This document shows positions 1-64,000 of a DNA stretch of 64,000 nucleotides, piece by piece. The translations under genes were made by a program, and so were the position numbers. The first letter of the stretch is position 1. Each line of letters starts with the position of its first letter. The stretch covers positions 744,001-808,000 of the forward strand of contig NZ_JAPJDC010000001.1 in the NCBI RefSeq assembly GCF_026241855.1, read 5' to 3'. This stretch comes from Curtobacterium flaccumfaciens pv. betae (GTDB lineage Bacteria > Actinomycetota > Actinomycetes > Actinomycetales > Microbacteriaceae). The notes beneath the pieces are model-generated. The model did no database searches. It saw only the letters and a list, made by a program, of their open reading frames with translations, and had not been told where the DNA came from.

Positions 1-1629
1 GGCGAACTGCTCACCGACCTGCTCCGCGACCGGCTCGGCTTCGACGGGACCGTCGTCGCGGACTACTTCTCGGTGGCGTTCCTCGAGGTGATGCACGGCA
101 TCGCCGCCGACCGTGGCGAGGCCGCGGCGCTGGCGCTCGAGGCCGGCATCGACGTCGAGCTCCCGACCGGTGACGCGTACCTCGCGCCGCTGGTCGAGCG
201 GGTCCGCAGCGGGCAGGTGGACGAGGCGCTCGTCGACCGCGCCGTGCTCCGGGTGCTCCGGCAGAAGGAGCGGCTCGGCCTGCTCGAACCGGACGCGTTC
301 GCCGAGGACGCCCCGACAGGGATCGACCTCGACACACCGCTGCACCAGGCGCTCGCACGGCAGCTGGCGGCGAAGTCGCTCGTGCTGCTGTCGAACGACA
401 GCAGCACCGCCGACAGCGGCAGCGCTCGCGGCACCCCCGTCCTCCCGCTCGCGCCGGGGGCCTCGGTCGCGGTCATCGGCCCGAACGCCGACCGCGCCGA
501 GGCCCTGCAGGGCTGCTACTCGTTCGCCAACCACGTGCTCGCCTCGCACCCCGACCTGCCGCTCGGCTTCGCGATCCCGACCGTCCGCGAAGCCGTCGCC
601 CAGGCACTCGCCCCGGCAGCGGTCCGCTTCGCAGCGGGCTGCGCCGTCACGGGCGACGACCGGGCCGGCTTCGCCGACGCGGTCGCCGTGGCCTCCGCCT
701 CGGACGTCGCGGTGGTCGTCGTCGGTGACCAGGCCGGACTCTTCGGCCGCGGCACGGTCGGCGAGGGCAACGACACCGAGTCGCTCGACCTGCCCGGCGT
801 GCAGCGCGAGCTGGTCGAGGCCGTCGTCGCGACCGGGACCCCCACCGTGATGGTGTTGCTCACCGGCCGACCGTACGCGATCGGCTGGGCGCTCGACGGC
901 GACCAACCGCGTCCGGCCGCGGTCGTGCAGGCGTTCTTCCCGGGCGAGGGCGGCGGGCTGGCGATCGCCGACCTGCTCACCGGCGAGGCCTCACCCTCGG
1001 GCCGCCTGCCGCTGTCCCTGCCCCGGTCCGCCGGTGCGCAGCCGTTCACGTACCTGCACCCGCGGCTCGGCGGTCCGTCCGACGTCACCGCCGCGGACTC
1101 CACGCCGGTGCGACCGTTCGGCTTCGGCCTCGGCTACACCGACTTCGCCTACGACGAGCTCGTCGTCGACCAGGACGTCCGCTCCGACGGCGTCTTCACC
1201 GCGTCGGTGACGGTCCGGAACACCGGGTCCCGTGACGGCGAGGACGTCGTGCAGCTCTACGGGCACGACGTGCACGGCAGCGTCACCAGGCCCGAGGTGC
1301 AGCTCCTCGGGTACGCGCGGGTCGCGCTCGCCGCGGGGGAGTCCGCGCGGGTCCGCTTCCGCGTCCCGGTGCAGCGCTTCGCGTTCACCGACCGTCGGAT
1401 GCGCAAGGTGGTCGAGCCCGGCGACGTGCAGGTCTGGGTCGCGTCGCACGCGGCGGCGTCACGGCCGGGAGGCCCGGTGGCAGCCGGTGGGATCGTCGCC
1501 TCGGGCGACGGTCCGGTCCGACACCCCGTCCCCGGCACCGCCACGGAGCGCGCGACCGTCGCGGTCACCGGCGCGGTCCACGAGGTCACCCCGGGCGACC
1601 CCCGCCTGGTGGAGTGGTCGCTCGTCTGA
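1..1629 (+). CDS. Beta-glucosidase/beta-xylosidase, GH3 (5' truncated)
   Basis: C-terminal part of a glycoside hydrolase family 3 enzyme; the reading frame is open from base 1, so the start lies outside the window. GFDGTVVADYFSV near the left edge carries the Asp at the usual position of the GH3 nucleophile. It is followed by the second (alpha/beta sandwich) domain, with GDQAGLFGRG and GEGNDTES, and then a fibronectin-III-like C-terminal domain containing DGEDVVQLYGHD. GH3 members hydrolyse terminal beta-glucosides or beta-xylosides; the nearby xylA, xylB and acetyl esterase favour xylo-oligosaccharides, but specificity cannot be read from the sequence. No signal peptide can be judged because the N-terminus is missing. 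Confidence 0.9.
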   Translation, partial: GELLTDLLRDRLGFDGTVVADYFSVAFLEVMHGIAADRGEAAALALEAGIDVELPTGDAYLAPLVERVRSGQVDEALVDRAVLRVLRQKERLGLLEPDAFAEDAPTGIDLDTPLHQALARQLAAKSLVLLSNDSSTADSGSARGTPVLPLAPGASVAVIGPNADRAEALQGCYSFANHVLASHPDLPLGFAIPTVREAVAQALAPAAVRFAAGCAVTGDDRAGFADAVAVASASDVAVVVVGDQAGLFGRGTVGEGNDTESLDLPGVQRELVEAVVATGTPTVMVLLTGRPYAIGWALDGDQPRPAAVVQAFFPGEGGGLAIADLLTGEASPSGRLPLSLPRSAGAQPFTYLHPRLGGPSDVTAADSTPVRPFGFGLGYTDFAYDELVVDQDVRSDGVFTASVTVRNTGSRDGEDVVQLYGHDVHGSVTRPEVQLLGYARVALAAGESARVRFRVPVQRFAFTDRRMRKVVEPGDVQVWVASHAAASRPGGPVAAGGIVASGDGPVRHPVPGTATERATVAVTGAVHEVTPGDPRLVEWSLV

Positions 1630-1669
1630 CGGCAGTACGGGGAGGCGTCGGCACCACCGATGCCTCCCC

Positions 1670-2959
1670 TCATCCCGTCCGTCGACCAGCCGCGGGGTCG
1701 GTGGCGAGTGCGGCCGGGTCGCGCAGACCACGGAGCGGTGAGGCGACGACCCAGACGACGGTGAGCAAGATCCCCGCGCACCCCAGGGTGAGGCCGGTCC
1801 GCGTGCCGAGCAGCTCTCCGACCAGGCCGCCGAGCCCAGCCCCGATCGCGATGACGCCGTAGGACAGCCAGCGCATGGTGGCGTTGACCCGGCCGAGCAC
1901 CTGGTCCGGCGAACGCAGCTGGCGGAGCGTGAGTGCGACGACGCTCGACGGTGAGGTCCCCGCGCCGTTCACGGCGAACACCCCGATCAGGACGGTGACC
2001 GTGACCGGCGTCGACCACGACGGATCGATCACGGGGAGCACTGCGAGCGCGACGCACTCGGCCGTGGCGCAGGCGACCAGGACTGGCCCGGCACCGAACC
2101 GGCGGACACTCGACGGTGCCGCGGAGGCGCCGACCACGGCGCCGATCGCCCCGAGGCTGAAGACGAGGCCGAGCAGCCCCGCGTTCAGTCCGAGCTGCCG
2201 CACGGCGTGCACGGTGAAGAGCACCATCACCCACTGCGCGAAGAGGTTGTAGATCCCGGCGAAGCCGACCAGCGAGACCAGGTACCGGTCGCGACCGACG
2301 AACCGCAGGCCCTCGCCGAGGTCGCGCAGTGCGCTCCGTCCGGTCGAGGTCGGGCGGGCCTCGGGTGCCCGGATGCCGAGCAGCGCGACCGCCGACACCA
2401 CGTACGTCACGGCGTGGAGCGCGAGGGCCCACGGTGCCGACAGCACCTGGACGAGCAGCCCCCCGAGTCCTGGGCCGCCGACCTCGGCCGCCGCCGCCGT
2501 CGCCTCCAGCCGCCCGTTCGCGCGTTCGAGCTGCTGGCGTCCGGCGACCGTCGGCAGGAACGACTGGTAGCTCACCTCGAACGCGACGGTGAAAGCGCCG
2601 AGGAGCCCGACCAGGACGACGAGTACCGGCAGGGTCAGCGTCCCGCTGAACGCCACCACGACGACGACCACGGTGATGGCGGCCCGGGCGAGGTCGGACA
2701 CGACGAGGACCGGGCGTCGGCGACGGCGGTCGACCAGGACCCCGAGGGGCAGCGCGAGCAGGAGGAACGGGAGCCACCGCGCCGCGTTCAGCACTCCGAC
2801 CTCGCCGGCGGACGCGTGCAGGACGACGACGGCGAGCAACGGCACCGCCAGTTCGCTCACCTGCCCGCCGACGGCCGAGGCGCCTTGCGCCACCCAGAAC
2901 CGCGTGAAGTCCGGGCCGAGGCCGGTCCGTGCTGCGCTAACGCGTGGAACGCTGGTCAT
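1670..2959 (-). CDS. MFS transporter (MFS_3/EntS-like)
   Basis: Integral membrane permease of 429 residues with about 12 hydrophobic segments and the cytoplasmic-loop motif GVLVDRRRRRPVLVV after the second helix, typical of the MFS_3 group of drug and siderophore exporters. The substrate is unknown. It is transcribed divergently from the CGNR regulator at 3024, with only 64 bases between start codons. A regulator-exporter relationship is therefore likely, though not shown. The ATG at 2959 is the first start in the frame before a run of hydrophobic residues. Confidence 0.85.
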   Translation of the reverse strand: MTSVPRVSAARTGLGPDFTRFWVAQGASAVGGQVSELAVPLLAVVVLHASAGEVGVLNAARWLPFLLLALPLGVLVDRRRRRPVLVVSDLARAAITVVVVVVAFSGTLTLPVLVVLVGLLGAFTVAFEVSYQSFLPTVAGRQQLERANGRLEATAAAAEVGGPGLGGLLVQVLSAPWALALHAVTYVVSAVALLGIRAPEARPTSTGRSALRDLGEGLRFVGRDRYLVSLVGFAGIYNLFAQWVMVLFTVHAVRQLGLNAGLLGLVFSLGAIGAVVGASAAPSSVRRFGAGPVLVACATAECVALAVLPVIDPSWSTPVTVTVLIGVFAVNGAGTSPSSVVALTLRQLRSPDQVLGRVNATMRWLSYGVIAIGAGLGGLVGELLGTRTGLTLGCAGILLTVVWVVASPLRGLRDPAALATDPAAGRRTG

Positions 2960-3023
2960 GCATTAGACCCTGGCACAGGTGATGCACATGGCACAACGGC
3001 TGATCACACATTAGTCTCGGAGC
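2960..3023. promoter_or_regulatory. Divergent promoter region with CATTAG direct repeats
   Basis: The 64-bp spacer between the MFS and CGNR genes contains CATTAGAC (2961-2968) and CATTAGTC (3009-3016), two near-identical octamers 48 bp apart that could be regulator half-sites. TAGTCT at 3012-3017 sits six bases before the CGNR ATG, as expected for a leaderless promoter. Operator function is inference. Confidence 0.4.
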
Positions 3024-3647
3024 ATGATGGCCCCCGACGCGCAGTCGACGTTCCCGGAAGTGGGCGGACACACTGCGCTCGACCTCGTCGACACCGTGCA
3101 CTGGCGACTCGATCCCCGTCGTTCGATCGACACCCTGAGCAGCTTCGACGCCGTCGTGGCGTGGTGCGAGCAGATGGGCGTCCTGCCCGGCGGCGCGGAC
3201 GAGATCAGTCGGCTCGCCGAGGCCGCGCCCGCCGTCGCGGCGCGGGAGCACGCCGCGGTGCTGGCACTCCGCGAGGCGGTCTACGAAGCGGTGTTCAAGT
3301 CGTCACCACGCGCTGCCGCCCACATCGCTTCCGAGTACGTCGCTGCTCTCGAGCGCGCGACGATCGAGCGGGGCACGGACGGGGCGTCGTGGTCGTGGCG
3401 GATACCGGCCGACCTCTCCGGGCCGAGGGGCGCGATCGCCCTGCTCGCCCAGGAACTGCTGACGTCCGACCTCAGCGCGGCACGGCAGTGCGGCGACGAC
3501 GCGTGCGGCTGGGTGTACTTGGACACGTCGCCCCGGCACAACCGCGTCTGGTGCACGGCCGCGGGGTGCGGCAACCGCAACCGGGTCGCGCGGCACCAGG
3601 CGAAGCGTCGCGGAGCGACGGCGCCACAGGGCGGCCGACAGGACTGA
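3024..3647 (+). CDS. CGNR zinc-finger transcriptional regulator
   Basis: A 207-residue protein with an N-terminal ABATE-type stress-response domain (GGHTALDLVDTVHWRLDP near the start) and a C-terminal CGNR zinc finger: Cys in QCGDDAC, then WCTAAGCGNRNRVARH. Proteins of this type are putative DNA-binding regulators. A second ATG directly follows the first (3027); the purine-rich GGAG just upstream is too close to 3024 but could serve 3027. TAGTCT ends six bases before 3024, supporting a leaderless start there. It may control the divergent MFS gene. Confidence 0.85.
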   Translation: MMAPDAQSTFPEVGGHTALDLVDTVHWRLDPRRSIDTLSSFDAVVAWCEQMGVLPGGADEISRLAEAAPAVAAREHAAVLALREAVYEAVFKSSPRAAAHIASEYVAALERATIERGTDGASWSWRIPADLSGPRGAIALLAQELLTSDLSAARQCGDDACGWVYLDTSPRHNRVWCTAAGCGNRNRVARHQAKRRGATAPQGGRQD

Positions 3648-4768
3648 CAGCGCGCACCACGTGCCCTGGATGTGACCGGGTGACGGACAGGAGGCGCGGT
3701 GCGGGCTCGAACCGCGCCTCCCGTCCGGCAGCGGGTCGCGGTCACCCGAGGCGGTTCGATCCGGTCGGACAGGTCCAGTGACCAGACGGCGACGCCGGTC
3801 AGGCCGAGCCGCTCCGCCAGGGTGACCCGCTCGCGCAGCGAGCGAGCGTCGGACCACCAGAGCACCTCACCGCTCGGCAGGGTCGCGGTCCACTCGCCGG
3901 CCGTCGCGTCCCACCGGGCGGTCGCGCCCGCCTTCCGGACCCGGAGCCGGGCCTGGGCGTCGGAGAGCTGACCGGCCGGACGCTTCCCCTTCCAGTGGTA
4001 GCCGTACCCGGCGACACCGAGCACGATCTGGTCGCGGGGGGCGAGGGTCGCGAGTGCGCGGGCGGCCTTGGACGACCACGCGAGCGACCCGACCGGGCCG
4101 GGCGCGTCCGGTTCCCAGGGGCCGTGCTGGTCGTAGGCCATGAGCGTCAGGTGGTCGAGCGGGGCGCGGAGGGCGCGCACGTCGTAGCCCAGGCGGGCGT
4201 ACCCGGCGGCGGTGGTCGACGCGGACAGGGCGATGTCGAGCCGGACGTCGTCGCCGACGGCGGCTCGGAGCTCACGGGCGAAGGCGGTGAGACCGGGCTT
4301 CTCGGCCGAGGTCAGCGCCTCGAGGTCGATCATGATCGAGTCCCAGCCGCCCGTGGCTACGTCGGCGGCGAGTGATCGGACGACCCGGGCGCGGTTCGCG
4401 GGCGAGGTCAGGAGCTTCCGCGCGATCGGCTCGCTGAAGTCGCCGTCGGCCTCGGAGTAGTTGCTGACGAGCAGCTGCGCGGTGAGCCCGTCGGCGTGTG
4501 CCCGGTCGCGCTGGGCCTCGGCAGCGTGCGACGGGGCGGTGACCTTCGAGCCAGTGCGGTCGAGCAGCAGCCCGTCGACGCCGACCACGTCCATCGCGGC
4601 GGCGTTCGCGTCCACCAGGGCGGTCTCGGCGTTCTCGGGCTGGAAGCCGGTCACGTCGAACCCGTCGGCCCGGGCGGCGGTCGGGGTCGTGCAGCCGGCG
4701 AGTGCGAGTCCTGCGGAGAGGACGGCGGCGAGCAGCGCGGAGCGGCGTCGACGCGGCGCTCCGGTCAG
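3281..4768 (-). CDS. GH18-like lipoprotein, CTG start, missing normal stop
   Basis: Glycosyl hydrolase family 18/chitinase-insertion-type protein. A lipoprotein signal follows the putative start: RRRR, a hydrophobic stretch, then the lipobox LAGC. The barrel motif WDSIMIDLEAL resembles the DxxDxE region of GH18, and later LTLMAYDQHGPW and GVAVWSLDLSD match barrel strands; the final catalytic Glu is not certain. No ATG, GTG or TTG lies near the signal peptide. A CTG at 4768 overlaps the upstream stop as CTGA, suggesting translational coupling. After VWSLDLSDRIEP the frame fails to stop, reads through the hairpin at 3685-3726 and continues antisense into the CGNR gene to a TAG at 3281. The natural end is probably near 3740-3745, in another frame. 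Confidence 0.6.
   Translation of the reverse strand: MTGAPRRRRSALLAAVLSAGLALAGCTTPTAARADGFDVTGFQPENAETALVDANAAAMDVVGVDGLLLDRTGSKVTAPSHAAEAQRDRAHADGLTAQLLVSNYSEADGDFSEPIARKLLTSPANRARVVRSLAADVATGGWDSIMIDLEALTSAEKPGLTAFARELRAAVGDDVRLDIALSASTTAAGYARLGYDVRALRAPLDHLTLMAYDQHGPWEPDAPGPVGSLAWSSKAARALATLAPRDQIVLGVAGYGYHWKGKRPAGQLSDAQARLRVRKAGATARWDATAGEWTATLPSGEVLWWSDARSLRERVTLAERLGLTGVAVWSLDLSDRIEPPRVTATRCRTGGAVRARTAPPVRHPVTSRARGARCQSCRPPCGAVAPRRFAWCRATRLRLPHPAAVHQTRLCRGDVSKYTQPHASSPHCRAALRSDVSSSWASRAIAPLGPERSAGIRHDHDAPSVPRSIVARSRAATYSEAMWAAARGDDLNTAS
3685..3726. terminator. Bidirectional hairpin, GGAGGC family
   Basis: GGAC-A-GGAGGCGCGGT pairs with ACCGCGCCTCC-C-GTCC around a 10-base loop. It lies between the converging CGNR gene and GH18-like gene. 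It is one of five related hairpins in this window (see 17881, 39194, 48867, 55682). No U-tract follows, as is usual for actinobacterial terminators. Confidence 0.65.
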
Positions 4769-5142
4769 GAGGCGCTGATGGTCGTGGTGGGGCGTGCCGG
4801 CGGGGCCCCGGCGACGTCGTCGGCGGAGACCGGGCCCTCGGCGTCCGTCGGCTCCGGGCTCAGGACGAGGCCGGAACCGCTCGCCGCGCTGGCGTAGAGC
4901 TCGTCGAGCCAGGAGCGGTTCACGCTCGGGGACTTGCCGCCGGCGAACTTGAAGTGGAGTCCGCAGTACGGGTGGATCCAGATGCTGCTGCGGCCGCCGC
5001 CGACGGCGGGGTCGTCCTTCCACGAGAACACGAAGCTCTCCCCGCGGCGGATGAGGTTCACGATGACGATCTGCAGGTGCGTGAGTGCACGGTCGTCGAG
5101 GCGGAGCTCGAGGGGTTGCGAGTCGTAGATGAGCTGGCCCAT
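4765..5142 (-). CDS. DUF7882-family small protein
   Basis: Small soluble protein of 125 residues beginning MGQLIYDSQPLELRLDDRAL and containing SFVFSWKDDP and SIWIHPYCGLHFKF. This resembles the DUF7882 family that is common in Microbacteriaceae; its function is unknown. GGAAGG about ten bases before the ATG is a good ribosome-binding site. The gene ends in TGA within CTGA, overlapping the putative CTG start of the GH18-like gene, so the two are probably co-translated. Confidence 0.75.
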   Translation of the reverse strand: MGQLIYDSQPLELRLDDRALTHLQIVIVNLIRRGESFVFSWKDDPAVGGGRSSIWIHPYCGLHFKFAGGKSPSVNRSWLDELYASAASGSGLVLSPEPTDAEGPVSADDVAGAPPARPTTTISAS

Positions 5143-5245
5143 GGCGCTGCCTTCCGTCGGATGGGGCCCGCCGCACGTGCCGGACCCGCGTCCATCCTCC
5201 CTCGGTTCCTCGGCCCTTGGCGCTTTTCGTCCATCGACGGCGCGA

Positions 5246-6004
5246 TCAGTCCCGTTCCGTGCCGGTGGCCGACGGCGGGACGGCCGGTGCCGACCACGGC
5301 GGGAGCTCGGCCGACGGGTACCCGCCGTGCTCGTCGGGCGCCCGCAGCATCGGGTTGACGGCGCGCAGCCGCATGCCGGAGGTGTCCCCGGCGGCCCCGC
5401 GGACGGCGCTCGCCAGCAGGAACGCGACGACGTCCGCCGTGCTGCCGTCGGGGTCGTAGCCGTGCCAGGGGCGGTCGTCGCCCTGGGCACGGCGCAGGGC
5501 GCTGGCGAACGTCGCGTCGGCGTCGTCGACCTCCACCTCGCAGTCGAGCACGATCCGGAAGCGTGATCCCTCGCCCGGGGACCCGGCGAGGTCCGACGTG
5601 GCTCGGGGGTCCGGGTCCTCCAGGTCGAACGACCGGAGCGCCGCGGACGGTGCGGTGCCGAAGGCGGCACGGTACTCGGCCGCCATCCGGCCGGCGTTGC
5701 TGAAGTGCCAGTGCTTCGCGACGTCCGCGATGGTGCGACGGTCGGCCGGTGTCATCGACAGCAGGTCGCGGCGGACGCCCTCGAGCCGTACCCCGCGCAG
5801 GTACGACGCGGGCGAGGTCTGCAGCTCCCGCCGGAACGCGCTCTGCAGGCCGCGGGTCGACAGGTGTGCGGCGGCGGCGATGTCCGGTACGGAGATCGCG
5901 TCGCGGGCGTGGGCGTGCACGAACCGCAGCGCCTCGTGCACGGTGCGGGACAGCCGTGCTCCGCCGTGCTCGGGACCACTCGCCGTGGTCGGTGCCTGGT
6001 CCAT
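5246..6004 (-). CDS. AraC-type transcriptional regulator
   Basis: A 252-residue regulator with the AraC double helix-turn-helix at the N-terminal side: TVHEALRFVHAHARDAISV, then HLSTRGLQSAFRRELQTSP and the second helix in WHFSNAGRMAAEYRAAFG. The C-terminal half has no recognised ligand domain, an arrangement opposite to most AraC proteins. The ATG at 6004 was chosen because TACCCT lies exactly six bases upstream on this strand (6016-6011) with no Shine-Dalgarno sequence, fitting a leaderless transcript. A longer in-frame start upstream (6148) would add low-quality sequence. Confidence 0.8.
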   Translation of the reverse strand: MDQAPTTASGPEHGGARLSRTVHEALRFVHAHARDAISVPDIAAAAHLSTRGLQSAFRRELQTSPASYLRGVRLEGVRRDLLSMTPADRRTIADVAKHWHFSNAGRMAAEYRAAFGTAPSAALRSFDLEDPDPRATSDLAGSPGEGSRFRIVLDCEVEVDDADATFASALRRAQGDDRPWHGYDPDGSTADVVAFLLASAVRGAAGDTSGMRLRAVNPMLRAPDEHGGYPSAELPPWSAPAVPPSATGTERD

Positions 6005-6104
6005 ACGTGGAGGGTACGAGTCGATCGGGTGGATCGGCCTCCGACGCCACGACGCCGCCGTTATCCGGGGTGCGCGGATGTGAATCGCACCCGTTCGGGG
6101 GCCA

Positions 6105-6200
6105 TTGTGGACCCCGGCGAGGGCGCTTATCGTCCAAGAGGTACTCAAACTGTCCCCCTCCGAACAGGGTCGGAGGCACGGGGACAGATCGGAGGATCTG
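6105..6200 (+). promoter_or_regulatory. Promoter and structured leader of the 6201 gene
   Basis: TTGTGG (6105-6110) and TATCGT (6128-6133) are separated by 17 bases. The predicted leader contains nested inverted repeats: CTGTCCCC (6150-6157) with GGGGACAG (6180-6187), enclosing CCTCCGA (6157-6163) with TCGGAGG (6170-6176). The structure ends just before the GGAGGA ribosome-binding site at 6191, so it may affect translation initiation. Confidence 0.5.
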
Positions 6201-6368
6201 ATGAGTGGTTACGAGCGTGCACCGGGGGTCGCCCCGGTCCACATCACCTCCTACCGGGCTCGGGCACGCGCTGCCCGACGCGGGTGGATCGTGCAGTCCG
6301 AGGACGACGTCGACCGCGAGCGGTTCACCTTCGCGGACCTCCGCGCCCGGCGAGGATCGGGCCAGTGA
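6201..6368 (+). CDS. Small basic protein upstream of AraC gene
   Basis: A 55-residue Arg-rich protein (MSGYERAPGVAPVHITSYRA at its start) that I do not recognise. GGAGGA five bases upstream gives a strong start. Its TGA overlaps the GTG of the following AraC-type gene (GTGA), so it is translationally coupled. It could be a leader peptide or a small DNA- or RNA-binding partner; no function is assigned. Confidence 0.6.
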   Translation: MSGYERAPGVAPVHITSYRARARAARRGWIVQSEDDVDRERFTFADLRARRGSGQ

Positions 6369-7327
6369 GCAGCGACACCGTCCCGCGGGTCGCCGTCGGC
6401 CACGCGCCCCGGACGGCCGAGCGGTGCGGCCGGACCCCCGCGGACGCCGTCCGGACGGTGCGTGCCGTGTACGACGGTCGCGACGTCCGGTTCGCACCCA
6501 CCGACCGGTTCGCGTTCCGCCACCGGACGGTGCGCCACCACAACGTCGCACTGCTGTCGTCGGCGGTGTCGACGACCACCGCCGCCTCGTTCACGCCGGA
6601 CGGCACGCCGGTGCTGGCGTGGTCGACCGCGGGCTGCCTGCGGGTCGACGACGACGCGCCCACCCGGCCCGGCGTGCCGGTGCTCCTGCCGACGGACCGA
6701 CCGTTCACGCTGATCGTGCCGGCGGGGACCGTCCAGGTGCTGCGGGTGGACGGTGGCTTCCTCGACGCCGTGAACGGGGTCGTGTTCGACCACCGCTTCG
6801 CCGGCCGACTGCGATCCCGCCCGGCCGAGGCCGAGGTGTCCCAGCTGCTCGCCCGCATCGACGCGGTCGCGGTCAACGCGCTGCACCCCGACCGCAACCC
6901 GGGCGGCCACCTGTCCGCACAGGTCCTGCTGGCCGAGGCCGTCCTGCGGGCCTTCGGCGGGACGGACGCCGAACCGGACGCACGGCCGGTGCGCCGGACG
7001 GTGAACACCGTGCAGCTCGCGCAGGCCTGGCTCGCGGAGCACTGCGACCGGCCGCTCCAGCTCGCGGACGTCTGCGGGGCCGTCGGGGTCAGCTCCCGCA
7101 CGCTCCAGGAGAACTTCGTGCAGCACGTCGGCGTGAGCCCCATGACGTACCTGCTGCAGGTCCGCCTCGACCGGGTCCGGATCGCGCTCCAGCTCGCCGA
7201 CCGCGCGCAGACGACGGTGGCCGAGGTCGCGCACCGGTGGGGGTTCCGCCACATGGGGCGGTTCTCGAGCACGTACTTCCAGCGCTTCGACGAGTACCCG
7301 AAGAAGACGCTCCAGACGGCCACCTGA
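6365..7327 (+). CDS. AraC family transcriptional regulator
   Basis: A 320-residue protein with an N-terminal sensor-like region related to AraC_binding_2 and a C-terminal AraC DNA-binding domain. The first helix-turn-helix includes QLADVCGAVGVSSRTLQENF; the second includes TVAEVAHRWGFRHMGRFSST, followed by FDEYPKKTL. GTG at 6365 overlaps the upstream small gene by four bases. It converges on the acetyl-esterase gene with 13 bases between them. Targets are unknown; neighbouring sugar genes are candidates. Confidence 0.85.
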   Translation: MSSDTVPRVAVGHAPRTAERCGRTPADAVRTVRAVYDGRDVRFAPTDRFAFRHRTVRHHNVALLSSAVSTTTAASFTPDGTPVLAWSTAGCLRVDDDAPTRPGVPVLLPTDRPFTLIVPAGTVQVLRVDGGFLDAVNGVVFDHRFAGRLRSRPAEAEVSQLLARIDAVAVNALHPDRNPGGHLSAQVLLAEAVLRAFGGTDAEPDARPVRRTVNTVQLAQAWLAEHCDRPLQLADVCGAVGVSSRTLQENFVQHVGVSPMTYLLQVRLDRVRIALQLADRAQTTVAEVAHRWGFRHMGRFSSTYFQRFDEYPKKTLQTAT

Positions 7328-7340
7328 CCCCCGACACCCG

Positions 7341-8330
7341 TCAGCGCAGCCGGTCCGCCAGGAACGCCGCCTGACGCTCCCAGTGCCGGAAGCCGCCACC
7401 CTCGTGCCCGTTGTACGGGTACACGACGATCTCGCGGTCGGAGGAGCCGAGGGCGTTGAACGCGGCGAAGGTCGTGCGGGGCGGGACGACGTCGTCCATC
7501 AGCGCGACCGAGAACAGCGCCGGGGCGGTGATGTCGGCGGCGTGGTTCACCCCGTCCAGGTACGCGGCGGTCTCCCACACGCGCTCGGCCGCGTCGCGGT
7601 GGACGGCGAGGTACTGCGCGAGCTCCAGGTACGGACCGCCGACCGCGACGTCGGTGCCGTTCCGCCAGTCGGCCAGGAACGCCACGTCGGGCAGCACCGC
7701 GGCGACCGGCCCGACGTGTGCCTCGACCAGGGCCGCCGCGGCGATGGTGATGCCGCCGCCCTGGCTGCCGCCGGTCAGGGCGATGCGCTCGGGGTCGATC
7801 CCGGGCAGCGTGCGGACTGCCTCGACCAGGCGGACCGCGTCGGTGTAGACGCGGCGGTAGTAGTGGTCGGCCGGTGAGCCGATGCCGCTCGTCATCCAGC
7901 CGCTGGCGTGCGGTGCGGAGCCGTGCGGGTCCGGGGTGTCCCCGCCGGCCCAGCCGGAGCCCTGGCCGCGGGTGTCCATCACGACGTGCACGTACCCGGC
8001 GAGGGCCCAGTGCACGCGCTCGCCCGGGCGACCACGGCCACCGCCGTAGCCGAGGAACTCGACGACGACCGGCAGCGCGCCCCGGTCGTCGACCACCGGA
8101 CGGTTGACCCAGGCGCGCACGGGGTCGCCGGCGAACCCGGGGAACGTCAGGTCCTCGACGACGAGACCGGTCACCGGGGTCTCGGCGGGCACGAGGGTCG
8201 TCTCGACCCCCTCGCCCGCGGTCCGGGCGGCGGCGATCGTGTCCGCCCAGAAGGCGTCGAAGTCGGCGGGACGACGGACGTCCGAGCGGTGGGCACGGAG
8301 CGCGTCGAGGGGCAGGTCGGTCAGTGGCAT
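7341..8330 (-). CDS. Acetylxylan esterase / cephalosporin-C deacetylase family
   Basis: Alpha/beta hydrolase of the AXE1 family, 329 residues, near the usual length. The nucleophile elbow is GGSQGGG (Ser189); the acid is in MDDVVPP (Asp279 or 280) and the base is His309 in NGHEGGG. Family members remove acetyl groups from xylo-oligosaccharides inside the cell, and no signal peptide is seen here. It lies downstream of xylB on the same strand, separated by a strong hairpin, which supports a role in acetylated xylan use. Confidence 0.88.
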   Translation of the reverse strand: MPLTDLPLDALRAHRSDVRRPADFDAFWADTIAAARTAGEGVETTLVPAETPVTGLVVEDLTFPGFAGDPVRAWVNRPVVDDRGALPVVVEFLGYGGGRGRPGERVHWALAGYVHVVMDTRGQGSGWAGGDTPDPHGSAPHASGWMTSGIGSPADHYYRRVYTDAVRLVEAVRTLPGIDPERIALTGGSQGGGITIAAAALVEAHVGPVAAVLPDVAFLADWRNGTDVAVGGPYLELAQYLAVHRDAAERVWETAAYLDGVNHAADITAPALFSVALMDDVVPPRTTFAAFNALGSSDREIVVYPYNGHEGGGFRHWERQAAFLADRLR

Positions 8331-8353
8331 GGGGGTCCTCCGGGGACGATGAT

Positions 8354-8386
8354 GCCCCCGGCGCCCTGGTGGAGGGCGCCGGGGGC
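8354..8386 (-). terminator. Perfect hairpin after xylB
   Basis: GCCCCCGGCGCCCT (8354-8367) pairs perfectly with AGGGCGCCGGGGGC (8373-8386) around a five-base loop. It lies between xylB and the acetylxylan esterase and probably ends or attenuates the xylAB transcript. Confidence 0.7.
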
Positions 8387-8412
8387 GGGGAGTGTCGGAT
8401 CCGGTGCGTCGG

Positions 8413-9903
8413 TCAGCGCGCCGCGGCGCGGTACTGCTCGAGCACCTCGGGGTGCGGGTCGGACGGCACGGTGGTCGTCGCGGTGTCCCACGTCGGCAGT
8501 GCGCCGGTGAGTGCCCACGCGGCCTGCTTCGCAGCACCCGCGGCGACGTACTCGCCGGGCTCCGGCACCAGGACGTCACGGCCGAACACCTGTGCGGCGA
8601 CGGTGCGGACCGCCGGGTTCCGCGCGGCGCCGCCGATGAGCAGCAGCCGCTCGACGGTCACCCCGGTGTCCTGCACCGCGGCCAGTCCGTCGGCGAGGGC
8701 GCAGAGCATCCCCTCGACGGCCGCCCGGGCCAGGTGCGCCCGGTCGGTGGTCGCCGGCGTCATGCCGAGCAGCGATGCGGTCGCGTCCGGCCGGTTGGGC
8801 GTGCGCTCGCCGACGAAGTACGGCACCAGGACGAGGCCGTCGGCCCCGGCCGGCGCCTGCAGCGCCAGCTCGCCGAGTGCGTCGTGGTCGACGCCGAGCA
8901 GGCCGCCGATCACCTCGAGCACGCGGGCCGCGTTGAGCGTCGTGACGATCGGGAGGCGCGACCCGGTCCCGTCGGCGAAGCCCGCCACGGTCCCGCTCGG
9001 GTCACGCACCTCGGCGTCACTGACCCCGAAGACCGTGCCGCTGGTGCCGAGGGACACCGCGACGTCACCCGGGCCGAGACCCAGGCCGAGCGCTGCCCCG
9101 GCGTTGTCACCGAGTCCGGCGCCGACGACGAGGCCGGTCCGCGCGATCGCGCCGCCGGGCAGCTCGACGTCGGTGGACAGGGTGCCCATGGCCTCGTCGG
9201 GAGCGACCACGCGGGGCACGACCACGGCGTCGTCGTCACCCATCGACGCCGGACGCATCGGCCGCCCGAGCGCGAGCTCGAACAGCTCCGGGTCGTACTC
9301 GCGGCGCACCGGGTCCCAGTACCCCGTGCCACTGGCGTCGGACGCGTCCGTCGCCAGGGCGTCGAGGTCGGGGCCGAGCGGGCTCTCGTCCGCCGGGCCG
9401 TGGCCGCGGAGCCGCCACGACAGCCAGTCGTGGGGGAGCGCCACGGCCGCGACGCGGGCCGCGTTCTCGGGCTCCGCGTCGCGGAGCCACCGCAGCTTGG
9501 TGCCGGTGAACGACGCGACCGGCACGAGCCCCGTCCGCGCGACCCACGCCTCCTGGCCGAGCTCGTCGACCATCTGCGCGGCCGCGTCCGCACTGCGCAC
9601 GTCGTTCCAGAGCAGGGCGTCGCGGACCACGCGGCCGTCGGCGTCGAGCGCGACCATGCCGTGCTGCTGCCCGGCGATGGCGACGGCACCGACGTCGTCG
9701 AGGCCGCCGGCGTCCGCGACGGCGGCACCGAGGGCGTCCCACCAGTGGCGGGGGTCGACGGAGGTGCCGTCCGGGTGGGACGCACGTCCCTCGCGGACGA
9801 CCGCACCGGTCGCGGCGTCACGGATGGTGACCTTGCAGGACTGGGTCGACGAGTCGACGCCGGCGACGAGCTGGCGCTCGTCCGTGGTGTCAGCCACGAG
9901 CAC
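8413..9903 (-). CDS. xylB: Xylulokinase
   Basis: FGGY-family carbohydrate kinase of 496 residues that phosphorylates D-xylulose to xylulose-5-phosphate. The N-terminal phosphate loop is [21 protein letters not shown] contains the predicted catalytic Asp, and [12 protein letters not shown] is the C-terminal ATP-site motif. Two GTG codons (9903 and 9897) are possible starts. Both overlap the end of xylA by 8-14 bases, so the genes are translationally coupled. The pairing with xylA fixes the function. Confidence 0.93.
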
Positions 9904-11083
9904 CCATCAAGTGCTCCATCGCGAGCTGCTGCAGGCGGACGAAGCCGAAGCCCTTGCCGCCGAAGTACGCGTCGGCGTCGAAGTCCTCGTAGGCGGAACG
10001 GTCGGCGAGGAACGTGTCGTACGACTCGCCGTCGTTCAGCGTCGGCGTCGACAGCTCGCCGACCTTGGAGGCCTCGAGCGCTGCCTGCACCTCGGGGTCG
10101 GCGCGGAACGCCTGCGCACGCTCCTTCAGGAGCAGGTACATGCGCATGTTGGCCGACGCGGAGTCCCAGACGCCGGTGATGTCCTCGGTGCGGCTCGGCT
10201 TGTAGTCGAAGTGGCGCGGGCCGTCGTACGCCGGGCCGCCCTGCGGGGCGCCGTGCTCGAGCAGGTCGACGAGCGAGAACGCGTTCTGCAGGTCGCCGTG
10301 ACCGAACACCAGGTCCTGGTCGTACTTGATGCCGCGCTGACCGTTGAGGTCGATGTGGAAGAGCTTGCCCTGGTAGAGCGCCTGGGCGATGCCGGCCGTG
10401 AAGTTCAGGCCCGCCATCTGCTCGTGGCCGACCTCGGGGTTGATGCCGAACAGCTCCGGACGCTCGAGCGTCTCGGTGAAGGCGATCGCGTGGCCGAGGG
10501 TCGGCAGGAGGATGTCGCCGCGGGGCTCGTTCGGCTTCGGCTCGATGGCGAACCGGATGCCGTAGCCCTTGTCGGTGACGTACTGGGCGAGCAGGTTGAC
10601 GGCCTCGCGGTACCGCTCGAGCGCGGCCTGCACGTCCTTGGCGCTGTCGTACTCGGAGCCTTCGCGGCCACCCCACATCACGAACGTCGACGCGCCGAGC
10701 TCGGCGGCGAGGTCGATGTTGCGGAGCACCTTGCGGAGCGCGAAGCGGCGGACCTGCCGGTCGTTCGAGGTGAAGCCGCCGTCCTTGAAGACCGGGGCGG
10801 AGAACAGGTTCGTCGTGACCATCGGCACGACGAGCCCGGTCGACTCGAGCGCACCCTTGAGGCGGTCGATCTGGGTCTGGCGTTCGGCGTCGGTGGAACC
10901 GAACGCGAACAGGTCGTCGTCGTGGAAGGTCAGGCCGTAGGCCCCGAGCTCGTCGAGCTTCTCGACCGCCTCGACCACGTCGAGGGCGGGTCGGGTCGGC
11001 CCGCCGAAGGGGTCGGAGCCGTTGTAGCCGATGGTCCAGAGACCGAAGGAGAACTTGTCTGCACGGGTGGGCGTCGTTGCCAT
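9890..11083 (-). CDS. xylA: Xylose isomerase
   Basis: Converts D-xylose to D-xylulose. The 397-residue length matches actinobacterial XylA. Catalytic and metal residues are visible: His54 in LTFHDDDLF, Glu181 and Lys183 in [11 protein letters not shown], Glu217 and His220 in NPEVGHE, Asp245, Asp255 and Asp257 in [15 protein letters not shown], and Asp293 in HFDYKPS. It starts the xylAB operon, divergent from the Gfo/Idh/MocA operon across a 97-bp region with repeated TGTTG/CAACA half-sites. Confidence 0.97.
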
Positions 11084-11180
11084 GGTGGTCACCGTTCGTC
11101 GTCGAAACAAAATGTTGCCGCGCCCAACATAAGCGGTAGTGTTGGCTGTGGCAAGCACGTGATCGCAAAGGAGCGAGCGG
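11084..11180. promoter_or_regulatory. xylA/Gfo divergent operator region
   Basis: Contains several TGTT/AACA half-sites: AACA-aaa-TGTT (11106-11116), ATGTTG (11112-11117) with CAACAT (11125-11130), and CCAACA (11124-11129) with TGTTGG (11140-11145). Overlapping palindromes of this sort suit a repressor that controls both directions. The ROK protein at 15439 is the obvious candidate, by position only. AAGGAG lies before the Gfo start. Confidence 0.55.
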
Positions 11181-12377
11181 ATGGCAAGTGAGTCGACGGT
11201 GCAGCAACGACTGCGGGTCGCGATGGTGGGGCACGGCTTCATGGGAGCCGCACACTCACAGGCGTGGCGGACCGCCCCCAGGTTCTTCGACCTCGGCACC
11301 GAGCCGGAGATGGCGGTGATCGTCGGGCGTGATCCCGAACGCACCGAGGCCGCTCGGCTGCAGTACGGCTGGCAGGCGGCGTCCACCGACTGGCGCGCCG
11401 TCGTGGCCGATCCGGACATCGACGTGGTCGACGTCGTGTCCCCGGGGTCGTCGCACGTCGAGATCGCGATCGCCGCGCTCCAGGCCGGCAAGCACGTCCT
11501 GTGCGAAAAGCCGCTCGCGAACACCGTCGCCGAGGCCGAGGCGATGACCGCCGCCGCTGACGCCGCCCGTGCACAGGGTGTCCGGGCGATGGTCGGGTTC
11601 AGCTACCGCCGGGTGCCGGCCATCGCGTTCGCCCGGCAGCTGGTGCAGGACGGCCGGATCGGCACCGTGCGCCAGGTCCGTGCGCTCTACCTGCAGGACT
11701 GGCTCGCCGACGCCGACGGCCCGATGACCTGGCGCCTCGACAAGTCGCTCGCGGGCTCGGGGGCGCTCGGGGACATCGGCGCGCACGCGATCGACCTGGT
11801 CGAGCACGTCACGGGCGCGTCGCTCGCCACCGTGTCCGGGACCCTCGAGACCTTCGTGACCGAGCGTCCGCTGATGGCCGAGGGGGTCGGGCTCTCCGGC
11901 ACCGCGTCGAGCGAGCGCGGGCAGGTCACCGTCGACGACGCCGCGTTCTTCACGGCGCGGCTCGACGGCGGCGCGGCCCACGGCGCGGTCGGCACGTTCG
12001 AGGCGACGCGCTACGCGACCGGGCGGAAGAACGGTCTGACGCTCGAGATCAGCGGTTCCGAGGGCGCGATCCAGTTCGACCTCGAGTCGATGAACGAGCT
12101 CGCGCTGTACGAGTCGAACGCCCCGGCGGGGGAGCAGGGGTTCCGCCGCATCCTCGTCACCGAGCCCGAGCACCCCTACATGGCCGCGTGGTGGCCGACC
12201 GGGCACCTCATCGGGTACGAGCACACCTTCAGCCACCAGGTGAAGGACTTCGTCGACGCGATCGTCGCCGGCACCGACCCGTCGCCGTCGTTCGCCGACG
12301 GCCTGCACGTGCAGCGGGTCCTCGACGCGGTCGAACGCAGCGCGGCCGCCGGCAGCACCTGGACGGCGACCTCGTGA
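11181..12377 (+). CDS. Gfo/Idh/MocA family oxidoreductase
   Basis: NAD(P)-dependent sugar dehydrogenase of 398 residues. The Rossmann motif is [10 protein letters not shown] near the N-terminus; CEKPLANT carries the conserved Lys of the EKP motif; [15 protein letters not shown] contains the characteristic Asp/His. Substrate cannot be derived from sequence. It opens a four-gene operon with ThuA-like, second Gfo/Idh/MocA and TIM-barrel genes. In rhizobia, ThuA and ThuB act on 3-keto-disaccharides, so a glycoside 3-dehydrogenase role is plausible. Confidence 0.9.
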
Positions 12378-13081
12378 GCGCCGCCGAGCAGACCCGCCAG
12401 GCGCTCGTCGTCCGCGGCGGGTGGGACGGCCACCAGCCCGTCGAGACCACCGACCTGTTCATCCCGTTCCTGCAGGACTACGGCTTCGCGGTCCGGGTCG
12501 AGGGATCGCCCGCCGTGTACGCCGACCAGGAGTACATGGACACGGTCGACCTGATCGTCCAGGTGAACACCATGACGACCATCGCCGCCGACGAGTTCGC
12601 CGGTCTGCAGCGGGCCGTCCTGAACGGCACCGGCCTGGCCGGCTGGCACGGCGGCATCGCGGACTCGTACCGCGACAACGCCGACTACCTGCACATGATC
12701 GGCGGACAGTTCGCGCACCACGCGGGCAAGCACCCCGACGAACGGGTCGGGGAGCAGTCGGACAACTACATCCCCTACACGGTGCAGATCACCGACCTCG
12801 GGCACGAGCACCCCATCACCCAGGGCATCGACGACTTCGACCTCGTCACCGAGCAGTACTGGGTGCTGAGCGACGAGTACGACGACGTCCTCGCCACCAC
12901 CACGCAGGAGGCCCGCTCGTGGGACCCCTGGAACCGGCCGGTCACCGCACCGGCGATCTGGACCCGGCAGTGGGGGAAGGGACGCATCTTCGTCTCGGCC
13001 CCCGGACACCGGATCGAGATCGTCGAGTCGCAGCCGGTCCGCACCATCATCGAACGGGGACTCCTGTGGGCAGCACGGTGA
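12374..13081 (+). CDS. ThuA domain-containing protein
   Basis: A 235-residue ThuA/trehalose-utilisation family protein with a glutamine-amidotransferase-like fold: ALVVRGGWDGHQP, GLAGWHGGIADSYR and ISVSAPGHR-like FVSAPGHRIE. The active-site Cys of class I amidotransferases is not present, as in other ThuA proteins. The GTG start overlaps the upstream gene (GTGA). ThuA proteins have been linked to handling of 3-keto-glycosides together with Gfo/Idh/MocA dehydrogenases, which fits both flanking genes. Confidence 0.88.
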   Translation: MSAAEQTRQALVVRGGWDGHQPVETTDLFIPFLQDYGFAVRVEGSPAVYADQEYMDTVDLIVQVNTMTTIAADEFAGLQRAVLNGTGLAGWHGGIADSYRDNADYLHMIGGQFAHHAGKHPDERVGEQSDNYIPYTVQITDLGHEHPITQGIDDFDLVTEQYWVLSDEYDDVLATTTQEARSWDPWNRPVTAPAIWTRQWGKGRIFVSAPGHRIEIVESQPVRTIIERGLLWAAR

Positions 13082-14202
13082 ACGAAGGGGTGCTCCGCGG
13101 CGCTGCTGCCGAGCCGCTCCGCGTCGGAGTCGTCGGCGTCGGGGTCATCAGCCAGCAGTACTTCGAGCACTTCCCGGCCCTGCCCGGCCTCGAGCTCGCC
13201 GCGGTCGCCGACCTCGACGTCGCCCGTGCTCAGCAGGTCGGCGCCGCCCAGGGCGTGCGCGGGACCACCGTGGACGACCTGCTCGCCGCCGACGACGTCG
13301 ACGTGGTGCTCAACCTGACGATCCCGGCCGCGCACGCCGACATCGCCACCCGGGCGCTCGCCGCGGGCAAGCACGTCTACGGCGAGAAGCCGCTCGCGAT
13401 GTCCACCGCCGAGGCCGCACCGGTGCTCGAGGCCGCCCGCGCCGCCGGCCTGCGCGTCGGCAGCGCCCCGGACACCGTCCTCGGCACGGGCGTCCAGACC
13501 GCACGGGCCGCCCTCGACGACGGCGCGATCGGCACCCCGGTCGGTGCCGCCGTCGCCTGGAGCGCACCCGGGCACGAGCTCTGGCACCCCGCGCCGGCGT
13601 TCTACTACCAGCCGGGCGGCGGACCGCTCCTCGACATGGGGCCGTACTACCTGACCAGCCTCGTCACGTTCTTCGGGCCGGTCGTCCGGGTCAGCGGCAG
13701 CGCCACCCGCTCCACCCGCGAACGGACGATCGCCACGGGGCCGAACGCCGGCACGTCGATCCCGGTCGACATCGACACCCACGTCGTCGCGATCCTCGAG
13801 CACGAAGGCGGGGTGGTCTCCACCGTGACCGTCTCGTTCGAGGTGTGGGCCACCCGCTCCCCGCTGTTCGAGGTGTACGGCACCGCCGGCACCCTGGGCG
13901 TCCCGGACCCGAACCGGTTCTCGGACACCGTCTCGATCGCCACCGCCGACGACCGCTCGTGGCGCGACCTGCCCGTCGCCGCCGGGTACGCCGACGCCGG
14001 CCGCGGTTACGGCCTCGCCGACATGGCGCACGCGATCGCGACGGACCGGCCGCACCGGGCCTCTGGCGACCTCGCGTTCCACGTGCTCGAGGTCATGGAG
14101 GCGGTCTCCGCCGCCGCCCGAGACCACTCGGTCGTCGACGTGCACTCGCGCGTCGAGCGACCCGCCACCGTCCCCGCCGGGTCCGCACCCGGATCCTGGT
14201 GA
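13078..14202 (+). CDS. Gfo/Idh/MocA family oxidoreductase
   Basis: Second dehydrogenase of the operon, 374 residues, only distantly similar to the first. [16 protein letters not shown] is the dinucleotide loop, YGEKPLAM the EKP motif, and [13 protein letters not shown] the active-site region. GTG overlaps the upstream TGA (GTGA). The two dehydrogenases might oxidise and re-reduce the same sugar skeleton around the ThuA step; this is inference. Confidence 0.9.
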
Positions 14203-14236
14203 CGGAACCCGACCACCGCGAAGAAGGACGACGACG

Positions 14237-15286
14237 ATGACGACGACGGACGCGAGCGACACGACGGAGACGACCCGGGCCTCCAGGCCGGTCACCCTGT
14301 TCACCGGACAGTGGGCCGACCTGCCCTTCGAAGAGGTCGCCCGGCTCGCCGGCGAGTGGGGCTACGACGGGCTGGAGATCGCCTGCTGGGGTGACCACCT
14401 GGACGTCCGGCGCGCCGCGACGGACCCCTCGTACGTCGCCGAGCGCAAGGCGATCCTGGACCGCCACGGGCTGCAGGTCTGGACGATCGCGAACCACCTG
14501 GTCGGCCAGGCCGTGTGCGACGACCCCATCGACCAGCGGCACGAGGACATCGTCCCGCCGCACGTGTGGGGCGACGGCGACCCGGAGGGCGTGCGGCAGC
14601 GTGCGGCCGAGGAACTGCAGTGGACCGCCCGTGCCGCCGCGGCGCTCGGGGTCGACACCGTCACCGGCTTCTCCGGTTCGTCGATCTGGAAGACCGTCGC
14701 CGGGTTCCCGCCCGTGCCCCCGGGGATGATCGACGCCGGGTACCAGGACTTCCACGACCGCTGGTCACCGATCCTCGACGTCTTCGAGGAGGTCGGGGTC
14801 CGGTTCGCACTCGAGGTGCACCCGTCCGAGATCGCCTACGACTACTGGACCGCCAAGCGCACACTCGAGGTGTTCCAGGACCGGCCGGCGTTCGGGTTCA
14901 ACTTCGACCCGTCGCACTTCGTCTGGCAGGATCTCGACCCCGCCGCGTTCCTGCTCGACTTCGCCGACCGGGTGTACCACGTGCACTGCAAGGAGTCGGT
15001 GAAGCAGCTCGACGGGCGCAACGGGCGGCTGTCCTCGCACCTGGCGTGGGGCGACCCCCGGCGCGGGTGGGACTTCGTCACCGCCGGCCACGGGGACGTG
15101 CCGTGGGAGCGGGTGTTCCGCGTGCTGAACCACATCGGGTACGCCGGCCCGACCAGCGTCGAGTGGGAGGACGCCGGCATGGACCGGCTCGTCGGCGGGC
15201 CCGAGGCGCTGGCGTTCGTCCGGCAGCTCGGTACCATCGCGCCGCCGGACGCCGCGTTCGACGCTGCGTTCTCGCAGTCGCGCTGA
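14237..15286 (+). CDS. Sugar phosphate isomerase/epimerase-like TIM barrel
   Basis: Xylose-isomerase-like TIM-barrel protein of 349 residues. Metal-binding segments: [30 protein letters not shown] and [12 protein letters not shown]. It lies 34 bases after the second Gfo/Idh/MocA gene and is preceded by GAAGGA. Members of this superfamily include isomerases, epimerases and lyases acting on keto-glycosides; with ThuA and two dehydrogenases nearby, such a role is likely but unproven. Confidence 0.85.
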
Positions 15287-15294
15287 CCGCGCCG

Positions 15295-15336
15295 TCGCGG
15301 TCGGTCGCGGTCGCGGTCGCCGTCGCGGTCGGTCGC
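15295..15336. repeat. Imperfect GCGGTC hexanucleotide run
   Basis: About six imperfect GCGGTC/GGTCGC units directly after the TIM-barrel gene and before the ROK regulator. No terminator was recognised here. Confidence 0.5.
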
Positions 15337-15438
15337 CGAGCTTTCGCGCTGCGCGACAGTTCACGGGCCCGCCGGTGCGAAACTCGTCGCTCAGCCCGAA
15401 ATCCCACCCACGACCGCACCCACCATTGAGGAGGACCC

Positions 15439-16719
15439 ATGGCACGGCAGCCCACGGCGACGCCGGGCAACGCCGCGCGCGTCCTCCGGCTCGTCCACGA
15501 GGACGGCCCCGTCACCCGCGCCGAGCTCACCCGGCGCACCGGCCTGAACCGCTCCACCATCCTCGCGCTCGTCGGGGAACTCGTCGACGCCGGTCTCGTG
15601 CACGAGGAGACCCCCGCCGCGGGGACCCCCGGTACCGGTGTCGGACGGCCGAGCGGAGTCGTCCGGGCGTCCGGCGACGTCCTCGCCGCCGCGGTCACGG
15701 TCGAGATCGACGCCGTCGGAGTAGCCCTCGTCGGCTTCGACGGCACCGTCCGCGACCGGCTGGTCGAGCCGCAGACCACCGTGCCCACCGCGGCGCAGGC
15801 GATCGACGCCGTCGCCCGGGTCCTCGCAGCACTCCTCGCCCGCACCGGACCGGCGGCCCGGATCGTCGGGGTCGGCGTCGCCGTGCCCGGCATCGTCCGG
15901 GTCGAGGACGGCACGGTGCGCGACGCCCCGCACCTCGGATGGCGTGACGAACCCCTCGCCGCACCGCTCGCGGAACGCCTGGGGCTGCCAGTCCGGGCCG
16001 CGAACGACGCCAACCTCGGCGCCTGGGCGGAACGGCTGTACGGCAACGCCCGCGGCGTCGACGACCTCGTCTACCTGAACGGCGGCGCGAGCGGCATCGG
16101 CGGCGGGATCGTCAGCGCCGGCCGGCCCTTCAGCGGCGCCGACGGGTACGCGGGCGAGCTCGGGCACACCTTCGTCGCCGCGAACGGGATCCGCTGCCAC
16201 TGCGGTGCGGTCGGCTGCCTGGAGACCGAGGCGTCGCGCTCCGCACTCACCGCGGTCACCGGGACCCCGCCGGACGACCTCGACGCGCTCGCCGCGGCGC
16301 TCGCCGAGGGCCGGCCCGAGCTCGAGCGGGTCGTCGACCGACAGGTCACCGCACTCGCGACCGCACTGCGGAACGCCATCCACACCGTCGACCCCGAGGT
16401 CGTCGTGCTCGGCGGGTTCCTCGGTGCGCTGCTCGGACACGTCGGCGACCGGATCGACACCGACGTGCGGGCGCAGACGATGGCCGCCATGACCGACCGG
16501 CTCCGCATCGTCCCGGCGGCACTCGGCCGCGACGTCCTGGTCCGTGGCGCCGCCGAGATCGGCTTCGCGGAGCTGCTGCGCGACGCGACCATGCCCGCGG
16601 CGCCAGCGCCAGCGCCGGCGACAGCTCCGGCGACCACGCCCGCAGCGCCCGCAGCCGCCCCGTCCACCACCCACACGTCCGGCCGCGACGACACGGCCGA
16701 GGAAGCGAGAACCGCATGA
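15439..16719 (+). CDS. ROK family transcriptional regulator (XylR/NagC-like)
   Basis: A 426-residue repressor. The N-terminal winged helix-turn-helix includes TRAELTRRTGLNRSTILALV; the sugar-kinase-like ROK domain has GVGVAVPGIV, GYAGELGH and the zinc motif CHCGAVGCLE. GAGGAGG precedes the ATG. An Ala/Pro/Thr-rich tail of about 40 residues follows the ROK domain. Its place next to the xylAB and Gfo/ThuA operons makes it the likely xylose-type regulator. ATG of the next gene overlaps its stop (ATGA). Confidence 0.9.
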   Translation: MARQPTATPGNAARVLRLVHEDGPVTRAELTRRTGLNRSTILALVGELVDAGLVHEETPAAGTPGTGVGRPSGVVRASGDVLAAAVTVEIDAVGVALVGFDGTVRDRLVEPQTTVPTAAQAIDAVARVLAALLARTGPAARIVGVGVAVPGIVRVEDGTVRDAPHLGWRDEPLAAPLAERLGLPVRAANDANLGAWAERLYGNARGVDDLVYLNGGASGIGGGIVSAGRPFSGADGYAGELGHTFVAANGIRCHCGAVGCLETEASRSALTAVTGTPPDDLDALAAALAEGRPELERVVDRQVTALATALRNAIHTVDPEVVVLGGFLGALLGHVGDRIDTDVRAQTMAAMTDRLRIVPAALGRDVLVRGAAEIGFAELLRDATMPAAPAPAPATAPATTPAAPAAAPSTTHTSGRDDTAEEARTA

Positions 16720-17747
16720 CCTCCACCCAGCGCACCAGCGTCCTGCTCGGCACCCAGGACCTCACCGTCGAGGACCGCCCCGTCCCCGCCGTCGACCCCG
16801 GCGACGTGCTCGTCCGGGTCGCCGCCGTGGGCGTCTGCGGCTCGGACGTGCACTACTACCGCCACGGCCGCATCGGCGACTTCGTCGTCGAGGAGCCCCT
16901 CGTCCTCGGGCACGAGCTGTCCGGCACGATCGAGGCCGTCGGCGCGGGCGTCGACCCGTCCCGCGTGGGGGAGCGCGTGGCCATCGAGCCGCAGCGCCCC
17001 TGCCACCGCTGCGCGCAGTGCCTGGCCGGCCGCTACAACCTCTGCCCGCACATGCGCTTCTACGCGACGCCGCCGGTCGACGGGGCCTTCACCGAGTTCG
17101 TCACCATCGAGGCCGAGTTCGCGCACGTCCTGCCCGACGCCGTGTCGTTCGAGGCCGGCGCGCTCCTCGAGCCCCTGTCCGTCGGCATCGCCGCCGTCCG
17201 CAAGGCGGGCATCGTGCCCGGTTCGTCGGTGCTCATCGCCGGCGCCGGTCCGATCGGCATCATCTGCGCCCAGGTCGCGAAGGCCTTCGGCGCGTCGCGC
17301 ATCGTCGTCAGCGACCTGGTGCCGGAGCGCCGTGCGCGGGCCCTGGAGTACGGCGCCACCGAGGTCGTCGACCCCGCCGCCGTGTCCGTCGCGTCCGACA
17401 TCGTCCCCGTCGACGCGTTCATCGACGCCAGCGGTGCACCCCGAGCGGTGTCGGACGGCATCAAGGCGGTCGGGCCGGCGGGTGCCGCGGTGCTGGTCGG
17501 GCTCGGCAACTCCGAGATGACACTGCCGGTCGAACAGATCCAGAACCTCGAGGTCACGGTCACCGGGATCTTCCGGTACACGAACACGTGGCCGGTCGCC
17601 ATCGAGCTGGTCGCGTCCGGGCAGGTCGACCTCGACTCGCTCGTCACCGGTCGCTTCGGGCTCGACGACGTCCGCGAGGCCCTCGAGAGCGACACCGACC
17701 CGGAGTCGCTCAAGTCCGTCGTCTACCCCGGCGGCGTCCCGGCCTGA
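16716..17747 (+). CDS. Zn-dependent sorbitol/xylitol-type dehydrogenase
   Basis: Medium-chain zinc dehydrogenase of 343 residues. Catalytic zinc ligands lie in GVCGSDVHYYRHG and GHELSG; the structural zinc Cys cluster is PCHRCAQCLAGRYNLC; the NAD loop is GAGPIGIICAQVA. HYYRHG is characteristic of polyol dehydrogenases (sorbitol, xylitol, L-arabinitol). It is translationally coupled to the ROK regulator, so it probably oxidises a pentitol or hexitol entering the xylose pathway. Substrate is inference. Confidence 0.88.
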   Translation: MTSTQRTSVLLGTQDLTVEDRPVPAVDPGDVLVRVAAVGVCGSDVHYYRHGRIGDFVVEEPLVLGHELSGTIEAVGAGVDPSRVGERVAIEPQRPCHRCAQCLAGRYNLCPHMRFYATPPVDGAFTEFVTIEAEFAHVLPDAVSFEAGALLEPLSVGIAAVRKAGIVPGSSVLIAGAGPIGIICAQVAKAFGASRIVVSDLVPERRARALEYGATEVVDPAAVSVASDIVPVDAFIDASGAPRAVSDGIKAVGPAGAAVLVGLGNSEMTLPVEQIQNLEVTVTGIFRYTNTWPVAIELVASGQVDLDSLVTGRFGLDDVREALESDTDPESLKSVVYPGGVPA

Positions 17748-17766
17748 GCGACCTGCGCGTCGTCCG

Positions 17767-17827
17767 GTGCGAGGTTCCGTACTCCGTGACGGCGCGCAGA
17801 CCTCGCACGGAGTGCGGGACCTCGCAC
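17767..17827. repeat. 61-bp palindromic element, copy 1
   Basis: Outer arms begin GTGCGAGG (17767) and end CCTCGCAC (17827). The 22-base arms match at 20 positions around a 17-base loop. The same layout and length recur at 32897-32957. It lies in the spacer after the dehydrogenase gene. Confidence 0.7.
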
Positions 17828-17880
17828 CAGAGCGGGCGAACCCGCGGAAGCGCACGCTGGGTGCGGGCGCGCGGACAAGG

Positions 17881-17924
17881 CGGACGGGAGGCTCGGGGCC
17901 AGGCCGCCCCGCGCCTCCCGTCCG
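17881..17924. terminator. Hairpin, GGAGGC family
   Basis: CGGACGGGAGGC pairs with GCCTCCCGTCCG; inner GGGGC pairs with GCCCC. It lies downstream of the dehydrogenase gene and is a second member of the repeated gene-end hairpin. Confidence 0.65.
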
Positions 17925-17981
17925 GCACGTGACCCGGAACGGGGCCACCGCCGCGTCACCGGGACGCGCTACGGTTCGCGC

Positions 17982-19364
17982 ATGACCGCTTCACCGGCCG
18001 CCGTCGTGCCGCAGCGCACCGACCGGCGCGCGCTCGTCTCCTGGGCGCTCTGGGACTGGGGTTCCGCCGCGTTCAACGCGGTCGTCACCACCTTCGTGTT
18101 CAGCACGTACCTGGCCAGCCGGGCGTTCGTGGACCCGGCGCTCGTCGCCGACACGTCCGCGGCCGGCAAGGCGATCGTGGAGCGGGAGCTCGCGCACAAC
18201 GCGGCCGTCGTGTCCACCGCACTGACCATCGCGGGCATCGTCGTGGCCCTGGTGGCACCGGCCATGGGGCGGCTCGCGGACTCGTCCGGACACCGCCGCC
18301 GGTCGGTCCTCATCGCCACGATCGGCGTCGCGCTGTCGATCGGCGGCATGGTCTTCGTGGCGCCGAGCCAGCCGTACCTGCTGCTCGGCGCCGCCCTGCT
18401 CGGCATCGGCACCGTCGCCTACGAGATCGCGAGCGTGGGCTACAACGCCATGATCGGGCAGGTCGCCTCCGGGGAACGCACCGGCCGGGTCTCCGCCATC
18501 GGGTGGGCGGCCGGGTACTTCGGCGGGATCGTGCTGCTCGTGGTGCTGCTCGTGCTCTGCATCCAGGACTTCCGGGGCGACGGGGTCGTCGGCGGGCTCC
18601 TGCAGCTGCCGGCCACCGTCGCCACGGGGCAGTGGGACGTCCGCGTCGCGATCGGCATCGCCGCCGTCTGGCTGGCCGTCAGCTCGATCCCGCTGTTCCT
18701 CACCGTGCCCGAAGCCGTGCCCGACCGCACCCGCGGCGGCGGCGTGTTCAGTGCCTACGCGGACCTCGGCCGGGACATCGCGCGGCTGTGGCGCGAGCGG
18801 CGCAACGTCCTCGCCTTCCTGCTCGCCAGCGCGGTGTTCCGCGACGGCGTCGGGGCCGTCTTCACGTTCGGCGGGATCGTCGCCGCGCAGGTGTTCGGGT
18901 TCACGCCGTCGCAGGTCATCCTGTTCGCCATCGCCGCGAACGTCGTGGCCGGCATCGCGACGTTCGTCTCCGGACGCCTCGACGACCGGTTCGGGTCGCG
19001 TGCGCTCATCATGGTCTCGCTCGTCGGACTCGCCGTGTGCGGGGTCGGGGTCTTCGCCGCCGGCAACGAGACGCAGTGGTTCTGGGTGCTCGGGCTGACC
19101 CTCGCCGTGTTCGTCGGCCCGGTGCAGTCGTCGTCCCGCGCCTACCTGGCGCGGCTGGCGACCCCCGGCCGAGAGGGCGAGCTCTTCGGCCTCTACGCCA
19201 CCACCGGCCGGGCCGCGTCGTTCCTCGCGCCGGCACTGTTCGGCGTGGCGGTGACCGTCGGTGGATCGACCCGGTTCGGGATCCTCGGCGTGGTCGTCGT
19301 GCTCATCGCCGGGCTGGTGCTGATGGCGTTCGTCAAGCGGGAACCGCAGGGCGCGCGGGCCTGA
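17982..19364 (+). CDS. MFS transporter, UMF1/Atg22-like
   Basis: Membrane permease of 460 residues with the N-terminal signature SWALWDWGSAAFNAVVTTFV of the UMF1 family and about 12 hydrophobic helices. Substrate is unknown. There is no Shine-Dalgarno sequence; TACGGT (17970-17975) lies six bases before the ATG, fitting a leaderless transcript. C-terminal FVKREPQGARA is cytoplasmic and basic. Confidence 0.87.
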   Translation: MTASPAAVVPQRTDRRALVSWALWDWGSAAFNAVVTTFVFSTYLASRAFVDPALVADTSAAGKAIVERELAHNAAVVSTALTIAGIVVALVAPAMGRLADSSGHRRRSVLIATIGVALSIGGMVFVAPSQPYLLLGAALLGIGTVAYEIASVGYNAMIGQVASGERTGRVSAIGWAAGYFGGIVLLVVLLVLCIQDFRGDGVVGGLLQLPATVATGQWDVRVAIGIAAVWLAVSSIPLFLTVPEAVPDRTRGGGVFSAYADLGRDIARLWRERRNVLAFLLASAVFRDGVGAVFTFGGIVAAQVFGFTPSQVILFAIAANVVAGIATFVSGRLDDRFGSRALIMVSLVGLAVCGVGVFAAGNETQWFWVLGLTLAVFVGPVQSSSRAYLARLATPGREGELFGLYATTGRAASFLAPALFGVAVTVGGSTRFGILGVVVVLIAGLVLMAFVKREPQGARA

Positions 19365-19496
19365 TCCACGGCGGGCCGTCGGCGCGGCCTGGAGGCGCGG
19401 TGCCGGTCCGTCCACAGGCTGCGGTTCCGCGCACGGTTCCGCACAGCGCCGTGGTCGCGTCGGGCGGCCCGGGCTGCGGTGCGCCAGGATGGGTGC

Positions 19497-20924
19497 ATGA
19501 CCGACCAGCGCATCGCCGTCGTCGTCCTCGCCGCCGGGCAGGGCACGCGCATGAAGTCGTCCACGCCCAAGGTGCTGCACCGGCTCGCCGGACTGCCGCT
19601 CATCGGGCACGTCCTGCGCACCGCGTCGTCGCTCAGCCCCGAGCACGTCGCCGTCGTCGTGCGGCACGAGCGTGACCTCGTCGCGGCCGAGGTCGTCGAG
19701 CGCGCCCCCGACGCGATCGTCGTCGACCAGGACGACGTCCCCGGCACCGGCCGCGCGGTCGAGGTGGCGGTCGAAGCACTGCCCGCCGACTTCGACGGCG
19801 CCGTCGTGGTGCTGTCCGGCGACGTCCCGCTGCTCGACACCGCATCGCTCCGGCTCCTCGTCGACGCCCACGTCGGCGGCGGCAACGGGGCGACCTTCGT
19901 GAGCGCGATCGCCCCGGACCCGACCGGCCTCGGACGGATCGTGCGGGATGCCTCCGGCGCCTTCGTCAGCGTCGTCGAGCACAAGGACGCGACGGCCGAA
20001 CAGCTGACCATCACCGAGGCGAACGCGGGCATCTACGCGTTCGACGTGGCACACCTCCGCGCGGCCCTGCCGTCGCTCACCACGGCGAACGCCCAGGGCG
20101 AGAAGTACATCACCGACGCCCCCGCGCTGATCAGCGAGCGGGGCGGGCGCATCGACGTGGTCACCCTGACCGATCCGTGGCTCGTCGCCGGCATCAACGA
20201 CCGTGCGCAGCTCTCCGACGCCGCGCGCGAACTCAACGCCCGCATCGTCCGCCGCCACCAGCTCGCCGGCGTCACCGTGCAGGACCCGGCGACCACCTGG
20301 ATCGACCTCGACGTCACCATCGAGCCCGACACCGAGGTCCTGCCGGGCACCCAGCTCATCGGCGCCACCGCGATCGCCGCCGGCGCCGTCGTCGGGCCGG
20401 ACACCACGCTCCGCGACACCGAGGTCGGGGCCCGCGCCACCGTGAACCGCGTCGACGCCACCCTCGCCGTGATCGGGGACGGCGCCTCGGTCGGCCCGTT
20501 CGCCTACCTGCGGCCGGGCACGATCCTCGGAGACGACGGCAAGATCGGCACCTTCGTCGAGACGAAGAACGCCCGGATCGGTCGCGGCAGCAAGGTCCCG
20601 CACCTGTCCTACATCGGCGACGCCGAGGTGGGCGAGGACTCCAACATCGGCGCGAACACCATCACCGCGAACTACGACGGCGTGCACAAGCACCGCACCG
20701 AGGTCGGCTCGAACGTCCGGACAGGCTCGCACAACGTGTTCGTCGCCCCCGTTAGGATTGGTGACGGTGCGTACACCGGCGCCGGGACCACCGTCCGCAA
20801 GGACGTTCCGGCAGGATCGCTCGCGATCAGCTACGCCCCACAGCGCAACACCGACGGATGGGTCGAGGAACACCGACCCGGCACACCGGCGGCCGAGGCT
20901 GCTCGGCTCGCGAACGGCGAATAG
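19497..20924 (+). CDS. glmU: Bifunctional GlmU (UDP-GlcNAc pyrophosphorylase/acetyltransferase)
   Basis: Makes UDP-GlcNAc for peptidoglycan: N-terminal uridyltransferase domain (VVLAAGQGTRMKSSTPKVLH) and C-terminal left-handed beta-helix acetyltransferase (FAYLRPGTIL, GANTITANYDGVHKH). Length of 475 residues is normal. The start at 19497 follows CAGGAT by six bases. Just upstream of prs, inside glmU at 20753-20758, the codons read AGG and ATT in an otherwise GC-ending gene and create TAGGAT, possibly a promoter for prs. Confidence 0.96.
   Translation: MTDQRIAVVVLAAGQGTRMKSSTPKVLHRLAGLPLIGHVLRTASSLSPEHVAVVVRHERDLVAAEVVERAPDAIVVDQDDVPGTGRAVEVAVEALPADFDGAVVVLSGDVPLLDTASLRLLVDAHVGGGNGATFVSAIAPDPTGLGRIVRDASGAFVSVVEHKDATAEQLTITEANAGIYAFDVAHLRAALPSLTTANAQGEKYITDAPALISERGGRIDVVTLTDPWLVAGINDRAQLSDAARELNARIVRRHQLAGVTVQDPATTWIDLDVTIEPDTEVLPGTQLIGATAIAAGAVVGPDTTLRDTEVGARATVNRVDATLAVIGDGASVGPFAYLRPGTILGDDGKIGTFVETKNARIGRGSKVPHLSYIGDAEVGEDSNIGANTITANYDGVHKHRTEVGSNVRTGSHNVFVAPVRIGDGAYTGAGTTVRKDVPAGSLAISYAPQRNTDGWVEEHRPGTPAAEAARLANGE
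20753..20758 (+). promoter_or_regulatory. Possible internal -10 box for prs
   Basis: TAGGAT within the glmU coding sequence uses the rare codons AGG and ATT at a position where GC-ending synonyms would be expected. No convincing -35 was seen. Internal promoter activity is inference. Confidence 0.3.
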
Positions 20925-20985
20925 ATCCCGGCGACCACCCGTCGCCGACATCGACCCCTCGTGGGTCAGGGAGTGAGCACCGCAC

Positions 20986-21963
20986 TTGTCCGGAATCAAG
21001 ACAACCGGCCAGAAACGACTCGTCCTCGTCTCGGGGCGAGCACACCCGGCGCTCTCTGCCGAGATCGCGGAGGAGCTCGGGGTCGACCTCGTGCCGACCG
21101 ATGCCCGGACCTTCGCGAACGGTGAGCTCTACGCCCGCTTCGACGAGTCGGTCCGTGGCTGCGACGCCTTCGTCATCCAGTCGCACACCGCGCCGATCAA
21201 CGAGTGGCTCATGGAGCAGCTCATCATGGTCGACGCGCTGAAGCGTGCCTCGGCGAAGCGCATCACGGTCGTGGCGCCGTTCTACCCGTACGCCCGCCAG
21301 GACAAGAAGGGCCGCGGCCGCGAGCCGATCTCGGCCCGCCTCGTCGCCGACCTGTTCAAGGCCGCCGGCGCGCACCGCATCATGAGCGTCGACCTGCACG
21401 CCGCGCAGATCCAGGGCTTCTTCGACGGCCCCGTCGACCACCTGTTCGCCATGCCGGTGCTGCTCGAGCGCTTCCGTCAGATCCTCGACCCGAAGACGCT
21501 CACCGTCGTGTCGCCCGACATGGGCCGCGTCCGTGTCGCCGACATCTGGTCCGAGAAGCTCGGCGCCCCGCTCGCCATCATCCACAAGCGCCGCGACCCG
21601 CTCGTGCCGAACCAGGTCTCGGTGCACGAGATCGTCGGTGACGTCAGCGGACGCGTGTGCCTGCTCGTCGACGACCTCATCGACACCGGCCGCACGATCG
21701 CCAAGGCTGCCGAGGCGCTCAAGAACGCCGGCGCCACCGGTGTCGTCGTCGCCGCGACCCACGCCGTCTTCTCCGACCCGGCGACCGAGCTGCTGCAGAG
21801 CGAGTTCATCGACCGCGTGGTCGTGACGGACACCCTGCCCCTGCCGATGGACAAGCGCTGGGACCGCCTCGAGGTCCTGCCGATCGCCCCGCTCATCGCC
21901 CGTGCCATCCACGAGGTCTTCGACGACGGCTCCGTGACGTCGATGTTCGACGGCGCAGCGTAG
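20986..21963 (+). CDS. prs: Ribose-phosphate pyrophosphokinase
   Basis: Makes PRPP from ribose-5-phosphate and ATP. The 325-residue protein has PYARQDKKGRGREPISARL, DLHAAQIQGFF and the PRPP loop VCLLVDDLIDTGRTI. The start is TTG at 20986; upstream GTG is out of frame. The glmU-prs order is standard in actinobacteria. The coding sequence is the last native gene before the low-GC insertion. Confidence 0.96.
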   Translation: MSGIKTTGQKRLVLVSGRAHPALSAEIAEELGVDLVPTDARTFANGELYARFDESVRGCDAFVIQSHTAPINEWLMEQLIMVDALKRASAKRITVVAPFYPYARQDKKGRGREPISARLVADLFKAAGAHRIMSVDLHAAQIQGFFDGPVDHLFAMPVLLERFRQILDPKTLTVVSPDMGRVRVADIWSEKLGAPLAIIHKRRDPLVPNQVSVHEIVGDVSGRVCLLVDDLIDTGRTIAKAAEALKNAGATGVVVAATHAVFSDPATELLQSEFIDRVVVTDTLPLPMDKRWDRLEVLPIAPLIARAIHEVFDDGSVTSMFDGAA

Positions 21964-21977
21964 CGGATTCGTCGGCT

Positions 21978-22037
21978 GAGGGCCGGTTCAAGCGATCGTC
22001 CCGTAAGCCCGGGCTTGTCGCTAATGCACCGGTCCTC
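21978..22037. repeat. Nested inverted repeat at prs 3' end / island left edge
   Basis: Three nested arms: GAGGGCCGG (21978-21986) with CCGGTCCTC (22029-22037, one wobble), AGCGA (21991-21995) with TCGCT (22018-22022), and the perfect palindrome AAGCCCGGGCTT (22005-22016). It may be the prs terminator or mark the insertion boundary; the sequence turns AT-richer immediately after it. Confidence 0.5.
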
Positions 22038-22060
22038 GGCTGATCATCACGATACCTCCC

Positions 22061-22089
22061 TTGAGATTTGTTCACATTATCAATATGAT
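22061..22089 (+). promoter_or_regulatory. Promoter of the SIR2-HerA-KTSC operon
   Basis: TTGAGA (22061-22066) and TATGAT (22084-22089) are separated by 17 bases, the best sigma-70-type match in the window. The predicted transcription start falls on or next to the GTG at 22096, implying a leaderless mRNA. Confidence 0.7.
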
Positions 22090-22095
22090 CTCCAT

Positions 22096-23241
22096 GTGGG
22101 AGATCACCTATTCGAGAACGAACTCGGCAAGCTCACCGAGCATCTTGCGTCGTCGGACAAAATGACGTCGTTTCTATTCGGGGCTGGTGCGTCCGCGGCG
22201 GTGCGGGTGCAAGGAACGTCCCTAATCCCTGCGGTTGCCGCCCTCACCGATCAATGTGAACGGGTAGTAACATCTCTCGGCCCGCGGTACGAGGCCGCCT
22301 GGGAGGTTCTGCGCCCTGCCGGTGCGACAAGACGAAATATTGAACAGATACTCAGCAATGTCCGTGCGCTACGAGCGATCGATCTACAGGGACAAGATTT
22401 TTTGGGTCTCACTGAGTTAGAGCTTCAGAGATTGGAAGCGGAGATTCAGAGTGCGATTGTTGCTGCTGTGAGTCCCCGAAACATCCCGACAGGCCTCCCT
22501 CATGACGCGTTTGCTAAGTGGGTCGGGCGAACCAGTCGCACGCGTCCCATCGAGATTTTCACTACAAACTACGATGTTCTTATCGAGACAGCGCTCGAGG
22601 AGAATCGTGTCCCCATCTTCGACGGCTTTGTTGGGTCTGCAATGCCGTATTTCTACGATGCAAGTATGCGGTTGAACGGGCCGATGGCGAAACTCGATTG
22701 GACCAGGCTCTGGAAGATGCATGGTTCGATCCGCTGGGGATTAATTCAAGACCGTGCAGGAGATTCTCGTGTCGTCCGCACCGATTCGGAGGGTTCGGGA
22801 GAACTGATCCTCCCGAGTGCTCAGAAGTATGATGAGTCCCGTAAGCAGCCTTATATTGCGATGCTCGACAGGTTCCGGGACGTTCTCAACGTGCAAGAAG
22901 ACGGAATACTCGTGGCGATCGGATACTCTTTTTCCGACCAGCACATCAACGAGGTGATATTCGATGCGCTTTCGCATAACCCGCGACTTCACTTGTTTGC
23001 CCTGATGTACGAAGATATCGAAGTTGCTTCGCAATTGCACCAGGTCGCGACTCGACGCCGCAACATCGTTGCATATGGTGCGAGGAACGCGGTCGTTGGA
23101 GGAGTTCTCGCGAACTGGACTTCCAAGCTCGATGCCGATCATCCGAGTAGCGAGTTCCTATCCGATGCGGGGCAGGGTGTGAAGTCCAATCTTGGAGACT
23201 TTGCCACTCTTGGACGGTTGTTCGATCGGATTTCGCGATGA
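22096..23241 (+). CDS. SIR2-family NADase, defence-type
   Basis: SIR2-like protein of 381 residues from this start. The NAD-binding loop FLFGAGASAA is at residues 27-35; EIFTTNYDVLIE (TTNYD at 156-160), the predicted catalytic His209 in KMHGSIRW, and AIGYSFSDQHINEVI (276-281) are typical of phage-defence SIR2 proteins that cleave NAD+. GTG at 22096 was chosen because a strong promoter ends six bases upstream; TTG 22015 and ATG 22024 lie within a hairpin, before the promoter. ATG 22162 is a shorter alternative. GC content and codon use (AT-ending codons, at least two TTA) differ sharply from neighbours, indicating transfer. It overlaps HerA by ATGA. Confidence 0.9.
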   Translation: MGDHLFENELGKLTEHLASSDKMTSFLFGAGASAAVRVQGTSLIPAVAALTDQCERVVTSLGPRYEAAWEVLRPAGATRRNIEQILSNVRALRAIDLQGQDFLGLTELELQRLEAEIQSAIVAAVSPRNIPTGLPHDAFAKWVGRTSRTRPIEIFTTNYDVLIETALEENRVPIFDGFVGSAMPYFYDASMRLNGPMAKLDWTRLWKMHGSIRWGLIQDRAGDSRVVRTDSEGSGELILPSAQKYDESRKQPYIAMLDRFRDVLNVQEDGILVAIGYSFSDQHINEVIFDALSHNPRLHLFALMYEDIEVASQLHQVATRRRNIVAYGARNAVVGGVLANWTSKLDADHPSSEFLSDAGQGVKSNLGDFATLGRLFDRISR

Positions 23242-25061
23242 CAGGTGGACATTTGGGATCGGCTACGCACATCGGCGAGGTGCAATCAGTAACCGGGGCA
23301 GAATTGCTGGTACGACTTCGTGACGTACCTTCAACGCTAGTTATGGTTGAGGGGCAGATGCAGCGGATCGGCCAGGTAGGAGCGTTCGTCAAGGTAGTGC
23401 TGGGCTATAAAGCTCTGTATGCTGTGTGCACTCAAGTGGGCGCGAGTGAAGTGACCAGTGTCGTTGGGGAGGAAAACCCTCATGCGGTCGCGCCGGTGGT
23501 CGATCAGCCGGGCTTCCGATGGATGCGTGTCACTTTATTCGGTGAGGTAGTAGGCACGAATTTCGAACGCGGTGTTGGTCAATACCCAACTGTTGGTGAC
23601 GAGGTGCACCTAGTTCGGGAAACGGATCTTGAGGGTATTTACGGGGGCTCGGATGAAAGTGTTGGGAAGATTCCGTTTGGTGAGGTAGCAGGTCAAGCCG
23701 GCGTGACGGCACGCCTGGATATCTCAGCGTTGGTCTCGCGGCATGTCGCGATTCTGGGATCAACGGGTGCGGGAAAGTCGAACCTTGTTACGGTTCTGCT
23801 GCGGCGAATAGCCGAATCGCAACTGCCCGCCGCTCGAGTTTTGCTGATCGATCCGCATGGGGAGTACGGCACCGCCTTGGGGGAATCCCATGCGAAAGTG
23901 TTCTCGGCTGGCCCTGATGGACGCCACGGGCAGCTTCGAGTACCGTACTGGGCTCTGAGCCTAAGCGAATTTGTGACGATTGCATTCGGGAACTTACCTG
24001 ATCCTGCCCTGGAGTACGTGGGGGAGCGCGTGCGGTCCTTAAAGCAGCAAGCGGCGCTTTCGAATGAGTTCGAGATCAGCCCCGAGTCGATCACGGCCGA
24101 TTCACCTATCCCGTTCAGTGTTCGGCGGCTCTGGTACGAACTGCATGGCTTGGAGAATGCAACGTTCCAAGAAATGCAGGTGCAGGACGAGAGCACGATG
24201 TCTATTCCTGAGGACGCTGGATCAGCCGCTACTTTAGAGGCGGCGATCTACCCTCCCGCCGCTAGCGGTAGCGCAGCTCCCTTTGCGAATCGAGTCAGGC
24301 GGAACATATCTAGGCAGCTGGCTCTTCTTCGCTCAAGGATCCTCGACCCTCGATTCGGTGCGGTCTTCGCGGATGATTTGTTCGAGCCTGAACTCGACGG
24401 CAAGTGCTCCGGCGATCTTGACGCACTGCTGGTCGATTGGGTCGGGCATGATCGCCCGATAACCGCGATCGACGTCTCTGCAGTGCCCACTGAGGTGGGG
24501 CCTCTCCTAGTTGGTGCCATCCTGAACATTGTGTACGAAGCTCTTTACTGGGGATTGCACCTTCCGGTCGGCGGGAAGAATCAGCCTCTTCTTATTGTGC
24601 TTGATGAAGCCCACCGCTACGTTCCCGCTGAAGAAATCACGCTTAGCCGTAAGGTCGCTGAGCGAATCGCACGCGAGGGACGAAAATACGGGGTTGGCCT
24701 AGCGCTCGTGTCGCAACGCGCATCCGACGTTGCCGTGGGGGTACTTAGCCAGTGCGGTTCAACTATTGCTCTTCGTTGCACCAATAGTGCGGATAGACGG
24801 GCAGTTGCCGCGACGGTGTCAGACGATTTGGGTAATCTCGTTGCGATGCTTCCCTCGCTTCGGACAGGGGAGTGCCTTGTGGTGGGAGAGGCACTGCAGG
24901 TTCCGTCGCGAGTTCGGGTGTATCTCGCTCCAGAACGGCCGACGGGTGACGACCCATCTATGCCAGCCGCGTGGCAGTCTGCGCGACCAGATCCGAAGTA
25001 CTACGGGACCCTCGTGAAAGCGTGGAGAACCAAGAGGATGGAGCCGCTGACCGATGCCTAA
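23238..25061 (+). CDS. HerA-type ATPase (HAS-barrel, DUF87), SIR2 partner
   Basis: A 607-residue P-loop ATPase. An N-terminal HAS-barrel-like region precedes Walker A GSTGAGKSN (174-182), LLIDPHGEYG (202-211), Walker B LLIVLDEAHRY (451-461), and sensor/arginine-finger candidates in VSQRASD and SADRR. HerA proteins form hexameric DNA translocases; in SIR2-HerA phage-defence systems they form a complex with the NADase. The ATG overlaps the SIR2 stop, implying paired synthesis. Codon use is AT-richer than the flanks, with at least four TTA codons. It overlaps the next gene by eight bases. Confidence 0.92.
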   Translation: MTGGHLGSATHIGEVQSVTGAELLVRLRDVPSTLVMVEGQMQRIGQVGAFVKVVLGYKALYAVCTQVGASEVTSVVGEENPHAVAPVVDQPGFRWMRVTLFGEVVGTNFERGVGQYPTVGDEVHLVRETDLEGIYGGSDESVGKIPFGEVAGQAGVTARLDISALVSRHVAILGSTGAGKSNLVTVLLRRIAESQLPAARVLLIDPHGEYGTALGESHAKVFSAGPDGRHGQLRVPYWALSLSEFVTIAFGNLPDPALEYVGERVRSLKQQAALSNEFEISPESITADSPIPFSVRRLWYELHGLENATFQEMQVQDESTMSIPEDAGSAATLEAAIYPPAASGSAAPFANRVRRNISRQLALLRSRILDPRFGAVFADDLFEPELDGKCSGDLDALLVDWVGHDRPITAIDVSAVPTEVGPLLVGAILNIVYEALYWGLHLPVGGKNQPLLIVLDEAHRYVPAEEITLSRKVAERIAREGRKYGVGLALVSQRASDVAVGVLSQCGSTIALRCTNSADRRAVAATVSDDLGNLVAMLPSLRTGECLVVGEALQVPSRVRVYLAPERPTGDDPSMPAAWQSARPDPKYYGTLVKAWRTKRMEPLTDA

Positions 25062-25266
25062 GATGATTGGCGTACAGAGCACGAATATATCGAGCATAGG
25101 GTATGATTCAGGCGCAGAATTGCTACAGGTGGATTTCCTAAACGGCTCGTCCTACGAGTACCACGGGGTCCCAGAGGCTGTATGGCATGAGTTCCTCGGT
25201 GCTGCTTCAAAGGGAGTGTATCTTCATCGGTCCATTAAGCCGTTCTACTTGGCATACAGACTTTGA
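25054..25266 (+). CDS. KTSC-domain small protein
   Basis: A 70-residue protein made entirely of a KTSC domain: VDFLNGSSYEYHGVPEAVW contains the YxY motif (Tyr34 and Tyr36), followed by FLGAASKGVYLHRSIKP. KTSC is also found at the C-terminus of some lysyl-tRNA synthetases and is suspected to bind RNA; its function is unknown. The start overlaps HerA by eight bases and the stop overlaps the TTG of the next gene, so it belongs to the SIR2-HerA operon. It might be an accessory or regulatory subunit; that is inference. Confidence 0.8.
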   Translation: MPKMIGVQSTNISSIGYDSGAELLQVDFLNGSSYEYHGVPEAVWHEFLGAASKGVYLHRSIKPFYLAYRL

Positions 25267-26039
25267 CCAAGGCGAGGGCGGCGCTCGCTTTAAGGCTGCG
25301 AAATAATGGGAGCGTCTTCGCCGAGGACGAAGCCGACCTGTTGCTCGAGGCCGGTGACGGTGAGCCGGTGCGACTCCGCACCCTCGTGCAGCGTCGGCTG
25401 GCCGGTGAGCCGCTGGAGTACGTGCTCGGCTGGGCCGCCTTCGACGGGCACCGCATCCGGGTGACCCCGGGGGTCTTCGTGCCGCGAGCCCGCACCACCG
25501 TCGTCGTCGAGCAGGCTGCGCGTCGGCTGCAGCGCTACGACCGCGTGGTCGACCTGTGCTGTGGCGCCGGCGCGATCTCGGTGGCCCTGTTCGGTCGGGT
25601 CGGCGCGCTCGACCTCGTCGCCACCGACATCGACCCGGACGCCGTCGACGTCGCAGCCGAGAACATCGGCGACCGCGGCATCGTCGTCGCGGGTGACCTG
25701 TTCGCGCCGTTGCCGGATCGGTTCCGCGGCGCCGTGGCGGTCATCGCGGTGAACGCTCCCTACGTGCCGACGGCCTCGATCGAACTCATGCCGACCGAGG
25801 CCCGCGAGCACGAACACCGCGTCGCCCTCGACGGAGGTGTGGACGGCCTCGATCTGCACCGCCGGATCGCAGCGGGTGCGGGGGAGTGGCTCCGTCCCGG
25901 TGGCGCCGTGGTCATCGAGGTGTCCGAGGCCCAGGCCGAGGCGTCCGCCGCTGCCTTAACGGCCGCGGGCTTCTCCACCGTGGTCGAGCGGGACGCCGAG
26001 GTCGACGGCACCTGCGTCGTCGCGACCCTGCCTGCCTGA
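25263..26039 (+). CDS. PrmC-related protein N5-glutamine methyltransferase
   Basis: Class I SAM methyltransferase of 258 residues. Motif I is VVDLCCGAGAISVAL and the catalytic loop is NAPYVP, the variant of NPPY seen in the PrmC-related subfamily. From VFAEDEADLL onward the codons are native high-GC. The first about 17 codons (TTG start, GCT TTA AGG, CGA AAT AAT) look like the low-GC island. The junction therefore lies near 25310, and the gene's original start has been replaced by island sequence overlapping the KTSC stop (TTGA). Confidence 0.85.
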   Translation: MTKARAALALRLRNNGSVFAEDEADLLLEAGDGEPVRLRTLVQRRLAGEPLEYVLGWAAFDGHRIRVTPGVFVPRARTTVVVEQAARRLQRYDRVVDLCCGAGAISVALFGRVGALDLVATDIDPDAVDVAAENIGDRGIVVAGDLFAPLPDRFRGAVAVIAVNAPYVPTASIELMPTEAREHEHRVALDGGVDGLDLHRRIAAGAGEWLRPGGAVVIEVSEAQAEASAAALTAAGFSTVVERDAEVDGTCVVATLPA

Positions 26040-26070
26040 CTCCGGCCTGCCTGCCGAACCCCGGCGTCGA

Positions 26071-26700
26071 GCGGTCACGACACACCGCTCAGGTTCGCCG
26101 AGGCGGCGCGAAGTGTCGCCTGCGCGTCTGCGAACCGACGCTTTCTGCACCCCGGCGTGACGCATGCGGCGTGTCGCGCGACCAGGGCGAGGGGCGGGGC
26201 GGGCCGGCACCGGGCCTCCAGGCCGTCGGGTGACCGGAGCGCGCGAGCGGTGGGCGGTCACGACATGCCGCTCAGGTTCGCCGGGGCGGCACGAAGTGTC
26301 GCCTGCGCGTCTGCTAACCGACGCTTTCTGCACCCCGGCGTGACGCACGTGGCGTGTCGCGCGACCAGGGCGAGGGGCGGGGCGGGCCGGCACCGGGCCT
26401 CCAGGCCGTCGGGTGACCGGAGCGCGCGAGCGGTGGGCGGTCACGACATGCCGCTCAGGTTCGCCGGGGCGGCACGAAGTGTCGCCTGCGCGTCTGCTAA
26501 CCGACGCTTTCTGCACCCCGGCGTGACGCACGTGGCGTGTCGCGCGACCAGGGCGAGGGGCGGGGCGGGCCGGCACCGGGCCTCCAGGTCGTCGGGTGAC
26601 CGGAGCGCGCGAGCGGTGGGCGGTCACGACATGCCGCTCAGGTTCGCCGAGGTGGCACGAAGTGTCGCCTGCGCGCCCACGAACCGACGCGTTCTGCCAC
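26071..26700. repeat. 183-bp tandem repeat array (about 3.4 copies)
   Basis: Units begin at 26071, 26254, 26437 and 26620, giving an exact 183-bp period; the last is partial. Each starts near GCGGTCACGACA and carries GGCCTCCAGGCC hairpin sequence. Copies two and three are almost identical. The array fills a 706-bp spacer between the converging methyltransferase and molybdoprotein genes. Because 183 is divisible by three, long meaningless frames run through it on both strands; I see no gene here. Confidence 0.9.
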
Positions 26701-26745
26701 CTCGACGGCAGTCAGCGGGCGTGTCGCAGACCCACTCCCGGACGG

Positions 26746-28380
26746 TCAGCGCGCGTCGACCGTGACCGTGTGCCAGCCCGTCGCACCGTTGGGTGCCGGC
26801 GGCCGGTCCACGCTCGTCTGCACCTCGCCGTCCGCACTGGTCGCGCGCACCTCGATGCGGTGTGAGCCGGCGACCGGCGTCCACCGCACCACCCACTGTC
26901 GCCAGGTGTCCGCAGAGACCGAGTCGGCGAGTTCGGCGCGCTGCCAGTTGCCGTCTCCGACGCGGACCTCGACGGCCTTCACGCCCTTGTGCGGCTGCCA
27001 CGCGACCCCGGCGATCGCGACCGGCTTGCCGGCGGTCACCGTCGACCCGTTCCGCGGGGTGTCGATGCGGGACTCGAGCTTGACCGGGCCACGCTCCGAC
27101 CAGCCACGCGGTGTCCAGTAGCCCTGCGCGTCGGCGAACCGGGTGACCTCGAGCTCGGTGACCCACTTCGTCGCCGAGACGTACCCGAACAGGCCCGGCA
27201 CGACCATCCGCACCGGGAACCCGTGCTCGGTCGGCAGGGGCTCGCCGTTCATCCCGACCGCGAGCAGCGCCGCGGTGCCGTCGTCCTGCAGCACGTCGAG
27301 CGGGGTGCCGGCGGAGAACCCGTCGATGCTCCGTGAGAGCACCATGTCGGCGTCGCCCGTCGGACGTGCCCGGGCGAGGAGCTTCCGGATGGGGTAGCCC
27401 AGCCAGCGTGCCGTGCCGATGAGGTCACCGCCGACCTCGTTCGACACGCAGCTCAGGGTGGCCACGTGCTCCTCGAGCGGCAGCGCGAGCAGCTCGTCCC
27501 ACGTCAGCGTGATCTCCTGCTCGACCGCACCGTGGAGGCGGAGCGACCAGTCGGCGGGATCGACCTGCGGCACGCGCAGCGCCGTGTCGATCCTGTAGAA
27601 GTCGGCGTTGGGCGTGATGTAGGGGGTGATGCCGTCGACGTCGAGCGACGCACCCGCGGGGACCGCCGGTGCAGCGGTCGCCGCGGCGGGCAGCCGGATG
27701 GCCCGCCTGGCAGCAGCGGCCGCCTGCATCGCGGACGACCCCAGCCGGGAGGCGGTGCCCACCACGACCGCGACGGTCGCCGTCGCGACGCCCCAGACCA
27801 GGAACGTCCGGCGCTCCGTCGACGCGGGTCGCGGTGCCGCCGTCGGCACGGTCGCCGCGGCCTCCCACCGACGCAGCCGCTGGAGCAGCAGGCGCAGGAC
27901 GACCACCGCTGCCGCGATGCCGAGGACCGTCGGGGCACCGTCGAGCGTCCCGCTGCCCGAGCGGGTGCTGACGGCCAGCAGCGCCAGCACACCTCCGGCG
28001 GCGAACACGAGGGCGCCGAAGGGTGGGCGCACGCGTTCGAGGACACCGGCACCGGCACTGATCGCGATGACGATCACCGTCATGAGCACGAACAGGGCGA
28101 CCTTGTCCGCGGTGCCGAACACGGCGACCATGAAGTCCTTCGCACCCGGGGGAGCGAGGTCGATGACGGCGGACCCGACGGCGACCAGGGGGCTGCCCGC
28201 TCCGCCGAGCAGCAGCGCGCCGAACTCGGCGACACCGAGGAACGCGGCGGCGGCCACGACGCCGACGATCGCGGCGATCAGCGTCCAACGTCGGGTCGCA
28301 GGGCCGTCGGGCCCGCTCGGGCCGTCCGACGGACCCGCCGTCGATCGCCCGATCGGTTCGTCCGTCGTCTCGGTGGTCAC
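26746..28380 (-). CDS. Membrane-anchored molybdopterin oxidoreductase, sulfite-oxidase fold
   Basis: A 544-residue protein with about four N-terminal transmembrane helices, then a periplasm-side SUOX-fold domain. The molybdenum-ligating Cys is predicted at residue 311 in TLSCVSNEVGGD. A dimerisation immunoglobulin-like domain (KPVAIAGVAW, VEVRVGDGNW) ends the protein. It probably transfers electrons from or to a small oxo-substrate; the exact one is unknown. GTG at 28380 follows TACGCT (28392-28387) by six bases on this strand, indicating a leaderless start. Confidence 0.85.
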   Translation of the reverse strand: MTTETTDEPIGRSTAGPSDGPSGPDGPATRRWTLIAAIVGVVAAAAFLGVAEFGALLLGGAGSPLVAVGSAVIDLAPPGAKDFMVAVFGTADKVALFVLMTVIVIAISAGAGVLERVRPPFGALVFAAGGVLALLAVSTRSGSGTLDGAPTVLGIAAAVVVLRLLLQRLRRWEAAATVPTAAPRPASTERRTFLVWGVATATVAVVVGTASRLGSSAMQAAAAARRAIRLPAAATAAPAVPAGASLDVDGITPYITPNADFYRIDTALRVPQVDPADWSLRLHGAVEQEITLTWDELLALPLEEHVATLSCVSNEVGGDLIGTARWLGYPIRKLLARARPTGDADMVLSRSIDGFSAGTPLDVLQDDGTAALLAVGMNGEPLPTEHGFPVRMVVPGLFGYVSATKWVTELEVTRFADAQGYWTPRGWSERGPVKLESRIDTPRNGSTVTAGKPVAIAGVAWQPHKGVKAVEVRVGDGNWQRAELADSVSADTWRQWVVRWTPVAGSHRIEVRATSADGEVQTSVDRPPAPNGATGWHTVTVDAR

Positions 28381-28489
28381 CGCCCGAGCGTAGGTCTCCC
28401 GGCCGCTCGTGGGCTGTGTGTGCGGGCTTCCCCGCGCGTTCATCGGGTTCGGCCAGCAGGTGGCGCGCGGCTCGTGGGAGGATCGGACC

Positions 28490-29272
28490 GTGCTGCAGCG
28501 TCCGGATGGTGTCCCGCGGTCCGGTCGTGCCCGCGGTGCACAGCGGACACCGATGTCTCCGGCACGTCGACTCGCCACCCTGCGCTGGGTGATCGTCGCC
28601 GTCTGGCTGGTCCTCCTGATCACCCGGATCGTCGTCGTCTCGACGGCGCCGGGCGTCGACCTCTCCTGGTACGGCATCGTCGAGTTCGGCGCGATCGCCC
28701 TCGGCGTCGTGGTCATCGTGGTCGCCGTCGTGCGGACCGCGACGGCACGGCGGCGGCAGGCGGACGAAGCCCTCGCGCTCGCCATCCGGCGGATCGACCC
28801 GACGGTGTGGCTCGTGCCGGCGGCGCCGACACCGGAACTCCGTGGCATCGTCGACGAGGTCCGTCCGGACACCCACCTCGGTTCGCGCGTGACCTGGGCC
28901 TTCGGCGCCACCGAGGCCTCCCTGTGGGAACTCGACGAACGACGGGCGACCCGGCTGCTCGTGATCCGGTGGAGCCGTGTCGTGCACGTCGGACTCGAGG
29001 ACGTGGCGGAGGGCTTGGACGGCTCGGGACGACTCGGCGGTGCAGCGGAGAACGGCGTCGCGGGGCGACCCGGCGGCTCGCCGCGACCTGGCGGTTCCGG
29101 TGGTGCTCGCCGCGCGTGTGCGGTGGCGATCCACCACGTGCGACCGGACGACACCCCCGCCGTGGCGACCTTCTTCGTCCGGACGGCCCCGGGTTCGCGT
29201 CGGCTGCTCGGACGCGGTCCGCGGCTGGACCGACTCGTCGCCGACCTGGCACGGGAACGCATCGTCGCCTGA
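28490..29272 (+). CDS. Hypothetical two-helix membrane protein
   Basis: A 260-residue protein that I do not recognise. Two hydrophobic segments (WVIVAVWLVLLITRIVVV and IALGVVVIVVAVV) precede a basic stretch and a soluble C-terminal domain with LLVIRWSRVVHVGLEDVAEG. GTG at 28490 follows GGGAGG with eight-base spacing; ATG at 28553 would also keep both helices. A Gly-rich loop of about 20 residues interrupts the soluble part. It is divergent from the molybdoprotein. Confidence 0.6.
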   Translation: MLQRPDGVPRSGRARGAQRTPMSPARRLATLRWVIVAVWLVLLITRIVVVSTAPGVDLSWYGIVEFGAIALGVVVIVVAVVRTATARRRQADEALALAIRRIDPTVWLVPAAPTPELRGIVDEVRPDTHLGSRVTWAFGATEASLWELDERRATRLLVIRWSRVVHVGLEDVAEGLDGSGRLGGAAENGVAGRPGGSPRPGGSGGARRACAVAIHHVRPDDTPAVATFFVRTAPGSRRLLGRGPRLDRLVADLARERIVA

Positions 29273-29278
29273 CGCGGC

Positions 29279-29307
29279 GGAGGGCCCCGGGTTCAGCGAG
29301 GCCCTCC
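29279..29307. terminator. Hairpin between converging genes
   Basis: GGAGGGCC (29279-29286) pairs with GGCCCTCC (29300-29307). It lies between the 28490 membrane-protein gene and the 3' end of gnd, and could serve both. Confidence 0.55.
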
Positions 29308-29371
29308 TGGCGATGCCCCGCACCGACCACGGTGGTCGGCAGGGGCGCGGCAGCGGTAGCGGGCGCGGTCG

Positions 29372-30829
29372 TCAGTGCGTGGACGGCTCCTGTTCGACCT
29401 CGCGGCGGTCGTCGTCGGACCACAGCGTGTGGAAGGTGCCGTCCTTGTCGATGCGCTGGTAGGTGTGTGCGCCGAAGAAGTCGCGCTGGCCCTGGATCAG
29501 CGACGCCGGCAGACGGTCGGACGCGAGCGAGTCGAAGTACGACAGCGCGGACGAGAAGCCCGGCGCGGGGACGCCCGACGCTGCCGCGATGCCGACGATG
29601 CGGCGCCAGGCGGCTTCGCCCTCGGCCACCGCGTTCGCGAAGTACGGGTCGACCAGCAGCGACTCGAGCTTCGGGTTCTCGGCGTACGCCTCGACGATGC
29701 GGTTCAGGAACTGGGCACGGATGATGCAGCCGCCCCGCCAGATCTTCGCGACGTTGCCGAGGTCGATGTCCCAGCCGTACTCCTTCGCCCCGGCGATGAT
29801 GAGGTCGAACCCCTGTGCGTACGCGACGACCTTCGAAGCGTAGAGCGCCGCACGGACGTCGTCGGCGAAGGTGTCCGGCACCTCGGCGATCTGCGGACGG
29901 TTCTTGACCGACTGCTGCACGGCGGCACGCTGCGTCGGCTTCGACGACACCGCACGGGCGAACACGGCTTCACCGATGCCCGACACCGGGATGCCCAGAC
30001 CCACGGCGTTCTGCACGGTCCAGACGCCGGTGCCCTTCGAGCCGGCCGCGTCACGGATGACGTCGACGAGCGGCTTGCCGGTGTCGGCGTCGCGCTGCTT
30101 GAGGACCTCGCCGGTGATCTCGATCAGGTAGGACTCGAGGTCGCCCTTGTTCCACTCGTCGAAGACCTGCACCAGGTCCTCCACCGAGAGTCCGCCGACG
30201 CGACGGAGCAGGTCGTACGACTCGGCGATGAGCTGCATGTCGGCGTACTCGATGCCGTTGTGCACCATCTTGACGAAGTGCCCGGCGCCGTCGGTGCCGA
30301 TGTGGGTCACGCACGGTTCGCCTTCGGCCACCGCGGCGATCGACTTGAGGATCGGCCCGAGCGTCTCCCAGGCCTCCTTCGAGCCGCCCGGCATGATCGA
30401 CGGGCCCTTGAGCGCGCCCTCTTCACCACCGGAGATGCCGGTGCCGACGAAGTTCAGCCCCTTCTCGCGCAGGTCGTGCTCACGTCGGATGGTGTCGTGG
30501 AAGTTCGCGTTGCCGCCGTCGACGATGATGTCGCCCGGTTCGAACCGTTCGGCGAGCTGCCCGATCACGGCGTCGGTGCCCTTGCCGGCCTGCACCATGA
30601 TGATGGCGGTCCGGGGCTTCGACAGCGAGGCGACGAACCCGTCGATGTCCTCGGACGCGATGAACCCGGCGTCGCCGTGCTCCTGGAGCAGCTCCTCGGT
30701 GCGGGCGTACGTGCGGTTGTAGACCGCCACCGTGTTGCCTTCGCGCGATGCGAGGTTGCGGGCGAGGTTCGATCCCATCACTGCGAGTCCCACGACTCCG
30801 ATGTTCGCCTGACCGTTGTTGTCTGCCAC
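29372..30829 (-). CDS. gnd: 6-phosphogluconate dehydrogenase, decarboxylating
   Basis: Oxidative pentose phosphate enzyme of 485 residues converting 6-phosphogluconate to ribulose-5-phosphate and CO2 with NADP+. The Rossmann loop is GLAVMGSNLARNLA; substrate residues are in GISGGEEGAL and the catalytic Lys in KMVHNGIEYADMQ. GTG start with AGGAGG upstream. Divergent from gluconokinase, which makes its substrate; the two starts are 112 bases apart. Confidence 0.97.
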   Translation of the reverse strand: MADNNGQANIGVVGLAVMGSNLARNLASREGNTVAVYNRTYARTEELLQEHGDAGFIASEDIDGFVASLSKPRTAIIMVQAGKGTDAVIGQLAERFEPGDIIVDGGNANFHDTIRREHDLREKGLNFVGTGISGGEEGALKGPSIMPGGSKEAWETLGPILKSIAAVAEGEPCVTHIGTDGAGHFVKMVHNGIEYADMQLIAESYDLLRRVGGLSVEDLVQVFDEWNKGDLESYLIEITGEVLKQRDADTGKPLVDVIRDAAGSKGTGVWTVQNAVGLGIPVSGIGEAVFARAVSSKPTQRAAVQQSVKNRPQIAEVPDTFADDVRAALYASKVVAYAQGFDLIIAGAKEYGWDIDLGNVAKIWRGGCIIRAQFLNRIVEAYAENPKLESLLVDPYFANAVAEGEAAWRRIVGIAAASGVPAPGFSSALSYFDSLASDRLPASLIQGQRDFFGAHTYQRIDKDGTFHTLWSDDDRREVEQEPSTH

Positions 30830-30941
30830 GGGGGCCTCCTTTGTCCTGACGTTGGCGCCCAACCTACGACCGGTGGTCTGGGACCGCACAGGTGTTCCGG
30901 GAACTGGGGACCAGAGTTCACCGGATCAATACTGTGGAGGG

Positions 30942-31481
30942 ATGAGCGAGCTCGCTGTCCACCCGCCCGTCCTCGTGATGGGGGTCTCCGGCTCCGGCAA
31001 GTCCACCATCGGCCAGGCGCTCACCGACGCCCTGGTCGCGCAGGGTGAACCGTGCGTCTTCGTCGACGCCGATGACCTGCACCCGGCCGCCAACAAGGAG
31101 AAGATGCGGCAGGGCATCCCGCTCACCGACGAGGACCGCTGGCCGTGGATCGACGCCTGCGCCGAGCGGATCGCCGCGGTCGAATCGGGCGGCTCCCGGT
31201 GCGTGATGGCGAACTCGGCGCTCAAGCGCGCCTACCGGGACCGTCTGCGCGAGTCGGCGCCGGGTCTCGTCATCGCTTTCCTCGACGGGTCGCGCGACCT
31301 GATCGCCGAACGGCAGTCCCACCGCCAGCACGAGTACATGCCGACGACGCTGCTCGACTCGCAGTTCGCGACCCTCGAGCGGCCGCAGCACGACGAGGCC
31401 GCCGTCGCGGTGTCGATCGACGGATCGGTCGACGACACCGTGCAGGAGATCCTCGCCGCGCTCGCGGTCACCACCGACTGA
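30942..31481 (+). CDS. Gluconokinase
   Basis: A 179-residue GntK-type kinase phosphorylating gluconate to 6-phosphogluconate. P-loop GVSGSGKSTIG, then DADDLHPAANKEKM, the family signature GIPLTDEDRWPWI, and QFATLERP. Length is standard. GGAGGG precedes the ATG, although TACTGT (30930-30935) also lies six bases before it. Divergent from gnd, so gluconate catabolism is locally organised. Confidence 0.94.
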   Translation: MSELAVHPPVLVMGVSGSGKSTIGQALTDALVAQGEPCVFVDADDLHPAANKEKMRQGIPLTDEDRWPWIDACAERIAAVESGGSRCVMANSALKRAYRDRLRESAPGLVIAFLDGSRDLIAERQSHRQHEYMPTTLLDSQFATLERPQHDEAAVAVSIDGSVDDTVQEILAALAVTTD

Positions 31482-31603
31482 CGAGCGTCGACGACTTGCG
31501 ACGGATCCTGGCGGTTCCTCCACAGGGCGCAGCACGGCCGTCGCCATCCCCAACCGATCCCCGGTCCCGTCTGCTTCGAGGCGGACGCTCGTACCGTCGT
31601 TCC

Positions 31604-31861
31604 ATGACCACGATCACTGCAGCCCGTTCAGATACCACTCTTGGTACCATCGACCCCATGGCCATGACCCTCCGACTCGACGATGCCGAGGCAGCGGCGT
31701 TGCGCAAGCGTGCTGACCTCGAGGAGCGCTCGATGCAGGAAGTCGCCCGCGCCGCCATCCGCGAGTACGTCGAGCAGCACAGCCGCAGCGATCTGATCGA
31801 CGGCGTCCTCGACCGAGAACTCCCGCGCTACGCAGAGGCGCTCGAACGACTCGGCAAGTGA
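31604..31861 (+). CDS. Ribbon-helix-helix antitoxin
   Basis: CopG-type antitoxin with MTLRLDDAEAAALRKRADLE forming the ribbon and first helix, and SMQEVARAAIREYVEQHS the second. Two starts are possible: ATG 31604 (85 residues; TACCGT six bases upstream) and ATG 31658 (67 residues, closer to usual family length; TACCAT seven bases upstream). The stop overlaps the Fic gene start (GTGA), a classic type II toxin-antitoxin layout. Confidence 0.82.
   Translation: MTTITAARSDTTLGTIDPMAMTLRLDDAEAAALRKRADLEERSMQEVARAAIREYVEQHSRSDLIDGVLDRELPRYAEALERLGK
31633..31646. promoter_or_regulatory. Inverted repeat TACCA-N4-TGGTA, possible antitoxin operator
   Basis: TACCA (31633-31637) and TGGTA (31642-31646) form a small palindrome overlapping the possible TACCAT box at 31645-31650 just before the second start. 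Autorepression by the ribbon-helix-helix protein is plausible. If so, 31658 would be the true start. Confidence 0.4.
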
Positions 31862-32235
31862 TCCACCTCACGACCGACGAGGCGTTGCACGTCGCTCGTC
31901 GGACCCTGGGGGCTGACTACGCGATCCGCGACGTCGGACTGCTCGAGGCGGCGGTCGCGCGACCCGCCGCGTCGGTGGGCGGGAACGATGCCTACCCGAC
32001 GCTGGTCGAGAAGGCGGCGGCGCTCGTCCACTCCGCCGTCCGGAACCATGCCCTGGTCGACGGCAACAAGCGCCTCGGGCTGATGCTGCTCGTGGTCTTC
32101 CTCGGCGTGAACGGGGTCCGGCTCCACGCCTCGAACGATCAGGCGTACGACTTCATCGTCGCGATCGCCGAAGGGGAACTCGATGCCGTACCGGAGATCG
32201 CTGCGGCTCTGAGCTCGATGGTCTCGGACGCCTGA
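31858..32235 (+). CDS. Fic/Doc-family toxin
   Basis: A 125-residue Doc-like protein whose active-site motif is HALVDGNKR (His64 to Arg72), close to the Fic core HxFxDGNKR but with Leu at the usual Phe. Doc toxins modify elongation factor Tu; other Fic proteins AMPylate targets. The all-helical small size and the upstream ribbon-helix-helix antitoxin support a Doc-type toxin-antitoxin system. GTG start at 31858 overlaps the antitoxin stop. Confidence 0.88.
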   Translation: MIHLTTDEALHVARRTLGADYAIRDVGLLEAAVARPAASVGGNDAYPTLVEKAAALVHSAVRNHALVDGNKRLGLMLLVVFLGVNGVRLHASNDQAYDFIVAIAEGELDAVPEIAAALSSMVSDA

Positions 32236-32265
32236 ACGGCCGCTTGGACGGGGAACGGTCAGCGA

Positions 32266-32865
32266 TCAGCGGCGCACCGCACTGATCGCCCCGTGCGGCC
32301 GGTGCCCCGGGTCCGTGCGGGTGTGGACGTCCACCACGTCGAAGCCCGCTTCGTCCAGCAGCGCCGCCAGGGACGCGACCGGCCAGCGGTAGGCGGTGAC
32401 GACCGCGTGGTCGAAGGCTTCGACCGCGTCGCCCTCGAAGAACCCGAGCAGCAACCCACCGCCGGGGGTGAGCACCCGACGGAACTCGTCGAGTGGCCCA
32501 CCGATCCGCGACGGTTCGTGGTGGATCACCGAGTACCAGCCCAGGACCCCGTCGACGCTGCCGTCCGCGAGCGGGAGCGCGTCGAGCGACCCGACCCGGA
32601 AGTCGACCGAGGCGCCGTGCGTCCGTCGTGCGTGCTCGACGAACTCCGGCGCCGCGTCGATGCCGCTGACCCGGTGCCCCTGCCGTGCGAGGTGCGCCGT
32701 CCAGTGACCGGGGCCGCACCCGGCGTCGACCAGGGCACCGCTCTGACCGGCTGCCCAGGCGTCGACGAGGGCTCGGTCGTCGGGGTGGACGGCGTCCATC
32801 GACCCGAGCAGCGCCGCGTACTCGTCGGCCCGAGCGCTGTACGCCGCCGTCACCCGCTCCGTCAT
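32266..32865 (-). CDS. Class I SAM-dependent methyltransferase
   Basis: A 199-residue methyltransferase of the Methyltransf_11/25 type: motif I VDAGCGPGHWTAHLA, then GIDAAPEFVEHAR, DALPLADGSVDGV and EFRRVLTPGGGLLLGF. Substrate unknown. ATG at 32865 follows TACGGT by seven bases on this strand, without a Shine-Dalgarno sequence. Confidence 0.85.
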   Translation of the reverse strand: MTERVTAAYSARADEYAALLGSMDAVHPDDRALVDAWAAGQSGALVDAGCGPGHWTAHLARQGHRVSGIDAAPEFVEHARRTHGASVDFRVGSLDALPLADGSVDGVLGWYSVIHHEPSRIGGPLDEFRRVLTPGGGLLLGFFEGDAVEAFDHAVVTAYRWPVASLAALLDEAGFDVVDVHTRTDPGHRPHGAISAVRR

Positions 32866-32896
32866 GCGCCCGACCGTACCGCCGCAGCGCCGAACC

Positions 32897-32957
32897 GTGC
32901 GAGGTTCCGTGTTCCGTGCGACCCGGCAACCCTCGCACGGAGCACGGAACCTCGCAC
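32897..32957. repeat. 61-bp palindromic element, copy 2
   Basis: Arms GTGCGAGGTTCCGTGTTCCG... (32897-32921) and its complement (32933-32957) match at 24 of 25 positions around an 11-base loop. It is the same length and shares outer arm sequence with 17767-17827. Located between the methyltransferase start and the uxaC 3' end. Confidence 0.8.
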
Positions 32958-33013
32958 CACGCGGCAGCACCACGCCGCACCACCCGCGCCGCGCCGCCCC
33001 GCACCCGCCCGCG

Positions 33014-34513
33014 TCAGAGCTTGAACGTCGCCCGCGGGATGTCGGACACGATGCGCCGGGCGGTGCTGACGGCGTCCTCCTCGGAGATCTGGTGCGTGAC
33101 CACGAGCGACGCCAGGTACGCCGCGTCCGTCCGCCGCGCCATGTCGTGCCGCGCGGGGATGGAGCAGTACGCGCGGGTGTCGTCGATGAACCCGGAGGTC
33201 TTGGTGAAGGACGCGGAGTCGGTGACGGCCGACCGGTATCGCCCGATGGCCGCCGGGGTGTCGATGAACCACCACGGCGCGCCCGCGTACACGGCGGGGT
33301 AGAAGCCCGCGAGCGGCCCGATCTCGCGCGAGAAGACCGTCTCGTCGACGGTGAAGAGCACCAGGTGAAAACCGGGAGCCGTGCCGAAGGACTCGAGCAG
33401 CGGCCGGAGCGGCTCGGTGAAGGACCCGACGGCCGGCAGGTCGTGCCCGGTGTCCGGCCCGAAGCGCTCGAGCGTCGGGGTGTGGTGGTTCCGGATCACG
33501 CCGGGGTGCAGTTGCATGACGAGGCCGTCCTCGACGCTCATCTCCGCCCAGCGGTAGAGCATGTCGTGCCGGTACGCCGTCGCCTCGGCCTCGGTGACCG
33601 ACGACGCATCGCGCAGCGCCGCCGCATGGATGCGTTCCCGCTCGCTCGACGGCAGGGGAGCGGAGCCCGCGTCGAGCACCCCGGTGTCCGTGGCGGTCGC
33701 GCCGTGCTCGATGAAGTAGTGGCGACGTGCGCGGAGAGCCGCCAGCAGCCCCGCGTGGGTGCCCGTGTCGATGCCGGCGGCCTCGCCGATCGACGCGACC
33801 ACGGGCCTCCAGTCCGACCGCGTCGGGTCGAACACGGCGTCCGCGCGGAACGTGGGGAGCACCCGGCCGGTGAAGCCGGGGTCCGCCGCGAGCTGCGCGT
33901 GCGCAGCGAGGTCGTCCGCCGGGCCGTCCGTGGTGGCGAGGACCTCGATGCCGAAGGCGTCGAAGAGCGCGCGCGGCCGGAAGGCGGGGGACGCCAGCAG
34001 GCCGGCGATGTGGTCGTACTGGTCGTCCGCGTTCGCGGCGGACGGCGCCTGCTCGAGCCCGAACACGTCGTGCAGCTCCGTCTCGAACCAGTAGCGCACG
34101 GGGGTCCCGAGGAAGTCGTCCCAGTGCTCCGCCAGCTGCCGCCAGACGGCGCGGCCTGGCGGCGTCGGCTCAGCGGCATCGCGCCAGCGATGCGCCGACG
34201 CCGCCGGGCGAGCCTGCGAGCCCGGGCGGGGCCCCGACAGGTCCGTGCGTCCCAGCGCGGCCAGGTCCACCCCGTTCGCGTGCAGCAGGCGGAGCACGTA
34301 GTGGTCGGGCGTGATGAGCAGCGATGCGGGGTCGCTGAACGGCTGGTCCGAGGCGATCAGCGCCGCGTCGACGTGCCCGTGCGGCGAGATGATCGGGGCG
34401 TCCTTGACCGCCTCGTACACGGTGCGTGCCACGGCTCGTGCTCCGGGGTCGGCGGGGAACAGCCGGTCGGGGTGCGGTGCGAGCCGGGTGGGGGTGCTGG
34501 TGCGGGTCATCAT
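33014..34513 (-). CDS. uxaC: Glucuronate isomerase
   Basis: Amidohydrolase-fold isomerase of 499 residues converting D-glucuronate to D-fructuronate (or galacturonate to tagaturonate). Metal-site HGHVD appears near residue 45; RYWFETELHDVFG, LMAHPGVI-like LQLHPGVIRNHHTP, and FYPAVYAGAPWWFIDTP follow family conservation. AAGGAG precedes two tandem ATG codons (34513 and 34510). It is transcribed away from the LacI gene's 3' end. Confidence 0.94.
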   Translation of the reverse strand: MMTRTSTPTRLAPHPDRLFPADPGARAVARTVYEAVKDAPIISPHGHVDAALIASDQPFSDPASLLITPDHYVLRLLHANGVDLAALGRTDLSGPRPGSQARPAASAHRWRDAAEPTPPGRAVWRQLAEHWDDFLGTPVRYWFETELHDVFGLEQAPSAANADDQYDHIAGLLASPAFRPRALFDAFGIEVLATTDGPADDLAAHAQLAADPGFTGRVLPTFRADAVFDPTRSDWRPVVASIGEAAGIDTGTHAGLLAALRARRHYFIEHGATATDTGVLDAGSAPLPSSERERIHAAALRDASSVTEAEATAYRHDMLYRWAEMSVEDGLVMQLHPGVIRNHHTPTLERFGPDTGHDLPAVGSFTEPLRPLLESFGTAPGFHLVLFTVDETVFSREIGPLAGFYPAVYAGAPWWFIDTPAAIGRYRSAVTDSASFTKTSGFIDDTRAYCSIPARHDMARRTDAAYLASLVVTHQISEEDAVSTARRIVSDIPRATFKL

Positions 34514-34572
34514 CAACTCCTTCGGGGGCGGCGAGTTCGCCGGTGGCGAGTGCGGGGGCTGCTCGTGCGGGA

Positions 34573-35724
34573 TCAGTCGGTGCCGGTGCCGGTGCCGGTG
34601 CCGGTGCCGGTGCCGGTGCCGGCACGGGGTGCCGGTCCGGTCGACTCGCGCACGGTCAGGTGTGTGGGCAGGGCGACGGCACCGGACATGTGCTCCCCGG
34701 GCAGTTCGTCGGCGGGCAGCGCGCCGAGCCGTCCGAGCAGCATCCGGATCGCGACCCGGCCGGCACGTTCGATCGGCGAGGTCATCGTGGTGAGCGGCGG
34801 GTTGCAGAAGTCGGCGCCGAAGATGTCGTCGCAGCCCACGATGCTCATGTCCTCGGGGACGCGGACCCCGCGCTCCCGCAGTCGGGCGAGCATCCCGATG
34901 GCGATCAGGTCGTTGAAGGCGATGCACGCGGTCGCACCGGCGTGCACGGCGGCGTCGGCGGCCGCCGCGCCGGAGTCGACGAAGGGTGCGTGCGGCCCGA
35001 CCCGGGCGACGCGGATCCCCAGGCGCTTGGCGACCTGCACGAGGGCGCGCCACCGACGCTCGTTCGACCACGAGCTGTCCGGCCCGGCGACGTACAGGAT
35101 CTCCCGGTGTCCCAGTGACACCAGGTGCTGCACCGCCTGCTCCACCCCGCCGGGGGTGTCGATGAGCACCGAGGGCACGCCGGTGGGTCGGCGGTTCACG
35201 ACGACCAGGGGGATCCGTTCGGCGAACCGTGCGATCTGCGCGTCGGACAGTCGTGACGCCGTGAGCACGACCCCGTCGGCCTTCGCCCCCACGGCGGTGA
35301 GTGCGGCCATCTCGGCGTCGGCGGACTCCTCGGTGTCGACGAGCAGCTGCGTCCAGCCGGCGCCGGCGAGCTGGTGCTGGGTGCCCCGGATGACGTCGAA
35401 GTAGAACGGGTTCGTGATGTCGGACACGAGCACGGCGACGGCGCGGGTGCGGCCCGAGGTCAGCGCCCGGGCCTGCGAGTTGGCGACGTAGCCGAGCTCG
35501 CGGGCTGCACGCTGGATGCGCTCCTGTGTGACGGGGTTGACCCGGTCGGGCAGGGACAGGGCGCGGGAGACGGTGGACGCGGCGACCCCGGTGGCGTCGG
35601 CGATGTCGCGGATGGTGACGCGACGCGCGGCCCCAGCGGCGGTGCCCGCGCCAGCGGCGGCGCCAACAGCGGCGCCGACGGCACCGCCCGTGCGCCCGCC
35701 GCCGTCCGTCGAGAGGTCCTTCAC
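34573..35724 (-). CDS. LacI family transcriptional regulator
   Basis: A 383-residue repressor. The helix-turn-helix is VTIRDIADATGVAASTVSRA, with the hinge RELGYVANSQARAL, then a periplasmic-binding-protein-like ligand domain (DGVVLTASRL, GCDDIFGADFCNPPLTT). The GTG at 35724 gives an unusual Gly/Ala-rich N-terminal tail of about 35 residues before the helix-turn-helix; no better start exists. The C-terminus ends in seven Gly-Thr pairs from a GGTGCC repeat. It is divergent from the ABC operon, across a nested palindrome that is likely its operator. Confidence 0.9.
   Translation of the reverse strand: MKDLSTDGGGRTGGAVGAAVGAAAGAGTAAGAARRVTIRDIADATGVAASTVSRALSLPDRVNPVTQERIQRAARELGYVANSQARALTSGRTRAVAVLVSDITNPFYFDVIRGTQHQLAGAGWTQLLVDTEESADAEMAALTAVGAKADGVVLTASRLSDAQIARFAERIPLVVVNRRPTGVPSVLIDTPGGVEQAVQHLVSLGHREILYVAGPDSSWSNERRWRALVQVAKRLGIRVARVGPHAPFVDSGAAAADAAVHAGATACIAFNDLIAIGMLARLRERGVRVPEDMSIVGCDDIFGADFCNPPLTTMTSPIERAGRVAIRMLLGRLGALPADELPGEHMSGAVALPTHLTVRESTGPAPRAGTGTGTGTGTGTGTD
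34579..34620. repeat. (GGTGCC)7 hexanucleotide run in lacI-type gene end
   Basis: Seven perfect GGTGCC units immediately before the stop codon of the LacI-family gene, encoding seven Gly-Thr pairs. Unit changes would alter tail length but keep the frame. Confidence 0.85.
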
Positions 35725-35746
35725 GAGGCCGAACGTATTCGCGTCT

Positions 35747-35780
35747 GGCAACAAGTGGCAACCGGTTGCCGCATGTTGCC
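35747..35780. promoter_or_regulatory. Nested palindromic operator, LacI-type
   Basis: A perfect 14-base palindrome GGCAACCGGTTGCC (35757-35770) is flanked by GGCAACA (35747-35753) and TGTTGCC (35774-35780), placed symmetrically about the same centre. The 17-base half arms match at 15 positions. It sits between the divergent LacI-family repressor and the ABC operon and resembles LacI-family operators with a central CG. Confidence 0.75.
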
Positions 35781-35844
35781 ATCGGCGGAACAGTGGTGCC
35801 ACCGAGCAGCGCCGCTCGGAGGAGGTCTCGAGGAGGAAACCCCC

Positions 35845-37200
35845 GTGAAGACGCGAAGACTGCAAGTCCGCACCCTCGTCGGTGCCGTCGCCGTGGTCGC
35901 CCTCGCCGCACTGTCCCTGCAGGGATGTGCCGTGGTGAACGGCAGCGGCGACGACCCGAACACCCTCCGCGTGATGATGGGCGCGGACACCACCTACCCC
36001 AAGGAACGCAAGCAGTGGCAGCGGGAGACCGCCGCCGAGTTCAAGCGCACGACCGGTGCCGACATCCAGTGGGAGACCTACTCGTCCGCGCAGGAGGAGT
36101 TGACCGCGATCCAGACGAGCGTCATCTCCGGGCAGGGCCCCGACGTCTACGCGATCGGCACCACCTTCACCCCGACCGCGTACGCCACCGGTGCCTTCGT
36201 CGAGATGGGCCCGAAGGAGTGGGACGCGATCGGCGGCAAGGACCAGTTCGACCCCGCGTCGTTCGGCATCTCCGGTCCGAGTGCGTCGAAGCAGATCGGG
36301 ATCCCGTTCGCCAGCCGTCCGTTCGTGATGGCGGTGAACAAGGACCTGCTCGCGAAGGCCGGCATCACCGACATGCCCACGACGTGGGACGAGCTGACCG
36401 CCGACGCGAAGGCCACCACGGGTGACGGACGCCACGGCATGGCGATCGCCTACGCCGACGGCTTCGACCCCTGGAAGTTCGTGTGGGGGATGGCCCAGAA
36501 CGCCGGCAACACGATCGTCGACGGCTCGAAGGCCGAGATCGACAGCGAGGCCGTCGAGAACGCCTACCGCACCTACTTCGACTGGGTGACGAAGGACGGT
36601 GTCGTCGACCCGGCCGCGATCGGCTGGAACAACGCCCAGGCCCTCGCGCAGTTCACCGAGGGCAAGGCGGCGTTCTTCCCGATGACGACCACCACCGCCA
36701 TCAACTCGTTCCAGGACACCGAGGTCGACGGCAAGTACGAGTTCGCGCTGCTGCCGACCGTCCCGCCGGGTGCGACGGAACGTCCGTCCGACGGCATCGA
36801 GGCCGCCAGCATCCTGTCCGGCGACAACTGGGTCGTCGCCGACTACGGCACCAAGCAGGAGCTGTCGTTCGCGTTCGTCAAGCAGCTCAGCGCGCCGAAG
36901 GCCCAGCTCGAGTACTACGACCTGTTCGGCAACCTGCCGACCAACGCGTCCGCCGCCGCCGACCTGGCGGCCGACAACCCGCAGCTCAAGCCGATCATCG
37001 ACGCCGGCCGCCTGTCCAAGCCGACCGCGTTCACCGGTGCCTGGTCCGACATCCAGCTCGCCCTGGTCGACGTGGTCGTGCAGTCGATCCCGTCGCTGAA
37101 GTCCGGCGAGGTCACCGACGACCAGCTCCGCAAGCGACTGCAGGACGCCCAGAAGGACGCCCAGGCCACCCTCGACCGTCAGAAGAACGGAGGTCTGTGA
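35845..37200 (+). CDS. Sugar ABC transporter substrate-binding lipoprotein
   Basis: Family 1 extracellular solute-binding protein, 451 residues. The lipoprotein signal has basic MKTRRLQ, a hydrophobic core and LQGC. The mature domain includes GQGPDVYAIGTTFTP, GIPFASRPFVMAVNKDLL and PTTWDELTADAK. AGGAGG lies eight bases before the GTG. It starts the hexuronate operon. The ligand is probably a glucuronate-containing sugar or glycoside, inferred from neighbours. Confidence 0.92.
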   Translation: MKTRRLQVRTLVGAVAVVALAALSLQGCAVVNGSGDDPNTLRVMMGADTTYPKERKQWQRETAAEFKRTTGADIQWETYSSAQEELTAIQTSVISGQGPDVYAIGTTFTPTAYATGAFVEMGPKEWDAIGGKDQFDPASFGISGPSASKQIGIPFASRPFVMAVNKDLLAKAGITDMPTTWDELTADAKATTGDGRHGMAIAYADGFDPWKFVWGMAQNAGNTIVDGSKAEIDSEAVENAYRTYFDWVTKDGVVDPAAIGWNNAQALAQFTEGKAAFFPMTTTTAINSFQDTEVDGKYEFALLPTVPPGATERPSDGIEAASILSGDNWVVADYGTKQELSFAFVKQLSAPKAQLEYYDLFGNLPTNASAAADLAADNPQLKPIIDAGRLSKPTAFTGAWSDIQLALVDVVVQSIPSLKSGEVTDDQLRKRLQDAQKDAQATLDRQKNGGL

Positions 37201-38222
37201 TGACCAGCACGCAGACCAGGCCCCGCACCGACGCGCCGCCGCCCCGGCCGGTCCGCCCCGCCGGCAAGACGCCCCTCTACAAACGGGAGCGTCCACTGTG
37301 GATGCTCCTGCCCGGCGGCGTCCTCATGCTCGCCGTCATCGTGGTGCCGCTCCTGGTGGGCTTCTGGATCGCGATGCTCGACCTCGACCAGTACACGCTC
37401 CGCCAGTGGTTCAGCGCCCCGTTCGTCGGGTTCGCCAACTTCACCGAGGCGTTCACGAACTCGCCGCTGCTGCACTCCATCTGGATCTCGGTGTCGCTGT
37501 CGGTGCTCGTCACGGCCGTGACCGTGCCGATCGGGGTCGCCGCCGCGATCTCGACCCAGAACCGGTTCCCCGGTCGCGGGCTCGTCCGCTCGATCTACCT
37601 GATCCCGTACGTGCTCCCCGCGTTCGTCGTCGGCACGTTCTTCCGCACGATGCTCCAGCCGCAGGGCGTCGTGAACTCGATCCTGCACACCGACGTGCTG
37701 TGGCTGAACGGCTCGGCGTCGTACTGGGCGCTCGCCGGGGTGATGATCTGGACGAGCTGGCCCTTCGTCTACCTGCTGTCCCTGGCCGGGCTGCAGGCCG
37801 TGGACAACGAGGTGCACGAGGCCGCCGCGCTCGACGGGGTGACCTGGTGGGCGAAGCTGCGGTACATCATCTTCCCGTACCTGCGCGGACCCCTCAGCCT
37901 CGCGGTGATCATCTCGATCCTGCACAACATCAACAACTTCACGCTGCCGTTCGTGCTGTTCGGCATCCCGCTGCCGTCCAGCGTCGAGGTGATGCCCGTC
38001 CTGACGTACATCGCGAGCTTCCAGTCGTTCCGCTTCGGCCTGTCCGCGGCGATGGCGATCTGCTCGCTCGTGATCGTCGCGATCCCGCTGTTCGTCTACC
38101 TGCGGGCGGTCAAGCTCGACACCGGCGACGACGCCGGCCCCAACCGGAAGCAGCGTCGCGCCGACCGCGCCACGCTCGCCGCCGCCCCGACCGCCGCCGA
38201 CATCGACGGAGCACGCGCATGA
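37200..38222 (+). CDS. Sugar ABC transporter permease 1
   Basis: Inner-membrane permease, 340 residues, with six hydrophobic helices. The EAA loop is EVHEAAALDGVTWWAKLRYI, which contacts the ATPase. TGATG overlap with the binding-protein gene. A cytoplasmic Pro/Arg-rich N-terminus precedes helix one. No ATPase gene is present; actinobacterial sugar transporters often share an MsmK/MsiK-type ATPase encoded elsewhere. Confidence 0.92.
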   Translation: MTSTQTRPRTDAPPPRPVRPAGKTPLYKRERPLWMLLPGGVLMLAVIVVPLLVGFWIAMLDLDQYTLRQWFSAPFVGFANFTEAFTNSPLLHSIWISVSLSVLVTAVTVPIGVAAAISTQNRFPGRGLVRSIYLIPYVLPAFVVGTFFRTMLQPQGVVNSILHTDVLWLNGSASYWALAGVMIWTSWPFVYLLSLAGLQAVDNEVHEAAALDGVTWWAKLRYIIFPYLRGPLSLAVIISILHNINNFTLPFVLFGIPLPSSVEVMPVLTYIASFQSFRFGLSAAMAICSLVIVAIPLFVYLRAVKLDTGDDAGPNRKQRRADRATLAAAPTAADIDGARA

Positions 38223-39178
38223 CCACCCCGAGCACGTCCTTCAGCACCCGCACCCGCCCCACCGCGACGCTCACCGAGAGCATCACGACCGGCAACGGCG
38301 GGCGACGGAACAAGCGCCCGTACGACACCGACGTCACCCGGCTGCTGCCGCGCTGGCTGCTCGTCACCGTCATCGCGGTGATCATCGCGTTCATCGCCGT
38401 CCCCGTGCTCTACATCCTGTTCGGCTCGGTCAACTCCGACGTCGCCGTCGCCCGTGGCGAGTACTTCCCGTCGGAGTTCACGCTGTCGAACTACGTCGAG
38501 ATCTGGTCCACCGTCGCCCTCGGCGAGGGACTGGTGAACTCGATGCTCACCGCCGGTGCCGTCGCCGTCGCGAGTGCCGCGCTCGCCGTGTCCACGGCCT
38601 ACGTGCTCGTCCGGTTCCGGTTCCTCGGGCGGCTGACCATCCTGCGTGGGCTCCTCGCCCTGCAGTCGATCCCGGGCACGCTCCTGCTCCTGCCGGTCTT
38701 CGTGGTGTTCTCGAACATCGCCAGCGCCACCGGCGTGCAGATCATCGGCACCCGCTGGGGCCTGTTCGTCACCTACCTGACCTTCGCCCTGCCGTTCTCG
38801 ACGTGGGTGATGGTCACCTACCTGCGCGGCCTGCCGAAGGAACTCGAGGAAGCGGCGCGCATCGACGGTGCCAGCTCGACGAAGATCCTGACGAAGATCG
38901 TGCTCCCGCTGTCGTGGCCGGGCATCGTCGTGTCCGCGATCTTCGCCTTCCTGCTCGGCTGGAACGACGTCCTGTTCTCCACGATCATGACGACCCCGAA
39001 CACCCGGACGGTCGCCGTGGTCCTGCAGGTGCTCGGCACCACCCAAGAGGGCGGCGCGGTCCCGATCTACGGCCAGATGATGGCCGCCTCGATCGTCTGC
39101 GCGGTCCCCGTCGTCGCCCTGTACCTGATCTTCCAGCGCTACCTGGTCGGCGGGCTCACCGCCGGCTCCGTCAAGTAG
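38219..39178 (+). CDS. Sugar ABC transporter permease 2
   Basis: Second permease, 319 residues with six helices and the EAA motif EEAARIDGASSTKILTKIV. The start overlaps the first permease (ATGA). It pairs with the 37200 product to form the transmembrane channel. A strong hairpin follows and may lower expression of the catabolic genes downstream. Confidence 0.92.
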   Translation: MTTPSTSFSTRTRPTATLTESITTGNGGRRNKRPYDTDVTRLLPRWLLVTVIAVIIAFIAVPVLYILFGSVNSDVAVARGEYFPSEFTLSNYVEIWSTVALGEGLVNSMLTAGAVAVASAALAVSTAYVLVRFRFLGRLTILRGLLALQSIPGTLLLLPVFVVFSNIASATGVQIIGTRWGLFVTYLTFALPFSTWVMVTYLRGLPKELEEAARIDGASSTKILTKIVLPLSWPGIVVSAIFAFLLGWNDVLFSTIMTTPNTRTVAVVLQVLGTTQEGGAVPIYGQMMAASIVCAVPVVALYLIFQRYLVGGLTAGSVK

Positions 39179-39193
39179 GCCGCAACCCAGAAC

Positions 39194-39237
39194 CGGACTG
39201 GAGGCCCGTGGCGGCCCCGCCACGCGCCTCCCGTCCG
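39194..39237. terminator. Intercistronic hairpin, GGAGGC family
   Basis: CGGACTGGAGGC-CGTGGCGG pairs with CGCCACG-GCCTCC-GTCCG around a three-base loop. It lies inside the operon, 15 bases before the next gene, so partial termination or RNA stabilisation is likely rather than a full stop. Confidence 0.55.
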
Positions 39238-39251
39238 AACGAAAGGACACC

Positions 39252-40091
39252 ATGACCGACCAGCCCAGTTGGGAACTCTCCGGTTTCGGCGACGAGATCG
39301 ACGCCGACCCGGTCGTCCAGGTCGCGGTCCTCCAGGCGCTCGGCGCGAGCGCCATCGAGGTCCGCAGCGCCTGGGGCGTCAACGTCGTCGACCTCGACGA
39401 GGACCAGCTCGCCGGCCTCCACCGGCTGCTCGACGAGCGCGGGCAGACCGTGTCCGCGATCGCCTCGCCGATCGGCAAGGTGCCCGTCGACGAACCCGTC
39501 GAGCACGAGGTGTCACGGCTCGCCCGTGCGATCCGTGCCGCGCACGCCCTCGGCACGACGAACATCCGGGTCTTCTCGTTCTGGTTCGAGGGCCGCACGC
39601 CCGACGACGTCCGCGACGACGTCCTCGTCCGGATGCGGGCGCTGGCCGACCTCGCCGAGCGCGAAGGCGTGACCCTGCTGCACGAGAACGAGAAGGACAT
39701 CTACGGCGATGTCCCCGCGCGCGTGCTCGACGTCGTCGAGAGCGTCGGTTCGTCCGCGCTCCGCCTGGCCTGGGACAACGCGAACTACGTGCAGTGCGGC
39801 GTCCGGCCCTTCACCGACGGCTGGGAGCAGCTCGCCCCGTACGTCGACTACCTGCAGGTCAAGGACGCCCTCGCCGCCGACTCGTCGGTGGTGCCAGCGG
39901 GCGAGGGCGACGGCGAACTCGTCGAGACCCTCACCGCGCTCCGCGACGCCGGCTACTCCGGGTACGCCTCGCTCGAGCCGCACCTCAGCGACTTCACCTC
40001 CCTCGGCGGGTTCTCCGGCCCCGCGGCCTTCGGCCGTGCCGGCCGGGCCTTCCGCACCCTCACCGACCAGATCGGAGTCACCCTGCGATGA
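39252..40091 (+). CDS. Sugar phosphate isomerase/epimerase-like TIM barrel
   Basis: A 279-residue xylose-isomerase-like barrel. Metal and substrate positions: LLHENEKDIYG, RLAWDNANYVQCG, YLQVKDA and GYASLEPHLSDF. GAAAGGA precedes the ATG. Exact reaction unknown; candidates are epimerisation or lyase action on uronate-derived keto-sugars. Coupled to the next gene by ATGA overlap. Confidence 0.84.
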   Translation: MTDQPSWELSGFGDEIDADPVVQVAVLQALGASAIEVRSAWGVNVVDLDEDQLAGLHRLLDERGQTVSAIASPIGKVPVDEPVEHEVSRLARAIRAAHALGTTNIRVFSFWFEGRTPDDVRDDVLVRMRALADLAEREGVTLLHENEKDIYGDVPARVLDVVESVGSSALRLAWDNANYVQCGVRPFTDGWEQLAPYVDYLQVKDALAADSSVVPAGEGDGELVETLTALRDAGYSGYASLEPHLSDFTSLGGFSGPAAFGRAGRAFRTLTDQIGVTLR

Positions 40092-41299
40092 CCGAACCCA
40101 CCAACCCGCTCCGCCTGGCCGTCGTCGGCGCCGGTGTCATCGGACGCCACCACGCCACCGTCGCGGTGCACCACCCCGACCTGCAGGTCGTCGCCCTCGT
40201 CGACGCCGTGCCCGAAGCCGCCACGAGCGCGGCGGACGCGGTACAGGAGCTGGGGGCCGCCCGCCCGATCACGACCTCCACCATCGAGGAAGCGATCGAA
40301 CAGACCGACATCGACGTCGTCGCGATCTGCTCGCCGTCCGGCATGCACGTGCAGCTCGCCGAGGCCGCCCTGGCCGCCGGCAAGCACGTCGTCATCGAGA
40401 AGCCGCTCGACACCACGATGCCCCGGGCACGGCAGATCGCGGCGCTCGCCGCAGCCGCTCGTGACCGCGGACTCGTCACCAGCGTCATCAGCCAGCACCG
40501 CTTCGACCCGGCGTCGGCAGCCGTCGCCCGGGCCGCGCACGACGGCGGGTTCGGCACCGTGACCTCGGGGCTCGCGAGCGTCGCGTGGTACCGGTCGCAG
40601 GGGTACTACGACTCCGGTGACTGGCGCGGCACCTGGGCGCTCGACGGCGGCGGCGCGGTGATGAACCAGGGCGTGCACACCGTCGACCTGCTCGTCTGGG
40701 CGCTCGGTCGTCCGGTCGAGATCTCGGCCCAGACGGGGCTCCTCGCCCACGACCGCATCGAGGTCGAGGACACCGCCGTCGCCACCGTCCGGTTCGACGG
40801 CGGGGCGCTCGGGGTCGTCCACTGCACGACCGCGGCGTACCCGGGGCTCTCCGCCCGGTACGCCGTGTACGGCACGCACGGTTCCGCCATCGTCGACGAC
40901 GACCGGCTCGCGTACTTCCACATCGCCCCGGACACCGCCACGCTCGAGTCCGCGTCCACCACGTCGAACGCCACCGCGGTCGCCGGCGCGGTCGACCAGA
41001 AGGACCAGATCGTCCCGCCCGAGCACGTCGTCGGCGGCCCGGCTGAACCCGACCACTTCGCCGCGGGCCACGCTCGGCAGTACACGGACATCGTCGACGC
41101 GATCCGGCAGGGACGCGAACCGGGTGTCACCGTCGACGCGGCCCTCGTGTCGCTCGCCACCGTCCGCGGGCTCTACGTCAGTGCGACGCTCGGGCACCCC
41201 GTGCGCATCGACGACGTGATCGACGGGAAGTACGACGACGTGGTGCCGGTCGTCGGCACGCCCGCCACCACCAGCGCGACCGAAGGAGCCACCCGATGA
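40088..41299 (+). CDS. Gfo/Idh/MocA family oxidoreductase
   Basis: A 403-residue dehydrogenase with GAGVIGRHHATVAV, VIEKPLDTTMPRA (EKP) and GGAVMNQGVHTVDLLVWALG. Overlaps both neighbours by four bases. Sits between two TIM-barrel isomerase genes, an arrangement echoing the 11-15 kb operon. Substrate unassigned. Confidence 0.9.
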   Translation: MTEPTNPLRLAVVGAGVIGRHHATVAVHHPDLQVVALVDAVPEAATSAADAVQELGAARPITTSTIEEAIEQTDIDVVAICSPSGMHVQLAEAALAAGKHVVIEKPLDTTMPRARQIAALAAAARDRGLVTSVISQHRFDPASAAVARAAHDGGFGTVTSGLASVAWYRSQGYYDSGDWRGTWALDGGGAVMNQGVHTVDLLVWALGRPVEISAQTGLLAHDRIEVEDTAVATVRFDGGALGVVHCTTAAYPGLSARYAVYGTHGSAIVDDDRLAYFHIAPDTATLESASTTSNATAVAGAVDQKDQIVPPEHVVGGPAEPDHFAAGHARQYTDIVDAIRQGREPGVTVDAALVSLATVRGLYVSATLGHPVRIDDVIDGKYDDVVPVVGTPATTSATEGATR

Positions 41300-42183
41300 A
41301 GTTCTCCGTGTTCACCGCCTCCACCCCCGACTGGACCCCGTCCGAAGCCGCCGAGACCCTGGCCGCACAGGGCTGGGACGGCATCGAGTGGCGCATCGTC
41401 GACGACCGCCCGGCCGACGGTGCCGAGGTCCCCGCCGAGCGGTCGTTCTGGGCGGGCAACAACTCGACGTGGCAGTACACCGGCATCCGCGACCGGGTCG
41501 GCGAGATCGCCCGGGTCACCGACGCCGCCGGGCTCGAGTACTCGGGCATCGGCGGCTACCAGCCGGCCGCAGACCACGACGGCGTCGAGACGATGCTGCG
41601 CGTGACCAGCGAACTGGGTGCCCGGCAGGTCCGCGTCACGATGCCGAACTACCGGGCCGAGAAGGAACGCACCGGCGAGACCTACCCCGAGCTCTTCGAC
41701 CGCACCCGCACCGACCTCGAGTGGGCGGCGGACCGCGCGGCCGAACTCGGCGTCAAGGTGTTGGTCGAGCTGCACCACATGACGATCACACCGTCGGCCT
41801 CCGCCGCACTGCGGCTGATCGACGGTCTCGACCCCGCACACGTCGGCGTCATCCACGACCTCGGCAACCTCGTGATCGAGGGTGACGAGGACCACCTCGC
41901 CGCGTTCGAACTGCTCGGGCCGTACCTGGCACACGCCCACGTGAAGAACGCCCGCTGGGTCGACACCGGCGACACCCGGGCCGACGGCAGTTCGATCTGG
42001 CAGCACGAGTGGGCACCCCTGCGCACCGGCCAGGCGTCGGTGTCCGAGTACCTCGACGCGCTCCGCCAGGTCGGGTACGACGGGTGGGTCACCATCGAGG
42101 ACTTCTCCACCGACCTCCCGCTCGAGACCCGCACCGCCGACAACCTGGCGTACCTCCGCTCCCTCGTTCCGGTGTCGGCATGA
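41296..42183 (+). CDS. Sugar phosphate isomerase/epimerase-like TIM barrel
   Basis: A 295-residue xylose-isomerase-like barrel, different from the 39252 product: [45 protein letters not shown] and [12 protein letters not shown]. Couples to both flanking genes by ATGA overlaps. Two such barrels in one operon suggest sequential steps or different substrates. Confidence 0.85.
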
Positions 42184-43463
42184 CCGACCGGCGTCCGGGC
42201 ATCGTCCATGTGGGGGTGGGTGCGTTCGCTCGCGCCCACCTCGCCTGGTACACCGCCCACACCACGGGGGAGCCGTGGGGCATCACCGCCTTCACCGGCC
42301 GCTCGCCCGCGGCCGCGGACGCGTTGGCCGCGCAGGACTGCCGGTACACGCTGGTCACGCGAGCCGCGTCCGGCGACGGAGCCGAGGTGGTCGACACGAT
42401 CGTGGCCGCCCACCCGGGCAGCGACGACACGGCCTGGAGGCACGTGGTCGCGTCCCCCGAGACGACCATCGTCACGCTGACGGTCACCGAGCAGGGCTAC
42501 CGGCCCGGTTCCGACGTGACGGCGCGGTTGGTCGCGGGGCTCGACGCCCGCCGTGCCGCCGGCTCCGGGCACATCGCGCTGGTCAGTCTCGACAACCTGA
42601 CGCACAACGGGGCGGTCCTCCGCGGTGCCGTGCTCGACGCCGTCACCGACGACGACCTGCGCGACTGGATCGAGGCAAACGTCGCGTTCCCGAGCTCGAT
42701 GGTCGACCGGATCACCCCCGCGACCACCGACGCCGACATCGCGCACCTGTCGGAACTGCCGGGTGCGCTCGCCGGAGACCGGGTCCCCGTCGTCACCGAG
42801 CCGTTCGCCGAGTGGGTGCTCGAGGACGCCTTCGCGGGCATCGACCGGCCCGCGTGGCAGACGGCCGGCGTCCGGATCGTCGACGACGTCACCCCGTACG
42901 AGCAGCGGAAGCTCTGGCTGCTGAACGGCTCGCACTCGCTCCTCGCCTACCTGGGGTTGCAGCTCGGCCACGACACCGTGGCCGAGGCGATGGACGACCC
43001 GGTCTGCCGCACCGCCGTCGAGCAGCTCTGGGACGAAGCCGCGCTCGAGCTCCCGCTGCCCGAGGCCGAGGTCACCGACGCCCGCGCAGCCCTGGTCGAG
43101 CGGTTCGCCAACCCGCGCATCCGGCACACGCTGCGGCAGATCGCGTCCGGCGGCTCGCAGAAGCTGCCCGTCCGTGTCGTCGACGTCGTGCGGCACCGGC
43201 TCGCCCGCGACCCCTCGGCCGGCATCGGCACCGGAGCGGCCACCGCCCTCGCCGCGTGGTGGCTGCACGTCACCGAGCAGTCCGACCTGGTGGACGACCC
43301 CGGTGCCCCCGGGCCAGACTCGGACGTGCACGACGTCCTGGCCGTCGTCGCGCCCGAACTCGACACCACCCCCGTGGTCGCCGTCGTGACGGCGGCGGCC
43401 GACCGCATCCGCACCGCCGCGGCACGCGCCCGCGAACGCTCCAACGGAGGAGTCCACGCATGA
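42180..43463 (+). CDS. Mannitol dehydrogenase family, fructuronate reductase-like
   Basis: A 427-residue polyol/hexuronate dehydrogenase: [16 protein letters not shown] (NAD loop), [19 protein letters not shown], and [16 protein letters not shown] with the catalytic Lys. Such enzymes reduce D-fructuronate to D-mannonate (UxuB role). Lying between uxaC-linked genes and mannonate dehydratase, that activity is the best guess; mannitol or altronate activity cannot be excluded. Confidence 0.88.
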
Positions 43464-44812
43464 CCGACACGAACACCACGAACCCCGCGGCCCCGGTCCC
43501 CGGCGCCGCCGACAGCGGGCCGGCCGAGACCACCGCCGGCCGTCCGGACACCTGGGCCTCGGCGGACCGCGGCCAGCTGATCGATCGGGCCGAGGTCATC
43601 GTGACCAGCCCGAACCGGAACTTCGTGACGCTCAAGCTCACCACGGCCGACGGCGTCACCGGACTCGGCGACGCCACCCTGAACGGCCGTGAGCTCGCGG
43701 TCTCCGCCTACCTGTCCGAGCACGTCGTCCCGCTGCTCGTCGGCCGTGACGCCAGCCGCATCGAGGACGCCTGGCAGTTCCTGTACCGGTCGTCGTACTG
43801 GCGCCGTGGTCCGGTCACCATGGCCGCGATCGCCGCCGTCGACATGGCCCTCTGGGACATCAAGGCGAAGGTCGCCGGGATGCCGCTGTACCAGCTGCTC
43901 GGCGGGGCATCGCGCACCGGGCTCATGGCGTACGGCCACGCCTCGGGCAAGGAGCTGCCCGAGCTGTTCGACTCCATCCGCGAACACCAGGAAGAGGGCT
44001 ACCGCTCGATCCGGGTGCAGACCGGTGTCCCCGGCCTCGAGTCCATCTACGGCATCGCGTCGAACAGGACCACCGAGGGCAACGCCGGCGTCCGCTACGA
44101 CTTCGAGCCCGCCCAGCGCGGTGCGTACCCGGCGATGGAGGACTGGGACACCCGCGCCTACCTGCGCCACGTGCCCACCGTGTTCGAGGCCGTCCGCAAC
44201 GAGTTCGGTCCCGAACTGCCGCTGCTGCACGACGGCCACCACCGGATGACCCCGCTGCAGGCCGCCAAGCTCGGCAAGTCGCTCGAGCCCTACGACCTGT
44301 TCTGGCTCGAGGACTGCACCCCCGCCGAGAACCAGGAGGCCCTGAAGCTCGTCCGGCAGCACACCACGACGCCGCTGGCGATCGGCGAGGTCTTCAACAC
44401 CATCTGGGACTTCAAGGACATCATCCGCGACCAGCTCATCGACTACGTCCGCGGTGCCGTCACGCACATGGGCGGCGTCACCCCGCTCAAGAAGACGATG
44501 GAGTACGCGGCGCTGTACCAGGTCAGGTCCGGGTTCCACGGACCGACCGACATCTCCCCGGTGGGGCTCGCCGCGCAGATGCACCTCGGGCTCGCGATCC
44601 ACAACTTCGGCATCCAGGAGTACATGCAGCACGGGCCGCAGACCAACCGGGTGTTCCACCAGACCTTCACGTTCACCGACGGCTACCTGCACCCGGGTGA
44701 CGAGCCGGGCCTCGGGGTCAGTCTCGACGTCGACGAAGCCGGCAAGTACCCCTACGAGCAGGCGTACCTGCCGTTCAACCGCCTGGCCGACGGCACCGTC
44801 CACGACTGGTAG
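43460..44812 (+). CDS. manD: D-mannonate dehydratase, enolase superfamily
   Basis: A 450-residue ManD/RspA-type enolase-superfamily enzyme dehydrating D-mannonate to 2-keto-3-deoxygluconate. Metal ligands and active-site segments: [36 protein letters not shown] and [13 protein letters not shown]. An extra about 35-residue Thr/Ala-rich N-terminal tail precedes the barrel's capping domain. GGAGGAG precedes the ATG. Last gene of the hexuronate operon; no KDG kinase or aldolase is in the window. Confidence 0.92.
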
Positions 44813-44826
44813 TCCCCGGCGCCGTG

Positions 44827-44886
44827 GCGGGCACGGTGTCGAGCGGGCACGGTGTTGAGCAGGCACGGTGTGAGCAGGCACAGTGG
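44827..44886. repeat. About 16-bp tandem repeats before 44891 gene
   Basis: Four degenerating units of GCGGGCACGGTGTCGA with lengths 16, 16, 15 and 13 in the short spacer after manD. The last overlaps the putative -10 (CACAGT) of the following gene. Confidence 0.7.
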
Positions 44887-44890
44887 TGGC

Positions 44891-45805
44891 ATGGAGTTCG
44901 CCGACGTCGCCAGGGAGCTGCTGCTCGTCGCGCCGCAGGACTTCGTCGCCGAGCGCACCGCACGACAACGCGCGGCGCGGAAGGACGACCGCGCCCTCGC
45001 CACGGCGATCGGGCAGCTCCGGAAGCCCGCCCCGGCGGCCTGGGTGATCGACCTGCTCGCCCACGACGGTGCCCTCGACGACGCCGTCGACCTCGGACCG
45101 GCTCTCCGCAAGGCGCAGGCGGACGCCGACCCCGACGCGATCCGGACCCTCCGTCGGCAGCGCGCCGAGGTCGTCGACGCCCTCGCGCAGGCCGGTGCGG
45201 ACCTGGCGTCCGACGCCGGACACCCCGTCACCCCGGCGGTGCTCGAGCAGGTCCGGTCGACGATCGAGGCGGCGATGGCGGACCCGCACGCCGGCGCGGC
45301 CGTCCGGTCGGGGCTGCTCGTGACGGCGCTCGAGAGCGTGGGGTTCGACGCGGTCGACCTCGACGGGGCGCTCGCGGATCCGGACGCGGTCCCCGATGCC
45401 TGGTCCGGCAGCGATGCCCCACCCATCCCCATCTCCCAGGCGAGGGGTGCGCGGAAGGCGAGCCGTGCCTCCAGGCCCGCGCAGCGCGACGCTCCGGAAC
45501 CGGACGCCGATCCCGAACCCGAACCCGAACCGAAGCGCGACCCGGCCGCCGACCGGAAGGCCGCGCGCCAGGCCGAGACCGCAGCGCGCACGGAGTCCCG
45601 CGACGCCGACGCAGCACTCGACGACGCCGAGGCCGATCTCGAACAGGCAGAGGAGCGCCGCGCGGAGCTCCAGCGTGCCCTCGAGCAGGCCGAGGCCGAG
45701 ATCACCCGGCTCGAGGCAGCCCGCGACGAGGTCGAGGCGGCGAGCGACCGGGCGCGCGACGTCCTCCGCGCCGCGCAGGAGCACCGCCGGGAGGTCGGCC
45801 GCTGA
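44891..45805 (+). CDS. Hypothetical coiled-coil protein
   Basis: A 304-residue protein without recognised domain. The N-terminal half is Ala/Leu-rich helical (VARELLLVAPQDFVAERTA). A linker with Pro/Glu/Asp repeats (DADPEPEPEPK) leads to a C-terminal coiled coil rich in Glu, Ala and Arg. Possibly cytoplasmic and structural or regulatory. ATG at 44891 is preferred over the 44852 start, which lies within tandem repeats. Confidence 0.65.
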   Translation: MEFADVARELLLVAPQDFVAERTARQRAARKDDRALATAIGQLRKPAPAAWVIDLLAHDGALDDAVDLGPALRKAQADADPDAIRTLRRQRAEVVDALAQAGADLASDAGHPVTPAVLEQVRSTIEAAMADPHAGAAVRSGLLVTALESVGFDAVDLDGALADPDAVPDAWSGSDAPPIPISQARGARKASRASRPAQRDAPEPDADPEPEPEPKRDPAADRKAARQAETAARTESRDADAALDDAEADLEQAEERRAELQRALEQAEAEITRLEAARDEVEAASDRARDVLRAAQEHRREVGR

Positions 45806-45889
45806 GCCGTCCGGTCGGACCTCATCACCTCGGATGAAAAGCGGCCGAACGGCTCGGTCCCCGTCCGGCGCGGCCCATACGCTCGCGTC

Positions 45890-47169
<1,280 letters not shown>

Positions 47170-47173
<4 letters not shown>

Positions 47174-47826
47174 GCGCCGTCCGCGTCGCCGTCGTCGACG
47201 ACCAGCGACTGTTCGCCACCGGGATGCAGATGCTCGTCGACGCCCAGGACGACATGACCTGTGTCGGGACCGCCGGTGACGGTGCCGCCGCCCTCGAGCT
47301 CTGCGCCGCCGAGCACCCCGACGTGCTGCTGCTCGACCTGCGGATGCCGGTCATGAACGGCATCGAGACCCTGACGCGTCTCGTCGCCTCGACCCAGGAC
47401 CGCCCGCGGGTCGTCGCGCTCACGACCATCCGCCGCGACGATGCCGTGCTCGCCGCACTCCGCGCCGGCGCCGCCGCGTTCCTGACGAAGGACGCCCTGC
47501 CCGACGTCGTCACCGCGACCATCCGCGACGTGCACGCCGGTCGACCGGCACCGACCGAAGCCGAGGCACTCGACCTGCTGCGCGCGCAGGGCACCCCGGC
47601 CGTGACCGACCGACGCGACGAGGTCCTCGACGCGCTGACGGCCCGCGAGCGCGAGGTCTTCCTGCTCGTCGCGAAGGGGCTCAGCAACGCCGAGATCGCC
47701 GAGTCGGTCTTCCTGAGCGACGCCACCGTGAAGACCCACGTCCGCGCCGTCCTGACGAAGCTCGGACTCCGGAACCGGATCCAGGTCGTCATCACCGCAC
47801 ACGAACGCGGCCTCGTCCGCGCCTAG
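47170..47826 (+). CDS. Response regulator, NarL/FixJ family
   Basis: A 218-residue DNA-binding regulator. Receiver domain with acidic DD near residue 10, phospho-acceptor Asp56 in LLLDLRMPVMNG and Lys in FLTKDALPD; LuxR-type helix-turn-helix LTAREREVFLLVAKGLSNAE, then SDATVKTHVRAVLTKLGL. Coupled (ATGA) to the kinase. Confidence 0.94.
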
Positions 47827-47834
47827 GGGGAACC

Positions 47835-48808
47835 ATGCAGATCACGAACCGCGTCGCGAAGACCGGCACCGCCGTCGTCGTCCTCGCCGGACTGGCCACC
47901 GCCGTCGTCCACGGGTTGCCCGAACGCGCCGACGTCGCGGTCGCCCCCACCGTCGAACAGGACACACGGCGTGGGCGATGCCGCTCGACGCCTTCGTCGC
48001 GCCGGCCTCGTCGAAGACCACGTACGCCGAGGACCTCGTGGCCGAGCCCTGCCTGCGGAAGGCCGGCATCGACGACCCGGCTCCGTGGGCGACCGCGGCC
48101 GGGCTGCAGGCCGACGACGACGCGGCCGACACCGCCGCTCGGGCGAACCCCTCACCCGCACTCGCGACCACCCGGCCCCTCACCGCGGCGCTCGCCGAGA
48201 CCCGCGGTTACCACGGGCCGTCCGCCGCCGGTGCGAACCAGGAGGGCCTGCGGCAGTGGGGGTACGACCCGGACCGCCAGGCCGCGTTCGCCGCGCTCCC
48301 GGACGACGTGGCCGCCCGTTGCTGGAACGCAGCCCGGAAGACCCTCGGCACCACGCTGCGCGGCACCGAGCAGACCGCGTCCGAACTGGCCCAGCGCCTG
48401 ACGTACCTGGCGGCGCTGGACGCACGCCAGGACGACCCGGTCCGCACGGCCGCGGCCGGGTGGCGCACCTGCATGGCGCGGTCCGGTGTGCCGGACCTGC
48501 CGGCGGGTCCGGAGGGCATGCCGACCCCCTCGATGCACGTCAGCGCCCGTGACGGCGACCAGGTCGTCCTGTTCTCGGACGATCCGGGGAAGGCCGAGGT
48601 CGCCGTCGCCGAACGGGACGTCGCGTGCCAGGAGTCATCCGGCTACCGCAGCGCGCTGTACGCGGCGGAGTGGGAACGGCTGCTGCACGTCACCGCGACC
48701 GACGCGGCCGCGCTCCGGAAGGGTTCGACGCGGCAGCCGCAGGTGGACGCCCGCCTCGACCGGGTGATCGCGCGGCTCGCCCCGGCGGCACCGGCGGACG
48801 TCGACTGA
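47835..48808 (+). pseudogene. Exported protein with AC-slippage frameshift
   Basis: Begins MQITNRVAKTGTAVVVLAGL, a signal peptide, in one frame up to VEQD near 47963. The continuation WAMPLDAFVAPASSK to the stop at 48808 is two bases out of frame. The switch occurs in the (AC)3 run at 47962-47967; deleting one AC restores a single 322-residue frame reading VEQDTAWAMPLDAF. Conserved-looking Cys in PCLRKAGI, RCWNAA, RTCMARSG and ACQES suggest disulfides in a secreted protein. It is either a recent pseudogene, a phase-variable gene or a sequence error. It follows the two-component pair by eight bases. Confidence 0.7.
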
Positions 48809-48866
48809 CGCGGCGGTCGCGGGGAGCGGTCCTGGGGGGAGCGCCCCGCGCCCGCCGCGTGGGGAC

Positions 48867-48914
48867 GACGGACGGGAGGCCCGTGGCAGGACCGCCACGG
48901 GCCTCCCGTCCGTC
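48867..48914. terminator. Perfect hairpin, GGAGGC family
   Basis: GACGGACGGGAGGCCCGTGG pairs with its complement ending in CCGTCCGTC around a short loop. It lies between the converging exported-protein and GT39-like genes. Fourth copy of the family and the longest stem. Confidence 0.75.
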
Positions 48915-48947
48915 CCGCTGCCCGGGGACGTCGCGTGTCGACCCGTG

Positions 48948-50465
48948 TCAGCCCGGGACGGCTTCGAGGACCCCGTCGCGTTCGCGGAGCGCGCCGTGCT
49001 TCGGGACCCACACCTGCAACTCGTCGACGGTGAAGTGCTCGAGGTCGTCGCGGTGTGCGGCCAGGAACGAGGCGATCCCGGGCTTCATCGGGAACCGCGG
49101 GTCGATCCCCTGCACCACGGCGACGACGTCGTCGGCGTCGGGATCCCAGGTGCCGCGCTCGAAGAAGTACGGCCGCCACGCGACCAGGTTGTACCCGCTG
49201 AACAGAACGGTGCCGTCGTCGACGCCACGTGCCCGCAACTCGGCGTCGAGCCGGGCGACACCAGCCGGACGCGCCTGCGCCACCGCACTGCCGAGCCGGA
49301 CCACCGGCACGACGGCGAGGGCGAGCACGAGGCAGACCGCCGTGACCCGCAGTACCCGCTGCCGACGGCTGACGGGCCTGGACGGCCAGCCGGCACGTCC
49401 GAGGCCGATGCCGGCGAGGGCGATGAGGAGCGGCATCCACGCGTAGTAGTAGTGCGCGAGTGCGACGTCCGACGCGGTCAGGAAGGCGACCTGCGCACCG
49501 AGGCCGATGCCGAGGTAGGCGACGAGCCGGTCGGGTCGGAACACGAACGCCGCGACCAGCCCGATGACCAGCACGAGGACCACCCAGCGGCTGGTGCCCT
49601 GCGTGAAGTACACGAAGTTCGCCCACCACGGGGCGAACAGGTACTCGCGACCGAGCAGCTCGATCGAGTGGCCGAGCTCCGCGTGCCCGGTCTGGAACTG
49701 CAGCATGTGCACGAAGCCGCGCTCGAAGCCCACGGGCGCGTACAGCAGCACGAACGCGACGACGAACGACCCGGCCGCGATCAGCCCGCCGGTCAACAGG
49801 TCCCACCACCGGCGGAACAGGATCGGCAACGCGATGATCGCCACGACGAGCACGGCGGAGGTCATCTTCGACGTCACGGACAGGGCGAGCAGCAGGCCGG
49901 ACGCAGCGGCCCAGAGCCAGCGTCGGCGGTCGGCGCCGTTCACCCACCGCCACGCGGCGTACAGCGCGGCGACCGCGAAGAACACCATGACCGGTTCGAG
50001 CAGCGCCGTGCGGTCCATCCTGGTGGCGACACCGGAGCCCGGGTCACCCCAGGCGATGCCGTTCGCCCGGGGGGTGAGCCACCAGAGGGCGGCGGCGATG
50101 AGTGCCGCCCAGTACCCGACCGGACGGCGGAACCACAGGAAGAACAGGAGCCCGGTGCCCAGCGAGGCGGTCGCCGCGACGTAGCGCGGACCGAGCGGCC
50201 CCGGAGCGCCGAGGATGACCTCCGCCAGGCCGAACAGGTACTTCGCCGTCGGCGGGTGCTCGAGGTTGCGGATGAAGACGCCGTGCAGGTACTCCCAGCC
50301 GGACACCACGTACACGTCCTCGTCGACGTCCACGCGCTGCCGGCCCACGTGCCAGTAGGCGAAGACCACCGCGGCGGCGACGACGACCAGGAACGCGACG
50401 ATCCGCACGACCCGCGGACGGTCGAGCGGTCGGCGGGCACGGTGGGAGGCGATCACGGTGGACAA
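48948..50465 (-). CDS. GT39/ArnT-like membrane glycosyltransferase
   Basis: Polytopic membrane protein of 505 residues with about 11 hydrophobic helices. VDVDEDVYVVSGWEYL carries the acidic first-loop residues and NLEHPPTAKYLFG the HPP(x)K motif of PMT/ArnT enzymes that move sugars from polyprenyl phosphate. Acceptor unknown. TTG at 50465 or GTG at 50456 could start; neither has a strong Shine-Dalgarno sequence. Confidence 0.82.
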   Translation of the reverse strand: MSTVIASHRARRPLDRPRVVRIVAFLVVVAAAVVFAYWHVGRQRVDVDEDVYVVSGWEYLHGVFIRNLEHPPTAKYLFGLAEVILGAPGPLGPRYVAATASLGTGLLFFLWFRRPVGYWAALIAAALWWLTPRANGIAWGDPGSGVATRMDRTALLEPVMVFFAVAALYAAWRWVNGADRRRWLWAAASGLLLALSVTSKMTSAVLVVAIIALPILFRRWWDLLTGGLIAAGSFVVAFVLLYAPVGFERGFVHMLQFQTGHAELGHSIELLGREYLFAPWWANFVYFTQGTSRWVVLVLVIGLVAAFVFRPDRLVAYLGIGLGAQVAFLTASDVALAHYYYAWMPLLIALAGIGLGRAGWPSRPVSRRQRVLRVTAVCLVLALAVVPVVRLGSAVAQARPAGVARLDAELRARGVDDGTVLFSGYNLVAWRPYFFERGTWDPDADDVVAVVQGIDPRFPMKPGIASFLAAHRDDLEHFTVDELQVWVPKHGALRERDGVLEAVPG

Positions 50466-50520
50466 GTCTCACACGCGGAGGTCGGCCGCGACGTGAGCCG
50501 GTCCCGTCCTGACCGCACCT

Positions 50521-50729
50521 GCACCCGTGGTCCGACACGCCCGGACGGGTGCTGCTAGACTCAGTCCCTGACTTCGGCGAGGGCTGCGTACGCGCGGCCG
50601 TGATCGACGCGGTGGGATACCCGGCAAGACCCTGGGATCGTTCCTCACGCGTGCACGCGTTCGAGTTGCAACACCACAGACCCCCACGATGCCGGCACCC
50701 CGGCGTCGTCCCCGACACCAGGAGGCACC
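50521..50729 (+). promoter_or_regulatory. rplY promoter and long structured leader
   Basis: CCGACA (about 50532) and TAGACT (50556-50561) may be the promoter. They overlap an inverted repeat GCACCCGT (50521-50528) with ACGGGTGC (50545-50552). The leader of about 160 bases holds the perfect palindrome ACGCGTGCACGCGT (50647-50660) before AGGAGG. Possible autoregulation by the ribosomal protein is inference. Confidence 0.45.
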
Positions 50730-51353
50730 ATGGCCGACTACACCAAGCTCGCAGCGGAAGTCCGCACCAAGTTCGGCAAGGGCGCTGCTCGCAAGCTCCG
50801 CGCGGCCGACAAGATCCCCGCGGTCGTCTACGGCCACGGCACCGAGCCGATGCACATCTCGCTGCCCGGTCACGAGACCATGCTGCTCGTCCGTACCGCC
50901 AACGCGGTCGTCGACCTCGACATCGAGGGTGCTGCGCAGCTCGCCCTCGTCAAGGACGTCCAGCGTGACCCGGTGCGCCAGATCATCGAGCACATCGACC
51001 TCGTGGTCCTCCGCCGCGGCGAGAAGGTCACGGTCGACGTGCCCGTCGTCGTCGAGGGCGAGTCCTTCTCCGGCACCATCCACGTGCAGGACCTCAACAC
51101 GATCTCGCTGCTCGTGCTCGCCACCGACATCCCGGAGCACGTCTCCGTGAACGTCGAGGGCCTCGAGGACGGCGTGCAGATCCACGCCTCTCAGCTCGAG
51201 CTCCCCGAGGGCGCCGAGCTCGAGACCGACCCCGAGGCGCTGGTCGTCGCGATCGTCACCCCGCGTGGCACCGCTGACGACGACGCCGCGGACGAGGCCT
51301 CGGCCGAGGCCGGCGCCGAGTCGGGTGCCGAGGGCGCCGCGGACTCCGAGTAA
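50730..51353 (+). CDS. rplY: 50S ribosomal protein L25/general stress protein Ctc
   Basis: A 207-residue long-form L25 (Ctc): RTKFGKGAARKLRAADKIPA and VVYGHG in the 5S-rRNA-binding domain, then the TL5-like beta domain (VDVPVVVEGE). An acidic Ala/Glu/Asp tail follows. AGGAGG is seven bases before the ATG. The rplY-pth-mfd order is common in actinobacteria. Confidence 0.95.
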   Translation: MADYTKLAAEVRTKFGKGAARKLRAADKIPAVVYGHGTEPMHISLPGHETMLLVRTANAVVDLDIEGAAQLALVKDVQRDPVRQIIEHIDLVVLRRGEKVTVDVPVVVEGESFSGTIHVQDLNTISLLVLATDIPEHVSVNVEGLEDGVQIHASQLELPEGAELETDPEALVVAIVTPRGTADDDAADEASAEAGAESGAEGAADSE

Positions 51354-51396
51354 CACCCCTTCGAAGACATCTGGTCGACGCTGTGACACTGCGCTC

Positions 51397-51984
51397 ATGA
51401 ACGGCAGCAGCATCCTGGTGGTGGTCGGGCTCGGGAACCCCGGGCCCGACTACGCCGGCAACCGCCACAACGTCGGCCAGATGGTCCTCGACGAACTCGC
51501 TTCCCGCATGGGAGCCACGTTCAAGAAGCACAAGACGCCGAACCAGGTCGCCGAGGGGCGCCTGGTGCCCGGCGGCACACGACTCGTGCTGGCGAAGCCC
51601 GGGTCGTTCATGAACACCTCGGGCGGGCCGGTCTCCTCGGTGCTCGGGTTCTACAGCGCCACCCCGGCCGACCTCGTCGTCGTGCACGACGAGCTCGACC
51701 TGCCGTTCGACACCGTCCGCCTGAAGGGCAACGGCGGGCACGGCGGCCACAACGGGCTGCGCGACATCATCAAGGCCACCGGGACGAACGAGTTCATGCG
51801 CGTCCGGGTCGGCATCGGACGTCCGCCCGGTCGGCAGGACCCGGCCGACTACGTGCTGCGTGACTTCTCCGCAGCCGAGAAGAAGACGCTGCCGATCCTG
51901 CTGGCCGACGCGGCCGACGCGGTGGAAGCGATCGCCGAGGTCGGGCTGCTCGCCGCACAGCAGCGCGTGCACGCTCCGTCCTGA
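51397..51984 (+). CDS. pth: Peptidyl-tRNA hydrolase
   Basis: Releases tRNA from stalled peptidyl-tRNA. The 195-residue protein starts MNGSSILVVVGLGNPG; catalytic His24 is in NRHNVGQMV, FMNTSGGPV and VVHDELDLPF hold further active-site residues, and GGHNGLRDI is conserved. GACACT lies six bases before the ATG. Confidence 0.96.
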   Translation: MNGSSILVVVGLGNPGPDYAGNRHNVGQMVLDELASRMGATFKKHKTPNQVAEGRLVPGGTRLVLAKPGSFMNTSGGPVSSVLGFYSATPADLVVVHDELDLPFDTVRLKGNGGHGGHNGLRDIIKATGTNEFMRVRVGIGRPPGRQDPADYVLRDFSAAEKKTLPILLADAADAVEAIAEVGLLAAQQRVHAPS

Positions 51985-52053
51985 GCGCTCGGCGCTGTTC
52001 GCCCGTCGCGCACGCCGCGGCCGGTGTCGGTGGCGGCCGGTACCATCTCCTGA

Positions 52054-55000
52054 GTGACGATCTCGGGCATCATCCCTGCGCTCTCGCGCGCCTCCGCCTT
52101 CGATCGCGTGCTGCGCGCCGCACCGCGCGATGCCGACTTCTCCGTCGTGGACGGCCTGCGGGTGCCGCTGCTCGGCGCGCTGCTCGCCGAGCGCAACGGT
52201 CCGCAGTGCGTCCTCGTCATCACGGCGACCGGGCGTGAAGCCGAAGCGGTCCGCGAAGCGTTCGGCAGCTACGTCCCCGACGCCGACGTGCTCGAGTTCC
52301 CGGCGTGGGAGACCCTGCCGCACGAACGCCTCAGCCCGAGTGCGCAGACCGTCGGCACGCGCATCGCGACGCTCCGGAAGCTCGCGGCGTGGCAGGCGGC
52401 GGACCCGGCCGAGCGTCGCCAGACCATCGTCGTCGCGAGCGTCCGCGCCGCGCTGCAGCCGATCGCGAGCAACCTGACGTCCCTGGCGCCGGTGGTGCTG
52501 CGGACCGACTCGCGGGGCAACGACCTGGCGGCGATCGCGTCCCAGCTGGTGGACCTCGCCTACTCCCGCGTCGACCTCGTCACCCGCCGTGGTGAGTTCG
52601 CGGTGCGCGGTGGCATCCTCGACGTCTTCCCACCGACGGCCGACCACCCGGCACGCGTCGACTTCTTCGGCGACGAGATCGAGGCGATCAAGGCGTTCTC
52701 GGTCGCCGACCAGCGCACGACAGAGGACGACCTCGGTTCGGTCGAGCTCACCGCCTCGCGCGAACTCCTGCTCAGCGACGACGTCCGGCAGCGGGCGCGC
52801 GAGATGCTGCACGAGTTCCCGAACCTGTCGCAGATGCTCGCGAAGATCGCCGAGGGCATCCCGGTCGAGGGCATGGAGTCCCTCGCTCCGGCGCTCGTGC
52901 AGGACCTCGTGCCGATGACCTCCTACCTGCCGGACGACGCCACCATCGCGGTGTTCTCGCCCGAGCGGGTGAACGGCCGGGCGAACAGCCTCGCCGAGAC
53001 GAACACCGAGTTCCTGCAGGCGGCCTGGAGCGCAGCGGTCGCGGGTGCACAGGCCCCGATCGACCTCGACGCCGGCAACTTCCTGACCGTGCAGCAGCTC
53101 AAGAACACCCGCGGCCAGCGCACCTGGTGGACGGTGTCGCCGTTCGACTCCGGCCTCGACGAAGGGGACACCGAGCGCGTCCTCACCGACGCCGAGGCCG
53201 CTGCCGAGGCCGGCGAGTACATCCGCGTCCGGGCCGAGGCCGTCCCGAGCTTCGCCGGCAGTGCCGACGGGGCGATCGCGCACGTCAAGTCGCTGACCGA
53301 CGACGGGTGGGCCGTCGTGGTGACCGCGCAGGGCCAGGGCCTCGTCGAGCGTGCGGTGCAGGTGCTCGCCGACGCCGGGGTCGCCGCCCGTGCCGCAGCG
53401 GTCGACGCGCCGCCCGAGCCGGGGTTCGCCGTCGTGACGACCGCGACCGTCGAGCACGGCTTCGCGATCCCCGACCCCCGCATCGCGGTCCTGAGCGAAG
53501 CCGAGTTCTACGGCCGCAGCGTCCAGCAGGGCGCCCGCACCGTCAAGAAGCTCGCGAGCCGGCGCAAGAACGTCGTCGACCCGCTGCAGCTCAAGCCGGG
53601 CGACGTCGTCGTGCACGCGACCCACGGCATCGGCAAGTTCGTCGAGCTCGTCAGCCGCGAGGTCTCCAGCGGTGGCCGCAACGCCGTGAAGACGCAGCGC
53701 GAGTACCTCGTGCTCGAGTACGCGCCGTCGAAGCGCAACTACCCGGGCGACAAGCTCTTCGTGCCGACCGACCAGCTCGACCAGCTGTCGCGCTACGTCG
53801 GTGGTGAGTCCCCGACCCTGTCGAAGATGGGCGGCTCGGACTGGTCCGCCGCCAAGTCGAAGGCCCGCAAGGCCGTCCGCGACATCGCCGTCGACCTGGT
53901 CAAGCTGTACTCGGCGCGGATGGCGTCGAAGGGGCACGCGTTCGGCCCGGACACCCCGTGGCAGCGCGAGCTGGAAGAGGCGTTCCCGTTCGCCGAGACC
54001 GCCGACCAGCTCACCACGATCGACGAGATCAAGCGCGACATGGAACGCCCGATCCCGATGGACCGCCTGCTGTCCGGCGACGTCGGCTACGGCAAGACCG
54101 AGGTCGCGATCCGGGCGGCGTTCAAGGCCGTGCAGGACGGCAAGCAGGTCGTCATGCTCGTCCCGACGACCCTGCTCGTCCGCCAGCACATGGAGACGTT
54201 CCAGGAGCGCTTCGCCGGGTTCCCCGTGCACCTGCGCGCCCTGAGCCGGTTCCAGACCGAGAAGGAGTCGAAGGAGACCATCGCCGGGCTCGCCGACGGC
54301 ACGGTCGACATCGTCATCGCGACCCACCGGATCCTGTCGCAGGGCATCACCTTCAAGGACGTCGGGCTCGTCATCATCGACGAGGAACAGCGGTTCGGCG
54401 TCGAGCACAAGGACCAGCTCAAGAAGTTCAAGACGAACGTCGACGTCCTGGCGATGTCGGCGACCCCGATCCCGCGCTCGCTCGAGATGGCGGTCACGGG
54501 CATCCGCGAGATGTCGACCCTGGCGACCCCGCCCGAGGACCGCCACCCCATCCTGACCTTCGTCGGGCCGCAGTCCGACCTGCAGGTGGCGGCGGCGATC
54601 CGCCGCGAACTGCTGCGCGAGGGCCAGGTGTTCTACGTGCACAACCGCGTGAAGGACATCCAGTCGGTCGCCGCACACCTGGCCGAGATCGTGCCGGACG
54701 CCCGCATCGCCGTGGCGCACGGGCAGATGTCCGAGACCACCCTCGAGCAGGTCATGGTCGACTTCTGGGAGCGCCGCTTCGACGTCCTCGTCTCGACGAC
54801 GATCATCGAGACGGGCCTCGACATCGCGAACGCGAACACACTCATCATCGACAAGGCGGACAAGTACGGCCTGTCGCAGCTGCACCAGCTGCGCGGTCGT
54901 GTCGGCCGTGGACGGGAGCGCGGGTACGCGTACTTCCTCTACGACTCCGACAAGCCGCTGTCCGAGACCGCGCAGGACCGCCTCGAGACCATCGCCGCGA

Positions 55001-55662
55001 ACAACGAGCTCGGCGCGGGGATGCAGGTCGCCATGAAGGACCTCGAGATCCGCGGGGCCGGCAACCTGCTCGGCGGGGAGCAGTCCGGCCACATCGCGGG
55101 CGTCGGGTTCGACCTGTACCTGCGGATGATCGGCGAGGCCGTGTCGCAGTTCCGTGGCGACGTCGCCGAGGGGCAGACCGAGCTCCGGCTCGAGATCCCC
55201 GTCGACGCGCACATCCCCGAGGACTACGTCGAGTCCGAGCGACTCCGGCTCGAGGCGTACCAGAAGCTCTCGGCGGCCTCGGCCCCGACGGCCCAGCCGA
55301 ACGCGATCGACATGGTGCTCGACGAGCTCACCGACCGCTACGGGCAGCCGCCGCAGGCCGTGCAGACCCTGGTCGAGGTCTCCCGCCTCCGTCGCATGGC
55401 GCAGCAGGTCGGCCTGTCCGACGTCGTGGTGATGGGCTCGAACCTGCGGGTCGCCGGCAAGGAGCTCGCCGACTCGTCGCAGGTGCGCCTGAAGCGCATG
55501 TTCCCGGGGGCGCGCTGGTTCCCGCAGCAGAACGCGACGAGCATCCCGATGCCGCGTCCGCACGACCAGGCGCTGCCGGACGACGCCCTCATCCAGTGGG
55601 TGGAGAGCATCCTCACCGCCGTGTACGGGGCGACGACCCCGGCCGAGGCGCCGGCCGCGTAG
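52054..55662 (+). CDS. mfd: Transcription-repair coupling factor
   Basis: Superfamily 2 translocase of 1202 residues that removes stalled RNA polymerase and recruits UvrABC. N-terminal UvrB-homology module (ETLPHERLSP); RNA-polymerase-interacting domain starting near VDPLQLKPGDVVVHATHGIG; helicase Walker A GDVGYGKTEVA near residue 675 and DEEQRFG near 776; C-terminal TRCF domain. GTG at 52054 follows TACCAT by seven bases, with no Shine-Dalgarno sequence. Confidence 0.97.
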   Translation: MTISGIIPALSRASAFDRVLRAAPRDADFSVVDGLRVPLLGALLAERNGPQCVLVITATGREAEAVREAFGSYVPDADVLEFPAWETLPHERLSPSAQTVGTRIATLRKLAAWQAADPAERRQTIVVASVRAALQPIASNLTSLAPVVLRTDSRGNDLAAIASQLVDLAYSRVDLVTRRGEFAVRGGILDVFPPTADHPARVDFFGDEIEAIKAFSVADQRTTEDDLGSVELTASRELLLSDDVRQRAREMLHEFPNLSQMLAKIAEGIPVEGMESLAPALVQDLVPMTSYLPDDATIAVFSPERVNGRANSLAETNTEFLQAAWSAAVAGAQAPIDLDAGNFLTVQQLKNTRGQRTWWTVSPFDSGLDEGDTERVLTDAEAAAEAGEYIRVRAEAVPSFAGSADGAIAHVKSLTDDGWAVVVTAQGQGLVERAVQVLADAGVAARAAAVDAPPEPGFAVVTTATVEHGFAIPDPRIAVLSEAEFYGRSVQQGARTVKKLASRRKNVVDPLQLKPGDVVVHATHGIGKFVELVSREVSSGGRNAVKTQREYLVLEYAPSKRNYPGDKLFVPTDQLDQLSRYVGGESPTLSKMGGSDWSAAKSKARKAVRDIAVDLVKLYSARMASKGHAFGPDTPWQRELEEAFPFAETADQLTTIDEIKRDMERPIPMDRLLSGDVGYGKTEVAIRAAFKAVQDGKQVVMLVPTTLLVRQHMETFQERFAGFPVHLRALSRFQTEKESKETIAGLADGTVDIVIATHRILSQGITFKDVGLVIIDEEQRFGVEHKDQLKKFKTNVDVLAMSATPIPRSLEMAVTGIREMSTLATPPEDRHPILTFVGPQSDLQVAAAIRRELLREGQVFYVHNRVKDIQSVAAHLAEIVPDARIAVAHGQMSETTLEQVMVDFWERRFDVLVSTTIIETGLDIANANTLIIDKADKYGLSQLHQLRGRVGRGRERGYAYFLYDSDKPLSETAQDRLETIAANNELGAGMQVAMKDLEIRGAGNLLGGEQSGHIAGVGFDLYLRMIGEAVSQFRGDVAEGQTELRLEIPVDAHIPEDYVESERLRLEAYQKLSAASAPTAQPNAIDMVLDELTDRYGQPPQAVQTLVEVSRLRRMAQQVGLSDVVVMGSNLRVAGKELADSSQVRLKRMFPGARWFPQQNATSIPMPRPHDQALPDDALIQWVESILTAVYGATTPAEAPAA

Positions 55663-55681
55663 ACGCGAGCGGAGACGGACA

Positions 55682-55713
55682 GGAGGCACGGTGCGGGCCC
55701 GCACCGTGCCTCC
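55682..55713. terminator. Perfect palindromic hairpin, GGAGGC family
   Basis: GGAGGCACGGTGCGGG followed directly by its exact complement (16 bp each). It lies between mfd and the converging nhaA gene, and is the fifth member of the family. Confidence 0.7.
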
Positions 55714-55821
55714 GGGCCGTCATCGGCCACGTCCACGGCGCGCACGCCGTTCGCGACGATCCACGCGTCGAACGACGCGTGCTCTGTCGCGGAACGGGTG
55801 TGAACCCCGGCCCGCGACCCG

Positions 55822-57000
55822 CTACTCGGTGTCCTCGGCCTCGGACAGCTCGCGGCGCGCGCGGTACGCCCGCGCCCGCAGAGTGACGACGACGGCCGAC
55901 GCGACGATGGCGATGCCCGAGCCGACGAGCACGGCGAGGACGCCCTCGTCGAGGATCTCCTCGTTGCGGGCGAACGCCAGCTCGTTCATGAGCAGCGACA
56001 CCGTGAACCCGATGCCGCCGAGCACGCCGACGGTGATGATCGAGAAGAACGACAGCGACGAGCGGCCGGGCGAGCGGAAGATCCGCGTGGCGATCGTGCC
56101 GAACAGCGTGATCCCGATGACCTTGCCGACCGGCAGTGCCAGGACGACCGCCCAGAACGTGGGGGAGAGCTCGCTGATGCCGACCGAGGGGATGATGACG
56201 GCGGCCGACGCGAACGCGAACACCGGCAGCACGATGGCGTTCGACCACGGTTCGACGTTCTCGTGCAGGGTGTGGCCCGGGCGTCGGGGCAGCACGAGCC
56301 CGAGGGCGACGCCGGCGATCGTGGCGTGCACACCGGAGTGGTAGACGAGCCACCAGGTCAGGAGCCCGACCACGACCATCGCCACGATGACGAGCGTCTG
56401 CCCGCTGCGCCCCGGACGGAGCATCCGGCCGAGCAGCCAGAACGCCGCGAGGGTGACGACAGCGCCCGCGAGGGCCAGGAAGTCCGTGTCGTGGGCGAAC
56501 ACCACGGCGATGATGATGATCGCGATGAGGTCGTCGAGCACGGCCAGCGCGAGCAGGAACACCCGGATGCCGCTCGGCAGCCCGCGACCGAACATGGCGA
56601 GCACCCCGAGCGCGAACGCGATGTCCGTCGCCGTCGGGATCGGCCAACCGTGCGTGTACTGCGTGCCCGCGGTGACGAGCAGGAAGATGCCGGCCGGGAC
56701 GAGCACGCCGCCGACCGCCGCGATGGCGGGGATGATCGCGGTCTTCGGGTTCGACAGCTCGCCGTCGACGAGTTCCTGCTTCAGCTCGATCGCGACGAGC
56801 AGGAAGAACACCGCGAGCAGGCCGTCGCTGATCCAGTGCGCGATCGACAGGTCGAGGCCGAGGGCACCGAGCGGCAGGTGCGCGTCGAGCAAGCGTTCGA
56901 GGCCGGGGCCGATCGGGGAGTTCGCCACGACCAGGCCGAGCACGGCGGCGGTGAGGAGCGCGATGGCGCTGAAGCGGGGGGAGCGGACGAGGGACGACAT
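55822..57000 (-). CDS. nhaA: Na+/H+ antiporter NhaA
   Basis: Membrane antiporter of 392 residues with about 12 helices. TDIAFALGVLAMFG and VLDDLIAIIIIAVVF (paired Asp) are the ion-binding segments; GIGFTVSLLMNELAF is near the C-terminus. It exports Na+ in exchange for protons. GGAGATCC precedes the ATG. Confidence 0.95.
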   Translation of the reverse strand: MSSLVRSPRFSAIALLTAAVLGLVVANSPIGPGLERLLDAHLPLGALGLDLSIAHWISDGLLAVFFLLVAIELKQELVDGELSNPKTAIIPAIAAVGGVLVPAGIFLLVTAGTQYTHGWPIPTATDIAFALGVLAMFGRGLPSGIRVFLLALAVLDDLIAIIIIAVVFAHDTDFLALAGAVVTLAAFWLLGRMLRPGRSGQTLVIVAMVVVGLLTWWLVYHSGVHATIAGVALGLVLPRRPGHTLHENVEPWSNAIVLPVFAFASAAVIIPSVGISELSPTFWAVVLALPVGKVIGITLFGTIATRIFRSPGRSSLSFFSIITVGVLGGIGFTVSLLMNELAFARNEEILDEGVLAVLVGSGIAIVASAVVVTLRARAYRARRELSEAEDTE

Positions 57001-57090
57001 GGATCTCCGTCTCGAAGGGTCGGGTGAGTGTCCGTCGACCAGACTTCCCGACACACCACGTCCAGTGTACGCGGGTGGCACGATGACCTG

Positions 57091-57801
57091 ATGACCGCTG
57101 TACCCGACCTCGTGACCGTCGTCGACCGCCTGCTCGCCGAGGACGGCGGGTGCGTCTGGAACCGGGCGCAGACCCACGCCTCGCTCGCGCGCTACGCCGT
57201 CGAGGAGTCGTACGAACTCGTCGACGCCATCGACGACGGCGACCCGGACGACGTCCGCGAGGAACTCGGTGACCTGCTCTACCAGGTGGTCCTGCACGCG
57301 GGGATCGCCGCCCGCGCGGGGGACTTCACCCTCGAGGACGTCGCCGTCGGGGTGCGGGACAAGATGACCAGGCGGCACCCGCACGTGTTCGGCGACGAGA
57401 CGGCGGACACCGTCGAGGACGTCGTGCGGGTCTGGCGTGCGGCCAAGGCTGCCGAGAAGGCGAGCCGGCGGAGTGCGTTCGACGGGGTGCCGCGGGCGTT
57501 GCCGCCGCTGGAGCGTGCGGTGAAGCTGCTGGAACGCCTGGAGGAACGTGGGGACGCCGACGCGGTCGTCGCGTCCGTCGTCGGGGCCGGTTCCGGCGTC
57601 GGCCTGGAGGCCCGTGGTGCGTTCGCCGCGTCCGCCGCGTCCGACGCGCCCGCGGACGACGGGGTGGGGGCGGTCGACGCCGAGTGGGGGCGAGCGGTGC
57701 TCGGGGAGGTCGCGGCTGCGGCACGACGCGGGGTGGACCCGGTCGCGAGTCTGCGTGCCGCGGTGTCGGCGCTGGAGGAGGCCGGTCGGGCTGTGGAGTG
57801 A
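57091..57801 (+). CDS. mazG: MazG-family nucleotide pyrophosphohydrolase
   Basis: A 236-residue single MazG domain plus an Ala/Gly-rich C-terminal extension. NRAQTHASLARYAVEESYEL and REELGDLLYQVVLHA hold the EExxE...ExxD metal-binding acids. Hydrolyses NTPs to NMPs for pool cleaning. CACGAT lies six bases before the chosen ATG. Confidence 0.88.
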   Translation: MTAVPDLVTVVDRLLAEDGGCVWNRAQTHASLARYAVEESYELVDAIDDGDPDDVREELGDLLYQVVLHAGIAARAGDFTLEDVAVGVRDKMTRRHPHVFGDETADTVEDVVRVWRAAKAAEKASRRSAFDGVPRALPPLERAVKLLERLEERGDADAVVASVVGAGSGVGLEARGAFAASAASDAPADDGVGAVDAEWGRAVLGEVAAAARRGVDPVASLRAAVSALEEAGRAVE

Positions 57802-57835
57802 TCCCTGGTTGGGAGATCGCTCCGGATAGGGGAGA

Positions 57836-57874
57836 ACGGGCGCCCTCCCAACCCGAAAAAGAGAGGGCGCCCGT
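57836..57874 (+). terminator. Strong hairpin after mazG
   Basis: ACGGGCGCCCTC (57836-57847) pairs perfectly with GAGGGCGCCCGT (57863-57874); the loop is A-rich. A second, weaker hairpin GTCGGC/GCCGAC follows near 57886-57911. Confidence 0.8.
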
Positions 57875-57962
57875 GAGCGGGCGTCGGCTCCACCAGGGAG
57901 AGGGGCCGACAGGGAAGCCCGCTCGAACCGCGGGACGCACTGCAGCACGTCGCCCCGCGAAT

Positions 57963-57997
57963 CGGTCCGGAGCGTGGATCAGGCACGATCCGGACCG
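57963..57997. terminator. Hairpin upstream of hisS
   Basis: CGGTCCGGA (57963-57971) pairs with TCCGGACCG (57989-57997), with further internal pairing GGAT/ATCC. CTGCATGCAG (58003-58012) follows. This is the last structured segment before the hisS promoter; an attenuator role is possible but no T-box features were recognised. Confidence 0.5.
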
Positions 57998-58071
57998 AGG
58001 TTCTGCATGCAGTATGCCAGTGGGTCGGTGCGCGCGCAAGCCGGAGACGCCCGTCTGCCAGAATTGACCGC

Positions 58072-59313
58072 ATGGCAACGACCGTGACGGCACCCCGTGG
58101 CATGCGTGACTTCCTCCCGGCGGACAAGGCTCGGCGCGAGCACGTGCTCGGTGTCGTGCGGGACGTCTACTCGCGGCACGGTTTCGACGAGATCGAGACC
58201 CCGGTGGTGGAGGACGCTGCGCGGCTGCACTCCGGGCTCGGCGGTGACAACGAGAAGCTGGCGTTCGCGGTGATGAAGCGCGGGCTCACCACCGAGGACC
58301 TGCAGGCAGCCGAAGCGCCGCTGGACCTCGCTGACCTCGGTCTCCGGTTCGACCTGACGGTCCCGCTGGCCCGGTTCTACGCCTCGCACCGCGCGGAGCT
58401 GCCGTCGGTGTTCCGATCCGTGCAGATCGCGCCGGTCTGGCGTGCCGAGCGCCCGCAGAAGGGTCGCTACCGCCAGTTCGTGCAGTGCGACATCGACATC
58501 TTGGGGGAGCCCGGGCAGCTCGCCGAGATCGAGCTCATCCGCGCGACGACCGCGGCCCTCGATGCCCTCGGGGTCAGCGGCACGACGATCCGGATCAACG
58601 ACCGCCGGATCCTGCTGGCGCTCCTCGCGTCGTGGGGGATCACCGAGCCCGCCGCCGACCGCGCGCTCATCACGATCGACAAGCTCGACAAGATCGGTGC
58701 AGACGGCGTCGCGGCGGAGCTCCGCAGCACCGTGGGCGCCGACCTGCCCGGGCTCGAGGACACCATCCGCGCGCTCGAGGCCGCCGACTGGACGTCGGTC
58801 GAGGGGGAGCCGTGGCTCGACGCCGAGGCCTTCGCCGACCTGCTCCGCCTGCGCGAGGCGCTGCCCGGGGTGGACCTGCGCTTCGACCCGACGCTCGTGC
58901 GCGGCATGGGGTACTACACGGGCACGATCTTCGAGGTCGCGCACCCCGACTTCGGCTACAGCCTCGGTGGCGGCGGCCGGTACGACGGGATGATCGGCCG
59001 GTTCCTCGGGCAGGACGTCCCCGCGGTCGGGTTCTCGCTCGGGTTCGAGCGGCTCGTCGACCTCGTGACCCTCCCGGAGTCCGCCGAGGCCGACGCCGTC
59101 GTGCTCGTGTACGACAAGGACGTCGACCCGGTCCGGCTCGCCGCGCTGAAGACCGAGGCGCTGGCGTCTCACCGACGCGTCCGGCTCGAGCGCCGCACGA
59201 AGAACACGAAGAACCTGCTCGCCGGCCTCGCCGCCCAGGGCTTCACGGCGTTCGCCACCGTCTCGGCGGACACCGCGTCGCTCGAGGGCGTCGAGTTCCG
59301 CCCGCTCGACTGA
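58072..59313 (+). CDS. hisS: Histidyl-tRNA synthetase
   Basis: Class II synthetase of 413 residues. Motif 1 region near RGMRDFLPAD, motif 2 VWRAERPQKGRYRQF, histidine motifs LVRGMGYYTGTIFE and GGGGRYDGM, and motif 3 VGFSLGFERL. C-terminal anticodon-binding domain (ASHRRVRLERRTKN). CAGAAT lies seven bases before the ATG. Confidence 0.97.
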   Translation: MATTVTAPRGMRDFLPADKARREHVLGVVRDVYSRHGFDEIETPVVEDAARLHSGLGGDNEKLAFAVMKRGLTTEDLQAAEAPLDLADLGLRFDLTVPLARFYASHRAELPSVFRSVQIAPVWRAERPQKGRYRQFVQCDIDILGEPGQLAEIELIRATTAALDALGVSGTTIRINDRRILLALLASWGITEPAADRALITIDKLDKIGADGVAAELRSTVGADLPGLEDTIRALEAADWTSVEGEPWLDAEAFADLLRLREALPGVDLRFDPTLVRGMGYYTGTIFEVAHPDFGYSLGGGGRYDGMIGRFLGQDVPAVGFSLGFERLVDLVTLPESAEADAVVLVYDKDVDPVRLAALKTEALASHRRVRLERRTKNTKNLLAGLAAQGFTAFATVSADTASLEGVEFRPLD

Positions 59314-60720
<1,407 letters not shown>

Positions 60721-61062
60721 CCAGCCCGGCCAGCAGTACCCGCACCGCCGAGACGCCGTCCTCCTCCGGGAGGACGGCGTCTCGTCGTGTGTGCCGCCCC
60801 GGAGTGCCGAGCGGTCAGGACGTGCCGCCCGCGCTGCGTCGAGAGGTCGTGAGTCGTCGGTTGGCCCGGGCCTGGCCGACAGGACGTGACCACCGGACGT
60901 GCGCCGGGCGGTGTGTGGTGACCACTCCAGGTACGGGACTGCAGGGGCGGGCCGAAGCCGTGCCTCCCGGTTGCCTCGACGTGACGACGCGAGACGCTGA
61001 GAGGGCGCCGAACGGCCGCGTGCCGGGCGGCCGGACCGACCGCGCCGGGTTATCGTCGGAGC
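60721..61062. other. Intergenic spacer eno to ftsB-like gene
   Basis: A 342-base spacer. It holds the eno terminator, a segment near 60811 whose first bases (GAGCGGTCAGGACGTGCCGC) resemble the start of the 183-bp unit at 26071, a palindrome GTGGTGACCAC near 60916 and the TATCGT box before 61063. I see no gene. Confidence 0.6.
60750..60783 (+). terminator. Enolase terminator
   Basis: A 15-base perfect stem, GAGACGCCGTCCTCC with its exact complement, around a TCCG loop, 30 bases after eno. Confidence 0.85.
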
Positions 61063-61596
61063 GTGCCCAGCCAGAAGCCCCGCGTCCGCCGCGTCCCCGT
61101 GGCGATGCCCGACGGCAGCACGCCCGCGCAGCCCTGGTACCGCTCGATCCACTTCTCCGGGTTCAGCCTGCTCATGCTCGCGATCATCGTGCTCTTCGTG
61201 GTGGTGCTCGCGCCGTCGCTCCGGACGCTCATCCAGCAGCAGGAGCAGATCGCCCAGCAGCAGCACGAGGTCGCGAGTCAGAAGGCCGACGTCGCGCAGA
61301 AGAAGCAGGACGTCGCACGCTGGGACGACCCGGCGTACATCGAGGCACAGGCCCGCGACCGACTGCTCTACGTGTACCCGGGCGAGGAGAGCTACCTCGT
61401 GATGGGCGCCGAGGACGAGGCCGCCGACAAGACCCCCACCACCGACTCGGGCACCCCCGTGAGCGCGAAGGTGCAGACGCCCAAGGTCGACTGGGTGCAG
61501 GCGATGCTCTCGTCGGTGCTGCAGTCCGGGCTCACCGACGAGCGGGCAGCCGACCTCGTCGCCCCCGACGTCTCCGGGACCGGCGACAGCAAGTAG
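61063..61596 (+). CDS. FtsB/DivIC-type septum formation initiator
   Basis: A 177-residue bitopic protein: basic cytoplasmic N-terminus, one helix (GFSLLMLAIIVLFVVVLAP), then a coiled coil (QQQEQIAQQQHEVASQKADV) and the conserved WDDPAYIEAQARDRLLYVYPGE. Divisome component; downstream of eno in many actinobacteria. GTG at 61063 follows TATCGT by six bases. Confidence 0.93.
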   Translation: MPSQKPRVRRVPVAMPDGSTPAQPWYRSIHFSGFSLLMLAIIVLFVVVLAPSLRTLIQQQEQIAQQQHEVASQKADVAQKKQDVARWDDPAYIEAQARDRLLYVYPGEESYLVMGAEDEAADKTPTTDSGTPVSAKVQTPKVDWVQAMLSSVLQSGLTDERAADLVAPDVSGTGDSK

Positions 61597-61672
61597 TCCC
61601 GGACCGCAGGGCGCGGAGCCGTCCGGCCCGACGGTGCGAGGGGTTCCGCTTCTCCGGTAGGCTCACGTTCCC

Positions 61673-62221
61673 GTGACGACCCCTCCCTTCGACCCGCCCT
61701 CCGACCGCGACGTCCAGGTCGTGTCGGCGCAGCTCGGCCGACCGGCACGTGACGTCATCGGGATCGCGGCACGCTGCGTCTGTGGCAACCCCACCGTCGT
61801 GTCCACGAAGCCCCGGCTGTCGAACGGCACCCCGTTCCCGACGTTCTACTACCTGTGCCACCCCGCGGCCACCGCTGCGGTCAGCACCCTCGAGGCCAAC
61901 CAGGTGATGCCCGAGCTGGCAGCCCTGCTCGAGGACCCCGAAGTCGCCGCGCAGTACCGCGCGGCCCACGAGTCCTACCTGGCCGATCGCGAGTCGATCG
62001 AACACGTCGACGAGATCGACGGCATCAGCGCCGGTGGCATGCCCACCCGCGTGAAGTGCCTGCACGCCCTCGTCGGCCACGCCCTCGCCGCCGGACCCGG
62101 CGTCAACCCCATCGGCGACCTCGCGCTCGAGCGCGCGGACTGGTCGCCCTCCCGGTGTGCATGCCGGGCGTATGATGACGGTGCAGACGCTGGAGTCGGG
62201 GCGGGTGGCGGCGAAGTCTGA
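61673..62221 (+). CDS. DUF501 domain protein
   Basis: A 182-residue DUF501 protein: VSAQLGRPARDVIGIAARC, PFPTFYYLCHP, and SAGGMPTRVKCLHALVGHAL. Function unknown; consistently encoded after the ftsB-like gene in actinobacteria, often next to Ppx/GppA (absent here). GTG follows TAGGCT by nine bases. Confidence 0.88.
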   Translation: MTTPPFDPPSDRDVQVVSAQLGRPARDVIGIAARCVCGNPTVVSTKPRLSNGTPFPTFYYLCHPAATAAVSTLEANQVMPELAALLEDPEVAAQYRAAHESYLADRESIEHVDEIDGISAGGMPTRVKCLHALVGHALAAGPGVNPIGDLALERADWSPSRCACRAYDDGADAGVGAGGGEV

Positions 62222-62261
62222 CTCGACTCCCGCACACCCCCATCCAAGGAGATCATCCCCC

Positions 62262-63737
62262 GTGCCCAAGATCCTCGTCGTCGGCGGCGGTTACGCCGGT
62301 TTCTACACCGCATGGAAGCTCGAGAAGCACCTTCGCCAGGGCGAAGCCGAGGTCGTCATGGTGGACCCGCTGCCGTACATGACGTACCAGCCGTTCCTGC
62401 CCGAGGTCGCCGCCGGCTCCATCGAGCCGCGTCACGCGGTCGTCGCGCACCGTCGTCACCTCAAGAAGACCCGCGTCGTCACGGCGAAGGTCACCAAGGT
62501 CGACCACGCCACCAAGACGGCGACGATCACCCCGACCGAGGGCGAGGCGTGGGAGGAGTCCTACGACCAGATCGTCATGACCGCCGGCGCGGTGTCCCGC
62601 ACGTTCCCGATCCCGGGCGTCGCGGACGAGGCCATCGGCCTGAAGACCATCGAGGAAGCCGCGTCCATCCGTGACCGCATCCTCAGCAACTTCCACAAGG
62701 CGGCGAACCTGCCGGCCGGTCCCGAGCGCGACCGCCTGCTCACCGTCGTCGTCGTCGGTGGTGGCTTCGCCGGCATCGAGGTGTTCGCCGAGCTGCGCTC
62801 CTTCGTCACCGACCTGCTGAAGAGCCACCCGCAGCTGTCGTTCGACGACACGCACTTCCACCTGGTCGAGGCGATGGGCCGCATCATGCCCGAGGTCTCG
62901 CTCGAGACCTCGCACTGGGTGCTCAAGAACCTCGCCGAGCGTGGCGCGACCGTGCACCTCGAGACCCAGCTGGCCTCGGCCGTGGGTGGCGTCTGCGAGC
63001 TCAAGACGAGCGACGGCGCGATCGAGACCATCCCGTCCGACCTCATCATCTGGACCGCCGGCGTCATGGCGAACCCGATGGTCAAGGGCACCGACTTCCC
63101 GCTCGAGCAGCGTGGCCGCATCCGCGTGCAGCCCGACCTGCGCGTGGTCGACGACAACGGCGTGATCGCCGACGCATGGGCCTGCGGCGACGTCGCGGCC
63201 GTGCCGGACCTGACCGGCGGCGGTGTCGGCGGGTTCTGCGTGCCGAACGCCCAGCACGCCGTGCGTCAGGCCAAGCAGCTCGCGAAGAACGTCGTCGCGA
63301 CCATCCGTGGCGAGGCGACGACCGACTACAAGCACGAGAACCTCGGTGCCGTCGCGGGTCTCGGCCTGGGCACCGGCGTGTTCCAGTCCGGCAAGTTCGC
63401 CATGAAGGGCTTCCTGGCCTGGGGTGCCCACCGCGGCTACCACGGCCTGGCCATGCCGTCGTGGGAGCGCAAGTGGCGCGTCATCGGCGACTGGGTCGGT
63501 GGCTTCTTCCTGGGCCGCGACATCGTGTCGCTCGACGACCGCGAGACCCCGCGTGCCGCGTTCGAGGCGTTCGCGTCCCGTCCGAAGCCCGCTGCCGAGG
63601 CCCCGGCCGCGCCCGCCGCAGCCCCGGCTCCGGAAGAGGGCAAGGTCGCCGGTGCCGCCGGCCCCGTGTACGGCGAGCCCGCGAAGGACGTCTCCAACGC
63701 CGCCGAGCCGGTGACGGCCCCGGCCGACGCCAAGTAG
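62262..63737 (+). CDS. ndh: Type II NADH dehydrogenase
   Basis: FAD-dependent NADH:quinone oxidoreductase, 491 residues. FAD loop VVGGGYAGFYTAW at the N-terminus, NADH loop VVVVGGGFAGIEVFAE, and the second FAD motif DAWACGDVAAVPD. Membrane-peripheral, non-proton-pumping. An Ala/Pro-rich C-terminal tail of about 60 residues is longer than usual. AAGGAG lies ten bases before the GTG. Confidence 0.92.
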   Translation: MPKILVVGGGYAGFYTAWKLEKHLRQGEAEVVMVDPLPYMTYQPFLPEVAAGSIEPRHAVVAHRRHLKKTRVVTAKVTKVDHATKTATITPTEGEAWEESYDQIVMTAGAVSRTFPIPGVADEAIGLKTIEEAASIRDRILSNFHKAANLPAGPERDRLLTVVVVGGGFAGIEVFAELRSFVTDLLKSHPQLSFDDTHFHLVEAMGRIMPEVSLETSHWVLKNLAERGATVHLETQLASAVGGVCELKTSDGAIETIPSDLIIWTAGVMANPMVKGTDFPLEQRGRIRVQPDLRVVDDNGVIADAWACGDVAAVPDLTGGGVGGFCVPNAQHAVRQAKQLAKNVVATIRGEATTDYKHENLGAVAGLGLGTGVFQSGKFAMKGFLAWGAHRGYHGLAMPSWERKWRVIGDWVGGFFLGRDIVSLDDRETPRAAFEAFASRPKPAAEAPAAPAAAPAPEEGKVAGAAGPVYGEPAKDVSNAAEPVTAPADAK

Positions 63738-63750
63738 CACCACTCGTCAC

Positions 63751-63783
63751 GAAGGCGGTCACCCGTGAAGGGTGGCCGCCTTC
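63751..63783 (+). terminator. ndh terminator
   Basis: GAAGGCGGTCACCC pairs with GGGTGGCCGCCTTC (one G-T wobble) around a five-base loop. Confidence 0.8.
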
Positions 63784-63808
63784 GTGCATCGGTAGGCTGT
63801 TGCGGCCC

Positions 63809-63882
63809 GCCCCCGTGGCCCAATCGGTAGAGGCATGCGACTTAAAATCGCCGAGTTGTGGGTTCGAGTCCCACCGGGGGTA
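63809..63882 (+). tRNA. tRNA-Leu (UAA), short variable loop
   Basis: The acceptor arm GCCCCCG/CGGGGGT, D-arm, T-loop GGGTTCGAGTCCC and anticodon loop CTTAAAA give anticodon UAA, followed by discriminator A. No CCA is encoded. The variable loop is only about five bases, whereas bacterial tRNA-Leu normally has a long class II arm. It could be a genuine atypical tRNA or a non-functional relative. TAGGCT at 63793-63798 is a likely -10. Confidence 0.75.
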
Positions 63883-63915
63883 CCGAACACCGCAGGCCCA
63901 GTAGCATCGACGATC

Positions 63916-64000
63916 GTGGTCGGACTCGGAAGCGCACTCGCCAACCTGCAGAACGCCCTCCGCCGACCGGAGGCCCACGTCGAGGTCGTCGACGGCGAGA
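63916..64000 (+). CDS. Unidentified protein, 3' truncated
   Basis: Reading frame VVGLGSALANLQNALRRP continues to the window edge. GTG at 63916 lies eight bases after TAGCAT (63902-63907), the leaderless layout seen elsewhere here. Too short to identify. Confidence 0.45.
   Translation, partial: MVGLGSALANLQNALRRPEAHVEVVDGE

Follow-up and report, generated by a model that had tools for sequence, protein, structure and literature searches.

The closest solved relative of the locus described here is the SIR2/HerA antiphage complex of PDB entries 8wld, 8wiv and 8w9l, probably that of Liao et al. 2024. In 8wiv a KTSC domain is fused to HerA and is resolved in the deposited complex; it is likewise resolved in 8wj3, but the titles of both entries speak of just "a bacterial protein". 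Depletion of NAD+ is known from published relatives. According to PMC12198126, the SIR2 protein of these systems is a two-layer dodecamer to which HerA binds as a hexamer, and PMC9503650 mentions HerA-KTSC-endoDNase systems.

The window analyzed here, a 64,000-nucleotide stretch of the Curtobacterium flaccumfaciens pv. betae genome, carries a SIR2-HerA cassette in which KTSC is a gene of its own. The closest solved chain to its HerA is that of 8wiv (E 2.4e-131, 442 bits) and the closest to its SIR2 protein is that of 8w9l (E 2.5e-53). An earlier note on this DNA knew of no described KTSC partner for such modules. That statement is not supported in view of 8wiv and of the endoDNase systems in PMC9503650, and the surprise of a KTSC partner shrinks, since the same domain belongs to a solved HerA chain.

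Gene content of the cassette

The first cassette gene (22096..23241, on the forward strand as are all the genes below) encodes a putative SIR2-like NADase, with matches to the Pfam family SIR2_2 (PF13289, E 1.7e-18) and to the PADLOC SIR2 model PDLC04093 (E 3.5e-117). Its open frame as listed begins with a TTG at 22015; the in-frame GTG at 22096 appears the likelier start because the stop-to-stop frames of two relatives (L037 and L092) begin near the domain, and the position 22061 given in the earlier note is out of frame. The second gene (23238..25061) encodes a hexameric-type HerA/DUF87 ATPase that matches the HerA central domain (PF01935, E 2.4e-32) and the PADLOC HerA model PDLC04105 (E 1.1e-137). 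The locus thus has the SIR2-domain protein and the adjoining HerA ATPase by which a PADLOC-type definition recognizes a SIR2-HerA system, as the note had supposed in calling it a defence cassette. Scores against the NCBIfam anti-phage equivalogs fall below their curated cut-offs (NF042942, 72.4 against 500 bits; NF042944, 193.3 against 850; NF042943, 160.7 against 800).

The third gene (25054..25266) encodes the 70-residue KTSC protein, whose match to PF13619 (E 1.5e-21) exceeds the gathering cut-off and which has the KTSC fold. It is the single KTSC match in the whole genome and is recognized by none of the PADLOC models; a homologue search with the 70-residue query, limited in reach by the short words available, recovered the window's own protein alone. 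In sequence, fold and position it corresponds, as a freestanding protein, to the domain at the C-terminus of the 8wiv/8wld HerA. The frame of the window's HerA closes at 25061 and does not include the KTSC domain, which is encoded in a separate frame. In another split example, from an E. coli plasmid (L087), HerA aligns up to 8wiv residue 624 and KTSC begins at 633, so that the split between the two genes lies within the linker. All the motifs reported earlier were located: GAGAS, TTNYD, KMHGS with the catalytic His, and GYSFSD in the SIR2 protein, and YEY (the YxY motif) in KTSC.

The genes are tightly packed, largely as first described. An ATGA at 23238-23241 contains both the SIR2 stop and the HerA start, while the overlap claimed between HerA and KTSC amounts to 8 nt with the first KTSC ATG and becomes a 1-nt gap with the alternative ATG at 25063. 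A small gene at the end of so tightly overlapping an operon might suggest an antitoxin-like inhibitor that holds SIR2-HerA off until infection. We consider this quite improbable: KTSC is encoded 3' of HerA and, in the solved chains, cannot be released because it is fused to HerA there, although a brake that acts in place would still fit.

The cassette between prs and a methyltransferase gene

Both flanking genes are residents of the locus. On the left, the cassette begins directly 3' of the stop codon of prs (ribose-phosphate pyrophosphokinase, 20986..21963; PF13793, E 6.1e-48); on the right, it abuts a PrmC-related methyltransferase gene (25263..26039; TIGR03704, 294.3 bits against a cut-off of 248.8), whose TTG start overlaps the KTSC stop by 4 nt (25263-25266). 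The G+C content of the cassette is 0.53-0.61, against about 0.66-0.78 in the flanks. The methyltransferase gene is present in 60/60 of the same-genus genomes sampled, and we inspected 30 of these loci, namely the window's own and 29 others, one of them (G398) from the same species. All of the 29 have prs next to the methyltransferase gene, the matches to the two flanks being 47-137 bp apart, and none has a cassette match at the site. Within the window the methyltransferase gene differs from its relatives in about its first 16 codons (25263-25310), which are AT-richer and encode a similar peptide, as if the incoming DNA had brought its own gene start. Directly 3' of this gene, at 26071-26697, a 183-bp unit is repeated in tandem (3.4 copies with 96% matches).

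These empty sites bear directly on whether KTSC is a mere passenger or part of the methyltransferase locus, as its overlap with the methyltransferase start and the frequency of KTSC genes in the family (45/398 genomes) might lead one to think. The earlier note had asked whether KTSC lies beside the methyltransferase in relatives that lack SIR2-HerA: it does so at none of the 29 empty sites, where a tblastn search for KTSC produced just 12 matches, all at chance level (26 residues, E 0.87). This rules out a resident of the methyltransferase locus. Since KTSC is also linked to HerA in distant bacteria and on a haloarchaeal plasmid, and fused to it in 8wiv, the passenger explanation as a whole is scarcely credible.

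Linkage of KTSC to HerA

To survey the linkage more broadly we pooled 67 loci: the window, 9 loci from genome contigs, 20 from the family (G324, one genome with a SIR2 match, is not among them), 16 from Actinomycetota and 21 from plasmids, the last hand-picked from the 60 listed of 342 records. Each was scored for HerA, SIR2 and KTSC. With a HerA threshold of 300 bits, set after the scores had been seen, KTSC lies directly 3' of HerA in 28 of the 30 loci scoring at least that high; the two exceptions are L006, where the contig ends inside HerA, and L118, where HerA is broken. KTSC could not be scored at these two, nor at L009 (a HerA remnant amid unrelated genes) and L096 (an N-terminal piece). 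Three C-terminal HerA fragments (L010, L095 and L105, the last from the same genome as L096) are each followed by KTSC. An Agrobacterium plasmid (L118/L127) has its HerA in two pieces several kb apart, and KTSC follows the C-terminal piece (L127). In the loci that combine SIR2 with a HerA of at most 210 bits, KTSC occurs at 0/18. The split gene is thus the common form of this SIR2-HerA lineage among the loci examined.

We also searched 396 Actinomycetota genomes. A HerA match above 100 bits occurs in 6 of them, a "window-type" set delimited by its best match after the scores had been seen, and KTSC in 15, counting one that scores below the curated cut-off. Each of the 6 HerA genomes belongs to these 15 and has its KTSC next to HerA (Fisher p 9.7e-10, both searches having apparently covered the same sample). 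The co-occurrence in other genomes on which the earlier note had made its proposal depend is therefore found, both here and in the pooled loci, and together they rule out a chance neighbour. The other 9 of the 15 KTSC genomes lack this HerA, and at these 9 loci no HerA or OLD match was found within the stretch inspected. In the family, the cassette is present in four genomes (G000, G319, G023 and G034), all KTSC-bearing, and the other 41 of the 45 KTSC genomes are without it.

HerA and KTSC also stand side by side in all of the 32 top plasmid records (H1-H32; judged by annotation, ORF or match coordinates, many of them near-copies), and a further record (H34) lacks this pairing. Of 77 plasmid records 60 were listed, some with no gene or annotation, and in none of these does a HerA-annotated feature lie under a KTSC match; of 4351 HerA relatives, the 120 listed have no KTSC label in their Pfam domains. 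A scan of viral contigs added one full cassette (L131), and one of 5426 E. coli genomes has a place covering most of the L087 cassette. Phage records gave two weak HerA matches. In Blautia phage Montmirail (ON453898.1, 8815-10119), a protein annotated as the large terminase subunit aligns with HerA across 81% of the query at 22% identity, and its name may be wrong.

The 28 pooled loci and L131 make a set of 29 cassettes. In all of them the three genes have the same order and strand, with KTSC starting from -11 to +30 nt relative to the HerA stop (by our own start-picking rule), and the Asn of TTNYD and the His of KMHGS are invariant; the SIR2 protein of one (L002) is short at its N-terminus. 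KTSC and HerA distances are correlated over the 29 (r 0.887, reached in 0/5000 permutations) and also inside the main clade (r 0.87, n=25). Four cassettes, including the haloarchaeal one, carry a divergent KTSC subtype (L094, L114, L116 and L117). The KTSC tree, poorly resolved and too short to establish one origin, needs 7 label changes and does not group the cassette KTSCs into a single clade; repeated recruitment of KTSC is therefore possible. Additional genes lie beside some cassettes: directly 3' of KTSC there is a SLATT-domain gene in one and a hypothetical gene in another (L115, 4499-5053, and L112, 4629-5666, respectively), and two frames annotated as ADP-ribosylglycohydrolase follow the haloarchaeal cassette (L117, 4250-5342).

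Role of KTSC and comparison with known systems

We conclude that the three-gene cassette is a real, conserved and horizontally moving variant of a known defence complex. As a whole, the locus is probably best explained as an anti-phage SIR2-HerA cassette of the 8wld/8wiv lineage, acquired by horizontal transfer and of three-gene form, with KTSC as an integral subunit. That last element, one of the options in the earlier note, is very probable when taken separately: KTSC matches a domain built into the motor protein of a solved relative and its linkage is conserved, so that a working subunit is much the likeliest reading. The KTSC protein would replace the C-terminal KTSC domain of the solved HerA, HerA would form a hexameric motor that docks the SIR2 NADase assembly, and KTSC would occupy the C-terminal face of this ring, with most likely one copy per HerA chain. 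There it may act as a clamp or gate, holding neighbouring motor subunits or setting when the ring is active; infection would alter the state of KTSC or of the ring, whereupon SIR2 would destroy NAD+ and phage growth would stop.

A clamp or gate rather than a sensor is a tentative preference, held at slightly less than even chances. It draws on an analogy with PMC12198126: adjacent HerA subunits of HerA-DUF4297 are linked more firmly by a C-terminal hook, but in Sir2-HerA no similar hook was seen, and KTSC may take over this role at the C-terminal face. Alternatively, KTSC could be a sensor that turns HerA-SIR2 on when it binds a phage protein or else DNA or RNA, which we regard as possible though unlikely. 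A small, conserved domain placed at the motor's tail would suit this role, KTSC is called DNA-binding in PMC9503650 and RNA-binding in PMC7824862, and KTSC is found beside other defence-like genes (L126, L130 and L146). Nucleic acid binding is, however, less likely because most KTSC domains of the cassettes are acidic (pI 4.18-6.93, median 4.75, n=29), a weaker point for the window protein with its pI of 6.2; a sensor of a phage protein would still fit. Nothing found here favours the RNA- or tRNA-sensing trigger of the earlier note, and this charge speaks against it.

Outside the cassette, KTSC directly precedes the gene of an AAA_15 protein that has an OLD-like TOPRIM domain on a Haloferax plasmid (L126, 3486-5637) and a Streptomyces plasmid (L130, 1363-3483), and on a Halorubrum plasmid an E2/UBC gene, a ThiF gene and an overlapping KTSC gene lie in a row (L146, 166-3198). 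Elsewhere, a frame of more than 560 residues ends in a KTSC domain and has no other Pfam match (L132, 1-1692). Perhaps KTSC is a small interchangeable control subunit of several unrelated defence operons (SIR2-HerA, OLD-like ATPase-TOPRIM and E2/ThiF), a rather unlikely idea that, if true, would make it a single part for protein sensing or gating, shared between bacteria and archaea. Against this, 5 of the 8 hand-picked non-cassette plasmid loci show no such partner beside KTSC, and the 9 non-cassette actinobacterial loci described above gave no HerA or OLD match in the stretch inspected. More immediately, two-gene annotation or cloning of loci like that of the window would omit a conserved subunit, since the three-gene form is usual among the loci examined yet the PADLOC models miss KTSC. 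With KTSC in a gene of its own, its role can also be tested by removing that one small gene while leaving the motor untruncated.

In the open papers searched we found no description of the three-gene SIR2-HerA-KTSC form, although those on the solved complexes may discuss the domain. The closest known proteins include two stand-alone KTSC proteins, 7x8c and 4rgi. Two-gene SIR2-HerA systems (Nezha, e.g. 8j4u/8su9 and 8yho/8yhx) have the same succession of SIR2 and HerA genes and the NADase motifs, but their HerA is distant (94.7 and 64.5 bits, versus 442 for 8wiv), and KTSC is absent from the 18 distant SIR2-HerA loci examined. The HerA-KTSC-endoDNase systems of PMC9503650 likewise couple a HerA ATPase to a KTSC gene; there a nuclease replaces the sirtuin, whereas the window has SIR2 upstream of HerA and a sirtuin is present in 29/29 of the cassettes examined, the window included. 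It is the 8wld/8wiv/8w9l complex that combines the closest solved SIR2 and HerA with the same KTSC domain, differing in that its KTSC is fused into one 696-residue HerA chain while that of the window is a separate gene.
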